A stretch of DNA of 45,245 nt, taken from the NCBI GenBank assembly GCA_003650925.1, contig QMSP01000013.1:1-45245 (forward strand), read 5' to 3'. Made by a program: the position numbers and the translations under genes. The notes beneath the pieces were generated by a model that searched no databases, was not told the origin of the DNA, and saw nothing but the letters and a program-made list of their open reading frames with translations. Below are positions 1 to 45,245 of this stretch, one piece after another. This DNA comes from Thermoprotei archaeon (GTDB taxonomy: Archaea; Thermoproteota; Thermoprotei; QMSL01). The first letter of the stretch is position 1; each line of letters starts with the position of its first letter.

Positions 1-82
1 CTCCTCCCCCTCCTTCCCCTCACCTTATCCCCCACTCATATCATTATGAGAGATAATGGTGGGAAGGAAGAGGAGGAGGGGT
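1..82. repeat. imperfect inverted repeat, purine/pyrimidine arms
   Basis: A pyrimidine-rich left arm (1-24) is followed by a purine-rich right arm (about 59-82), with a perfect six-base hairpin at the centre (CATTAT at 42-47, loop GAGAG, ATAATG at 53-58). The flanking cccac/gtggg bases pair with a bulge. The arms match only imperfectly and are low in complexity, so this could be a terminator of a gene lying outside the window, the end of a degraded element, or simple compositional bias. Confidence 0.35.
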
Positions 83-200
83 AAAGAAGGAAAGAGTTTT
101 AGGTTCATCCCTAGGGGCTTTAACTCATTTTAATTCTTCAAGCTTTCCCCGGCCACCCCAAGCCCCATGATTAGCTTCATCGCATAATGCTCTGCAATCC

Positions 201-224
201 CCTCTCTAGCTTAAACTAGAGAGG
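201..224. repeat. perfect 9-bp hairpin
   Basis: CCTCTCTAG at 201-209 and CTAGAGAGG at 216-224 are exact reverse complements around a six-base loop (cttaaa). On the plus strand it is followed by gttcacc. Such a hairpin could be a terminator, a small-RNA end, or the subterminal hairpin at the right end of an IS200/IS605 (TnpB-only) element. No intact TnpB frame precedes it: all frames checked just upstream are closed by stops. Confidence 0.5.
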
Positions 225-331
225 TTCACCAAATAATATCTAGCACCACAATTTTATAAACTCTAGGACTTGGGGTAGCCTTTAGGGGGTTTAATGGCTT
301 CTTCTCTTCTAACAAGTCTTGCATATTGTAA

Positions 332-478
332 TGGATTTTTGATTCCTTGTACACAATTGATGGGATCAAGAAATGTGCGAAGCCATGCTATGAGGCGCTT
401 ATGCCTATTGCTAGGATTCTCATTACTCTTGAAAGGGATTTGGTGAAAGATGAAATAGGACTGGTTAGAAAGCGGTGA
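332..478 (+). pseudogene. remnant open frame upstream of broken regulator
   Basis: The frame opens right after a TAA at 329-331, runs 48 codons and ends in TGA at 476-478, six bases before the TTG start of the winged-helix remnant. The encoded residues are ordinary in composition (for example ALMPIARILITLERDLVKDE), with no clear start codon upstream; an internal ATG would give about 25 residues. It may be the 3' end of a gene whose 5' part was lost, or a chance frame. I do not recognise a family. Confidence 0.25.
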
Positions 479-484
479 TTTTAC

Positions 485-770
485 TTGAGGTGGAAGCTTC
501 TTCACCAGCTTATTTCAGATATTCTCTCTAGGGAGGATGGTGTTTCCATTTGTGAGCTTTGTAGGAGGATTAATCAAAAGCATTTGTATGAGTGCCTTCA
601 CTGTAGATACTACTTGAACCCGAGGAGGCGGGAGCAGAGGTATATTAGAGAGGTTAATTGTAGGTTTAAGCTTTATCAAGTTGAAGAAGGTGGTTAGGGA
701 GCTTGAGGAGCTTGGTTATGTGGTAATTAGAAGAGAGAAGAGGAATGATAAGAGGCAGTATAGAGGATGA
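485..770 (+). pseudogene. frameshifted winged-helix regulator
   Basis: A TTG start at 485, preceded by GGTGAT, opens a frame coding for a helix-turn-helix-like segment (KLLHQLISDILSREDGVSI then CELCRRINQ). This frame closes at about 697. From about 663 the next frame continues in register with a typical winged-helix recognition helix and wing (KKVVRELEELGYVVIRREKR, then NDKRQYRG) and stops at TGA 768-770. The two halves belong together, so a single-base insertion or two-base deletion near 660-672 has broken the gene. Winged-helix regulators are common in archaeal integrated elements, and a tRNA fragment follows about 40 bases downstream. A sequencing error or recoding cannot be excluded from the sequence alone. 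Confidence 0.6.
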
Positions 771-810
771 GACTGGATGAAAATAATTTATATGAAAAAG
801 ACGACCTCTT

Positions 811-846
811 AGAAAGACCCGGGTTCAAATCCCCGCGGCGGGACCA
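811..846 (+). pseudogene. tRNA 3' fragment (T arm, acceptor, CCA)
   Basis: The stretch has a T-stem-like 819-823, T loop TTCAAAT (824-830), T-stem 3' side 831-835 with one C-C mismatch, acceptor 3' strand CGGCGGG (836-842), discriminator A (843) and encoded CCA (844-846). The partner acceptor strand CCCGCCG, D arm and anticodon arm are absent from the upstream bases. It is therefore not an intact gene but the 3' piece typically left as an attachment-site copy when an element integrates into a tRNA gene. The parent tRNA identity cannot be fixed; a C1-G72 pair with A73 would fit tRNA-Tyr, which is only a suggestion. Confidence 0.7.
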
Positions 847-943
847 CAAACTCTAGGTTTTCCCTCGATAATGCCTTTTGTACAATGAATATTTCCATCC
901 CTAGAGTCGCGCTTTAATGTTTAGCCTCACTCCTGCTCTCGCC

Positions 944-2548
944 TCATGGTCTTCGTTGAGCAAGTCGCTTTATGATCCTGAGGAGCTCTAGGAAGGCTAT
1001 TGTTAGGGCTATAATTACTATGATGACTGTTATCGTGTTTGAGATATTCATTGATGTGGATGTAGGTATCTCTGCTTCTTCCCTGCTCGTCCTACTTTCT
1101 GATGTAATCTCACCTTTGAGCTCTGATGTTGCACTGGACAGGCGCATCTCTATGACTAGTTTGCTTACCTGACCTGAGGAATAGGCTCTGCCGACTAGGT
1201 CATGTGCTATGATGGCCCACTTGAGCTCGTAATATAGCACTTTTCCTTTCCTAGTCTCTGACTTTAGCTTAAGAAGAACTTCATAGTAGTCCTTTGCAGG
1301 ATCGTACCTTAGCCGTAGCGGACTATAGAGCCCTAGCTCTTCAAGTACACTCGCAATAGGACCAGAAAGCACTCCCCTCTCCATGACTGCAGTTAAGTTG
1401 CCAGTAAGCAGCACTGAGATAAAGCTCTTGTAGAGACTGGACACTTGTCTCTCAAAGAGTAATCGAACTCTGAATAGTATTGTGACCTCCTCCTCATATC
1501 TTTCTACCTCGGGCTCAAGAACCTGAATACTAAGTGGGCTATTCATGAAGTCAGGGGCCTCTTCAAGCCATGGTATGAAGGTCATTACATCAGGGTCTGC
1601 ATAGACTTTGACACCATTACCACTTGGATTAAGCGCTTCACTACAAGGCCCGCTTGAGTCCCCCCACCAATTATTCTTTGCACATATATAGCCCTCTCCA
1701 GAGACATATACCCCTTCAAGATGATGGATGGCTGAGTCTCTGATGGTCACATTGCCTCCGCCAAACTGGAAGTCCACAGCCATTTCCTCACCGAAAGCTA
1801 TGATGCTCTTCTCTATGGTTGCAATGGATTTACCCCATACAAAAAGGTCTAGACCCCTTGCTAGAAATTCTCTTGCCCTAAGGATGGAACCCTCATCCAA
1901 GAGAATACTAGACTTCCCTAATACTGCAACATGGCTCAGCACTGCATTTGATTTCTCAAGGACGATATCAAGCCTACCTAGCACCACATTGTTGAGTGTT
2001 ACACTTGAACCTCTACTACATTCAAGATTTAGCTCACCTTCTACGGACACGTTATCTAGAGCGATGTTACTATTAACCACTTCAGAGAGGAGTGACCTCC
2101 CTACAAAAGCCTTGATGGTGCTATTTTCAATCACTATCCTACTATTGGATATCCAGTCATAGGTGAAGGAACATGACATGATAACATTACTTAGCCGTAC
2201 CTCCCCATTATAGATATTTATGAAGTAAGTCTCCCTAGTACCTTGACCCTTCAATATAACAGGCCTCTCTGGCTCACCTAAAGCCTCTAGAGCCCCATAG
2301 ATCCTTATCTCGATGTCATCGGCTATTCTCACCTCAGTTCCAGGCAGAATTCTGACAGTAGCATTGATCGCTATGCTCCTAACTATTATGTAAGGACTGG
2401 CCTCTGGAGTCCAGACAGTATCCTGAACTATATCGTGGTCTATGTATGTAAAGGACTTGGCCTTGGCCGGATGAGCAGGCATCTCAGTCATCATCGCTAA
2501 AATAAGCATAATAATCATGGTAGCACTCCTTATCTTCTCCATCAGCAT
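944..2548 (-). CDS. secreted beta-helix surface protein with C-terminal membrane anchor
   Basis: This 534-residue protein begins with a signal peptide (hydrophobic residues about 9-25, with AKA near the cleavage point). A region of short repeated strands (about 55-310), rich in V/I, N and S, follows, as in right-handed parallel beta-helix (NosD/pectate-lyase-like) proteins. It contains a NNWWGDSSGP motif near residue 300, which is common in such archaeal and bacterial surface repeats. A second, non-repetitive extracellular domain (about 340-475), a Ser/Thr/Glu-rich linker and one membrane helix (about 505-525) with a basic tail end the protein. A cell-surface carbohydrate-binding or structural role is inferred; no catalytic residues were identified. 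A TATA-like element (rc of aagctta region near 2580) lies about 30 bases upstream. The start could also be the second ATG two codons later. Confidence 0.8.
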   Translation of the reverse strand: MLMEKIRSATMIIMLILAMMTEMPAHPAKAKSFTYIDHDIVQDTVWTPEASPYIIVRSIAINATVRILPGTEVRIADDIEIRIYGALEALGEPERPVILKGQGTRETYFINIYNGEVRLSNVIMSCSFTYDWISNSRIVIENSTIKAFVGRSLLSEVVNSNIALDNVSVEGELNLECSRGSSVTLNNVVLGRLDIVLEKSNAVLSHVAVLGKSSILLDEGSILRAREFLARGLDLFVWGKSIATIEKSIIAFGEEMAVDFQFGGGNVTIRDSAIHHLEGVYVSGEGYICAKNNWWGDSSGPCSEALNPSGNGVKVYADPDVMTFIPWLEEAPDFMNSPLSIQVLEPEVERYEEEVTILFRVRLLFERQVSSLYKSFISVLLTGNLTAVMERGVLSGPIASVLEELGLYSPLRLRYDPAKDYYEVLLKLKSETRKGKVLYYELKWAIIAHDLVGRAYSSGQVSKLVIEMRLSSATSELKGEITSESRTSREEAEIPTSTSMNISNTITVIIVIIALTIAFLELLRIIKRLAQRRP

Positions 2549-2558
2549 CTACCCTATA

Positions 2559-2572
2559 GATGACTGATCATC
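2559..2572. repeat. short palindrome upstream of beta-helix gene
   Basis: GATGA at 2559-2563 and TCATC at 2568-2572 form an exact inverted repeat around CTGA. It lies 11 bases upstream of the beta-helix gene start, near the expected transcription start. It may be an operator, but such a short palindrome can occur by chance. Confidence 0.25.
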
Positions 2573-2688
2573 CTAGGCAATATAAGCTTACTTTAGAAGA
2601 CTGCAATATTGTAATTCACTGACTAGCTTGTTATCCACTCCCTAGAGATCACTCTTGTATTTCTCATATTGGTCTAGGAGCATGCTCG

Positions 2689-3048
2689 TTACGTCCTCGC
2701 TACCATTATAACTCCTACAACTATCAGTGCTATGCCTAGAGCTCTGATGAGACCTATGTGCTCATGTAGCAGGACATATCCAAGTAGAGCAACTAGGGCA
2801 AAGTTTATGCTTATAAGGGGATATATCTTGCTCAGCTCTTCATGGCTCAGAGCTATGAACCATAATACTGTGGATATCGCATAGAACACTATGCCCAGCA
2901 CTATCAAGGGATCAAAGATTACTGTGAGCATCTTCATGGACAGGATCTCGTCTAGGTCGAGGGACACTTCCCTGAGCCTATATCTCCACACAATCTGGCC
3001 CATGAGGGCTAATAGGATGGATATCAAGGCTACTAATAGGTACTTCAA
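2689..3048 (-). CDS. small EamA/DMT-like membrane transporter
   Basis: A 119-residue protein with four predicted membrane helices (about 2-22, 43-68, 77-95, 98-117). The pattern around residues 70-105 (short loop, small-residue-rich helix, LLHEHI, then a Gly-rich last helix) is that of the drug/metabolite transporter superfamily, single-unit type like EmrE, ArnE or half an EamA protein. Such proteins work as dimers, usually exporting a small molecule; the substrate cannot be read here. The start is TTG, supported by an AGGTGAT ribosome site three bases before it. It is followed on the same strand by the beta-helix gene after 140 bases that include that gene's own promoter. Confidence 0.75.
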   Translation of the reverse strand: MKYLLVALISILLALMGQIVWRYRLREVSLDLDEILSMKMLTVIFDPLIVLGIVFYAISTVLWFIALSHEELSKIYPLISINFALVALLGYVLLHEHIGLIRALGIALIVVGVIMVART

Positions 3049-3131
3049 CCTATCACCTATGCTTAACTCTATGGTTTGGTGAGAATTTAGATATCATTCA
3101 AACGAGCCTGAGGGGATCAGCCTATTGTGGG

Positions 3132-3491
3132 CTAGCTCTCCTTCTTCGTACTCTCCTTTTCAAGCTCAAGCTCCATCTTGAATTCCTCTAACTTCTTTCT
3201 TATCTCTTCACTAAGCTCCTCAACTGGCTTAGGAGGTGGTGTTGTAAGCATTATCCAGCCTATCCAGGCTGAGAACAGGGTTAGGAGAGCTATGAGCATA
3301 TACACTGGTATGGCAAGAGCCCACCACTTGAGATACTCCTCCTGGCAGAAGAAGAGCACCCAAGTATAGGAGGCTAGGAGCAGTAGACTCCCTGTTAAAA
3401 GGAATGCTCCTATCACTCTATCGAGCCTCAACACGTCCCCCAGCTTTATATTATGAGGTACTTTACTATATAAGCTATCATAATCCAGCAA
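3132..3491 (-). CDS. two-helix membrane protein with charged coiled tail
   Basis: I do not recognise a family. The 119 residues carry two membrane helices (about 27-50 and 57-82) with a Trp-rich second segment, then a proline patch (TPPPKP) and a highly charged C-terminal helix (about 88-119) likely to form a coiled coil in the cytoplasm. It lies 83 bases upstream of the DMT gene on the same strand and may share its transcript. The frame starts at TTG with no early ATG available, so the start is uncertain. Confidence 0.55.
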   Translation of the reverse strand: MLDYDSLYSKVPHNIKLGDVLRLDRVIGAFLLTGSLLLLASYTWVLFFCQEEYLKWWALAIPVYMLIALLTLFSAWIGWIMLTTPPPKPVEELSEEIRKKLEEFKMELELEKESTKKES

Positions 3492-3569
3492 ATGCCAGCT
3501 CTCATAAGCACCTATGAATGAGATCAGGAACCAATCGGCCTAGCTATCATAGTAGGATAGCTTCAGCTG

Positions 3570-3600
3570 ATGTTGCCTAAGTCAGGCAGATAGACAACAT
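3570..3600. repeat. bulged stem-loop in intergenic region
   Basis: ATGTTG (3570-3575) pairs with CAACAT (3595-3600), and TGCCT (3574-3578) pairs with AGGCA (3584-3588) across loop AAGTC. The two stems compete or stack with a bulge. It lies in the 219-base divergent region between the two-helix protein and uppS. It could be part of a regulatory leader or a small RNA; nothing further is seen in this gap except the uppS promoter. Confidence 0.3.
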
Positions 3601-3682
3601 ATCAATAACATCCTTCACGTGCATTTATAGCCCTCTAGGTCACTCAAGTTGAGGTTCGTCATAATGCCTATATCAAGAACTC

Positions 3683-3690
3683 TTTTATAC
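3683..3690 (+). promoter_or_regulatory. TATA box of uppS
   Basis: TTTTATAC is centred about 25 bases before the uppS ATG at 3711 and no ribosome binding site precedes that ATG, which fits an archaeal leaderless transcript. Confidence 0.6.
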
Positions 3691-3710
3691 CCCCTGCACA
3701 ATACTAGCTG

Positions 3711-4505
3711 ATGGAGTTCAGCATGTTAAGGACGCTTTTGAGGCTATTGGGAGTATACAAAGTCTACGAGTACTGGCTATGGAGACAAGTCAAAGATGGC
3801 AAGATGCCCTCTCATGTAGCTCTTATCCTTGATGGAAATAGAAGATGGGCTCGAAGACATGGACTTCCTCCATGGTATGGTCATGAGAGAGGTGCTCAGA
3901 AGCTAGAGGAGCTCCTACAGTGGTGTCTCGAACTAGGAATTAAGACTGTTACTATATTCGTCTTCTCAACGGAGAACTTCAGAAGAGACCCCAAGGAAGT
4001 AGAGGAGCTCTTCAAGATATTTGAGAGATACCTACTCAAGTATCTTAACGATAAGAGAATACATGAGCACCAAGTCAGAGTTAAAGCTATAGGACGGATA
4101 CATCTTCTTCCTGAAAGGCTTCAGAAGTTAATAAAGCAGGTAGAGGAGGCCACCAAGAGTTACTCAAAACACTACCTCAATGTAGCTATAGCCTATGGGG
4201 GAAGAGCAGAGATAACAGATGCTGTGAGGAAAATAGCCAAAGACGTCAAAGAAGGAAAGCTTAGTCCTGATGAGATAGATGAAAGAGTCATAGAGTGCTA
4301 TCTCTATACTGCACATCTACCAAACCCAGAGCCAGACCTGATAATAAGAACTAGTGGTGAAGAGCGTGTAAGTAACTTTCTCCTGTGGCAGATGGCATAT
4401 AGTGAGCTATGCTTCCTAGATGTATACTGGCCTGAGTTCAGAAGAATTGACTTGCTGAGAGCTATAAGAGTGTATCAGAGGAGGCATAGGAGATTCGGCA
4501 AGTGA
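3711..4505 (+). CDS. uppS: cis-prenyltransferase (polyprenyl diphosphate synthase)
   Basis: The 264-residue protein condenses isopentenyl diphosphate units onto an allylic primer in cis configuration, making the long polyprenyl (dolichol-type) carrier used for archaeal protein N-glycosylation. The family signature DGNRRWAR begins at the catalytic Asp41. The GHERGA motif (about 57-62), FVFSTENFRR (about 93-102), and the C-terminal PDLIIRTSGEERVSNFLLWQ and SELCF..WPEF motifs (about 202-245), which bind the diphosphates and metal, are all present. The length is normal. A leaderless start is supported by the TATA box. The protein is followed by a coiled-coil gene with its own possible promoter and by a sugar nucleotidyltransferase, consistent with glycan or cell-envelope biosynthesis. 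Confidence 0.95.
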   Translation: MEFSMLRTLLRLLGVYKVYEYWLWRQVKDGKMPSHVALILDGNRRWARRHGLPPWYGHERGAQKLEELLQWCLELGIKTVTIFVFSTENFRRDPKEVEELFKIFERYLLKYLNDKRIHEHQVRVKAIGRIHLLPERLQKLIKQVEEATKSYSKHYLNVAIAYGGRAEITDAVRKIAKDVKEGKLSPDEIDERVIECYLYTAHLPNPEPDLIIRTSGEERVSNFLLWQMAYSELCFLDVYWPEFRRIDLLRAIRVYQRRHRRFGK

Positions 4506-4593
4506 AAAGTTATTGAGAGGGCATGATTGGTGCTTCAGTTTGTAATAAAAAGAGATATAAGTACTAGCTGAATAGCTAGTCTTGGTGTAAGCC

Positions 4594-5022
4594 TTGGCTA
4601 TGGAACTCCTAGTCTTCAAATCGTTTGGAGACTTCACGAGATACCTAGAAGGAAGAATTGAAGACATCAGGAGACAACTCAATGACTACATAAGGAGGTA
4701 CAATGAGATAAAGGAAAGGGCAGATAGGCTTAAGAACATAGAGGAGCTCTTCGCCAAGATGCTTGGAGCTAAGCCTGAGCTAGTGAGTGAAATAGACCTC
4801 AAGGGCTTGAAGATAGTTATTGGAGCTAGGCCTACCGACGAGGTTAAGGTTCTAGAAGAGGTTATAAAGTCGCTACAGGATAGGCTGAATGTCCTCATAA
4901 GGGTTCTCAAGCTCATAGAGCCTTTAGCCTCCAGCCTCTCAGAGACTCCTGGCATAGAGGTAATGGTTGAGTTCGTCAACGGAATTCCTGTGAAGATACT
5001 GCTAAGAGAGACCTACTCATAG
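4594..5022 (+). CDS. coiled-coil protein of unknown function
   Basis: I do not recognise a family. The 142 residues begin with a helical, charged segment (about 8-52) with heptad spacing of L, I and Y, followed by a short mixed region containing a GLKIVIGARP strand (about 69-78), a second long helix (about 80-112) and a C-terminal beta-hairpin (EVMVEFVNGIPVKILL). There is no signal peptide or membrane segment, so it is probably cytoplasmic. The TTG start is favoured by GGTG six bases upstream; an ATG two codons later is possible. A TATA-like GATATAAG near 4550 may drive it. It sits between uppS and a sugar nucleotidyltransferase. Confidence 0.6.
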   Translation: MAMELLVFKSFGDFTRYLEGRIEDIRRQLNDYIRRYNEIKERADRLKNIEELFAKMLGAKPELVSEIDLKGLKIVIGARPTDEVKVLEEVIKSLQDRLNVLIRVLKLIEPLASSLSETPGIEVMVEFVNGIPVKILLRETYS

Positions 5023-5136
5023 GCCAATAGACTCCTCCCTTTTAGACATCATCCGACAGTAAGCATGTAGAGCCAATAGTCAGAGTTTCAGAGTAAACTT
5101 TTAACTAGTTTAAACTAACTAAATAAAGGTGACACA

Positions 5137-6312
5137 GTGCAGGCATTGATTCTAGCTGCTGGTAGAGGCTCAAGGCTAGACCCTTTAACTCGCTTTCGCC
5201 CCAAGCACCTCTTGCCCATAGCTGGTAAGCCTATTATAGGTTGGCAGATCGAAATTCTTCACAAGTGTGGTATAGACGAGATTATCGTAGTGAAGCATCA
5301 CCTAGGCGATATTATGGAGCACTATGTCAAAGAACTCTGTAGAAGGCTTGGCATGAAGGTAACCTTTGTAGAGCAAGGGAATCCCCAGGGAACAGCTCAT
5401 GCTGTTGAAGTAGCTGAGGACTATGTGAAGCCTCCTTTCCTCCTACTGTATGGTGATGTAACCATACGAGAGGACGTCATCAAGAAGCTTCTCTCAATGG
5501 GAGGGCCCTACTCCTGTATTATGGTTGGGGTCAAGGTTAGAGATCCTTGGAACTATGGTGTTCTTGTCGTTAGGGAAGGCGTCCTTGTGGACATAGTAGA
5601 GAAGCCTCCTAAAGGCAAGGAGCCAAGTGACCTGATAAATGCTGGCATATACTTGTTCAATGATGATTTAATATTTGATGCAATCCATGAAACAGGTTAT
5701 AGTCCAAGAGGTGAACGTGAGCTGACTGATTCGATAAGATTGCTCAACGAGATAAGTAGTGTAGCTGTCGTAGAGGCTGATTACGGATGGTGGTTTGACG
5801 TTGGTAGGCCATGGGATCTCCTGGATGCCAACTTGAAGGTCATGGCAGATAGAGTAAGTCAAGCCTGTATTTCAGAGAATGTAAGGCTGGGCAATCAAGT
5901 GATTATAATTCCTCCTGTCTTCATAGGAAATGACTGTGAACTAGGACCTGGCTCAGTGATAGGGCCCTTCACTGTGATAATGAATGGTTGTACGATAGGC
6001 AGAAATGCCAAGATCACAAACACTCTAGTGCTAGAGAAGGCTATGATAGGTAATGAAGTCCATATAGTGTCAAGCATCATAGGCTCTAACGTCACGATAG
6101 GTGACCACGTGACTATATACGACAGATGGGATAATGGAGGAGAGATATGGGCTTACCTAAGAGGCTCACTTGTAAACACACATCACAGGAGGTTTGGTGC
6201 TGTCATAGGCGACTACTCCGCCATAGCTGAAGACACTATAATAGCTCCTGGCATCACAATAATGCCCTTCAAGAAGGTTGAAGGAGAAGTTGTGATAGAC
6301 GATGTCCTATAG
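5137..6312 (+). CDS. bifunctional sugar-1-phosphate nucleotidylyltransferase with left-handed beta-helix domain
   Basis: Residues 1-230 form a nucleotidyltransferase: LILAAGRGSRLDPLT (4-18) is the nucleotide-binding signature, with the downstream RPKHLLPIAGKP lysine segment, the YGDV metal site (about 108-111), and the WWFDVGRPWDLLDAN segment (about 213-227). Residues about 240-385 are hexapeptide repeats of a left-handed beta-helix (CTIGRNAKI, NTLVLEKAMIG, SSIIGSNVTIG, GVIGDYSAI-like), as in archaeal GlmU-like enzymes. Such proteins activate sugar-1-phosphates to UDP- or dTDP-sugars, and some acetylate amino sugars. The exact sugar is not readable. The start is GTG at 5137 with AGGTGA four bases upstream. 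The last six bases overlap pheT, which is convergent. Confidence 0.88.
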   Translation: MQALILAAGRGSRLDPLTRFRPKHLLPIAGKPIIGWQIEILHKCGIDEIIVVKHHLGDIMEHYVKELCRRLGMKVTFVEQGNPQGTAHAVEVAEDYVKPPFLLLYGDVTIREDVIKKLLSMGGPYSCIMVGVKVRDPWNYGVLVVREGVLVDIVEKPPKGKEPSDLINAGIYLFNDDLIFDAIHETGYSPRGERELTDSIRLLNEISSVAVVEADYGWWFDVGRPWDLLDANLKVMADRVSQACISENVRLGNQVIIIPPVFIGNDCELGPGSVIGPFTVIMNGCTIGRNAKITNTLVLEKAMIGNEVHIVSSIIGSNVTIGDHVTIYDRWDNGGEIWAYLRGSLVNTHHRRFGAVIGDYSAIAEDTIIAPGITIMPFKKVEGEVVIDDVL

Positions 6313-7995
6313 TAGCTCTTCAACCCTTCTGAGGTAGTGTCCATGAAGCCTATTGAGATTAAGCTCAAATGCAGCAACGGGCACGTCAAGCTCAAAGTTC
6401 TCGAGCACCTCTGGGTGAACCTCTCCTACAATGCCTACCTGCTCATTCCTGCACATGATGAGGCCAAATCGGCCCTCTATGAAGCTTGGATGTTCTGCGT
6501 TCCTGTAAGTGAATCTTAGGCCTAGCCCTCTAGCTACAGCGTTGAGCACTACAAGAGCATCCACAACGGTGATATCAGGAGATGCTATTATGGCAGCTAA
6601 GTGTCTTTCACTTCTTGCTCTATTCTCTAAACTCTCATCAGGAATTACGACGTCTCCTGCTTCAAATAGCTTGAGTGGATATCCCATCACTTTATTTAGG
6701 GAGGCTATCTCAAGCAATTGAGGTATGATCCATGTCCTTACAACGGTAAACCTTTCACTTATGGGGTTTTCAAGCTCAACCAGCTTCATGCCTTCAATCC
6801 TCATTCTCCTAGCTATGATATCTACATTGGTGAGCATGTAATTGGCTACCTCAGTAAATCCTATCCCAACAAGAGTCTCTCTCATGAGGCGAGTGAATCT
6901 CTCAATGGGATCTTCCTTCCCTATAGTATAGTGCCAGATGGGTAACTCTGGCTCAAGTTTGTCATATCCATACGCCATTGCTACATCTTCCACCAAGTCT
7001 ATCTCATGTAGTATGTCTATCCTGTAGGGAGCTATACTGACCCTGAGAGTTCCCTCAAACTCCTTCTCAACATCATGCCTCATCATCATGAGGTACTTGG
7101 CTACATCATCTTGCTTCAGGCTGAGGCCTATGATATCGTTTACATAGTCTACATTCAGCTTAAGAGTCTCCGTCTTTAAGTCTGGACATCGATAGCTCCA
7201 TGTAGGAGCTACGACTATGGTCCCTTCTATGACCTCAGGTGCTCCTCTCTCGGCTATGTTGCATACCATTATAGTTAGCATCTGCATCACAGTCCTCAAA
7301 TCCGTACCTGTCACATCTATGAACATGTTCTTCGTCTTAGGAGTAACCTTGGTGTCCTCACTATTTATTATCGGTGGCATAGAGAGCACAGTTCCCTCAC
7401 TATCGATGAGCAACGGATACTCATCGTATTCGGCTATTATATGCCCATACTCAATTCCCTTGGGATGTCTCTTCAGTATCTCATCACCTCTCATGGACTC
7501 AGCACACTCAAGTGGTACAAACTTTATCTCATCCTTTGGGACAAGTAGGTACTTTATTGGAGGCTTTATGGTGTCGAGGTCGTAGACTCCTATAGAGGCT
7601 CTTCTCCTGTTTCGGCAGTATGTCATATGGAGCTTCTCTTGTAGCTGCATGATCTGTCTAACGCCCTCATCGTCTAGCCTTAAGTTCTTGACTATGGCAC
7701 ATGCTATGTAAGGCCTGTAGTATACATTGCCAACCTGGACCTCCACAGTATAGTCCTTGAACCTAAACCTCCTCAGCCCTATCTCTATCTCCATGAGCCC
7801 TTGAAGAGCTCGAGCCAATCCTTCTGCTGAGAAGAGGTCTGGTCTGTCATGTGTAGCTTCGTACTCTAATATATCATCATCCAGCCTCTCAACTTCACAT
7901 TTAAGACTCTCAACTAGTGTTCTGAGCTCCTCTACATCTACACTCTTCCCAAGGAGCCTCTCAATATCACTTATTCTAACATCTACCACTGGCAT
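6307..7995 (-). CDS. pheT: phenylalanine--tRNA ligase beta subunit
   Basis: The 562-residue archaeal/eukaryal-type beta subunit is the partner of PheS in the (alpha beta)2 enzyme that charges tRNA-Phe. The N-terminus carries the short B1-like domain and the THDRPDLFSAEGLAR motif (about 48-62), typical of B3/B4 editing-domain organisation. The middle has the THDRPD-linked B3 region and NSEDTKVTPKTKNMFIDVTG (about 211-230). The C-terminal part, with HEIDLVEDVAMAYGYDKLEP (about 335-354), is the catalytic-like B6/B7 fold. The ATG is preceded by GAGGTGAG, which lies in the last codons of pheS, so translation of the two is coupled. Length is normal for archaea (about 550). Confidence 0.96.
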   Translation of the reverse strand: MPVVDVRISDIERLLGKSVDVEELRTLVESLKCEVERLDDDILEYEATHDRPDLFSAEGLARALQGLMEIEIGLRRFRFKDYTVEVQVGNVYYRPYIACAIVKNLRLDDEGVRQIMQLQEKLHMTYCRNRRRASIGVYDLDTIKPPIKYLLVPKDEIKFVPLECAESMRGDEILKRHPKGIEYGHIIAEYDEYPLLIDSEGTVLSMPPIINSEDTKVTPKTKNMFIDVTGTDLRTVMQMLTIMVCNIAERGAPEVIEGTIVVAPTWSYRCPDLKTETLKLNVDYVNDIIGLSLKQDDVAKYLMMMRHDVEKEFEGTLRVSIAPYRIDILHEIDLVEDVAMAYGYDKLEPELPIWHYTIGKEDPIERFTRLMRETLVGIGFTEVANYMLTNVDIIARRMRIEGMKLVELENPISERFTVVRTWIIPQLLEIASLNKVMGYPLKLFEAGDVVIPDESLENRARSERHLAAIIASPDITVVDALVVLNAVARGLGLRFTYRNAEHPSFIEGRFGLIMCRNEQVGIVGEVHPEVLENFELDVPVAAFELNLNRLHGHYLRRVEELL

Positions 7996-7999
7996 GCTC

Positions 8000-9553
8000 T
8001 CACCTCATGAGGCTTGGGAGTAAAGTAGAGGACTTGCTACGTAGGAACGATAAGTCCTTTGAGAAGAGGTCTCTTATATCATCTATGCCGAGCACTATCA
8101 TTGCCAATCTGTCGATGCCTATCCCCCATGCTAAGACCCTATACTTTATGCCAAGAGGCTCAAGCACCTCAGGCCTAAACATTCCACCAGGAAGAGCTTC
8201 TATCCATCCTAGCCTCCTATGGTATACAAAGCCCTCTACGCTTGGCTCTGTGAAGGGGAAGTAGGCGGGCTTAAACTTCACTTTCTCAAGGCCGAGTCTT
8301 CGAGTGAACTCCTTAAGGAATCCTAGAAGATGCCTGAAGTTGAGCCTTGGGCCTACTACTATCCCTTCACACTGATAGAACTCCATGGAATGAGTGGCAT
8401 CAAGAGCTTCTGGTCTAAAGTTCCTATCAAGAGCAAAGGCCTTGAACACTTGATTGCCTCTTAGCCTTAAAGTTCTCACTGATACGCTAGTGGTCTGAGT
8501 CCTCATTATAAGCCTTAGGGCTCTTCTAGGATCCCACCTGTATCTCCATCCTTTGGAGCCTGTCTGCCAGCCATTTTCATGAGTAAGCCTTACCCTTTCA
8601 AAAAGCTCTTTATCGCTTACTTCGCCCATAGTTGGGTACTTGAGGTAGAAGGTATCGTGTATCTCCCTGGCTGGATGGTCTTGAGCTTGGAATAATACAT
8701 CGAAGTTCCAAAACTCAAGCTCAACATGAGGACCTTTCATTTCCTCGAATCCAAGACTCACTAATATCTCTCTTATCTGGTCAAGGAACTCCATGTAGGG
8801 ATGCTTTCTTCCTGGATATATCACTGGGACCTCTGTGGTCAAGTCGAAGGGCTTGAAGATGACGCTTCTCCACTTACCTGACCTTATGAGGTCTGGGCTA
8901 AGCTTAGTCACTAGTCTAGCTGGCCTTAATAGGTTTCTAGCTAGAAGCTCTTTCGTCTTGGAAGTCACCACCAGATGCACTATGGTCCTCTCCTTCATTA
9001 CGACCAGTTTTCTCCTTCTAGCCTCTTTTAGTTCCTGATCATAACCTCTACTCCTAACTTCCTCCTCCGTCAATCTTTCATCGCGTATAGCCTTGAGGAA
9101 ATGCCTAAGCCTGCCACTCCTCTCTCTGAAGGCTCTATCCTTCTCTAGGTCTACTGAGACTATCCCTTCGCTAAGCTTGCACACGCCTACTCTTAGCAGA
9201 TGCATTAAGCCAATTCTGAACTCCTTTTCACTCAATCCCTCCTCTAGCGCTCTTTCTCTAAGCTCTTCTATGCTGCAAGGTCTCCCTAGCTTGAGAACTA
9301 CACCATAAAGTCTTTCCTCAGGTAGCCCTTCCTCGAGATAGTTCATTCCTTCCTCAGTGAGCTCAACAAACTTCTCCCTAGTCCTTCTCTCCTCTACCAG
9401 TCCTTTACTGGAGAGTTCTGCAATCCTTCTCATCAGCGAGCTTTCCTCAACTCCAAGAGATTTCGCTAGATTGGCGAGTAGTTCCTCGCCTCCTCTTTCC
9501 ATCAGCTCTTTGATCAGTTTGTAATCTTCCTCGGAGATAAGGACCTCCCTCAT
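8000..9553 (-). CDS. pheS: phenylalanine--tRNA ligase alpha subunit
   Basis: The 517-residue catalytic subunit makes Phe-AMP and transfers Phe to tRNA-Phe. Residues 1-210 contain winged-helix DNA-binding-like domains (EEDYKLIKELMERGGEELL and following), typical of the archaeal/eukaryal alpha subunit. The class II core includes motif 1 near HPYMEFLDQIREILVSLGF (about 252-270), motif 2 with the MRTQTTSVSVRTL segment (about 349-361), and motif 3 at LAWGIGIDRLAMIVLGIDDI (about 474-493). A TATA-like TTTAAAAG at about 9604-9611 and a GAGGGG ribosome site (9559-9564) precede the ATG. Slightly longer than many homologues because of the N-terminal region. Confidence 0.97.
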   Translation of the reverse strand: MREVLISEEDYKLIKELMERGGEELLANLAKSLGVEESSLMRRIAELSSKGLVEERRTREKFVELTEEGMNYLEEGLPEERLYGVVLKLGRPCSIEELRERALEEGLSEKEFRIGLMHLLRVGVCKLSEGIVSVDLEKDRAFRERSGRLRHFLKAIRDERLTEEEVRSRGYDQELKEARRRKLVVMKERTIVHLVVTSKTKELLARNLLRPARLVTKLSPDLIRSGKWRSVIFKPFDLTTEVPVIYPGRKHPYMEFLDQIREILVSLGFEEMKGPHVELEFWNFDVLFQAQDHPAREIHDTFYLKYPTMGEVSDKELFERVRLTHENGWQTGSKGWRYRWDPRRALRLIMRTQTTSVSVRTLRLRGNQVFKAFALDRNFRPEALDATHSMEFYQCEGIVVGPRLNFRHLLGFLKEFTRRLGLEKVKFKPAYFPFTEPSVEGFVYHRRLGWIEALPGGMFRPEVLEPLGIKYRVLAWGIGIDRLAMIVLGIDDIRDLFSKDLSFLRSKSSTLLPSLMR

Positions 9554-9603
9554 CTATACCCCTCAGTGCTCTTCCCATCACTTTATACGATTTCAAGAGC
9601 ACT

Positions 9604-9611
9604 CTTTTAAA
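9604..9611 (-). promoter_or_regulatory. TATA box of pheST
   Basis: On the minus strand this reads TTTAAAAG, about 55 bases before the pheS ATG. It would give a short leader carrying the GAGGGG ribosome site at 9559-9564. A second candidate (GTATAAAG, 9582-9589) would start transcription too close to that site. Confidence 0.45.
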
Positions 9612-9638
9612 CCTTCAAATTTAACTTATTCTAAAAAT

Positions 9639-9662
9639 AGTATAAATACTGAATAAATTCAG
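9639..9662. repeat. two overlapping small palindromes
   Basis: AGTATaaATACT (9639-9650) and CTGAATaaATTCAG (9649-9662) are exact inverted repeats that share two bases. They sit about 30 bases upstream of the pheST TATA box and just beyond the end of the AbrB-like gene. A regulator site or a terminator-like structure is possible; the strand and function are unknown. Confidence 0.35.
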
Positions 9663-9698
9663 AAAATATTATTATGCTTCTTGGTCATGTCCCTATGC

Positions 9699-10010
9699 TC
9701 ATTCCTTCACTGGCTTTACTATGAGAATACCTCCTTCCTTGGGGATTAGTTCAACTATGGTACCGTCCTTAAGACTTAAGGCTCTTGCCAAGTCGACTGG
9801 TATGTGCATACGGCTTTTTATCATCTTAGTGGTGTATCCATCAGCTCTACTGACTTCTATGGCATCACCTGTTTCTGTTAGTTTGAAATACAATACTTCG
9901 TTAGGCTTCCAGTTGCATAGCTCTCTTATCCACACAGGTATAATTAATTGCCTATTTTTAACTCTCGCCCTGTATGGAACTATAGGTCTGCTCTCACTCA
10001 ATTTTGACAC
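9699..10010 (-). CDS. SpoVT-AbrB-like DNA-binding protein with two swapped-hairpin units
   Basis: The 103 residues contain two AbrB-like beta units: about 13-55 (ARVKNRQLIIPVWIRELCNW then a strand pair) and about 58-101 (KMIKSRMHIPVDLARALSLK then GTIVELIPKEGGILIV). AbrB-fold proteins bind DNA as dimers and act as transition regulators or antitoxins; here both halves may fold within one chain. No toxin gene adjoins it: the divergent neighbour is an orphan. It begins at GTG, and a TATA-like TTTAATA near 10041 lies about 30 bases upstream, suggesting a leaderless message. Confidence 0.8.
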   Translation of the reverse strand: MSKLSESRPIVPYRARVKNRQLIIPVWIRELCNWKPNEVLYFKLTETGDAIEVSRADGYTTKMIKSRMHIPVDLARALSLKDGTIVELIPKEGGILIVKPVKE

Positions 10011-10174
10011 CTTCGAATATAATAACCTAGGGAAGGTATTAAACTTTTACTTTTGCACCCTCTAATATCTTGGTCATTCATGTTATTGCACATTCCAGTA
10101 CCTATCAGCAAAGGTATTTCAACAGATCATTAGCTATACAAGAGGGTTCAGTGTAATATTCCCCTGGTGGAACA

Positions 10175-10903
10175 TTGAGCTATATGCCCAGAGTTCGCGA
10201 TGTATTCAATATGCTAATAGTAGAGGTCTCTAAGCTGGTTGCTAAGGGCATAGGCCATGGTGAGCTATTCCTACACTTCTTTGACCTAGAAAGGCTGTGT
10301 GCTCGCTACACATCAACTGATGACTTTGTATGGCTCTTCTACAATAGTTGGGTTACGCCTCTTTCACTATGTGAAGGCATAAAGCCCTCCTACTTCAGCG
10401 ATGAGTTCCTCAAGATGAGAATAGTTGATGAGGTAGCTAAGAAGTTCTACAGTTTAGTTGTTGAATACTCTAGGATAATTCTGTACTGTTTATCGCATAT
10501 TGATGAATACTTCGCCTACTTGAGAGCTCTGCTTGAGGAGGGATGCAGGAGTATAAGAAGCGAGGAAGTGCTCAGGAGACGTTCTCTCCTAAGAGTACTC
10601 GATGTAGCCCCCTTCAAGTTTACCCTAGGTGATGAGTATGAGATAGGGCTCTTTGACTTCCTTGAGTTCAGAATGGGGAGTCACTTAGTCAACATGACGA
10701 TAGGGCATGAGCTGGAATTGGAGCATAAAGTGGTGCTAGCCCATAGCATATACTCAGGCGACTTCTTGGATCATTATGCTAAACATCTATGTATAAGCAC
10801 AGAGGACCGTCTCCGTCTCTATTTGTGTTATGCTAAGTTAATGGACCTGGTTAAGAGGAGTCTTTCACGTGGTACCTTGGCCCAATTAGAGACTAAGTTT
10901 TAA
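10175..10903 (+). CDS. orphan alpha-helical protein
   Basis: I do not recognise a family. The 242-residue protein is mostly helical, has six cysteines (mostly isolated) and no membrane helix or signal peptide. Features include an aromatic-rich segment (DDFVWLFYNSW, about 49-59), a charged helix with two or three adjacent arginines (about 130-142), and a C-terminal helix with HYAKHLCIS. It starts at TTG with GGTGG four bases upstream (an ATG lies three codons later). It ends 22 bases before the M48 protease gene on the same strand, so the two are probably co-transcribed. Confidence 0.6.
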   Translation: MSYMPRVRDVFNMLIVEVSKLVAKGIGHGELFLHFFDLERLCARYTSTDDFVWLFYNSWVTPLSLCEGIKPSYFSDEFLKMRIVDEVAKKFYSLVVEYSRIILYCLSHIDEYFAYLRALLEEGCRSIRSEEVLRRRSLLRVLDVAPFKFTLGDEYEIGLFDFLEFRMGSHLVNMTIGHELELEHKVVLAHSIYSGDFLDHYAKHLCISTEDRLRLYLCYAKLMDLVKRSLSRGTLAQLETKF

Positions 10904-10925
10904 ACTGCTGGCCTCTATATTTTGA

Positions 10926-12518
10926 ATGGGTTTGGGATTGCGTATAGTAACCCTCATGACACTGATTTCATTACTCCTGATGTCGACAGTTGTGCTAGGG
11001 TCTAGCCGTCTAGAGGCCATGTTACTGCTGCGTCTATCGCTGACTGGAAAGGGCATGATAGAGCTTAGGGTTCCAAAAGTTGCTGCTCTAACTCAAGAGC
11101 ATGTTGATAAGCTGTTCAATAAGTTGATAGAGAGCCTTAAGAAAAGCGGCTTCAGGATACTTGTGATGGAAAGTGACATGGAAGACCAGGGCTTGAATTT
11201 GCTCATAAGTTTTGAATACTCCAAGCCTAATCTCTTCCAAGCCCTAACCCTTAACTTAACTGAGCTACTCTGTGACCTTGGTCTTCCAATACGCATAAGT
11301 GTTGAAGCCGATAGATGTGCACAGCTTGAAGTCTATCCCGCTAGAAGCTTTATCCTTCTTCCAAATCTTGATAGGAGAATCTTGAGGATTAAACTTGAAG
11401 GAGAGTTCTGGCGCTTTCCAGCGTCTCTTCTAATGACGTATGCACCATGTCTGCCACTTTTCACTACGCTGAGAATCATAGGCTCCCATAAGAGAAGGCC
11501 TAAGCACTACAAGTATGTGGTCATAGTGATGACATTGACTACATGGGCCATCTCCTTTATAACGCCTATCATCTTCATGGATTATCCTACAATAGTCCTA
11601 GTATCCCTAGGTGTTGAATGGCCTATCTTCAGCCTCATCCTCTTGGTCACCAGCATGATAGCTTATGCTACAGTAGCTCTTCTATGCCTAGCTCCCATGG
11701 ATGATAACACCAGCTTAAATGCCGTTATAGCTGGCTGGATGGCTCTACTCTCAGCTATGGCTCCATTAATTGCTTGCCTCTCCATACTGTCAATAGCGCC
11801 AAGATGGATATTAGAGCTCATGATAGGCATTCACATAATGCCATTCCTAGTCCTGACTTTCTACTACTTACTCTCAAGAGCTCTACTGACCTTCATAGCT
11901 GAGATCCTTGGAAGGGAGAGGGAGCTCTTGAAATTTAAAGACTTAGCTGAGCTTATGGAGATGCATAGGATATCGAAGATAGTGGTCATGAGATGTCCAC
12001 CCAGTGTGATGAGCGCTCTCATGGTTAAGCTCTTGAGCAGGAGAATTGTGATAGTATCAGAAGTTCTTGAGAAGTTCTTTAGCCCTGAGGAGCTTAGAGG
12101 AGTGATAGCTCATGAGATAGCTCATGACGAACTAAAACACAATGACAAGCTGTTCATACTATGGCTTCTCCTACTAAGCACAATATATCAAACTGCCTGG
12201 ACTCTCAGCGACTATCTCATCATGGATCAGCTATCCTTGGACTTAATAGCTATAATTGCGCTCATGCCCATAGGACTTCTAGTAACTCTAAAGGTTAAGA
12301 GGTTCTTTGAGCTCGAAGCTGATGTAAGAGCTATTGAGCTGATTGGAGATGCCAGGCCCTACATCCTAGCTCTAGCTAAAACCTACCTTCTGGGATTTCC
12401 AAGTGCACTATATAGGCTAAGACAGCTTACAGAGCTCTATGGTCTTGATCTAGAGGAGATACTGAGCCATGCAGCTGATGACCTTGAGGAGAGGCTTACA
12501 TCATGGGATACTTCATAG
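10926..12518 (+). CDS. membrane-bound M48-family zinc metalloprotease
   Basis: A 530-residue integral membrane protein. An N-terminal hydrophobic segment (about 4-25) is followed by an extracytoplasmic domain (about 26-160), then several membrane helices (about 161-330) before the peptidase core. The zinc site HEIAH is at 396-400 and the E-x-E-A-D motif supplying the third ligand is at 462-466, as in HtpX/Ste24 peptidases; two more hydrophobic segments lie at about 409-425 and 438-455. M48 enzymes remove or cut misfolded or prenylated membrane proteins. The long extra N-terminal half compared with HtpX (about 290 residues) is unusual and its role is unknown. The 3' end overlaps the next gene by 16 bases. 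Confidence 0.85.
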   Translation: MGLGLRIVTLMTLISLLLMSTVVLGSSRLEAMLLLRLSLTGKGMIELRVPKVAALTQEHVDKLFNKLIESLKKSGFRILVMESDMEDQGLNLLISFEYSKPNLFQALTLNLTELLCDLGLPIRISVEADRCAQLEVYPARSFILLPNLDRRILRIKLEGEFWRFPASLLMTYAPCLPLFTTLRIIGSHKRRPKHYKYVVIVMTLTTWAISFITPIIFMDYPTIVLVSLGVEWPIFSLILLVTSMIAYATVALLCLAPMDDNTSLNAVIAGWMALLSAMAPLIACLSILSIAPRWILELMIGIHIMPFLVLTFYYLLSRALLTFIAEILGRERELLKFKDLAELMEMHRISKIVVMRCPPSVMSALMVKLLSRRIVIVSEVLEKFFSPEELRGVIAHEIAHDELKHNDKLFILWLLLLSTIYQTAWTLSDYLIMDQLSLDLIAIIALMPIGLLVTLKVKRFFELEADVRAIELIGDARPYILALAKTYLLGFPSALYRLRQLTELYGLDLEEILSHAADDLEERLTSWDTS

Positions 12519-13027
12519 GCGTTCCTGCAGGCTCTACCCCCTATGACGACCTTATAGAGAGTCCTTTCTCACCCATACCAGCTCAGAGAAGGCACTTGAC
12601 CATAGTCTATATAGGTGATGACCCCAGATGTGTTATGGCAAAGGATGTGATAAAGAGTTTAATTGAATATAGACCCTTTTCTCTAAAGTATGTTGGAATA
12701 GACTTCTTGCCTTCAAAAGCTAAGCCTAGATACATGGTAGCAGTGCTTGAGAGAAGTCCTAGACTGTTAAGGATTCGTACTCATCTTATGATGCTTCTGG
12801 AGGAAAAGGGCATAGCTCCCCATGATAGGTATGAGAACTATATTCCTCACATATCCATAGCTGAGCTTAGAGTGAAATATAGCTTAGAGCTATATAGGCG
12901 CATGAAAAGGGTACTAAAGCTGGCATCTGAAAGGAGAGGCTGCTTCATAGTTAATAAGCTTGTACTATACGAGGCCAGAGGTCAGACCTTAAGGCCTCTA
13001 GCCGAGGCCTGCCTATCCTCACGATAA
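12503..13027 (+). CDS. 2H phosphoesterase (LigT / 2'-5' RNA ligase-like)
   Basis: A 174-residue protein with the two catalytic H-x-T/S motifs of the 2H superfamily: HLT at 31-33 and HIS at 116-118, spaced as usual, each in a predicted beta strand. Family members open or hydrolyse 2',3'-cyclic phosphates or join 2'-5' RNA ends. The C-terminal half is shorter than in some LigT enzymes and the substrate is unknown. The start ATG lies inside the M48 gene (16-base overlap), indicating coupled expression. Its last 46 bases lie opposite the 3' end of ubiX. Confidence 0.8.
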   Translation: MGYFIGVPAGSTPYDDLIESPFSPIPAQRRHLTIVYIGDDPRCVMAKDVIKSLIEYRPFSLKYVGIDFLPSKAKPRYMVAVLERSPRLLRIRTHLMMLLEEKGIAPHDRYENYIPHISIAELRVKYSLELYRRMKRVLKLASERRGCFIVNKLVLYEARGQTLRPLAEACLSSR

Positions 13028-13593
13028 TAACCATCTCCCCACCTCTTGTAGAGGTTATGCTCAATCCCTAGAGCATCAAGAACTTTGCCGACTACATAGT
13101 TGATCAGATCATCGATGTTTTGAGGCTTGTGATAGAAGGCTGGAGAGGCAGGCATTACTATAGCTCCCTCGAGCTTGAGGAGGAGCATGTTCATTATGTC
13201 AATCACCCTGAGAGGCATCTCTCTTATCACCAGTATAAGCTTTCTACCCTCCTTGAGCGTACAGTGAGCAGCTCTAGTTATGAGGTCGTCACATATGCCA
13301 CTTGCTATCTTGGCCATGGTCTTCACACTACATGGCACTATCACCATTCCATTGCTTATGAAGGAGCCGCTGGCCAAGGGCGCTGTCAAGTCATGTGGAT
13401 CATAGACCTTGTAGGCTAGCTTCCCAAGCTCTCTAACATCAATGTTCATCTCTAGCTTCAGTATTTTCTCACCATTCTCCGATACTATTAGATGTACCTC
13501 TACATCTCTCCTGTTCAGCTCCTCCAATAATCTTACTCCATAGACCACTCCACTGGCTCCAGTTATAGCGACTATTATCCTCAAATTAGTCAC
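12982..13593 (-). CDS. ubiX: flavin prenyltransferase UbiX
   Basis: The 203-residue protein has the UbiX/Pad1 N-terminus IIVAITGASGVVYGVRLLEE (about 5-24) for FMN binding, the mid-region SNGMVIVPCSVKTMAKIASG (about 80-99), and the CDDLITRAA and REMPLR segments (about 101-130) that bind the prenyl phosphate. It attaches a dimethylallyl group to FMN to make the prenyl-FMN cofactor needed by UbiD-type decarboxylases. No ubiD is in the window. The GTG start overlaps the preceding gene by four bases, so translation is coupled. The C-terminus overlaps the convergent 2H gene. Confidence 0.92.
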   Translation of the reverse strand: MTNLRIIVAITGASGVVYGVRLLEELNRRDVEVHLIVSENGEKILKLEMNIDVRELGKLAYKVYDPHDLTAPLASGSFISNGMVIVPCSVKTMAKIASGICDDLITRAAHCTLKEGRKLILVIREMPLRVIDIMNMLLLKLEGAIVMPASPAFYHKPQNIDDLINYVVGKVLDALGIEHNLYKRWGDGYYREDRQASARGLKV

Positions 13594-14039
13594 CCTATCC
13601 TTATAGTCCTCTTCACCAGCCCTAGAGGGACTTTAACTATGAGTTCTATTCTCACAAGCGGGTATGTTACATTAAGGGCTTCAAGTAATCTCTCTTCACT
13701 GACTACTAATTCAAGGTCTATATGCTGCATCTCTCCCTTCATTATGTCCATTGGCTCCAGCTCAATACTCCCTATGAGTTCCCCCATCACATATATTTGA
13801 CATAATCCGCTAACTATATGAACTATTCTACTGCCATTGTTGAATAGACCGACTACAATACTTACCCTACTCACATTATTAGTCAACAGCTTGACGTCCT
13901 CAAGAGTAGCGACTATGGAGAAGGGCTTCCTCATTTCCATCCTGTAGACGTTAAGGCCTAAGTACAGGTCTATACAACTTATGATGCTCATTCCCAATAA
14001 TATCATTAGAGCTATATGTCTAAGCCTCAAGTTTCTCAC
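13590..14039 (-). CDS. membrane-anchored LEA14-like protein
   Basis: A 149-residue protein with one N-terminal membrane helix (about 8-28). The extracellular part (about 38-145) is a beta-rich domain with the order and hydrophobic pattern of LEA14/WHy domains: a strand, VVGLFNNGSRIVHI, then further strands. WHy/LEA14 domains are single extracytoplasmic modules of uncertain function. It lies between a small membrane protein (20-base overlap) and ubiX (four-base overlap), so the three are one operon, but no biochemical link to ubiX is evident. I consider the domain call tentative. Confidence 0.6.
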   Translation of the reverse strand: MRNLRLRHIALMILLGMSIISCIDLYLGLNVYRMEMRKPFSIVATLEDVKLLTNNVSRVSIVVGLFNNGSRIVHIVSGLCQIYVMGELIGSIELEPMDIMKGEMQHIDLELVVSEERLLEALNVTYPLVRIELIVKVPLGLVKRTIRIG

Positions 14040-14415
14040 CCACTATGTTCCCAAGTATATTAATAGCTATGTGAACAGGAAGGATGGCTACAATGAAGAG
14101 AAAGGACTCTCTAATAGCTCTCCAGGACATGGATTCGCCTACTATGCTGCCTAGCGTCTCAATGGCTATATTGCGCACTATAGCTGAGGCTAGCATAAAG
14201 CCTGCAAAGTATGCTACTAGAAGGGCTATAATCCCCTCCCTTAGGCTCCTTGTAGCCAAGCCCATCAGGAAGGAGGCTAAGGCGACAAATCCTGCTATGA
14301 TACTTACCTCTCTTAATCTCCCCTCCTGAGCATACATCATGGAGTAGAACGAGAGGTTGGCAGATATGAGCATGAATGCAAACGTTGAGATCAATAGGAT
14401 GATCCTCCTTTTCAT
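14020..14415 (-). CDS. small polytopic membrane protein
   Basis: I do not recognise a family. The 131 residues contain four hydrophobic segments (about 5-23, 36-52, 61-82, 105-127), the last ones rich in small residues. The ATG is preceded by GGTGA at five bases. It is the first gene of the three-gene operon ending in ubiX, and its 3' end overlaps the next gene by 20 bases. It starts 63 bases downstream of the ecfT stop, so read-through from the transporter genes is possible. Confidence 0.6.
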   Translation of the reverse strand: MKRRIILLISTFAFMLISANLSFYSMMYAQEGRLREVSIIAGFVALASFLMGLATRSLREGIIALLVAYFAGFMLASAIVRNIAIETLGSIVGESMSWRAIRESFLFIVAILPVHIAINILGNIVGEKLEA

Positions 14416-14478
14416 AGCTTCACCTACAGTAAATCAACATTTCACACCTATATTGATATAGCGCTTAGCTGACAATCA

Positions 14479-15297
14479 TCAGCTCATAATCAACAGAAGA
14501 AGCACTGATAGAGCTACCATAATAAAGCCTAGATCATGAGCTTTAAAGACAATGTTTCGTCTTCCTCCAGTGCCTCCAGTGCCAAAGCCCTTGAGCTCTA
14601 AGGCAAGCGTCATAACCTGAGACCTAGCAACAGCGTTGTATATTGCATTCCTAAGCATGAGCCTTGCATAGGTGTAGGACGTGCGCTTTACTCCTCTCAT
14701 CCTTAGGCAATACGATGTTATGAAGGCCTCCTCCATTGTTAGAGGTATGAATCTCAGGGTTGTGATAGCAGAGACTATAAGACCTCTTGGCACTCCAATA
14801 GAGCTAAGAGCCCTCACTATATCCCCAGGCTTGGTAGTCATGATTACAAGAGCTCCAAGCATCCATGTTATACCAAGCTTGAGAAGTACTAAGGTTCCAT
14901 GAATAAGCCCCTCCATACAGAAGGCTATGCCCTTCCCTCCAGTGACCATGAAGAGCAATGGTCCAAGAATAGGCACCTTTAGGAGCTCATCAGGATGAAT
15001 TATCCAGAGAGTAGCCTCAGCTTCTCCAAGGTAGAATCTCCAGTAGAACAGTGCTTGAGAAGGCACTATAGCTAATGCCATTAGAATTATGAGCTTTGTG
15101 TAGAATCTTAACCTCTGCAAGCCTCCTATGCTCAAACATATAGCCAATAATGATATCATCAACAAGAGTAGCTTTATGAAGTCATATGATATCATAACCC
15201 CCCATGTAACCATAATCACTGCTATTAGCTTCGAGAAGACGTTCACTCTATGGACAAAGGTTTGCTTATCAACGTACTGAAATAGCTCCCTCATCAT
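14479..15297 (-). CDS. ECF transporter T component (EcfT-like)
   Basis: A 272-residue integral membrane protein with about five or six helices. The T-component coupling-helix motifs are recognisable: LRMRG (about 199-203) and LELKGFG near residue 236, each following a long helix and corresponding to the two A-R-G-type motifs that dock on the ATPases. It is the scaffold of an energy-coupling-factor importer for a vitamin or metal. The ATG (second of two) follows directly on the GGAGGTG sequence formed by the last codons of the ATPase gene, so translation is coupled. Confidence 0.9.
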   Translation of the reverse strand: MMRELFQYVDKQTFVHRVNVFSKLIAVIMVTWGVMISYDFIKLLLLMISLLAICLSIGGLQRLRFYTKLIILMALAIVPSQALFYWRFYLGEAEATLWIIHPDELLKVPILGPLLFMVTGGKGIAFCMEGLIHGTLVLLKLGITWMLGALVIMTTKPGDIVRALSSIGVPRGLIVSAITTLRFIPLTMEEAFITSYCLRMRGVKRTSYTYARLMLRNAIYNAVARSQVMTLALELKGFGTGGTGGRRNIVFKAHDLGFIMVALSVLLLLIMS

Positions 15298-16695
15298 CTA
15301 CACCTCCTCTACTTTGCCATCTTCAAGCCTTAATACTTTATCAGCCACGTGCTCGGCCACATCAACATCATGAGTAATGCCTATGACTAAACATCCCTCC
15401 TCGCATAGTCTATTGAGGGCCTCAATTATGGACCTCATGCTCCTAAAATCTTGTCCCGTTGTGGGCTCATCTGCTATGATAACCTTGGGCTTCAAGGCAT
15501 AGGCCATAGTTATCAACAGAAGAGTTCTCTGCCCTCTTGAGAGCTCTCTAGGATTTCTATCCTTTAGCCTTAATAGGCCTAGAGTATCTAAAGCATCATA
15601 GACTCTCTCTCGTACTTCCTCCTCTCTAAGGCCTATAGCCCTCAGCCCTAAGGCAACCTCATCAAATACTGTCTCCTCAACAAATGCCAAGTCAGGGTTC
15701 TGTGGTAGATAAATGATTTCCTTGGTAGGTCTCTCCACACGCTTCGAGTCGATCAATATCTCTCCCCTACAAGGCTTGAGCAGTCCTGCAATACACATCC
15801 CCAGAGTACTTTTACCTGCTCCATTTCTACCTACTAGAAATATTAGCTCTCCCTTCCTTCCCATGAAGCTAACTCCTTTCAGCACGTACCTTTCGTCGTA
15901 CTTAAACCATAGGTCCATCACTTTAAGAATGACATCCCCTGTGGAATGAGATCTTCTCCTATAACTCTCCATTTGCGTTCTTAAGCCAAGCTTCTCAGGA
16001 ACATGTTCCTCTTCAAAGTCCTCAACATCTCCATAAAACACAACCCTACCATCGTTGAGAGCTAGCACTTTATCTGCCAGTCTAGCTACCTCCCAGAGCC
16101 TATGTTCAGCTACGATGAGCCCTTTCTCATCTTTAAGCTTTTTGAGTGTGTCGACTAATCTCTCACGGGCGAAGAAGTCTTGATGAGCAAAAGGTTCATC
16201 AAGCACAATAACCTTAGGCTTAAGTGCTAAAAGCGAGGCTAGAGCAACTCTTTGTTTCTCTCCGTACGATAGATTGAATACATATCGATCTAGAAGATGC
16301 TTAATGCACACCAAGCTTGCTGCATAGCTTACTCTTTCCTCTACTTCGTTGAGTCCAAAGTTAATGAGACTGAACTCGATCTCATCCTTGACTGTTAGAC
16401 AACATAACTGATTCTCTGGATTCTGAAACAGCATGGTAATATTTTGAATCAATCTATGGAATTCCCATTGATCAGTCCTTTTTCCGAGCACGTAGATCTC
16501 GCCTTGAGCTTCTCCTGATAATTTGTGAGGTATTAAGCCACAGAGAGCATAGCATAGGGTAGATTTTCCAGAGCCTGTAGGACCTACTATGAGCAAGAGC
16601 TCGTTTTCACTAAGCTCTAGGCTTACATCCTTAAGAGCCCACTCTTGAGCCCCCTCATACTTGAAGGAGAAATTCTTCACTTTGACTAGGGGCAT
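15298..16695 (-). CDS. ECF transporter ATPase, two fused ABC domains
   Basis: A 465-residue fusion of two nucleotide-binding domains, as in YkoD-like ECF ATPases. The first has Walker A GPTGSGKST near residue 39, signature LSYGEKQRVALAS (about 142-154) and Walker B VIVLDEP. The second has GRNGAGKST near residue 289, signature LSRGQRTLLL (about 383-392) and VIIADEPTTGQD. It powers import with the T component encoded next. The ATG lies about 27 bases from a TATA-like element shared with the divergent gene, so its message may be leaderless. Confidence 0.93.
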   Translation of the reverse strand: MPLVKVKNFSFKYEGAQEWALKDVSLELSENELLLIVGPTGSGKSTLCYALCGLIPHKLSGEAQGEIYVLGKRTDQWEFHRLIQNITMLFQNPENQLCCLTVKDEIEFSLINFGLNEVEERVSYAASLVCIKHLLDRYVFNLSYGEKQRVALASLLALKPKVIVLDEPFAHQDFFARERLVDTLKKLKDEKGLIVAEHRLWEVARLADKVLALNDGRVVFYGDVEDFEEEHVPEKLGLRTQMESYRRRSHSTGDVILKVMDLWFKYDERYVLKGVSFMGRKGELIFLVGRNGAGKSTLGMCIAGLLKPCRGEILIDSKRVERPTKEIIYLPQNPDLAFVEETVFDEVALGLRAIGLREEEVRERVYDALDTLGLLRLKDRNPRELSRGQRTLLLITMAYALKPKVIIADEPTTGQDFRSMRSIIEALNRLCEEGCLVIGITHDVDVAEHVADKVLRLEDGKVEEV

Positions 16696-16719
16696 ATCTA
16701 TGAGTAGGCTTTTTATCCT

Positions 16720-16730
16720 ATATTTATATC
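16720..16730. promoter_or_regulatory. shared divergent TATA region
   Basis: TATTTATATC (plus, 16721-16730) lies about 28 bases before the ATG at 16754. Its reverse (GATATAAATA) lies about 27 bases from the ATPase ATG at 16695. Both spacings fit leaderless transcription, so one AT-rich element may serve both directions. Confidence 0.5.
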
Positions 16731-16753
16731 TTTTCTATGTGAGGCAACTTCAT

Positions 16754-17449
16754 ATGAAAAGGCTAATAGCCTTGGCCATATCGTTAGTGATGCCTACTAT
16801 GCTAATGATAATAACCACTACTTTGTATCATCCTGCAAGGGTATGGCATCTAGCTCTGTTTCTATTATCATCATGCTCCCTCATCTCTGGAATGGTCATA
16901 GCCTATGCTCTGTACAAAGGCATCAAGCTTGACACTGAGGACTATGTTGCAGCTGCAATCTTTGGAAGTCTTTTCTCAACCAGCGTCTGGTGGGGTATGA
17001 GCATTCCTCAGTTCTTATACTACGTTCCTTTCCTATCAATGTTCATAGTGGCTCTCACCTTTTACCTTCCCTCAGCAGCCATATACGGAGCCTTCGTGAG
17101 CATGAGCAGGAAGGCTCTATCATCAACTCTATTCTTCACGATATATATGATAGCCTCCCAGATAGCATTTCCCAATGCCATATGGATACCTTACTATATA
17201 GCATGGGGCTCTACACTGGATCTGTGTTTCCTACTCATGGATGAGAAGTCGAGGAGGATGGAATTCATGGGCTTCTTATTTGGATACATAGGCACTTCTC
17301 TCGCAAGATCCTTCATGGTGGTTGGATGGGGAGATTGGAAGCCTCTATTCGAAGCCATCCCCACGTGTATAGTTAATGGCCTATTCTCATACCTTGGCTT
17401 CACTTTTGGATATGAAGTGGGGCTGAGGGCTAGCAAGCTCAGACTATGA
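16754..17449 (+). CDS. probable ECF transporter substrate-binding (S) component
   Basis: A 231-residue membrane protein with about six helices, divergently transcribed from the ATPase and T component. Size and topology fit an S component, which binds the vitamin. I cannot name the substrate from motifs. The start chosen is ATG 16754 (MKRLIALAI), not the farther upstream ATG at 16661 that would overlap the ATPase gene, because a TATA element fits a leaderless start here. The next gene encodes a DUF4430 protein, which fits a cobalamin-like or other cofactor system, but this is inference. Confidence 0.65.
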   Translation: MKRLIALAISLVMPTMLMIITTTLYHPARVWHLALFLLSSCSLISGMVIAYALYKGIKLDTEDYVAAAIFGSLFSTSVWWGMSIPQFLYYVPFLSMFIVALTFYLPSAAIYGAFVSMSRKALSSTLFFTIYMIASQIAFPNAIWIPYYIAWGSTLDLCFLLMDEKSRRMEFMGFLFGYIGTSLARSFMVVGWGDWKPLFEAIPTCIVNGLFSYLGFTFGYEVGLRASKLRL

Positions 17450-17496
17450 CGCAAGATTAATATATAGGAACTTTTGCCTACTCTCTAGATGAGAGC

Positions 17497-18093
17497 ATGC
17501 AGCCTCGCTCAAGATACTTGTTGGCAGCGCTTGGAGTGCTACTAGCGTGGAGCATAGCATCCTCATCATTAGCGCTATACTACTATCAGAAGTCTGCTAT
17601 CCTTGAGCAGAGGCTGAGCGAAGTAAGTAACAAGTTCTCGGAGCTACTTGAGGAGTACAACACAATAGTTGCACGTCTCAGAAGGGCGAATGCAACCCTT
17701 GAGGAATATGAGAGAGTGAAGAGAGTTTTGCTAAGAGTAGATATTCTCATAAACTACGGCAATGGAACCAAAGTATGGTATAACGATACTCTTCTATTGG
17801 CTGGCTCAACAGCCTTTGAAGCTCTGCTGAGGATTGCATCAGTCAACTACACTTTGGGTGCCTATGGGGTTTTCGTTAGAGGGATAAATGGGGTAGTAGT
17901 GAATAAGACTCATGGCTGGATATTCGCTGTATATGGAAGAAGTGAGCCAGAGTGGGGTATGTCGACTAGGGTTGATAACTGGGTCTACCCTGGCGTTGCA
18001 GCTGATAGAGTGGTGCTGGAGGATGGAGATGTTATAGCATGGTACTACTATCCCTGGGCTAAGCTTGGATGGCCTCCACCACCCCCGGCCTAG
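17497..18093 (+). CDS. anchored DUF4430 (transcobalamin-like C-terminal) domain protein
   Basis: A 198-residue protein with an N-terminal membrane helix or signal anchor (about 8-28), a coiled-coil stalk (about 32-75) and an extracellular domain (about 78-190) resembling DUF4430. Its strands run VLLRVDILINYGN, FEALLRIAS, GVFVRGINGVV, HGWIFAVYG and GDVIAWYYYPW, ending in a PPPPP tail. DUF4430 is found in transcobalamin-like ligand-binding modules and often beside transporters. Here it follows the probable S component, so it could hand a cofactor to the importer. The last 35 bases overlap the convergent amidohydrolase gene. Confidence 0.7.
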   Translation: MQPRSRYLLAALGVLLAWSIASSSLALYYYQKSAILEQRLSEVSNKFSELLEEYNTIVARLRRANATLEEYERVKRVLLRVDILINYGNGTKVWYNDTLLLAGSTAFEALLRIASVNYTLGAYGVFVRGINGVVVNKTHGWIFAVYGRSEPEWGMSTRVDNWVYPGVAADRVVLEDGDVIAWYYYPWAKLGWPPPPPA

Positions 18094-19642
18094 CTTCATA
18101 GACTTTATTTCCATTGACAAAGGTGGCCAAAACCTTGACCTTGGAAGTATTCAAGGGATTTTTGTCCACAACTACGAAGTCTGCATATCCTCCCTCCCTA
18201 AGAACGCCAGCTCTCCTCTCCTCACTGCACGCATATGATGAACCAGTCGTGTAACATCTTAGCGCCTCTTCTAGGCTTAATCTTTCATGAGCTGTCAGTT
18301 TACCTAGTTCTATGCCTATGTCCATTCCTCTTGTCACGGCTGCCTCTATGGAGACCCATGGATTCACAGGCTCAACAGGAGCATCGCTTGAGAAGGCAAC
18401 AACACAGTGCCTCATTAAGGTCTTGAAGGGATAGGCTAGTCTAGCTCTTCTCTGGCCCAATCTCCTGACTATCCACCAATCCGATATTATGAAATGAGGC
18501 TGAACTACAACCACAGGCTTAACTGTTCTCAATAGCTCTACAACGTCCTCATTCAGGACAGACGCATGCTCAATCCTATGCCTTAACCTTGTCACCTCCT
18601 CCTTCCTATCCTCAAAGACCTCTAGCACCATTTCTACAGCTCCATCTCCTATGGCATGTATTGCTACCTGCATGTTTGTATCAAGAGCTCTATCCATTAT
18701 CTCTCCGAGCTCCTCCTTAGATATGAGCAATTCTCCCCTGGTGCTAGGTTCATCATGATAGGGCTCACTTAAGTAAGCAGTTCGTGCACCAAGTGAGCCA
18801 TCAGCTATAACCTTGATACCACATACTTTGAACATATCATCATTCATAGCTCTAAGCCTTTCTATGTTCTCAATAGTCTTGAATACATCATAGCTAAGGT
18901 AAGCTCGAACCCTGATCGGCAATTCTCCTCTTGACCTAAGGGTAACGATAGCCTTTAACTCCTCGAGGGTGCATGACATGGCATGAACCATTGTTATGCC
19001 GTGCTTGGCTGCTTCAATGCAAGCTCTTCTTATCGCACTTAGATAGTATTCTTCATCTCCCCTTATGGCTTCATGCACTAGGCTAAGCCCCTTCTCTTTT
19101 ACAATGCCATTTAGATTCCCTTTCTCATCCCTCTCAAAGTACTCCTTATATGGTCCTTCAAGTATACGTCTCAGGCCTATGAGCTCTAAGGCCTTAGTAT
19201 TAAGTACTGCCAGATGCCCGCATATCCTGAATGCTATAACAGGCTTATCCTTCATAGCTTCATCAAGGTCATGCCTTGTAGGGAATCGTCTCTCAGCGAA
19301 TAGCTCTTGATCCCACCCTCTACATAAAATAAGCTCCTTGTCTTGGCTCTCTTGTCTTATTCGAGCTTTCATCTCCTCAATGGACCTTACTCCTCGAAGA
19401 TTTATCCAGTCAAGAGAAAATCCAAGACCTGCTAGGTGAAGATGAGCATCTATCAGGCCAGGGAGTACGTAGTAGCCTCTAAGATCGATAACCTTCGTGT
19501 CTTTATCCCTGTAGGCCAAAGCCTCATCACTACTACCCAAGAATACTACTCTACCATCATCGGACACCAAGGCCTCGACCACTCCCCTCTCATCCATTGT
19601 CATTATTCTCCCATTTATCAATATTAGCTTCAGCTTGTGCAC
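18059..19642 (-). CDS. amidohydrolase of the YtcJ type
   Basis: A 527-residue metal-dependent hydrolase. The DAHLHLAG motif (about 64-71) supplies two metal histidines, a GHLAVLN segment follows (about 142-148), and later His residues in the VAIHAIGDGAVEMV region (about 323-336) and HRIEHAS, plus VAFSSDAPVEP near residue 420 (final Asp), complete the site. The family includes N-substituted formamide deformylases and related enzymes of unknown substrate. The start is GTG at 19642. It is convergent with the DUF4430 gene and divergent from an aminotransferase; no pathway link is evident. Confidence 0.85.
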   Translation of the reverse strand: MHKLKLILINGRIMTMDERGVVEALVSDDGRVVFLGSSDEALAYRDKDTKVIDLRGYYVLPGLIDAHLHLAGLGFSLDWINLRGVRSIEEMKARIRQESQDKELILCRGWDQELFAERRFPTRHDLDEAMKDKPVIAFRICGHLAVLNTKALELIGLRRILEGPYKEYFERDEKGNLNGIVKEKGLSLVHEAIRGDEEYYLSAIRRACIEAAKHGITMVHAMSCTLEELKAIVTLRSRGELPIRVRAYLSYDVFKTIENIERLRAMNDDMFKVCGIKVIADGSLGARTAYLSEPYHDEPSTRGELLISKEELGEIMDRALDTNMQVAIHAIGDGAVEMVLEVFEDRKEEVTRLRHRIEHASVLNEDVVELLRTVKPVVVVQPHFIISDWWIVRRLGQRRARLAYPFKTLMRHCVVAFSSDAPVEPVNPWVSIEAAVTRGMDIGIELGKLTAHERLSLEEALRCYTTGSSYACSEERRAGVLREGGYADFVVVDKNPLNTSKVKVLATFVNGNKVYEARPGVVEAIQA

Positions 19643-19712
19643 CTCCGTCGTGATCTTGTGAAGTCAGAGTTAGGATTAAAAGCATAAGCCCTAATCTTGA
19701 TCAGGGATCTCT

Positions 19713-20873
19713 TTGACTAAAGTATCAAGAACCTTGACTGAGATAAAACCCTCTCTAATAAGAAGGTTTCTTGATGTAGCTAGGAGAAGGCCAGGAACCA
19801 TAGATCTTACCATAGGAGATCCTTCTCATAAGACGCCGTCTCACGTAATAGAAGCCTATGTGAGAGCTTTGAGGGAAGGCAAGGTGAAGTATTCCACCTC
19901 AAGAGGAATCTATGAATTACGAGAGGCAATAGCTGATAAGTATCGAAGAGAATATGGCCTTGACTATAGTCCTGATGAGGTAGTTGTGACTGTTGGAGCA
20001 AGCGAGGCCATATTTTCAACCATTAGGGCACTAATAGACCCGGGAGATGAGGTACTGATTCCGGATCCTGGCTTCGTCCAATATGAGCCTGCCGTGAGAA
20101 TATGTCATGGAAAGCCCATCCACCATCCTCTCCTGGAGGAAAAGGATTATCTTCCAGATGTAGAAGCCATGAAGGAACTCATAAGCAAAAGAACTCGTGT
20201 CATAGTGATGAACACCCCTTGCAATCCCACAGGCTCAGTCTTCACTAGAGATATCCTCAAGGCTATAATTGACCTAGCTGAAGATCATGACCTGATCGTA
20301 GTCTCCGATGAAGTGTATGAGAAGTTTACATATGATGGTGTGACTCATGAATGCATAGCCACTTATAGTCCCGAGAGGGTAATTGTGATAAACAGCTTCT
20401 CCAAAACTTACTCCATGACAGGATTGAGAGTTGGCTACCTCTTGGGACCTAGAGAGCTGGTGGAGCACATATTTCTCATCCACTTCTACAATGTAACTCA
20501 GACCAGCACCCCTGCACAATACGCTGCTCTAGCTGCTCTAAGAGGTCCTCATGACTTCCTCAAAGAGGCTGTAGAGCTCTATGATAGGAACAGAAAAGCT
20601 ATCTTAAGGGCCTTAGACAGACTGCGAATACCTTATGTACGTCCCAAAGGAGCCTATTATGTATTTCCAAGAATCGATATGTTTGGCATGAGCTCCATGG
20701 AGTTCGCTAAGTGGCTTGTAGAGCATGCTGGTGTAGCTGTAGTCCCAGGTGTAGCCTTTGGAGATAAAGGTAAGGCACACGTTAGGATAAGCTTCTCCCA
20801 AAGAACTGATCTTGTAGAGGAGGCTGCTGAAAGGCTTATAAAAGCTCTAGAAGGATTCTCCAAGAATAGATAG
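19713..20873 (+). CDS. PLP-dependent class I/II aminotransferase
   Basis: A 386-residue fold-type I aminotransferase of the AspC family. The PLP-lysine lies in NSFSKTYSMTGLRVG as K231. The conserved VTVGASEAI (about 92-100), NTPCNPTGSVF (about 167-177), Asp of VVSDEVYE (about 196-203) and the Arg in HVRISFS near the C-terminus are all present. It transfers an amino group between an amino acid and a 2-oxo acid; specificity is not readable. The frame starts at TTG 19713, with AGGGATCT a few bases upstream; no ATG lies close. It is followed by a T-rich terminator. Confidence 0.9.
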   Translation: MTKVSRTLTEIKPSLIRRFLDVARRRPGTIDLTIGDPSHKTPSHVIEAYVRALREGKVKYSTSRGIYELREAIADKYRREYGLDYSPDEVVVTVGASEAIFSTIRALIDPGDEVLIPDPGFVQYEPAVRICHGKPIHHPLLEEKDYLPDVEAMKELISKRTRVIVMNTPCNPTGSVFTRDILKAIIDLAEDHDLIVVSDEVYEKFTYDGVTHECIATYSPERVIVINSFSKTYSMTGLRVGYLLGPRELVEHIFLIHFYNVTQTSTPAQYAALAALRGPHDFLKEAVELYDRNRKAILRALDRLRIPYVRPKGAYYVFPRIDMFGMSSMEFAKWLVEHAGVAVVPGVAFGDKGKAHVRISFSQRTDLVEEAAERLIKALEGFSKNR

Positions 20874-20918
20874 AAAATAAATAAATATTTATGTTATGAT
20901 TTTTATTTTTTGATTTTC
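20874..20918. terminator. bidirectional T-rich terminator
   Basis: T-tracts on the plus strand (about 20900-20916, TTTTTATTTTTTG) end the aminotransferase message. The A-rich 20874-20892 gives the T-tract on the minus strand for the large membrane protein downstream. No hairpin is needed for archaeal termination. Confidence 0.55.
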
Positions 20919-20926
20919 ACCTTATG

Positions 20927-23023
20927 CTATGGCACATAAACAGCTACAGCCTTTGGTATGACTGCCACTATGTACTCTCTTATCGCCATGACTATGAAGA
21001 GTACACCGAAGCCTACGCAGAAGCCTACTACGAAGGGTAGCCATCTCCTCTCCAGTGCCTCAACTCCGCCCACTCTGGTGATTACGAGCTTCAGTATTAG
21101 AGCAGCAAGAGAGTTGAACCACATGTACTCTGCTAGCCACATTCCTATACAGAGACCTACTGGGTTAATCAGGAACCATGCCCATCTTATCCTCGCTAGG
21201 TAGAACAGGAAGGTCAATATTATGCCGCCTATGGTGTAGGCTACATGGTGCTCAAATCCGTAGGCCTCTGGGAAGAACTCAGATGACTGTAGGTTTGAGC
21301 CCTGTGCAGCCCATACTACGCCATCAGCCTCCCAGTTGTCTCCAGTGAAGGAGGCCAGACCACCGAAGTGGTGCTGGAACCATAGGTCGATGGGTAAGGC
21401 TATTATGATGCTTATTATGCTCACGATCACAAGCCACTTGAAGAGGTCGCCAGCTCTGGTCCTGTTTATGTCGGCTACCTTATAGCCTATCTCGGCCATG
21501 AACATGGCGTTGCTCTGGAATCTTGGAGTCCAGAAGGTTGCAGTAGCGTTCTGGAACATGGTGACTACTGCTCCAGCCTCAGTGTTTGGTGGACCCCATG
21601 GCCATAGGCCAGCAGCAGCGCCTGGATAGTACAGGAATGGGAAGCACAGCTGAGTACCTATTGGGTGGTGATACCATGCTTCAGCGACGATCCTAGTTGA
21701 GCCGAAGATCCATATGGTCCAGAAGATGAAGAATATTATGAACTCCCACACTGGAGCTCCTGCGGCAGCCCAGAGCACCCACCATATTATAGTGAAGATT
21801 ATCAACAGTATTACAACGCTCCTCATGGACTGACCTTGATCCTCAAAGTCAGGACCAGTTAGAGTTGCGAAAGCCTTCTTTATGTAGGACCAGGCATTGA
21901 CAAAGGTCCAGATGCCTATACCAGCCATTATGCCTACAGCACCAAACCAAGCATAGTGGAATGGTGGTCTCCATCCAATTCCCCATGAAGTCCAGGCACT
22001 TATGCCTGGCTCGAATGGTATCAAGCCCATCTTTATGACGGCTATGTTATATATGACCTGGAAGGCTATCCAGCTGACAACTCCTGATACGAGGATATCC
22101 ATGGGCACTAGAGTCCATAGCATTATCTGGCTGACGTGAAGGACAAAGGATACGTCAAGGCCTGGTAGAGCAGGCTCGGTATAAGGCGTTAAGTCTATAG
22201 GTATCTCGCCCCACCATTCACCCCATGGAACGAATGGGAATATCTCTGCTGATATTGGTATTATGCTGGCTATGATACCAATTATGAAGCCTATCCAGAA
22301 TATCCTATTCCATGGATCCCTAAGGTTAAATATCCTGCTCTTGTTCGTAGCTGGATCTACCTCAGCAGCTACAGCAGTGAAGTAGGCTATAGGCAGTCCA
22401 GCTACGAAGGGTAGCCTCTCTATCTCAACCAATGGCTTTCTCAGGATAAAGCCCCAACACAGCCCTATGATTACCCAGGCTATCCACCACAATATCCAGT
22501 AAGCTAGTGGGCCAAGCCAGGGACCCCAGTCCATTACCTGACCAGGCCTTAAGCCGTTCCACGCCAAGGCCACTATATCTGTGTCAGGTGGCACCCAGAA
22601 GCTTGGGAAGAGCCCCTTCCATGCAGTGCTAGTATCGTATGAGGCGCTACACATGGCGAAGATGGCAGGTATTAGGCCAGTAGCGGAGCAGGTGCCTTTG
22701 ACTAGACCCTCGTTTGGTGTTCCCTTCTCTAGGAAGCTGATTCCTGTTATCAGCCAGAAGGGCACATAGAGCAGTACGAGCTCCTGCTTGGTTAATCTCA
22801 ACTTAGCGTTCACTCTGCCTAGGAACTCACTCACAAGCACTATCCAGAAGAAGGAGATGAAGCCGCCGCTGAAGGTATAGGGCTTTCCTGATAGGTTCCA
22901 TAGGAACTGGGTAGCCAAGTAGTAGATGGGTATCACTATTATCGATATTATAATTACACGCTTCGTCAGCCCTGACTTGTACTCTTCAGGCTTACCTACT
23001 TCCGCAAGAGCAGGTACTGACAT
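20927..23023 (-). CDS. large polytopic membrane transporter (OPT-like, DUF6785/DUF6784-type)
   Basis: A 698-residue integral membrane protein with about 15 or more helices and very high Trp, Gly and Pro content. An LTKQELVLLY segment (about 77-86) near the N-terminus is shared with the adjacent gene (LTKQELFIIY), so the two are paralogues. Overall the pattern resembles OPT-like families DUF6785/DUF6784 of oligopeptide or metal-chelate transporter type; this assignment is from memory and is moderate. A GAGGTCAC ribosome site precedes the ATG. It lies 81 bases downstream of its paralogue and divergent from an M28/FtsX fusion, suggesting a shared role in uptake of peptides or other surface products. 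Confidence 0.65.
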   Translation of the reverse strand: MSVPALAEVGKPEEYKSGLTKRVIIISIIVIPIYYLATQFLWNLSGKPYTFSGGFISFFWIVLVSEFLGRVNAKLRLTKQELVLLYVPFWLITGISFLEKGTPNEGLVKGTCSATGLIPAIFAMCSASYDTSTAWKGLFPSFWVPPDTDIVALAWNGLRPGQVMDWGPWLGPLAYWILWWIAWVIIGLCWGFILRKPLVEIERLPFVAGLPIAYFTAVAAEVDPATNKSRIFNLRDPWNRIFWIGFIIGIIASIIPISAEIFPFVPWGEWWGEIPIDLTPYTEPALPGLDVSFVLHVSQIMLWTLVPMDILVSGVVSWIAFQVIYNIAVIKMGLIPFEPGISAWTSWGIGWRPPFHYAWFGAVGIMAGIGIWTFVNAWSYIKKAFATLTGPDFEDQGQSMRSVVILLIIFTIIWWVLWAAAGAPVWEFIIFFIFWTIWIFGSTRIVAEAWYHHPIGTQLCFPFLYYPGAAAGLWPWGPPNTEAGAVVTMFQNATATFWTPRFQSNAMFMAEIGYKVADINRTRAGDLFKWLVIVSIISIIIALPIDLWFQHHFGGLASFTGDNWEADGVVWAAQGSNLQSSEFFPEAYGFEHHVAYTIGGIILTFLFYLARIRWAWFLINPVGLCIGMWLAEYMWFNSLAALILKLVITRVGGVEALERRWLPFVVGFCVGFGVLFIVMAIREYIVAVIPKAVAVYVP

Positions 23024-23104
23024 AGAGTGACCTCAATAGGTATATAGTATGTCAAACTGTTTTAAGCGTTTATAGAGGATTATACAAAAATCCGGGGAAA
23101 TATT

Positions 23105-25027
23105 CTACCAAGGCTTGATCCATGTAGCCTTCGCTATTAGCGAACATGCGATAGCAATTCCTGCAGCAATTCCCTCACCACACATGATGCCTGCAGCAAT
23201 GACCGTCCTATACCTCTCCCACCTCTCCTTACCCATGAGCCTGGGCAGGACATACTTGTTCAGCATGGAGCCTATGAAGACTGGTATCACGCCCGGCGGT
23301 ATTATGGAGGCCCCTGTCACAAGCCCTATTATGCTGAATGGGAAGCCGTAGAGCCTTGCTGCCAGCTCTCCTCCAAAGCCTATGCCCAGCATTGTAAAGA
23401 AGGAGCCCCAGAAGAGCCATGGCTTGACGCCTACCTGCCTAGTCCACCAGACAGCTTGGCTTATGAGCATAGCAGGCCATGTTGCAAGGGCATAGGGGTA
23501 TATGGATGAAGGTATAGGTGCTATTCTCCAGAAGAACTCCATCCACACAAAGCTTAGCACGTTGTACACAATTATGGTGTATACTAGCGCTTTGACTACA
23601 TCCATAGGCTTGGTCTGAGTAAGATAGCCCACCTTTATCATGTACGTCCAGTAGGGAGCTCCTCCTTCTAGAGTTGGTATTCCACCTATGACAGGTTGGA
23701 ATATCCACGCGCCTATTCCCTGATAGCCGCTTAGATAGACTACAGCATACCACTCATTAGGTATGGCTATCGCATATCCAGTAACTCCAATGGATCTTGT
23801 AGCGATTATGCCATTTAAGAAGGAGAGCCCAAAGGCCATAAGGAATGAGATCCATATTGGGAAGTCAGGGACGAAGAGGTGGAAGAATATCACTGAACCC
23901 ACTGTTCCTATGATGTACATCCCCAACAACACTTTTATCGAGGGATATCCTGTTAATTCCTTGAGTCTAGTTGGCATCTTGACGAATGAAGAGAAGGCCT
24001 CGATTATGGTCTTGGAATATATAGCGATGATCGGGACAACAGCGGCGAAGGTGAACGCTATCAGTGGCACGACCCACACTCTTAGGAGTGACCTTGAGTA
24101 GCACTCTCCTATGGTTAGGCCGTAGAAGTACTCTCGAGCCCATTCAGGGAAGGCATCTCTGAAGACAGTTAGAGTCAGGTAGTTGCCAAATACCCATAGA
24201 GCCAAGGAGCCTATGAGCATATAGGTTGCCTCAAGAGCTGGCACGAAGAGACCGCCCACATAGGGAGCCATGTCCGTCATGAAGCCTATTATAGCTCCTG
24301 GCATGAACTTGGCTGTGTATGGTGTTAAATCTACCCATGGAAGTGGTACTATCTGATAGCCAGTAATGCTTGGTATCAGATACAAGATCATGCCCCAAGC
24401 GAAGCCAGGATACAGCGATATTACGAAATATCTCAATCGGTCAGGGTCTCTCTCGCTGAGCGTGGTGATTAGGGCAGCGTCTATGGCTGCAAGAGGGAAC
24501 CTGAGCTTTTCAACCTCTATATACAGATGGGCGAGCATTATAGTCATGCTGAGCTCCACTAAGTAGTAGAATAGACCAGCCTGTATGTTGACTACGATAA
24601 GCGGTATTAGCCAGTCAGGATGTATAAAGGTTCTAAGCTCATATGCTGGAGATCCTGGGGGAGGTGCCCACCATGAAGGTATGAGCTCTGGTATGGGCCT
24701 TCCCCCTAGCCTGAATGAGTATGATATTGGCGAGGTCATGATATATGCCTTAAATACTTGGAATATGTAACATGTTGCTGCAGCGGCTAGTGCACTCATC
24801 TGGTATATTATGAAGAGCTCCTGTTTCGTGAGAGGAGAGCCTGTTACTCTTGAGAGCTCACTGAATAGAATGGCCATGATCACTGCTATAGCTGGTATGG
24901 ACATTACTCCTGCTGCCAGCTGTATATAGAGTGAAGTGGGAAGGAAGATCATGGATGTCAGAAGTATCGCCATAGCAGCTCTCCAAGTAAATCCTGGCTT
25001 GAACTCAGAGGCCTCGGATGACCCCAT
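23105..25027 (-). CDS. large polytopic membrane transporter, paralogue of downstream gene
   Basis: A 640-residue protein with about 14 membrane helices. It shares with the downstream 698-residue protein the N-terminal arrangement (cytoplasmic start, first helices, then S-x-L-TKQEL-x-I-Y at about 60-70), a GxxP-rich substrate-like loop and a late Gly-rich helix pair. Like it, it resembles OPT-type families DUF6785/DUF6784. Two paralogues of slightly different length suggest a heterodimer or two substrates. The ATG at 25027 faces the start of the large peptidase-permease fusion across a 57-base gap that carries a TTTAAAG-type TATA element. Confidence 0.65.
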   Translation of the reverse strand: MGSSEASEFKPGFTWRAAMAILLTSMIFLPTSLYIQLAAGVMSIPAIAVIMAILFSELSRVTGSPLTKQELFIIYQMSALAAAATCYIFQVFKAYIMTSPISYSFRLGGRPIPELIPSWWAPPPGSPAYELRTFIHPDWLIPLIVVNIQAGLFYYLVELSMTIMLAHLYIEVEKLRFPLAAIDAALITTLSERDPDRLRYFVISLYPGFAWGMILYLIPSITGYQIVPLPWVDLTPYTAKFMPGAIIGFMTDMAPYVGGLFVPALEATYMLIGSLALWVFGNYLTLTVFRDAFPEWAREYFYGLTIGECYSRSLLRVWVVPLIAFTFAAVVPIIAIYSKTIIEAFSSFVKMPTRLKELTGYPSIKVLLGMYIIGTVGSVIFFHLFVPDFPIWISFLMAFGLSFLNGIIATRSIGVTGYAIAIPNEWYAVVYLSGYQGIGAWIFQPVIGGIPTLEGGAPYWTYMIKVGYLTQTKPMDVVKALVYTIIVYNVLSFVWMEFFWRIAPIPSSIYPYALATWPAMLISQAVWWTRQVGVKPWLFWGSFFTMLGIGFGGELAARLYGFPFSIIGLVTGASIIPPGVIPVFIGSMLNKYVLPRLMGKERWERYRTVIAAGIMCGEGIAAGIAIACSLIAKATWIKPW

Positions 25028-25084
25028 GACTGAACCCTAAAATCTTTAAAGCTCAGAGAGTCTTTTAAATTTTGAGGGTGGCTA

Positions 25085-28000
25085 ATGAAAAGACTCGTCC
25101 TCCTGCTGATACTGACTATAATCCTCTCGTCCGCTATATCATCGCTCGTAAAGGCACAGCCACAGGAGACTATAGGGCCTTTCGACAAGGAGGAATTGCT
25201 CCTCCTCACCAAGAGGATTTCCACGCTTGGTCCAAGAGTAATAGGCTATGATGGCTACTACAGAACTCTGAAGTTCATAAAGGACTACATAAAGGAACTA
25301 GGGCTGGAGGCTGAAGTCCAGAAGTTCAAGGCTATAGTGCCGTATGATGAGGGCTCTTATGTTGAGATAATAACCCCAGAAGGTATCATCAAAGTCAAGG
25401 CTTATGCCCTCTGGCCTAACCTGATACAGCCTTGTACAACTTCTCCTCGAGGAATTGAAGGCCCCTTAGTATACGTGGGCAAAGGAGAGGATGAGGTTCT
25501 GAGGAAAGTGGACGTAAGGGGCTCCATAGTTGTTATAGACTTCGACTCTGGTGACCGTTGGATAGACCTATTTAATTTTGGAGCTCAAGCTGTCATATTC
25601 ATAGGCAGCCAAGTCAGCAAGTACGAGGCTCTGAAGAAGATGCTCCTCAGCCCACTATATACTCCTAGACTGTATGTAGCTCCTGAGGACACTTCACTCC
25701 TTCTCGAAGCTTGCAGGAAAGGCTATAGGGCTAGAGTCCATGTGAAGATGAAGTGGAAGGAGATAGAGGCTGAGAACCTAGTAGTGAAGATTCCAGGTGA
25801 AAGTGAGAATGATGTAATTGTTGTAGCCACCCATGTTGATACCTGGTGTATAACTCCAAGACTTGCTGTTGGTGCAGATGAAGCCTCCAATATAGCCTCT
25901 CTCCTCTTGCTGATAAAGTACTACCTAGAGAATAAGCCCAAGAGAAGCCTGTGGTTTGCCTTCTTAAGTGGTAAATGGGTTGGGCTAGTAGGGCCTAGGG
26001 AATTCGTAGAGCACTACTACTTCAGTCCTGAGGTTCAAGGAGACGAGGTTAAGATATGGATGACAATAGGCCTCGACCTAGCCTCAGACAATGACATAAT
26101 AGCCGTCACCTACATAGGGCACTTCTACAAGTATGGCTCCGCTGTAACGCCTTCTGAGATAGCAGGCAAGTTCTCATGGGTTGGCTCAGTGATAAGGTAT
26201 AGAGCACTTGAACGAGCTATTGAGTATGGCATGAGTGAGGACTCCATCTACTACTACAGCCTTTCCTACGTCTACGCCTTTGCAGCCTCCATAGATCCAT
26301 TTATATTAGTTACAGAGCCAGCCCTCATAGCTGGAAACATAGCGTTCACTATCATCACCAAGCACACCAGAAGACTTTACTGGGGGACAACCGAGGACAC
26401 TTTTGATAAAGTTAACATAGACAACATTCATAAGCAATTAATACTGTCATGGCTCATAATAGACGAACTGGTAAACTCAGAGGACTGGGGCATTACCTGG
26501 CTAATTACCAAGCCTGTAAGAGCAAGACTCTATGGCAAGGGAGGAGCTGCTGGTTTCGTCACCATAAGAGGCAGAGTTGTCGCCTTCAATGTGACCATAG
26601 GCTGGTACAGCAATATCCCCAATGCCATCATCAGAATGGGCCCATTAGCGTACGCTACTGGCACCTATGTGGCTGCTGGAGCTGGTGTGGCTATGGCCGT
26701 GACGGGATTAACAACCATGAACTGCTTTCCCTTTGCCAACATCTACGTGAAATGTGATGAGAATGGATACTTTGAAGTCCATGGTCTTCCAGTATTCCTG
26801 CCTGTATATGCTGAGGCATGGGTTCTTAAAGATGCTCCATCCCACATTGTCTACGCACCTGATCAAGGAATATACGGCATGAGAGTTATACCACCAGCCA
26901 TAACTCCACTTACACCATACGAGAATCTGACTGTGCCAGTCTTCGAATGCTCAACGGTAGAACTCTATGATGTATTCGACCCTAAGACGTGCAGGCGTAC
27001 TGTAGTACTCGACCCATCCAGCAGCGGAGATTTATTCTACTTCAGAAGCCTAGGCAGGGTAATGCCTTATAACATCAAGGAGTACGCTGAAATACCATTC
27101 TACGGTCACTTCTACAACCCAATAGAGAGAGTAGCTCTGGTGTTTGTTCCTCCAAGAGTTCGCTTCCTCATAGTCTTACGAAGAGGCATGATCGTTGCTA
27201 GAAATGTCGGCGTCATAGCCAACTGCAGTGAGGAGAACCCCGAAGGCGTTGGCTATATGTTCTACAAGTCTGGTCAGCTTCTGAGAATCAACATGACTGC
27301 CTATCACTTTGCACACGACACCTATCTCATAGTCAAGAACAGGTTTGAGATGCTCTCCTCGAAGTTCGTGTCCTCCCTAGCTGCCTTGAGCACACTTGAG
27401 TATGCTGATAAATATATAAGGGAGGCCCAGAACTATCTTGAAAGAGGAGATTATGTCAGCGCCTATTACAAGGCGCTGGCTGCCTGGGGATGGGTAGCTG
27501 ATGCTTATGACTTCGTAATGGCCCTTATATATGACCTGACAGGTACTACGGTTATATTCCTAGCGCTGATAGTGCCCTTCGCAGTATGCCTTGAGAGGCT
27601 ACTATTCCACGCTACAGGCAAAGCTAGATGGGGCATAACTATAGCCATAGCTGGGATCTCAGTAACACTCTTCAGCCTGGTGCACCCAGCCTTCTCCATA
27701 ATGTCAAACTCCGCGCTATGTTTAGGAGGAATACTAGTCTTTGCATTCCTGGTGTTCGCTCTGATGGTATTCTTCAGCGAGACATCCAATATATTGAAGG
27801 AGGCTGCAGTGAAGAAACTTGGCAGGCACTTCTTCGAAGCTGCTGCTATGGGTTCTGCAGTATTCTTCACCTTCATGGCTCCTGAGAACATGAGGAGGTA
27901 TCGGCTGAGAACAAGCTTGACACTGGCCACCTTGATAATAACCATTATAGCTCTAGCCTCGCTCACCTCAGTCTCAGTCACAGTAATAACGCCACAAAAG

Positions 28001-29578
28001 ATAGCCATGCCCTCTGCAGCCTATACTGGAATGTTAGTGAAGATAAGGAGATCAACACCTCCATATGAAGTATTCGATGTATACACATGCTCTCTGCTCA
28101 AAGGAGTTCTTGGAGAGGGCTATGTAGTAGCTCCTCGCTTCTGTATAGTGCCACCTCGTAAACATCCTGAAGGCTATGTAGTACCACTTAAGGCTGGTGA
28201 AAACATAGCGTTTGTTAGAGGTGTCATGGGGCTAACTCCCTACGAGAGCCAGCTTCTCTTCAAGGATAAGATCGTGGGAGAGCCCTTTGATGAAGATGAC
28301 TACTATGAGTGCATCATAAGTGACATGGTAAGGGAAAGCCTAAACGTAACCATAGGAGACATTATAGAGTGGCACGGTCTGAAGCTTAGAGTTAAGGGAG
28401 TAATACCAGCTCATGTCGTGAAAATTGATGACCTCGATGGACTTCCAATAGCTCCACTTGACCCAATGACCATACCTCAGTATGCACCTGCTGGTATGAG
28501 AGCAAGAGTGGCCATGCCTCTCTCATGGCCACAAGTGCTCTTTATACCAGCTAGACTTGCCAAGGACCTAGGAGCTTATGTCGCCAACATAGCCGTGTAT
28601 CCACTTGACGAGGAGGCTCTGGCAAATATAAGGGCAAAGGCCATGGAGATAGCAAGGCTTATGGAGGCTCCAACCTACATAGCCAAAGAGGGAGAGCCTT
28701 CCATAGGATTCTCCAAAGTCACTACGTGGGCCTTATTTGGCTGGGGCCTTGTAACAGCAGTAATAGTCATAGCTGCCTTGAACATGATCATAACCCTGAT
28801 AGCAGCTGTAAGAGAAAGGAGAAGAGATATCTACGTGTACAGCGCTGTAGGTCTCTCACCAAGAGGAGCAGCCACGATATTCCTCACAGAGGGCCTTGTC
28901 TATGCGTCAATAGCCATAATAGTGGGATATCTGGCTGGAGTAGGCATGAACTACGTGCTCTACATAGCTGGAGTACTGCCCTCGATCTACACCCTGAACT
29001 ACTCATCCATGGCTGTAGCACTGGTCTTACTAGCTTCCTTCCTCATAATAATATCATCCTCCATCTATCCAACACTCATAGCAAGCAAACTGATAACGCC
29101 ATCATTAGAAAGAAGATGGAAGATACCCACAAAGCCAAAGGGAGACCTGTGGGAGATACCTCTACCACTCTCAGTCACTTCGCTTGACGAAGCCCTTGGA
29201 GTGCTTGAGTATGTGCAGGAGTACTTAAGCGGGGCTGGTAGAGAAACAAGGTTCTTCAGCGTCCATAAGTTAAGTCCTGTTGACTACACCGAGAAGTCTC
29301 TCAGCTTCGTAGTTGGGCTTGCTCCAAGAGAGGCTCATGTAACTCAAGAAGTACGCCTAGTCACAAGATATATGCCCGAGAGCAAGAGGTACGCCTACGT
29401 ACTACACCTGAGAAGGCTGACAGGCTCATACACAACATGGAGGTCATCGAACTACTTCTTCATAGATGCCATGAGGAAGCAGCTTCTACTATGGAGAAGC
29501 CTCAGTGAGAGGGAGAGAGGAAGGTATATAAAGCAAGTGAGGAAACGCCTCTCATCACTGAAACTTCAATCCTCCTGA
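25085..29578 (+). CDS. M28-like peptidase domain fused to an FtsX/MacB-like permease
   Basis: A 1497-residue protein. Order: signal peptide (1-24); M28-like domain (about 36-460) with a PA-type insertion (about 105-225); a carboxypeptidase-regulatory-like domain (about 500-610); a further extracellular part; helices at about 815-965; a MacB-like soluble domain (970-1205); FtsX helices (1210-1335); and a C-terminal domain. The metal site is degenerate: H250-x-D252 and D265 are kept, but the canonical Glu-Glu is K297-W298 in FLSGKWVGLVG, and the final His site reads Gly in WGTTEDTFDK. Peptidase activity is therefore doubtful. Starts at ATG with GAGGGTGG four bases before it, divergent from two transporters. 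Confidence 0.8.
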   Translation: MKRLVLLLILTIILSSAISSLVKAQPQETIGPFDKEELLLLTKRISTLGPRVIGYDGYYRTLKFIKDYIKELGLEAEVQKFKAIVPYDEGSYVEIITPEGIIKVKAYALWPNLIQPCTTSPRGIEGPLVYVGKGEDEVLRKVDVRGSIVVIDFDSGDRWIDLFNFGAQAVIFIGSQVSKYEALKKMLLSPLYTPRLYVAPEDTSLLLEACRKGYRARVHVKMKWKEIEAENLVVKIPGESENDVIVVATHVDTWCITPRLAVGADEASNIASLLLLIKYYLENKPKRSLWFAFLSGKWVGLVGPREFVEHYYFSPEVQGDEVKIWMTIGLDLASDNDIIAVTYIGHFYKYGSAVTPSEIAGKFSWVGSVIRYRALERAIEYGMSEDSIYYYSLSYVYAFAASIDPFILVTEPALIAGNIAFTIITKHTRRLYWGTTEDTFDKVNIDNIHKQLILSWLIIDELVNSEDWGITWLITKPVRARLYGKGGAAGFVTIRGRVVAFNVTIGWYSNIPNAIIRMGPLAYATGTYVAAGAGVAMAVTGLTTMNCFPFANIYVKCDENGYFEVHGLPVFLPVYAEAWVLKDAPSHIVYAPDQGIYGMRVIPPAITPLTPYENLTVPVFECSTVELYDVFDPKTCRRTVVLDPSSSGDLFYFRSLGRVMPYNIKEYAEIPFYGHFYNPIERVALVFVPPRVRFLIVLRRGMIVARNVGVIANCSEENPEGVGYMFYKSGQLLRINMTAYHFAHDTYLIVKNRFEMLSSKFVSSLAALSTLEYADKYIREAQNYLERGDYVSAYYKALAAWGWVADAYDFVMALIYDLTGTTVIFLALIVPFAVCLERLLFHATGKARWGITIAIAGISVTLFSLVHPAFSIMSNSALCLGGILVFAFLVFALMVFFSETSNILKEAAVKKLGRHFFEAAAMGSAVFFTFMAPENMRRYRLRTSLTLATLIITIIALASLTSVSVTVITPQKIAMPSAAYTGMLVKIRRSTPPYEVFDVYTCSLLKGVLGEGYVVAPRFCIVPPRKHPEGYVVPLKAGENIAFVRGVMGLTPYESQLLFKDKIVGEPFDEDDYYECIISDMVRESLNVTIGDIIEWHGLKLRVKGVIPAHVVKIDDLDGLPIAPLDPMTIPQYAPAGMRARVAMPLSWPQVLFIPARLAKDLGAYVANIAVYPLDEEALANIRAKAMEIARLMEAPTYIAKEGEPSIGFSKVTTWALFGWGLVTAVIVIAALNMIITLIAAVRERRRDIYVYSAVGLSPRGAATIFLTEGLVYASIAIIVGYLAGVGMNYVLYIAGVLPSIYTLNYSSMAVALVLLASFLIIISSSIYPTLIASKLITPSLERRWKIPTKPKGDLWEIPLPLSVTSLDEALGVLEYVQEYLSGAGRETRFFSVHKLSPVDYTEKSLSFVVGLAPREAHVTQEVRLVTRYMPESKRYAYVLHLRRLTGSYTTWRSSNYFFIDAMRKQLLLWRSLSERERGRYIKQVRKRLSSLKLQSS

Positions 29579-29610
29579 AATTATTTAGGACTACATAATT
29601 ACGGCTATAC

Positions 29611-29630
29611 TTGTTATTTATTATTTCTTT
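29611..29630 (+). terminator. T-rich terminator
   Basis: TTGTTATTTATTATTTCTTT follows the stop of the large fusion gene by 33 bases and fits an archaeal T-tract terminator. Its reverse is not T-rich, so it serves the plus strand only. Confidence 0.5.
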
Positions 29631-29645
29631 AAGCCTAATTCTAAT

Positions 29646-30023
29646 CTATGCGCCACTAGCTGACAGTCTTCTCAGGGTGTTTTCTATGAACTCAAGCCCT
29701 AGTTTAAAAGCCTCGATGCCCTTCTCAGTAGGCATATACACTTTTGTGCCATTCTTAGTATCAACCTTGAGTAGACCTTCTCTAACCATCCTATAAAGAA
29801 CAGCGTACACTGTTACAGTTCGAGGCTTGAAGCCAAACTTCCTTTCAATACTCACCTTGACCTCATAGGCATACATAGGCTTTTCCTTCAACACATGAAT
29901 CACATAGAGCCATAGATTCTCCTCGGTCAACTTCCTCCTAAGCCTTCTTAGAGCCTTAGTTTCAGCAATTCTCTCCAATTCACCTCTCCCCATGAGATAC
30001 TCATGCTGAAGGCTTAAAACCAT
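29646..30023 (-). CDS. PadR-family transcriptional regulator
   Basis: A 125-residue protein (115 if it starts at the internal ATG at 29993) with the PadR winged helix: the helical NLWLYVIHVLKEKPMYAYEV segment (about 36-55), recognition helix TVTVYAVLYRMVREGLLKV (about 69-87) and wing VYMPTEKGIEAF. PadR proteins are repressors that release DNA on binding a small phenolic or other ligand. It is divergent from ino1 over a 57-base gap containing a palindrome and TATA elements for both genes, so autoregulation and control of ino1 are likely. The choice of start is unsure. Confidence 0.85.
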   Translation of the reverse strand: MVLSLQHEYLMGRGELERIAETKALRRLRRKLTEENLWLYVIHVLKEKPMYAYEVKVSIERKFGFKPRTVTVYAVLYRMVREGLLKVDTKNGTKVYMPTEKGIEAFKLGLEFIENTLRRLSASGA

Positions 30024-30051
30024 AGACGAAATATTTATAGAGATAGATATT

Positions 30052-30071
30052 ATATTTATCTAGGTAAATAT
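30052..30071. promoter_or_regulatory. palindrome, candidate PadR operator
   Basis: ATATTTA (30052-30058) and TAAATAT (30065-30071) are exact inverted repeats separated by six bases. They cover the TATA region expected for ino1 (ATG at 30081) and lie close to the start of padR. This fits a PadR-type operator blocking transcription-factor access; binding is inferred. Confidence 0.5.
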
Positions 30072-30080
30072 GGTGATAGA

Positions 30081-31175
30081 ATGGGGAGTATAAAGGTTGC
30101 CATAATAGGCGTAGGAAATGCTGCCGCAGCCCTAGTTCAAGGTGTTTACCTCTACAAGGAAGCTGAGGAAGATGAGTTCATCCCAGGAGTATACGCAGTC
30201 AAGCTAGGCCCCTATCACATAGGCGATATAGAGTTCGTAGCAGCCTTCGATGTCTCTAGGAAGAAGATAGGAAAGGATCTAAGCGAAGCCATATTCGCCG
30301 AACCGAACATAGTCCCTAAGTTCGTGGATGTGCCTAAGCTAGGAGTCATCGTCCATAGAGGCCCCATAATGGATGGTGTGGCACCTCACATGAAGAGCTC
30401 CTTTGAGCCCTATGAAGGCCCAGAGCCTGAGCTAGGAGAGGTCGCAGACATACTTAAGGAGAGCAGGGCTGAAGTCGTAGTTAATCTCCTGCCTGTGGGG
30501 AGCGAAGAGGCCACCAGATTCTATGCTCTAGCAACACTTAAGGCTGGTGCTGCCTTCGTCAACGCAATACCAGTCTTCATAGCCAGCGACCCTAGAGGGG
30601 AATGGCCAAGAAGATATGAGGAGGCTGGTCTGCCTCTACTTGGAGATGATGTGAAAGGCCAGATAGGAGCCACGATACTACATAGGACTCTGGTAAGACT
30701 ACTACACATGCGAGGAGTGCTTGTTGAAGAGACCTATCAGCTTAATATAGGAGGCAATACTGACTTTCTCAACATGACTGTAGAAGAGAGACTACATAGT
30801 AAGAGAATAAGCAAGACAAGAGCCGTAACAAGCATACTTCCCTATGGCGAGGTGCTTGAGAAAGAAGGGAGGGTGAGAATAGGCCCTAGTGACTACGTGC
30901 CCTTCCTAGGCAACATCAAGGTAGCCTATATATACATTAAGGGCAGAAGCTTTGCTAACTTCCCTGTCACCATAGATGTCAAGCTGACAGTGGATGATAA
31001 GTCCATGATAGCTGGCATACTTGTTGATGCCATAAGAGCCGCAAAGATAGCTATGGACAAAGGCATGAGAGGAGCTGTAAAAGAGGCCTCAGCCTTTCTA
31101 TTCAAACATCCACCAGTACAAGCGCCTGATGATGAGACGGCAAGGAAATGGTTTGAGAGCTTCATTACAGGCTAA
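30081..31175 (+). CDS. ino1: myo-inositol-1-phosphate synthase
   Basis: A 364-residue archaeal-size enzyme that converts glucose-6-phosphate to inositol-1-phosphate using NAD; the product feeds archaeal phosphatidylinositol lipids and, in some hyperthermophiles, di-myo-inositol phosphate. The NAD fold is seen as KVAIIGVGNAAAALVQG (5-21), with further motifs NLLPVGSEEATRFYA (about 135-149), GDDVKGQIGATILHRTL (about 190-206), and the inositol-binding QLNIGGNTDFLNM (about 222-234). The last part is DVKLTVDDKSMIAGILVDAIR (about 297-317). A TATA region with a palindrome and a GGTGAT ribosome site precede the ATG. It is divergent from padR. Confidence 0.95.
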   Translation: MGSIKVAIIGVGNAAAALVQGVYLYKEAEEDEFIPGVYAVKLGPYHIGDIEFVAAFDVSRKKIGKDLSEAIFAEPNIVPKFVDVPKLGVIVHRGPIMDGVAPHMKSSFEPYEGPEPELGEVADILKESRAEVVVNLLPVGSEEATRFYALATLKAGAAFVNAIPVFIASDPRGEWPRRYEEAGLPLLGDDVKGQIGATILHRTLVRLLHMRGVLVEETYQLNIGGNTDFLNMTVEERLHSKRISKTRAVTSILPYGEVLEKEGRVRIGPSDYVPFLGNIKVAYIYIKGRSFANFPVTIDVKLTVDDKSMIAGILVDAIRAAKIAMDKGMRGAVKEASAFLFKHPPVQAPDDETARKWFESFITG

Positions 31176-31273
31176 GATTAGAGCCATTTAAAGAAATTAT
31201 TTTAAGGCATTACCACATTCCTCTTCCACTCATAATAGAAAAACCCTGGCTAGAGTTTAAATAGTCCCAGTGG

Positions 31274-31281
31274 TTATATAA
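31274..31281 (+). promoter_or_regulatory. TATA box and ribosome site of pilin gene
   Basis: TTATATAA (31274-31281) lies 35-42 bases before the ATG at 31316; GAGGGG (31305-31310), five bases before the ATG, is the ribosome site. Transcription starting near 31303 would give a short leader. Confidence 0.55.
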
Positions 31282-31315
31282 CAGAGAAAGCCCTGCTATT
31301 GGACGAGGGGTCTCC

Positions 31316-31783
31316 ATGAGAACCCTTGGAAATGATAAGAAGGGCATAACACCCGTTGTAGCCATAATAATCCTAGTGGCAGTGGCCATAGCCGTGAGCA
31401 TAGCTGCAGCCATGTGGCTAATAGGCTTGACAGGAGCTTATACCAAGACAGAAGAGGTTAGATTTACCACAGCATATGCAAGAGATTTCGACGGTGATGG
31501 AACCTCTGAAATCAGGATTATTATCAAGAACACAGGTACAACATCCGTAACTATCGATGCGGTCTATGTCAACGATGTGCCTCATTCGGATCTTTACCCT
31601 TCAGAAGCTACTCTCTACACAGATACCACTATGGGCACAACACTTTCACTTCCTCAGACATTAAACCCAGGGTCGACTCTTGAAATAGTCATCGACTGGA
31701 ATTTCCAGTCGGGAGTCTCCTACGAAATAGGCGTACATACCGCAACAGGCAATCTCTATACCACAGTAGTAACCACACCATAG
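31316..31783 (+). CDS. archaeal type IV pilin
   Basis: A 155-residue pilin. The N-terminus has the class III signal: a short charged leader (MRTLGNDKKG), expected to be cut after Gly10 by PibD/FlaK, then ITPVVAIIILVAVAIAVSI as the hydrophobic assembly helix. The mature globular part (about 40-155) is beta-rich, with repeated Thr/Ser, a DFDGDGTSEIR loop, and typical structural-pilin features. It would form or join an adhesion pilus. No prepilin peptidase, ATPase or TadC gene is in the window, so assembly factors are elsewhere. Confidence 0.85.
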   Translation: MRTLGNDKKGITPVVAIIILVAVAIAVSIAAAMWLIGLTGAYTKTEEVRFTTAYARDFDGDGTSEIRIIIKNTGTTSVTIDAVYVNDVPHSDLYPSEATLYTDTTMGTTLSLPQTLNPGSTLEIVIDWNFQSGVSYEIGVHTATGNLYTTVVTTP

Positions 31784-31802
31784 TCGGACTGAATACCATA
31801 AT

Positions 31803-31824
31803 ATTTTAGCTTTTTCTTCTCTTT
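31803..31824 (+). terminator. T-rich terminator of pilin gene
   Basis: A T-rich stretch (TTTTAGCTTTTTCTTCTCTT) follows the stop codon by about 20 bases; it fits an archaeal terminator and separates the convergent small gene. Confidence 0.5.
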
Positions 31825-31865
31825 ACCCTATGATGAAGCAAGGTTAATTTTGGATAATAATCGAA

Positions 31866-32072
31866 CTATTCCTCTCCTCTTAACAGCTTGTCTAATAATT
31901 CTTCCTGAGCGGGATCAAGTAGTCCTCTTATCCGCATGCTAGTTAAGGCTGATGCGAGCTCTTGAGCTGCTCTTTCCAGATGTATGAACACCTCCTGATC
32001 AAGATTTCTTGCCTTGGGTGCTATGTCCAGTAGCCTCTTGTACACCTCTAGCATGGCTCTTATCAGCTCCAT
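31866..32072 (-). CDS. small helical protein of unknown function
   Basis: A 68-residue, acidic, mostly helical protein (MELIRAMLEVYKRLLDIAPKA then further helices) without membrane segments. I do not recognise a family. It lies 69 bases downstream of the DHH phosphoesterase on the same strand, so may share its transcript. Length and helix pattern fit a small regulator or subunit, but no more can be said. Confidence 0.45.
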   Translation of the reverse strand: MELIRAMLEVYKRLLDIAPKARNLDQEVFIHLERAAQELASALTSMRIRGLLDPAQEELLDKLLRGEE

Positions 32073-32141
32073 CTAAACCCTCACTGATAGTCACAGCATG
32101 TGCTGATATAAACCTGCCCACTTCCATTCTTCATCACTTGA

Positions 32142-33098
32142 TCATAGCCTAACTATCTCCTTCATGAAGCACATTCTCTTCCTGAACAGTAGTGTGAGGA
32201 TGCGCTCTTTTAGGCTCATCCTGAATCCACAGGCTTGTGGATGTCCTCCTCCTCCATGAGCTCTGGCTACTTCAAGTATTCCTATATCCGCCTTTCGGCT
32301 GTACATAGATACTCTACCATTTCTCCTTACCACCACGACGAAGTCTAGACCATGCTTCTCCATGGCTATCTTGGCGGCTATTGACCCTGACCCTCTCATT
32401 CTCCTCATCCTTATGACGCCAAACTTTAGGCCGCTTTTAGTGGTGCATATCTCCACAGTTTTGGCCAGCTCCTCTGAGGCCTTTATCTCCTCCTCAGACC
32501 TCTTCATCCACTCTTCAACCTCCTCATCCTCAAAGACTCCATCTTTAAGCTTCTCTAGGAGCCTCATCTTTGTATCTCTCCTCTTAGTCGCCACCCGATA
32601 GGCTCTGCTCAAGCTCATTGAATAGGTTCCAGTATCAGCATCATCTGCTATCTCAGCTATTTTCTCTGCTATCTCATCCTGAGGGGCTAAGATCTCCTTC
32701 ACTAGCCTTGTAGCGCTAGGACTAGGCTTGACATGAAGCTCTGCCTCCCTTCCTATGAGCTCTAAGGCTCTGTCAGTCCATCTATGATGGTCTATCCACA
32801 AAACCTCATTCCTCATCCTCCTAAGCCTCCTTATGGCTTCAAGAACTTCATCTTCTTTGCCATGATTGACTGATATATCAGTGACTACTACAAGGCCATC
32901 CTCAACCCTGAGCTTCCTCAAGCTCTTCGCTATCTTTTCAGGACTTGAGAAGATGATCTCAACTTCTCCTAGAACTCTCTTGGCTATAGCCGCACATGCT
33001 ACCCCATCTAAGTCTCCATGAGTAATTATGACTTTGATCCCTCTTCTACGCGGTTTTATTAGCTTTGTTAGCCTCTCAAGCCATGACCTTAGCCTCAT
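32142..33098 (-). CDS. DHH/DHHA1 phosphoesterase (NrnA-like)
   Basis: A 318-residue protein. Motif I is HGDLDGVAC (27-35), then VVTDIS (about 71-76) and the DHH triad in WIDHHRW (about 100-106), followed by ADDADTGT (about 150-157). The DHHA1 domain ends with GGGGHPQACGFR near residue 290. DHH enzymes use two manganese ions to cleave oligoribonucleotides or pAp (NrnA) or RecJ-like single strands; this size fits the NrnA/archaeal RecJ-like group. The ATG follows GGAAGGG. The upstream neighbour on the same strand is archaemetzincin. Confidence 0.88.
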   Translation of the reverse strand: MRLRSWLERLTKLIKPRRRGIKVIITHGDLDGVACAAIAKRVLGEVEIIFSSPEKIAKSLRKLRVEDGLVVVTDISVNHGKEDEVLEAIRRLRRMRNEVLWIDHHRWTDRALELIGREAELHVKPSPSATRLVKEILAPQDEIAEKIAEIADDADTGTYSMSLSRAYRVATKRRDTKMRLLEKLKDGVFEDEEVEEWMKRSEEEIKASEELAKTVEICTTKSGLKFGVIRMRRMRGSGSIAAKIAMEKHGLDFVVVVRRNGRVSMYSRKADIGILEVARAHGGGGHPQACGFRMSLKERILTLLFRKRMCFMKEIVRL

Positions 33099-33145
33099 GT
33101 CCCTTCCTAGTGATAGTCCATGCTCTTGTACTTATTTCCATCGCT

Positions 33146-33709
33146 TCACTCTAACACATATCTGACTCTAATGCCCTTTCTCCTCAGCCTGCCTGCACAC
33201 TTGTAGCAGTAGGCAGCCTCCTTCCTATCAGTATCCATTATAGAATTGCTGAAAGTCATGACACATGATGGATTGGAGCAGTGGTCAAGTCCGAAGGTAT
33301 GGCCTAGCTCATGAAGGGCCTCCTTGAGCACTCTCAGTCTGAAGAGCCTCTTGTTGGGAAGCTGCCCATAGAACTCTGGTCTAAGCCTCGGTAGGTAGAC
33401 TACTGCTAGTCTACCACTTACCTCTGCCTGCCCAAAGACGAAGTTAAGTGGAGGACTGTAGGCATCAAACTCGGCTATGCCTAGTATCCTGTCATGAGGA
33501 ATGGCCTGGGTTAAGAGGCCAAGATAGTTCAAGACCTTCTCTGATATGTACTGGTCTCTTCTGGGATCATACGCCTCCTCGGGAATAGGTATGGGAGTAT
33601 AGGAGACCTCCACGAAGACGCCTAAGGCTCTTTTCAGCTCCTGGCCTAGGCTATCAAGTATGAACCTATCTACGTCTCCAATAGGTTGAATTAGTATTGT
33701 ATAGCTCAC
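33146..33709 (-). CDS. amzA: archaemetzincin
   Basis: A 187-residue zinc metalloprotease of the archaemetzincin family. The long zinc signature HELGHTFGLDHC, then SNPSCVM and CYKC, supplies the metzincin histidines plus the extra Cys residues for the structural zinc. The met-turn equivalent is the VMTFSN segment. Its physiological substrate is unknown. It begins at GTG at 33709; a TATA-like CTTTATACG (about 33737-33745) lies about 32 bases upstream, so the message is nearly leaderless. The DHH phosphoesterase gene follows after 47 bases. Confidence 0.92.
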   Translation of the reverse strand: MSYTILIQPIGDVDRFILDSLGQELKRALGVFVEVSYTPIPIPEEAYDPRRDQYISEKVLNYLGLLTQAIPHDRILGIAEFDAYSPPLNFVFGQAEVSGRLAVVYLPRLRPEFYGQLPNKRLFRLRVLKEALHELGHTFGLDHCSNPSCVMTFSNSIMDTDRKEAAYCYKCAGRLRRKGIRVRYVLE

Positions 33710-33778
33710 GATCTACGCTATCCCTATGATGACGTATAAAGATACCTGTACATGAAGACTACTAAGTGACCTTAGCGA

Positions 33779-33973
33779 CTAAGCTCTTTTCAGCACCACT
33801 ATGAGTATGACTATCGACAATATAACAGCTATCGCCCATAGCCATAGCGTTAACCACTCATAGCGTGGAGGAGCCTCCTCTGTGAGAACTATGGTCAGCA
33901 CGACTTCATCCTCAAATATGTCTTTAACCTCTATTCTAAGCATAGAGCTCTCTTCAAGATATTCATATCTCAA
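33779..33973 (-). CDS. small C-terminally anchored protein
   Basis: From TTG 33973 this gives 64 residues (71 from a GTG at 33994, which is less likely). It has a short beta-rich N-terminal part (RIEVKDIFEDEVVLTIVL) and one C-terminal membrane helix (about 41-61) with a basic end. The TTG overlaps the TGA of the upstream gene (TTGA) and a strong GAGGAGG ribosome site lies four bases before it, so its translation is coupled. I do not recognise a family. The two small genes may be subunits of one membrane complex or fragments of an ancestral single gene. Confidence 0.5.
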   Translation of the reverse strand: MRYEYLEESSMLRIEVKDIFEDEVVLTIVLTEEAPPRYEWLTLWLWAIAVILSIVILIVVLKRA

Positions 33974-34170
33974 GCTTCCTCCTCTACAGGCCACGTTATA
34001 GCCCCTAGGAATGCCTGGATGGTGCCTCTTAGGGACATAGATGTAGGCATCAAACTCATCAATGCCCCATCCGTGAATATGGCTCTGAAGATTCCATTAT
34101 CTATGTCGAAATACATGCTCCTCACAGCAACTCTGCTTCTTCTAACGTAGGGCCTATCGAGAACCTTCAC
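33970..34170 (-). CDS. small protein coupled to the next gene
   Basis: A 66-residue protein starting at GTG 34170, mixed helical/strand (VAVRSMYFDIDNGIFRAIFT, then SMSLRGTIQAFLGAI). No signal peptide or membrane helix is clear. Its TGA overlaps the TTG of the following anchored protein. A TATA-like AATATATAAAAAAG (34199-34212) lies upstream. I do not recognise a family; the pair could also be the two halves of a single gene broken by a frameshift, but the ribosome site at the junction argues for two genes. Confidence 0.5.
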   Translation of the reverse strand: MKVLDRPYVRRSRVAVRSMYFDIDNGIFRAIFTDGALMSLMPTSMSLRGTIQAFLGAITWPVEEEA

Positions 34171-34225
34171 TATATGAGTCTTCTTCTGACCATTGGGGCT
34201 TTTTTATATATTAGACTTCTCAACG

Positions 34226-34233
34226 TTTTATAG
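34226..34233 (+). promoter_or_regulatory. TATA box of MNT/HEPN operon
   Basis: TTTTATAG is centred about 29 bases before the nucleotidyltransferase ATG at 34259, fitting a leaderless transcript. It is separate from the divergent TATA at 34199-34212. Confidence 0.5.
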
Positions 34234-34258
34234 CATGAGATGATCTGACGAGCAACAC

Positions 34259-34801
34259 ATGGTGCCTATCATGAAGTATGATGCCATGAACATGATAAAG
34301 GATCCTCTGAGAAGGCAGTATATAGCTTCTGTATTTAACAGGGTAAGAGAGGTTTTTGGAGATAAGCTAGTCAGTTTTATTATCTACGGCAGTGTAGCTC
34401 GGGGCATGGACTCGAGGTCAAGTGATGTCGATGTGTTGCTAATACTGGATGATGATAGAAGCTATAGTGATAGATGTATGATTCTTAGCAAAATCATGAG
34501 AGAAGTCTACAACACTGACATCGCCAAAAGACTTATTGAGAAAGGCTACAACCTATTCGTGGAATTCTATCCTCTTAATAAGGAGGAAGCTGCAGTGTTC
34601 AGGCCTATATACCTCGACATGGTTCATGATGCTATAGTGCTGTATGATAGAGATTACTTCTTCAAGAACATCATGAATAGAGTGAGGAACCTCCTACTGA
34701 AGCTTGGCTCGAGGAGAATATGGCTGGACAAGGATCAGTGGCTGTGGATACTAAAGCCTGACATAAGGTTCGGGGAGAGGATTGAATATGAGCTCGAATG
34801 A
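34259..34801 (+). CDS. MNT-type nucleotidyltransferase (antitoxin-like)
   Basis: A 180-residue minimal nucleotidyltransferase. The motif FIIYGSVARG (about 39-48) followed by SSDVDVLLI (about 53-61) gives the G-S and D-x-D metal residues of pol-beta-type enzymes; an acidic strand (VEFYPL) is the third site. MNT partners of HEPN toxins act as antitoxins, often by nucleotide transfer to the toxin. The gene overlaps the HEPN gene, which is the usual organisation. It is somewhat longer than the minimal 100-residue MNT, with a C-terminal extension. Confidence 0.88.
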   Translation: MVPIMKYDAMNMIKDPLRRQYIASVFNRVREVFGDKLVSFIIYGSVARGMDSRSSDVDVLLILDDDRSYSDRCMILSKIMREVYNTDIAKRLIEKGYNLFVEFYPLNKEEAAVFRPIYLDMVHDAIVLYDRDYFFKNIMNRVRNLLLKLGSRRIWLDKDQWLWILKPDIRFGERIEYELE

Positions 34802-35219
34802 AGAGCTAGCGTTATCCTATCTGGAGGATGCAAAATATTCATACGAAGAGGCCATCATGGCTTTCAAGAGGAAGCTCTATCATAGATGTATTAGAAGAGC
34901 TCAAGAGTGCGTTGAGCTAAGCCTAAAAGCTCTCCTCAGGCTATATGGAGTAGAATATCCAAGGACTCGTGAAGTAAGCTCTTCGCTTATCAGGATAAGA
35001 GATAAACTTCCTCCATGGTTTAGGCAAGAGCTCGACTTTGTAATAGAGGCCAGTACATGGCTTGCCACTCAAAGAGTACCCTCCTTTTATGGCGATGAAT
35101 ATAGAAGACTTCCAGCCAAGAGGCTCTTCAAAGAGGGGGATGCAGCTAAAGCCCTTGAATATGCTAAGAGGCTGCTTGAGATGATTGAGAAAGTTATCAG
35201 AGAATGGCTTTCTCGGTGA
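34788..35219 (+). CDS. HEPN domain protein
   Basis: A 143-residue four-helix HEPN protein (helices about 5-30, 33-55, 72-95, 115-140), start ATG 34788 overlapping the MNT gene by 14 bases. In many HEPN RNases the loop reads YPxTHDV, with catalytic R-x4-6-H. Here it reads YPRTREVSS, so the His is Arg and the RNase site may be lost. It could be a structural partner or act through another residue. As a pair with MNT it would be a toxin-antitoxin system or an adapter complex. Confidence 0.8.
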   Translation: MSSNEELALSYLEDAKYSYEEAIMAFKRKLYHRCIRRAQECVELSLKALLRLYGVEYPRTREVSSSLIRIRDKLPPWFRQELDFVIEASTWLATQRVPSFYGDEYRRLPAKRLFKEGDAAKALEYAKRLLEMIEKVIREWLSR

Positions 35220-35283
35220 TAGAGCTCTTAGCAGCTTCATGTCTAGACTTAAATAGTCCCTCGTCCAAAGTCTCAGTGAGATC

Positions 35284-35790
35284 ATGAAATACGTCTCGAT
35301 AACCCTAAGGATTCCCTCCTCTCTGCATGAAGTTCTTAAGTTAGAGGCCAAGAGAAGTGAAAAGACACTAGAGGAGTACGTGCTCGACCTAATACTGAGA
35401 AGTCTTAATGCTGAGACAAGTATCAAAGTATATCAAGAACTCTATGAGAGATACCTAGAAGAGGCTAAAAAATACTTTGAGAAAGGCGAGCTCTCCCAGG
35501 CAGGTGAGAAGTATTGGGGGGCTACAACTGCACTGCTTAATATTGTAGCTCTTCGTAGGGGCTGGAGACACTACTCGCATCGAGACTATAGTGACATAGT
35601 AGAGCGGATAGCAGAGGAGCTCAAGAACCCAGTCATTTCAAAATTGTTTGCTATAGCTGAGAGGCTACATGCTAACTACTATCATAGTTTCATAAGGAGC
35701 AAAGAGCTTTTTGATGATTATCGACGTGAAGTCATAAGATTGTGTAAGCTCCTGGAGGAGTACATCAAATCCATTACCTCTAGGTCTTGA
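35284..35790 (+). CDS. RHH-like N-terminus with PaREP1-type (HEPN-like) domain
   Basis: A 168-residue protein. Residues 1-45 (ITLRIPSSLHEVLKLEAKR then a helix) are ribbon-helix-helix-like, a DNA-binding or antitoxin fold. Residues about 48-160 match the archaeal PaREP1/PaREP8 family (YLEEAKKYFEKGELSQAGEK then YWGATTALLNIVALRRGW), with the RHYSHRD segment. Such proteins occur in multiple copies in Thermoproteota and are HEPN-like. Fusion of antitoxin-like and HEPN-like parts would make a self-contained module. A TATA-like TTAAATAG near 35250 precedes it. Downstream lies alaX with its own ribosome site. Confidence 0.8.
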   Translation: MKYVSITLRIPSSLHEVLKLEAKRSEKTLEEYVLDLILRSLNAETSIKVYQELYERYLEEAKKYFEKGELSQAGEKYWGATTALLNIVALRRGWRHYSHRDYSDIVERIAEELKNPVISKLFAIAERLHANYYHSFIRSKELFDDYRREVIRLCKLLEEYIKSITSRS

Positions 35791-35852
35791 ACCTGCTGAT
35801 AGAGTATTTATCCCAAGCACTTCTTGAGTATTATAGCGAGGTGAGTGGCCTC

Positions 35853-36602
35853 ATGACCAAGAAGCTCTACCTTGAGGACTGTTATCTAAAGGAGTTCGAA
35901 GCTCATGTGGTCAAGACGCTAAGGAAGGATGATAGAGTCGCAATAGTGCTTGACGTAACCGCCTTCTATCCTGAGGGTGGAGGACAACCTTGTGACCATG
36001 GCATTATCGAAGGGCCTAATGGCAAGCTCAGCGTTGATAATGTATATGAGGAAGGTGAAGAGGTGTACCATGAAGGCCAGCTTGAAGGAGAGATTAAGAT
36101 AGGAGATAGAGTTAAAGGTATCATAGACTGGGATAGGCGCTATAGGCTCATGAGGATGCACACAGCTGCTCATCTTCTAGCTAGAGCTGTTAACGTTGCC
36201 ATGGGTACTACTGTAGAGCATGTAAGTGCAGCTAAGACCATTGAAAGAGGCAGGCTTGACTTCAGAGCTAGGATTACAAGATCAGACCTACCCAAGATAG
36301 AGGAGGTCGCCAACAAGGTAGTTCAGGAGGGCAGGAAGGTATTCATTAGGTTCATGAGCATTGATGAGGCTCGTGAGCTGCTAGCTAGATACGGAGAGTC
36401 AGTGGATTTATATTTAAGAAAGGCCATTAGAGAGGGTAAGCTCCCCGAGAAGGTTCGGGTTGTCGAGATCGAGGGATGGCACGCAACACTGTGCGGAGGA
36501 ACTCATGTGAAGAATACCAAGGAGATAGGAAGGATAAAATTATTGAAGAGGGAAAGCAAGGGAGCAGGCATCACCAGGATAACGTTCACTGTGGAGCCAT
36601 GA
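35853..36602 (+). CDS. alaX: alanyl-tRNA editing protein (AlaX)
   Basis: A 249-residue trans-editing enzyme that removes Ser or Gly from mischarged tRNA-Ala. Near the N-terminus is FYPEGGGQPCDHG, the typical family segment. The editing zinc motif is HTAAHLLARAV (about 107-117), and the distal C-x3-H is in LCGGTH (about 214-219). The start used is ATG 35853, since GAGGTGAG (35838-35845) lies seven bases upstream and MTKKLYLEDCYLKEF is a family-like start. A TTG overlapping the previous stop is less likely. Confidence 0.92.
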   Translation: MTKKLYLEDCYLKEFEAHVVKTLRKDDRVAIVLDVTAFYPEGGGQPCDHGIIEGPNGKLSVDNVYEEGEEVYHEGQLEGEIKIGDRVKGIIDWDRRYRLMRMHTAAHLLARAVNVAMGTTVEHVSAAKTIERGRLDFRARITRSDLPKIEEVANKVVQEGRKVFIRFMSIDEARELLARYGESVDLYLRKAIREGKLPEKVRVVEIEGWHATLCGGTHVKNTKEIGRIKLLKRESKGAGITRITFTVEP

Positions 36603-36607
36603 CCTCT

Positions 36608-38542
36608 CTACTTCACTCGCAATATATATCCCTCTCCCTTTCTGAACCTCAGCTTGATTATCGTCTCCTCTGCCTTGACTTCAAACGCGACTTTCGTATC
36701 CTTCCTCATGTCCATTACCTCGCTTGCTCTTCTTCTGACAATGACCTTACTCTCGACTTCTTGATACGTGTGGTTGGCAGCCACCACTATGAGGTCTTCC
36801 TCTCCTAGAAGCGCACCAACTTCAACATAGGGACTTGTTGATTCAACTAGAGGCTTGATGCCCGCTTCCCCTGCTATGCCTTTGTATAGCTCATAGGCAT
36901 TGGTCTTCAGGTTGAAGTTATAGACCATGATGCCATATGTCTCAATGGGAAATGTCATGAAGAAAGCCTTTCCTCTCTCCAGCTCATTAGCTGTCAGAGC
37001 TATTCTCCCAGTCATGGTCTCAAGAGCTAATACCTTGCTAGCCTTCAATATTGGGCAATAGGCTGTCTTGGAGCTTGGCCCCGGCACTGGTAATTTTACC
37101 TCATGACCTTTCTCAAGAGAGCCTATCTTCTCTTCAAGCTTTATGAGAAGTGAAGGCACCTCAGGGGCTTCGTAGATGCCATACTTCATGTCATGTTCTA
37201 TTCCAAAGAGCTCTCTGAGGTTCTGACACCACACTCCATATCTGTAGCTCATGTAGAGGTGACCTCCCTTCCTCACGTATTCCTCAAGCTTTCTCCACGT
37301 TGTAGCCAAGAGCGAGGGAAGGGGTGGCACTATGATAAGCTTATACTTCATGAAGTTCTCCAGAGGCTCCTCCTCTCTGATGAAACTGACATTAAGACTA
37401 GCCATTCTAGACAACGTGTATGTCTGTACTAGCAGCCTGAGTATTTCGTAGAGGTCTATTCTCATGAATGGATACCTCTTGTACATATACGATGGCACCA
37501 CTATGACTGCATGTGGCTCCTCTACCTTGTACAGTGATAGGTCTATCTTATCGATAGTCTTCCTGAAGCTCCTTATGACATCGGCTACTGGCTTCTCACT
37601 TCCATCAACTCTGGTTATGCCGAACATGAGCTCATGGGCATGATGTACGTAAGGCCTGATATCCTCGGTGGGGAAGTCGCTATAGCACCATCCAAAGGCT
37701 CCTGAGGCTCCGCTCATGAAGCAGCTGTGGAGAACTATGTTGTAGAGAGCTGCTTGATTCTCCTCAGACACTTGAACAGTTGAGCATCCGAACTCCTCAA
37801 GTATGGTTGGCTTGCCCAGGCTAAGGCAATATCTTACGGCAAAGGAGTACCAGTAGGTCTGCCTAAGGAGGTCATCTTCATACATGTACACATGAGGACC
37901 AAAGTAGTCAAGCCCATCCTTGACTCTCTCAGGCACATAGCCGAGAGGAGCGAAGTGTCCATCACCTGTCGTATATGGCCTCTTGGGGTCTATGTTCTTG
38001 ATTACTTTGTACAGATATCTGAGATAGTTTTCGACGGTATCGAAGTCAGCACCTCCTATGTATAACGGCAGCTCGTTTGAGAGTATCCATGCTCCAATGC
38101 CCTCCTCATCCTTCAGCCTTTCGATGATCTCCTTTATGAACCACAACATCCTTGATATACCTTCATAATCCTTATAGAGATCCTTACCTTCTCTCCAAGG
38201 TATTTCCCAGTTCTCTCCACTCATATGACCCACGAGGAGAGTAGGGAATGCTATGATACCATGCTTGTGAAGTATTCTTATCAGCTTCCTAGCCTTCTCA
38301 ATGCTCTCCTCATTAATCCTATAGGGTCCTGGTGAGAAGTCCTCTCCAAACAAGAACAGCCTTACAGCGTTTATGCCTATGTCAGTCATCTGCTTAGCTT
38401 CCTCCTCAAGCTCCTTTTCATCGAACTCCTTCCACATCTTCCATATAGGATGTCTTCGAGGCCAGTAGTTGACGCCTATGAGGAATACAGGCTTGCCCTT
38501 GAAGTATAGTCTTCTATCCTTTATCTCAAGCACTTCAGACAC
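36608..38542 (-). CDS. clan GH-A glycoside hydrolase
   Basis: A 644-residue protein with a (beta/alpha)8 barrel, beginning GKPVFLIGVNYWPRRHPIW (16-34). The acid/base Glu is E157 in WILSNELP and the nucleophile is E250 in PTILEEFGCST, typical of clan GH-A (GH5-like mannanases, GH42-like galactosidases). After the barrel (to about 330) comes a flavodoxin-like or trimerisation domain (about 340-480), then a beta-sandwich tail. No signal peptide is seen, so it acts inside the cell or is released otherwise. The substrate may be a beta-linked oligosaccharide. The start is GTG. Its 3' end is convergent with alaX. Confidence 0.82.
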   Translation of the reverse strand: MSEVLEIKDRRLYFKGKPVFLIGVNYWPRRHPIWKMWKEFDEKELEEEAKQMTDIGINAVRLFLFGEDFSPGPYRINEESIEKARKLIRILHKHGIIAFPTLLVGHMSGENWEIPWREGKDLYKDYEGISRMLWFIKEIIERLKDEEGIGAWILSNELPLYIGGADFDTVENYLRYLYKVIKNIDPKRPYTTGDGHFAPLGYVPERVKDGLDYFGPHVYMYEDDLLRQTYWYSFAVRYCLSLGKPTILEEFGCSTVQVSEENQAALYNIVLHSCFMSGASGAFGWCYSDFPTEDIRPYVHHAHELMFGITRVDGSEKPVADVIRSFRKTIDKIDLSLYKVEEPHAVIVVPSYMYKRYPFMRIDLYEILRLLVQTYTLSRMASLNVSFIREEEPLENFMKYKLIIVPPLPSLLATTWRKLEEYVRKGGHLYMSYRYGVWCQNLRELFGIEHDMKYGIYEAPEVPSLLIKLEEKIGSLEKGHEVKLPVPGPSSKTAYCPILKASKVLALETMTGRIALTANELERGKAFFMTFPIETYGIMVYNFNLKTNAYELYKGIAGEAGIKPLVESTSPYVEVGALLGEEDLIVVAANHTYQEVESKVIVRRRASEVMDMRKDTKVAFEVKAEETIIKLRFRKGEGYILRVK

Positions 38543-38600
38543 CGTAATTATCTAGGTGAGGATAGCGTTTTAACAATATTCACAGCTATAAGACCATGCG

Positions 38601-39488
38601 TTATCTTTCGTAAGAGGCTACTACATACAGGCCTAGTTCTTTAGCTCTCCTGCTTGCTGATGGATGGATCCAGAATCCAAACATGATCCCTAACACGCTT
38701 AACCCTTTGAATAATTCGCGTACTTTACTGTACTTCTCAAAGTAGAACTTGTTCACATCATCGCTGTAGATCCTTGATTTCACCTCTCCTATTATCACGA
38801 CTTTCTCCCCTGCCTTTACACCTTCTCCATAAAGGTTCACCTCTATCTCCTCTCCTTCCACTATGAAGAACTCCCTCCTAAGCTCCTCTACCTCAACACC
38901 TAGATGTCTATGTAGCCAGCCTGGGAGTACAACCCGCGCTATATCCTCAAGCCCAAACCCTATAGTTTCAGCAAGTGCACCAATGGACCTACGGAGTTCT
39001 ACTATCGCTAGCGTTAGTCTATTGACATTGTCAGTCAGGGTGCCTAGTCTTTCCTCCGTCAATCTTTGAGCCTTGGCAAGGGTATTTAATTCCTTCTCTA
39101 TGGTGTTCAATCTTTCCTCAGTTCTTCTCTGAGCCTCAGTAAGGGCCTCTAACCTCTCCTCAGTTCTTTTTTGAGCTTCTGCTAAAGCATTTAACCCTCC
39201 TTCAGTTCTCTTCTGAGCCTCAGCAAGAGCTTTCAATTCCTCCTCAGTCCTTCTCTGAGCCTCTGCTAAAGCGTTCAATCTCTCCTCAGTTCTTCTTTGG
39301 GCTTCAGCAAGAGCGTATAGTCTCTTCTCCGTTCTCTCTTGGGCCTCAGCTAATTTCTTCACAGCATCAGTGAGCTCCATAATCCTCTTCCTTATCTCCT
39401 CATACTCCTCCCTGGTGACCTTTATTTCCTTGACCTTGTCCTCCACCACCTTAACTATGAACTCATATAGCTCTGGAGTTATGCTCAA
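38601..39488 (-). CDS. coiled-coil protein with PD-(D/E)XK-like C-terminal domain
   Basis: A 295-residue protein. A helical N-terminus (1-45) leads to a coiled coil made of 14-residue repeats (L-A-E-A-Q-x-R-T-E-E-R-L-x-x; 46-129 has six in a row, then a half and one more to 150). A globular C-terminal domain follows (about 165-295). In it EEIEVNLYG and VVIIGEVKSRI (E235-V-K237) fit a PD-(D/E)XK nuclease-like core, as in DUF3782-type proteins of thermophiles. The nuclease Asp position reads as Asn in EVNLY, so activity is uncertain. It starts at TTG 39488; the repeats make a 42-base DNA repeat. Confidence 0.8.
   Translation of the reverse strand: MSITPELYEFIVKVVEDKVKEIKVTREEYEEIRKRIMELTDAVKKLAEAQERTEKRLYALAEAQRRTEERLNALAEAQRRTEEELKALAEAQKRTEGGLNALAEAQKRTEERLEALTEAQRRTEERLNTIEKELNTLAKAQRLTEERLGTLTDNVNRLTLAIVELRRSIGALAETIGFGLEDIARVVLPGWLHRHLGVEVEELRREFFIVEGEEIEVNLYGEGVKAGEKVVIIGEVKSRIYSDDVNKFYFEKYSKVRELFKGLSVLGIMFGFWIHPSASRRAKELGLYVVASYER
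39039..39353 (-). repeat. 42-base tandem repeat inside coiled-coil gene
   Basis: The DNA encodes 14-residue units repeated about seven and a half times with interruptions; units differ mainly at third positions and at residues 6, 9 and 13. It can expand or contract by recombination, changing coiled-coil length. Confidence 0.7.
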
Positions 39489-39587
39489 GGATTTCGCCTA
39501 TTGATAGAGTGCTTATGGTCTTCATAAACCTATCTCTGAGTATATTGTAGCATGTTATCGTTCTGTAATACTTCTCTCTGCATAGTG

Positions 39588-39596
39588 ATTTATAAG
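39588..39596 (+). promoter_or_regulatory. TATA box of pilin-like operon
   Basis: ATTTATAAG ends 32 bases before the ATG at 39629. GAGGAT (39620-39625) just before that ATG is a ribosome site, so the leader is short. This supports the 39629 start over an upstream TTG at 39611, which would lie at or before the transcription start. Confidence 0.5.
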
Positions 39597-39628
39597 CTGG
39601 ATTAGCTTCTTTGAAACCTGAGGATAAG

Positions 39629-40396
39629 ATGGATATGAACCTACGCAAGACCGGAGCTTCGCCAGTGATATCCACACTACTGCTAACAGCAGTAATCTTG
39701 GTCTTAGTGATAAGTACTTCCATCTACGCTATGAACAGGATCGATTATGAGAAGGCTAAGGCTGAATATGATTACATGAAGGAGTGTTTTGCCAAGATGG
39801 CCTCCTACGCCGACTCAGTGCTGTTCTCAGAGGGCGCTACGATATCATATCCCCTAATAATATCGCGTGGCCTTCTCAACGTCGTGAATGATACAATGCT
39901 GAGGCTTACCATAACTCTTGATGGCAACATAGTATTCGACGCTACTTTTGATACAGCCAACCTCACTTACATAGCACCTGGTGTTACATACGTCGGCACT
40001 GAGTATCTATATGGTAATTTTACGAGAAGAGTCATAGGCACAGATGAGTACTTGCCCATACCTGCATCATATACAGCATACGTGGAAGGCCTTGGGCCTA
40101 TAATCTCCCTAGACTTTAGAAGAGCCAAGGTCACTAGCTTTGGAAGAATGAACATAGAGGGCACATACTACAACTACATAGTGGTTCTCGTGGTCGAGAG
40201 CTATGCCAAGGTATTATCGCCAAGGCCTTCAAGCATCATGTTTGCGTGTAGAGGCGTGAGAACATATGACCCCATAGTGGGCTATGGATCGATAACTGTG
40301 ACAGTAACATGTCATGGTAGTGAATACATAACTCTTCCCACCGATTACTACATAGTGGTCATCCAGGCCTGTACACTCCACTTGGAGGCTAGATAA
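39629..40396 (+). CDS. pilin-like protein, first gene of pilin operon
   Basis: A 255-residue protein. The N-terminus MDMNLRKTG then ASPVISTLLLTAVILVLVIS is a class III prepilin signal: a positive charge before Gly9 and a hydrophobic helix after the cut. The remainder (about 45-255) is a large beta-rich extracellular domain with Thr, Tyr and Asn, far longer than in a major pilin; it may be a tip or minor pilin. The stop overlaps the next start by one base (TAATG). It is the first of five coupled genes. Confidence 0.7.
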   Translation: MDMNLRKTGASPVISTLLLTAVILVLVISTSIYAMNRIDYEKAKAEYDYMKECFAKMASYADSVLFSEGATISYPLIISRGLLNVVNDTMLRLTITLDGNIVFDATFDTANLTYIAPGVTYVGTEYLYGNFTRRVIGTDEYLPIPASYTAYVEGLGPIISLDFRRAKVTSFGRMNIEGTYYNYIVVLVVESYAKVLSPRPSSIMFACRGVRTYDPIVGYGSITVTVTCHGSEYITLPTDYYIVVIQACTLHLEAR

Positions 40397-40884
40397 TGCC
40401 GCAAGTGGTGGTATCTGAGATAATAATGAGCGGCACAGCCATAGTGATCATGATACTCCTGACCAGCTATTCTCACTCTTTATCACAGATATTGATGAAA
40501 AGTGCAGCAGAAGCCAGACTTGAGGAAATAGCAAAAAGCATAGAGCTAGAGGTTCAGGAGGTTGTGGATGTAGCCTTATCATCAAGCTGTAGACCATGTC
40601 TCGTCTACAAACTATTATCCATACCGAAGTATGTGTGCGATAAAGGCTATTATGTTGAAGTCAGAGCACAAGGCCAGGTCCTCATACTGCACTTAGCCAC
40701 TATTGATGAAGTCTGGAAGACTGAGCTGGAGGCTACAGTGCCTGGAGCTATTCTAGTGACGAGCGGCACCTTCGATGGAGTCCAAGCAGTGGAGAGAGTG
40801 TATAGTGGTATGAAGAATGTCGTCGTCTGGTGCATGGTGAACGCCACAGGTGTCTATTATGGTCTAGGGGTTTTGAGAGGATGA
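40396..40884 (+). CDS. membrane-anchored pseudopilin-like protein
   Basis: A 162-residue protein with one N-terminal membrane helix (about 6-26) and an extracellular domain. It begins at an ATG whose first base is the last base of the preceding stop. The four Cys (CRPC, C near 79, and CM) could form disulfides. The N-terminus lacks a clear G|x prepilin cut, though overall shape matches minor pseudopilins. Function is inferred from the operon. Confidence 0.55.
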   Translation: MPQVVVSEIIMSGTAIVIMILLTSYSHSLSQILMKSAAEARLEEIAKSIELEVQEVVDVALSSSCRPCLVYKLLSIPKYVCDKGYYVEVRAQGQVLILHLATIDEVWKTELEATVPGAILVTSGTFDGVQAVERVYSGMKNVVVWCMVNATGVYYGLGVLRG

Positions 40885-41882
40885 GTCCTGTCTATGATTA
40901 TGCCATAGCCTTTATCCTTCTCCTATCAGTGATCGCCTATGCATCTGCACAGCTGAGTTCCTTGACTAGGCATGTCAGCTATCAATACATGGCCCTAGCT
41001 GATAGGCTCATAGATGACCTCTTAATGTCGCCTGGTCGTCCTGAGGACTGGGGTGTTGAACTTAGGAGCATTCCTGAGAGAATAGGCCTAGCTCCTGTAA
41101 ATGGAAGCTCTCTCGACTTAGATCCGTATAAAGTTCAGAGGCTTTTTCTGAACAACATAACGTATGAAGAAGCCTCATCATCACTATCATATAGGTGGAT
41201 TAGGCTTGAGATAAAGCCGTATCTTGACATAAAAGTTGAGCTCCTGGAGAGGACTCCACTTCTCCTCTCATTCAAGGTCACGGTTAGAGACTTTGGAGGA
41301 AAGCCTGTGCCTATGGCTGTAGTAAAAGGCTTTCTCTTTAGTCTTGTCTATAGTGCATCCACAGGCACATGGAGGCTTATAGGAGTATATTCTGCCGAGG
41401 GAAGGACTGATGAGCGTGGGGAATGCACTCTTGAGTACTCCATACTACAGCCTGAAGCCTACGTCCTAGCCATCATAGCCAGCTCCAGAGGCTTCTATAA
41501 TCTCCAAGTCCTCCATGATAGTCTCAGAGCAGACTCCTTCGGTGAAGGCGTTGTATATGGCCAGTACCTCATAGCTGAGAACGTAGGTCCATCACTCGAC
41601 ATTCACGTGGTCACAAGGTATGATGCCTATAATCACACAGGTGTCGCTGCATGGAATGATAATGCAGGAGCTTATGTGATTCCTCGTCTTGGAGAAGGCA
41701 TCTGTCTCATAGTGACCTCAGGTGGAAGTAAGATACTACTAGCATCAATACCAGCTATAAGAAGCTCGATGACGTGGGGGCGTAGCTATGCGCTCACTGA
41801 GGCTAGCTCTACATGGAGATTAGTGTTCATAAACAAGCTGAGCTATGTATTAAGGCTCATAGCGTATGAGGTGAGAACTTGA
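40881..41882 (+). CDS. pilin-operon surface protein
   Basis: A 333-residue protein with an N-terminal membrane helix (about 5-25), a PEDWG motif (residues 53-57), and an extracellular beta-rich domain with a possible Ig-like module (about 140-210). The start ATG overlaps the previous TGA (ATGA), preferred over an upstream ATG (40830) because of the helix position and coupling. I do not recognise a named family; its genomic place suggests a structural part of a pilus-like organelle. Confidence 0.6.
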   Translation: MSPVYDYAIAFILLLSVIAYASAQLSSLTRHVSYQYMALADRLIDDLLMSPGRPEDWGVELRSIPERIGLAPVNGSSLDLDPYKVQRLFLNNITYEEASSSLSYRWIRLEIKPYLDIKVELLERTPLLLSFKVTVRDFGGKPVPMAVVKGFLFSLVYSASTGTWRLIGVYSAEGRTDERGECTLEYSILQPEAYVLAIIASSRGFYNLQVLHDSLRADSFGEGVVYGQYLIAENVGPSLDIHVVTRYDAYNHTGVAAWNDNAGAYVIPRLGEGICLIVTSGGSKILLASIPAIRSSMTWGRSYALTEASSTWRLVFINKLSYVLRLIAYEVRT

Positions 41883-42322
41883 GCAGAGGTCAGATGAGAG
41901 TGATAGAGGCATTGTTAGCATCCTTGTTGATAATATCATCACTAACCTTAGCATATGCATTCAGCGTAAGGAGATCCCATGAGGAAGAACAGCTGAGCTC
42001 TATGAAGTCAAGAGTCATGGCCCTGTTGATGAGCCTTGATAGAAGTGGCTACCTCGAGGAGCTCTTGATAGACACAAGCCCTCCTGATGTGGAGTCTCTA
42101 GCCCATGCCCTCAGAGTAGTGGCCATATCATACATCAGAGTTGAAGTGTACAACATCACGATATTGAAAGGTGGCACTGTTCACGTAATAGAACTCCTTG
42201 GGAGCTACACCTTCGGCAAAGAGCCAACAAACACAACCGAAGTGGACTACGTGTATCTACCTTGGGATCCGACATCGAACTATGCATTGTTAATAAAGGT
42301 ATCCATGGGGGTCAGACCGTGA
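41879..42322 (+). CDS. class III signal pseudopilin
   Basis: A 147-residue protein. The N-terminus MSRGQMRVIEALLASLLIIS has the class III signal shape (R-G before Q, then a helix), as in archaeal pseudopilins with G|Q cleavage. A short extracellular domain follows (about 45-147). The TTG start at 41879 overlaps the stop of the preceding gene (TTGA). The stop in turn overlaps the GTG of the next gene. Confidence 0.6.
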   Translation: MSRGQMRVIEALLASLLIISSLTLAYAFSVRRSHEEEQLSSMKSRVMALLMSLDRSGYLEELLIDTSPPDVESLAHALRVVAISYIRVEVYNITILKGGTVHVIELLGSYTFGKEPTNTTEVDYVYLPWDPTSNYALLIKVSMGVRP

Positions 42323-43305
42323 GAAGTAGGGGGCAGTTCATGATCATAGCTGCGGTCATAATCTCGTCCATGATAGTCACCTTGCCGGTAAAGATAGCTC
42401 CTAAGCCCTCAAGCATGCCATTGTGGGAGGCTGAGGAGGCTTATGTAGCATATTTCAGATGGCTACTTCATAAGCTCTCGCTCAGGATGGTCTCCTCCTT
42501 TCTGTTCCATTACTACAATCATCTGAAGCTCCTCGTAGACAACGACCCTGACTACTACCAAGGAACGTTCATACTAAGTCCAGATGATCCAAGGCGAGGC
42601 CTTCGAGTATATGTATACGGTGGTACATTCTACTCCTACATAATCGAAGCTAATGATAAAGCAACAGAGAACCTGAACTTCGTGCTGAACAACCTTACCT
42701 ACGCCTTGGGCATATCGTACTCGTACAGGCTCTTGAACTTATCCTTATCATCTCTAGCATTTGATGTAACGTGGATTAGCAGAGGTGTTCCTCTCAGGGA
42801 TACTGAATGGGCTGATCCCTTCTACGACTACAGGTTTCGCTATAGTGAAGAGCATAATGCTATGAGTTCACTATTCACAATATCGTACAGAGCCATCAGG
42901 AACTACAATTCAAGCTCTCATGAGGGCATAAGGGCTCATCTAGTAAGCCTCGATATTGATGGTACGCAGGTTACTCTCAAGGTGTACATATTGGACGAGA
43001 AGGGAGTTCCCATAGTGGAACTAGGAGGGCATAACTTCCACGTACTGCTCTTCGACGGGTATGTTAGAGTGTGGTTCATATGGGTCAGCTCATCACGGCT
43101 AAGGCTAGTCAATGTCTCCTCTAAGGTGACTAGTTTAGGAAATGGCACCTATGTGATAGTGTTCGATATGAATGACTACATAGTGGAATATCGAGTTTCT
43201 CCAGCCTTTCTAGGGCCTCCTAGCGATTTCCTCTCCATCAGATTGATTATCCATGACTATGAATTTCCACAGCCTCTGGTGCTTTGCATATGCGAAAAGC
43301 TATAG
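42319..43305 (+). CDS. class III signal surface protein, last gene of pilin operon
   Basis: A 328-residue protein starting at GTG 42319 (overlapping the previous TGA). MRSRGQFMIIAAVIISSMIV has the same R-G-Q motif before a helix as the previous gene. The extracellular part (about 40-328) is long and rich in aromatic residues and Asn-x-Ser/Thr sites; no catalytic motif was noted. An upstream ATG at 42262 lies inside the previous gene and is not preferred. Its stop is seven bases from the convergent four-helix gene. Confidence 0.6.
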   Translation: MRSRGQFMIIAAVIISSMIVTLPVKIAPKPSSMPLWEAEEAYVAYFRWLLHKLSLRMVSSFLFHYYNHLKLLVDNDPDYYQGTFILSPDDPRRGLRVYVYGGTFYSYIIEANDKATENLNFVLNNLTYALGISYSYRLLNLSLSSLAFDVTWISRGVPLRDTEWADPFYDYRFRYSEEHNAMSSLFTISYRAIRNYNSSSHEGIRAHLVSLDIDGTQVTLKVYILDEKGVPIVELGGHNFHVLLFDGYVRVWFIWVSSSRLRLVNVSSKVTSLGNGTYVIVFDMNDYIVEYRVSPAFLGPPSDFLSIRLIIHDYEFPQPLVLCICEKL

Positions 43306-43312
43306 TCTTGCA

Positions 43313-43813
43313 TTAGAGTCTACGTCTCGTCTCACTCATCACCGCTATACCTAGTATTAGCATCCCCATGCTCGATATTATCGCTATATTTGCAAAGTTT
43401 TTAATGTTTTCTAGGTCAACTACGCTCTTCACAATGTTCAGCCTTATGAGGAGGACCAAGGTCAGTAGCTTTAGGACGTTAAGGGCGAATACGATGATTA
43501 CAAGCACTATCAGTAGGATCATCCTGCCTCTGGGCTCTATTTCAGGAATTATGGGCACGGTGGCTAGGATGAGGGCGAAGCTGAGTAGTTGTGTGTCGAA
43601 TATGTCGATATGTAGGGAGAATTCCTCTCCATTGATCTTCATGACTAACTCTTCATCTTCATGGAGTAGCTTGATCCCAGTCTCCTCTGCAAAGAGTAGG
43701 GCATTGGTACACTTCACGTAGAGCTCAAGTAGTAATTCAGGTAGTGAGTCCTCTATCAGCATGAGGAGGGCAAAAAGGCTTACTATCAGCAACACGTACA
43801 CGACTCTATACAT
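43313..43813 (-). CDS. small polytopic membrane protein, sortase-like pattern uncertain
   Basis: A 166-residue protein with four membrane helices (about 4-24, 76-93, 97-122, 140-160), and an extracellular segment (about 25-73). The order helix, acidic loop, then R-G-R-M helix with a N-V-L-K-L-L segment (about 113-118) is faintly like archaeosortase/exosortase C-terminal halves, but the catalytic Cys is not evident at the expected place, so I do not assign it. It starts five bases after the M42 stop and is probably co-transcribed with it. Convergent with the pilin operon. Confidence 0.5.
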   Translation of the reverse strand: MYRVVYVLLIVSLFALLMLIEDSLPELLLELYVKCTNALLFAEETGIKLLHEDEELVMKINGEEFSLHIDIFDTQLLSFALILATVPIIPEIEPRGRMILLIVLVIIVFALNVLKLLTLVLLIRLNIVKSVVDLENIKNFANIAIISSMGMLILGIAVMSETRRRL

Positions 43814-43818
43814 CGCTT

Positions 43819-44868
43819 TTAGCCTCTACTCAACTCTTTACAGGTCTCTATCGCTAGCCTCACTGCATTCTCCATGTCCTCTAGATTGGCGACTGAGACT
43901 GGTGCATGTATGTACCTAGTGGCTACCGTGATAACCCCTGAGGGCACACCCTCTCTTGTGAGTGTTATCCTTGCTGCATCAGTTGTTCCTCCATAGGGCA
44001 GGAAGGTCTCAAGCTGATACTTTATGCCTAGCCTTCTCGCTGCCTCTATGAGAGCTCTCAACACCTTGGGATGGGCTAGTAAACCGCCATCAGCTACTGT
44101 GACCACAGGTCCTTGGCCAGGCCTGGCTGTCACCTGAGTTATCTTCACCCCTGGTATTCCTCCTCCCACGGTGACATCTAGCGCGATAGCGTAGTCAGGG
44201 TATATGCCGTATGCTGCTGTAGCAGCTCCTCTCAGGCCAACCTCTTCTTGTACTGTACCGACTAGGTATATCTCTGCATCTACCTCATCAAGGTGCTCAG
44301 CTATGGCTATGAGCTCAGCACATCCTATTCTATCATCAAATGCTTTACCTGACACGTACTTGCCATGAAGTCTAGTGAACTTGACGTCGAAGCTTATGGG
44401 ATCTCCAATTCTAATTCCCAGCTCCTCAACCTCTTTATCACTTGTTGCTCCTATGTCTATGAAGAGGTGCTCTAGCTTGAAGGCCTTCTCCCTCTCCTGA
44501 GGCTCTTGGATATGAGGAGGTATGGAGCTTATGACTCCTGGTATTCTCTTGCCTTCTCTTGTATGTATTATGACTCTCTGCGATACCAACACACGAGGGT
44601 CGAGACCACCAATGGGTGCAAACCTTATCACGCCCTCCTTCTCAATGGCCTTCACTATAAGCCCTACCTCATCCATGTGAGCTGCTAGCATTATCTTAAC
44701 CTTGCCTTCTCGCCGCTTAGTACATATCAGATTGCCCAGTTTATCTACTCTGATCTCGTCCACATAGGGCTCAATATATCTCCTGAGTATATCTCGAACC
44801 TGATCTTCATGCCCTGCTACTCCAAAGGCATTCGATAGCTCCTCAAGGGCTCTCACTAGATCAACCAT
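43819..44868 (-). CDS. M42-family metallo-aminopeptidase (TET type)
   Basis: A 349-residue protein of the M42 family, which forms large dodecameric TET particles that trim peptides inside the cell. Metal ligands are seen as AAHMDEVG (about 62-69; His and Asp), KAFDDRIG (about 173-180), catalytic Glu pair in VQEEVGLRG (about 207-215), Asp in ALDVT (about 229-233), and the final His in RYIHAPVS (about 318-325). A strong GGGAGGGAGGG ribosome site precedes the ATG. It follows a nitroreductase gene by 38 bases on the same strand. Confidence 0.94.
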   Translation of the reverse strand: MVDLVRALEELSNAFGVAGHEDQVRDILRRYIEPYVDEIRVDKLGNLICTKRREGKVKIMLAAHMDEVGLIVKAIEKEGVIRFAPIGGLDPRVLVSQRVIIHTREGKRIPGVISSIPPHIQEPQEREKAFKLEHLFIDIGATSDKEVEELGIRIGDPISFDVKFTRLHGKYVSGKAFDDRIGCAELIAIAEHLDEVDAEIYLVGTVQEEVGLRGAATAAYGIYPDYAIALDVTVGGGIPGVKITQVTARPGQGPVVTVADGGLLAHPKVLRALIEAARRLGIKYQLETFLPYGGTTDAARITLTREGVPSGVITVATRYIHAPVSVANLEDMENAVRLAIETCKELSRG

Positions 44869-44906
44869 AGCCCTCCCTCCCAGACCTACTATATGCTAGG
44901 TGCTAT

Positions 44907-45245
44907 CTAGTACTTTTCCCAGTGTACGACTTCATCTAGAGGCCTTCTTGGAGGAGGTATAGGACTCTCAGCTGGCTTCCCGATAGGAACTATGGCTACA
45001 GGCCTCACATGGTCTGGAAGTCCGAGTATTCTGGATACCTCCTCTTCATCAAAAGCACCTACCCAACACGTTCCATAGCCTAGTGCATGAGCAGCCAGTA
45101 GCATGTTCTGAATAGCTGCTGCTGTATCCTGCAAGCAATAGAGGCTTCTTCCTCTCTCGCCATATCTCCAAGCTGTTCTAGGTATGTTAGCACAGACTAC
45201 TACAACTACTGGAGCCTCTGCAATCCACATCTGACCCAAGGCAGC
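44907..45245 (-). CDS. nitroreductase-family protein, 3' part
   Basis: The reading frame is open at the window edge, so the N-terminus is missing. The visible 110-plus residues match FMN-dependent nitroreductases: [31 protein letters not shown] (helix), YGTCWVGAF, and [12 protein letters not shown] with a C-terminal tail that contains PRRPLDEVV. Family members reduce nitro, flavin-like or other small compounds with NAD(P)H. The [10 protein letters not shown] motif is characteristic. Confidence 0.85.

Follow-up and report, generated by a model that had tools for sequence, protein, structure and literature searches.

A probable minor-pilin cassette of an archaeal type IV pilus encoded apart from its motor genes

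Five overlapping genes (g1-g5) at positions 39629-43305 of the window, the whole 45,245-nt stretch of Thermoprotei archaeon DNA analysed here, very probably encode minor pilins (pseudopilins) for an archaeal type IV pilus (T4P), as a cassette that stands apart from the motor genes and acts in trans. The gene set is conserved across TACK archaea (Thermoprotei, Bathy-, Brock-, Thaum- and Nezhaarchaeota). In relatives it is associated with a T4P motor, an ATPase and a TadC platform encoded either next to the set or elsewhere in the genome, whereas the assembly of the window's own genome (G000) has only paralogous motors.

Results

Sequence features of the five genes

The original prediction of five genes joined by overlapping junctions is borne out by the sequence, which has five plus-strand open reading frames (ORFs) with four overlaps. 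The first gene, g1 (39629-40396), starts with ATG and encodes 255 aa, and is followed by g2 (40396-40884, 162 aa), g3 (40881-41882, 333 aa), g4 (41879-42322, TTG start, 147 aa) and g5 (42319-43305, GTG start, 328 aa). The g1/g2 junction, TAATG, is a 1-base overlap, and the next three (ATGA, TTGA and GTGA) are 4-base overlaps. Promoter and terminator scans returned site numbers no higher than those of shuffled sequences. All five products are pilin-like, g4 being small and g5 large, and the expectation of a single N-terminal hydrophobic helix per protein, with no further helix, holds throughout. The heads of g5 and g3 exceed those of typical pilins in size.

Prepilin signals had been proposed for three of the products, and they are found on g1, g4 and g5, although the g1 motif reads R-K-T-G and not R-T-G. 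The putative class III signal of g1 is MDMNLRKTG-ASPVIST (core RKTG-ASPVI), while g4 and g5 carry class III prepilin-like signals, MSRGQMRVIEALLA in g4 (core also given as SRGQMRVIEALLA; pattern RGQ.R.IEALLA) and MRSRGQFMIIAAVI in g5 (core also given as SRGQFMIIAAVI; pattern RGQ...AA). Neither g2 (MPQVVVSEIIM, a start of the form MP..V.SE/H) nor g3 (MSPVYDYAIAF) has a class III signal, their N-termini running straight into the helix.

This division recurs among the 19 to 27 relatives compared per gene. Basic residues precede the helix in every member of the g1 and g4 families and in 18/19 g5 proteins, and a basic n-region is absent from 23/24 g2 and 23/27 g3 proteins, with one lysine or arginine in each exception. 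An upstream in-frame start able to add a leader is missing from 17/23 g2 genes and 21/23 g3 genes. Because the window's g3 has an alternative start 17 codons upstream, its ATG at 40881 was picked by comparison with these relatives. Judged from their N-termini, g2 and g3 are predicted to lack a prepilin leader that could be cleaved, in virtually every relative.

The AlphaFold2 (AF2) model of g3 (pLDDT 82, pTM 0.78) places a 47-residue helix at positions 3-49, followed by a beta head, so that g3 as modelled follows the pilin plan of a long N-terminal helix and a beta head. Foldseek matched parts of the g3 head, or beta ectodomain, to Ig/macroglobulin-like domains, among them 6rpt (target-normalised TM-score 0.62). 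The AF2 model of g5 was too poor for use.

Searched singly against Pfam and NCBIfam, the five proteins gave no significant family. Profile searches of the PDB with g1, g2 and g3 found no meaningful pilin match, a g4 genome scan gave no match, and blast with g5 over 60 relatives recovered g5 itself and no close match. The family was revealed only by two-sequence and deeper profiles, from which recurrent matches to four Pfam families emerged, all of them weak and under the Pfam gathering cut-off. DUF7289 is weakly matched by 6/26 members of the g1 family, DUF7266 by 12/24 of the g2 family (best E 3.6e-4), DUF7288 by 3/23 of the g4 family and DUF7261 by 6/19 of the g5 family (best E 1.7e-5); g3 has no such counterpart. 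We take these four to be haloarchaeal pilin-like families, and the consistency of the weak matches with gene position suggests that g1, g2, g4 and g5 may belong to an older and wider archaeal family. A DUF5455 match on g2 (E 8e-4, under the cut-off, 1/24 members) was regarded as chance, 12/24 members preferring DUF7266. One haloarchaeal plasmid match, H1, carries a pilus motor and has no named DUF726x or DUF728x genes.

Conservation of the gene set

Blast with g1 yielded one weak match, in a genome from the same taxonomic order, that of Thermoprotei archaeon AUK163 (G001). Here ATPase-TadC-g1-g2-g3-g4-g5 form a single run, the motor genes before g1 encoding a T2SSE ATPase (E 1.4e-40) and a T2SSF platform protein of 608 aa (E 3.5e-26). 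The window's proteins are 24% (g1), 27% (g2), 29% (g3), 23% (g4) and 24% (g5) identical to their G001 homologues, which also have one helix each, and all five N-terminal motifs are the same in both. A two-sequence g1 profile then matched 36 of the 81 genomes of the class, 19 of them strongly (>50 bits).

From gene neighbourhoods and a platform-protein scan of named genomes, the g1-g5 order is kept in f8, Thermofilaceae-like, f10 and f12 genomes and in Bathyarchaeota, Brockarchaeota, Thaumarchaeota and Nezhaarchaeota, TadC usually lying directly before g1 with the ATPase nearby. Order and tight spacing, in most cases a few bases or an overlap between genes, recur in some 20 genomes and are more than chance. 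The pattern varies at one locus (L132), where an ORF unscored by the profile occupies the g1 position, and in the large single-contig genomes of family f7, which we take to be Vulcanisaeta-like and which hold a six-gene variant in changed order. The window has its families, gene order and tight junctions in common with the operons of G001 and of Bathy-, Brock-, Thaum- and Nezhaarchaeota, but in those operons the platform gene, and usually the ATPase gene, adjoins the set, and in the window they do not.

Motor genes and their link to the cassette

The original prediction further held that assembly genes are lacking. This stands for the window, in which we found no ORF for a T4P ATPase, TadC or prepilin peptidase; a weak PF00437 match at 16525-16665 was rejected as a pilus ATPase, as it sits inside an ABC-transporter ATPase. 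It does not extend to the genome as a whole (2.14 Mb, 81 contigs, 98.6% estimated completeness), which contains several T4P ATPases and platforms and one prepilin peptidase gene (C1:25076-25423). The pilus-type ATPases are that of the archaellum, on contig C67, and others on C2 (two), C19, C18 and C6; a PF00437 match on C26 was discarded as a pilus motor, its N-terminus being judged that of a PIN-domain ATPase.

We found no cassette-type ATPase or TadC, nor a piece of either, among the G000 contigs. The best G000 matches to the cassette-ATPase profile, at C2:87 kb (577 bits) and C2:32 kb (527 bits), compare with ~890-1180 bits for cassette-type ATPases, and both fall outside the cassette clade in a 35-sequence ATPase tree. 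The C2:87 kb ATPase groups with a G062 system (support 100/100), and the C2:32 kb ATPase with a split-TadC system of G005, G014, G028, G034, G042 and G062 (support 95/90), which coexists with a cassette-type system in the first five of these genomes.

Across the 81 genomes of the class, with a strong cassette defined by a g1 match >50 bits and a cassette-type TadC by a match >600 bits, 16 genomes have both, 3 the cassette only, 2 TadC only and 60 neither (Fisher p 4e-12, shared ancestry ignored). Restricting the comparison to genomes at least 90% complete gives 12, 1, 1 and 29, respectively (p 1e-8, ancestry again ignored), and the only well-assembled genome with the cassette alone is G000 itself. 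Adjacency is not required for this association: several genomes resemble the window in having a free-standing cassette, with a cassette-type TadC (>900 bits) elsewhere. Cassette and TadC lie at 1.012 and 1.301 Mb in G005, 0.868 and 0.403 Mb in G008, 1.358 and 1.058 Mb in G011 and 0.568 and 0.843 Mb in G014, and on different contigs in G017. Complete Thermofilum-like genomes, which have the same gene set as g1-g5, separate the two by ~275 to 465 kb, and because they carry them so far apart, we consider action in trans to be normal for the cassette. The cognate ATPase clade, which is without other pilins, is present in these Thermofilum-like genomes and not in G000.

We rate at just short of an even chance the possibility that a true cassette-type ATPase/TadC pair exists and is missing from the 81-contig assembly. 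A pair of 3-4 kb can drop out between contigs, and 12/13 genomes that are at least 90% complete and have a strong cassette match also hold the cassette-type TadC. The estimated completeness of G000 and the absence of any fragment of such a pair from its contigs argue against such a gap, and together with the modest scores of its best ATPases they favour a second explanation, a plausible one that we nonetheless hold at less than even, in which the cognate pair has been lost and the cassette runs on a paralogue, the likeliest being the C2:84-88 kb system or the C2:32-35 kb pair. In G000 no pilins adjoin the C2:32 kb pair, although they do adjoin its counterparts in relatives, and a pilin of the C2:84 kb locus is 40% identical over 89 aa to a lone pilin of the window described below. 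Pilin sets and ATPase/TadC modules have also been argued to exchange (PMC4858521). However, both C2 motors fall into other supported clades and have relatives of their own in other genomes, and the C2:84 kb locus comes with a separate set of pilins. We favour the gap slightly over the exchange, because loss of the motor with the pilins kept is otherwise rare in the set.

The lone major pilin

A further plus-strand gene of the window, at 31316-31783, encodes a lone PilA-type major pilin of 155 aa. Its best matches are small PilA-type major pilins encoded beside cassette-type ATPases (L071 of G034, E 2e-26; L131 of a Bathyarchaeon, 7e-25; L125, 5e-22), and it also matches archaeal pilins/flagellin in the PDB (E 1.1e-5 and 1.2e-3). 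On these similarities, its product is likely the filament subunit for the g1-g5 cassette.

Type II secretion systems (T2SS) have minor pseudopilins with large heads and use the same ATPase and platform families. A piston-like secretion pseudopilus, rather than a long surface pilus, would fit these features and the g5 and g3 heads, which are bigger than those of typical pilins, but a PilA-type major pilin often lies beside the motor in relatives and neither a substrate gene nor any other secretion gene accompanies the set consistently, and we regard this function as unlikely. Similarly improbable is a relict state in which the motor is gone and the pilin genes are degenerating: besides the missing cognate motor, it draws on the length of g5, which at 328 aa lacks most of the C-terminal region of its relatives (371-1314 aa in most), yet all five ORFs are intact, their overlaps preserved and their N-terminal motifs conserved. 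A prophage or secretion-only reading found no supporting neighbours and was rejected.

Discussion

Taken as the minor-pilin cassette of a T4P, g1-g5 would be co-produced at matched amounts, after which the prepilin peptidase encoded on C1 would cleave g1, g4 and g5, with g2 and g3 staying membrane-held by their uncleaved helices. A TadC platform may then carry the five proteins as a priming or tip complex, under which the PilA-type pilin (31316-31783) would be polymerised by an ATPase/TadC pair acting in trans to give an adhesion-type surface pilus. The large and variable g5, a candidate adhesin or tip protein, could be exposed as the adhesive end, and g2/g3 could serve as an anchored base or a stator-like component; these tip, base and stator roles are proposed by analogy only. 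Weighing against the reading as a whole are the lack of a cassette-type ATPase or TadC in the G000 assembly, the shortness of the window's g5 beside most of its relatives, the poor g5 model and DUF matches that stay under the cut-offs.

Makarova, Koonin and Albers (2016) described archaeal T4P minor-pilin sets and proposed that ATPase/TadC modules serve different pilin sets (PMC4858521). In Vulcanisaeta, Caldivirga and two Thermofilum species they reported pilin loci containing neither an ATPase nor a TadC gene; these loci are linked to subclade 4E, have arCOG05475 as their signature minor pilin and were paired, in trans, with an ATPase clade lacking other pilins (PMC4858521). The window likewise has a predicted minor-pilin/adhesin set without a local ATPase or TadC and, compared by locus description, is of the same kind as these pilin-only loci; unlike them, it sits in a genome with no cognate motor anywhere in the assembly. 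Of the earlier suggestion of a new pilus tip, adhesion or secretion complex, the coupled pilin-like set survives and the novelty does not: relatives have the same set in the same order, joined to a T4P ATPase and TadC, pilin-only loci were already on record (PMC4858521), and the five genes largely match a known kind of pilin operon, a conserved minor-pilin set. As far as checked, what goes beyond that work is the leaderless g2/g3 pair and a 98.6%-complete genome without the cassette-type ATPase and TadC.

The leaderless pair invites comparison with the archaellum stators ArlF and ArlG, which have no signal peptide (PMC8978795), g2 and g3 being likewise pilin-like, with a single helix and no class III leader. 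A g2 profile compared with this genome's ArlG and ArlF gave nothing significant beyond the helix (probability 10% and 0.2%), so homology of g2 to either is unsupported and the likeness of g2/g3 to ArlF/ArlG is an analogy only. Nor are g1-g5 identified as archaellum minor proteins, the arl genes being on contig C67 and g2 having no significant profile match. A fuller scheme, which we consider doubtful, would combine three processed minor pilins (g1, g4 and g5) with two leaderless anchored ones (g2 and g3) acting as an ArlF/ArlG-like stator or collar of a non-archaellum pilus across TACK archaea, the cassette having been handed to a different motor in this lineage.

Specialist interest is confined to the absence of the cognate motor and the conservation of the leaderless pair, the rest being largely ordinary. 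Archaeal minor pilins are poorly understood, and the present assignment gives five ORFs that had no annotation a defined place in a widespread archaeal pilus, co-inherited as a set from Thermoprotei to Bathy-, Brock-, Thaum- and Nezhaarchaeota. The fixed five-gene order and the split into processed and leaderless members lead to testable predictions on the tip and base of the pilus, and, if a closed genome confirms it, the retention of the subunits without their usual motor would make this lineage a clean case of motor swapping.

Genes flanking the probable minor-pilin cassette

On the minus strand upstream of the cassette of five overlapping minor-pilin genes (39629-43305, plus strand) lies a gene for a coiled-coil protein with a DUF3782-like stretch (38601-39488), which carries tandem repeats at 39105-39353 with a unit of 42 bases, or 14 residues (ALAEAQRRTEERLN). 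Downstream, also on the minus strand, a multi-helix membrane protein of 166 aa (43313-43813) weakly matches the exosortase family (XrtG; E 0.0033); its aligned core shows no cysteine, so the protein probably lacks sortase-like enzyme activity.

Related loci in this and other genomes

A single PilA-type major pilin gene (31316-31783, plus strand) is separated from the cassette by ~8 kb, and has one weaker relative, on contig C2 of the same genome at 83577 (40% over 89 aa). Contig C19 of this genome holds another cluster (L020:11630-13676), made up of four to five pilin-like single-helix genes, whose immediate run lacks an ATPase, an ATPase/TadC pair lying ~5 kb upstream. A 4.2-kb contig (C67, L022) of this genome carries the archaellum genes arlI and arlH and two archaellin-like arlF/arlG genes.

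At loci L072, L073, L074 and L075, a six-gene cassette variant with changed order lies near ribosomal protein genes, with TadC encoded elsewhere in the genome. Several cassettes (L063, L064, L067 and L069) are adjoined by a protein of ~500 aa that has helices at both its N- and its C-terminus and is also found at L019:5762-7291, adjoining the motor at 84 kb of C2 in this genome (L019 versus L063, E 4e-9). This protein is possibly an S-layer-like partner.
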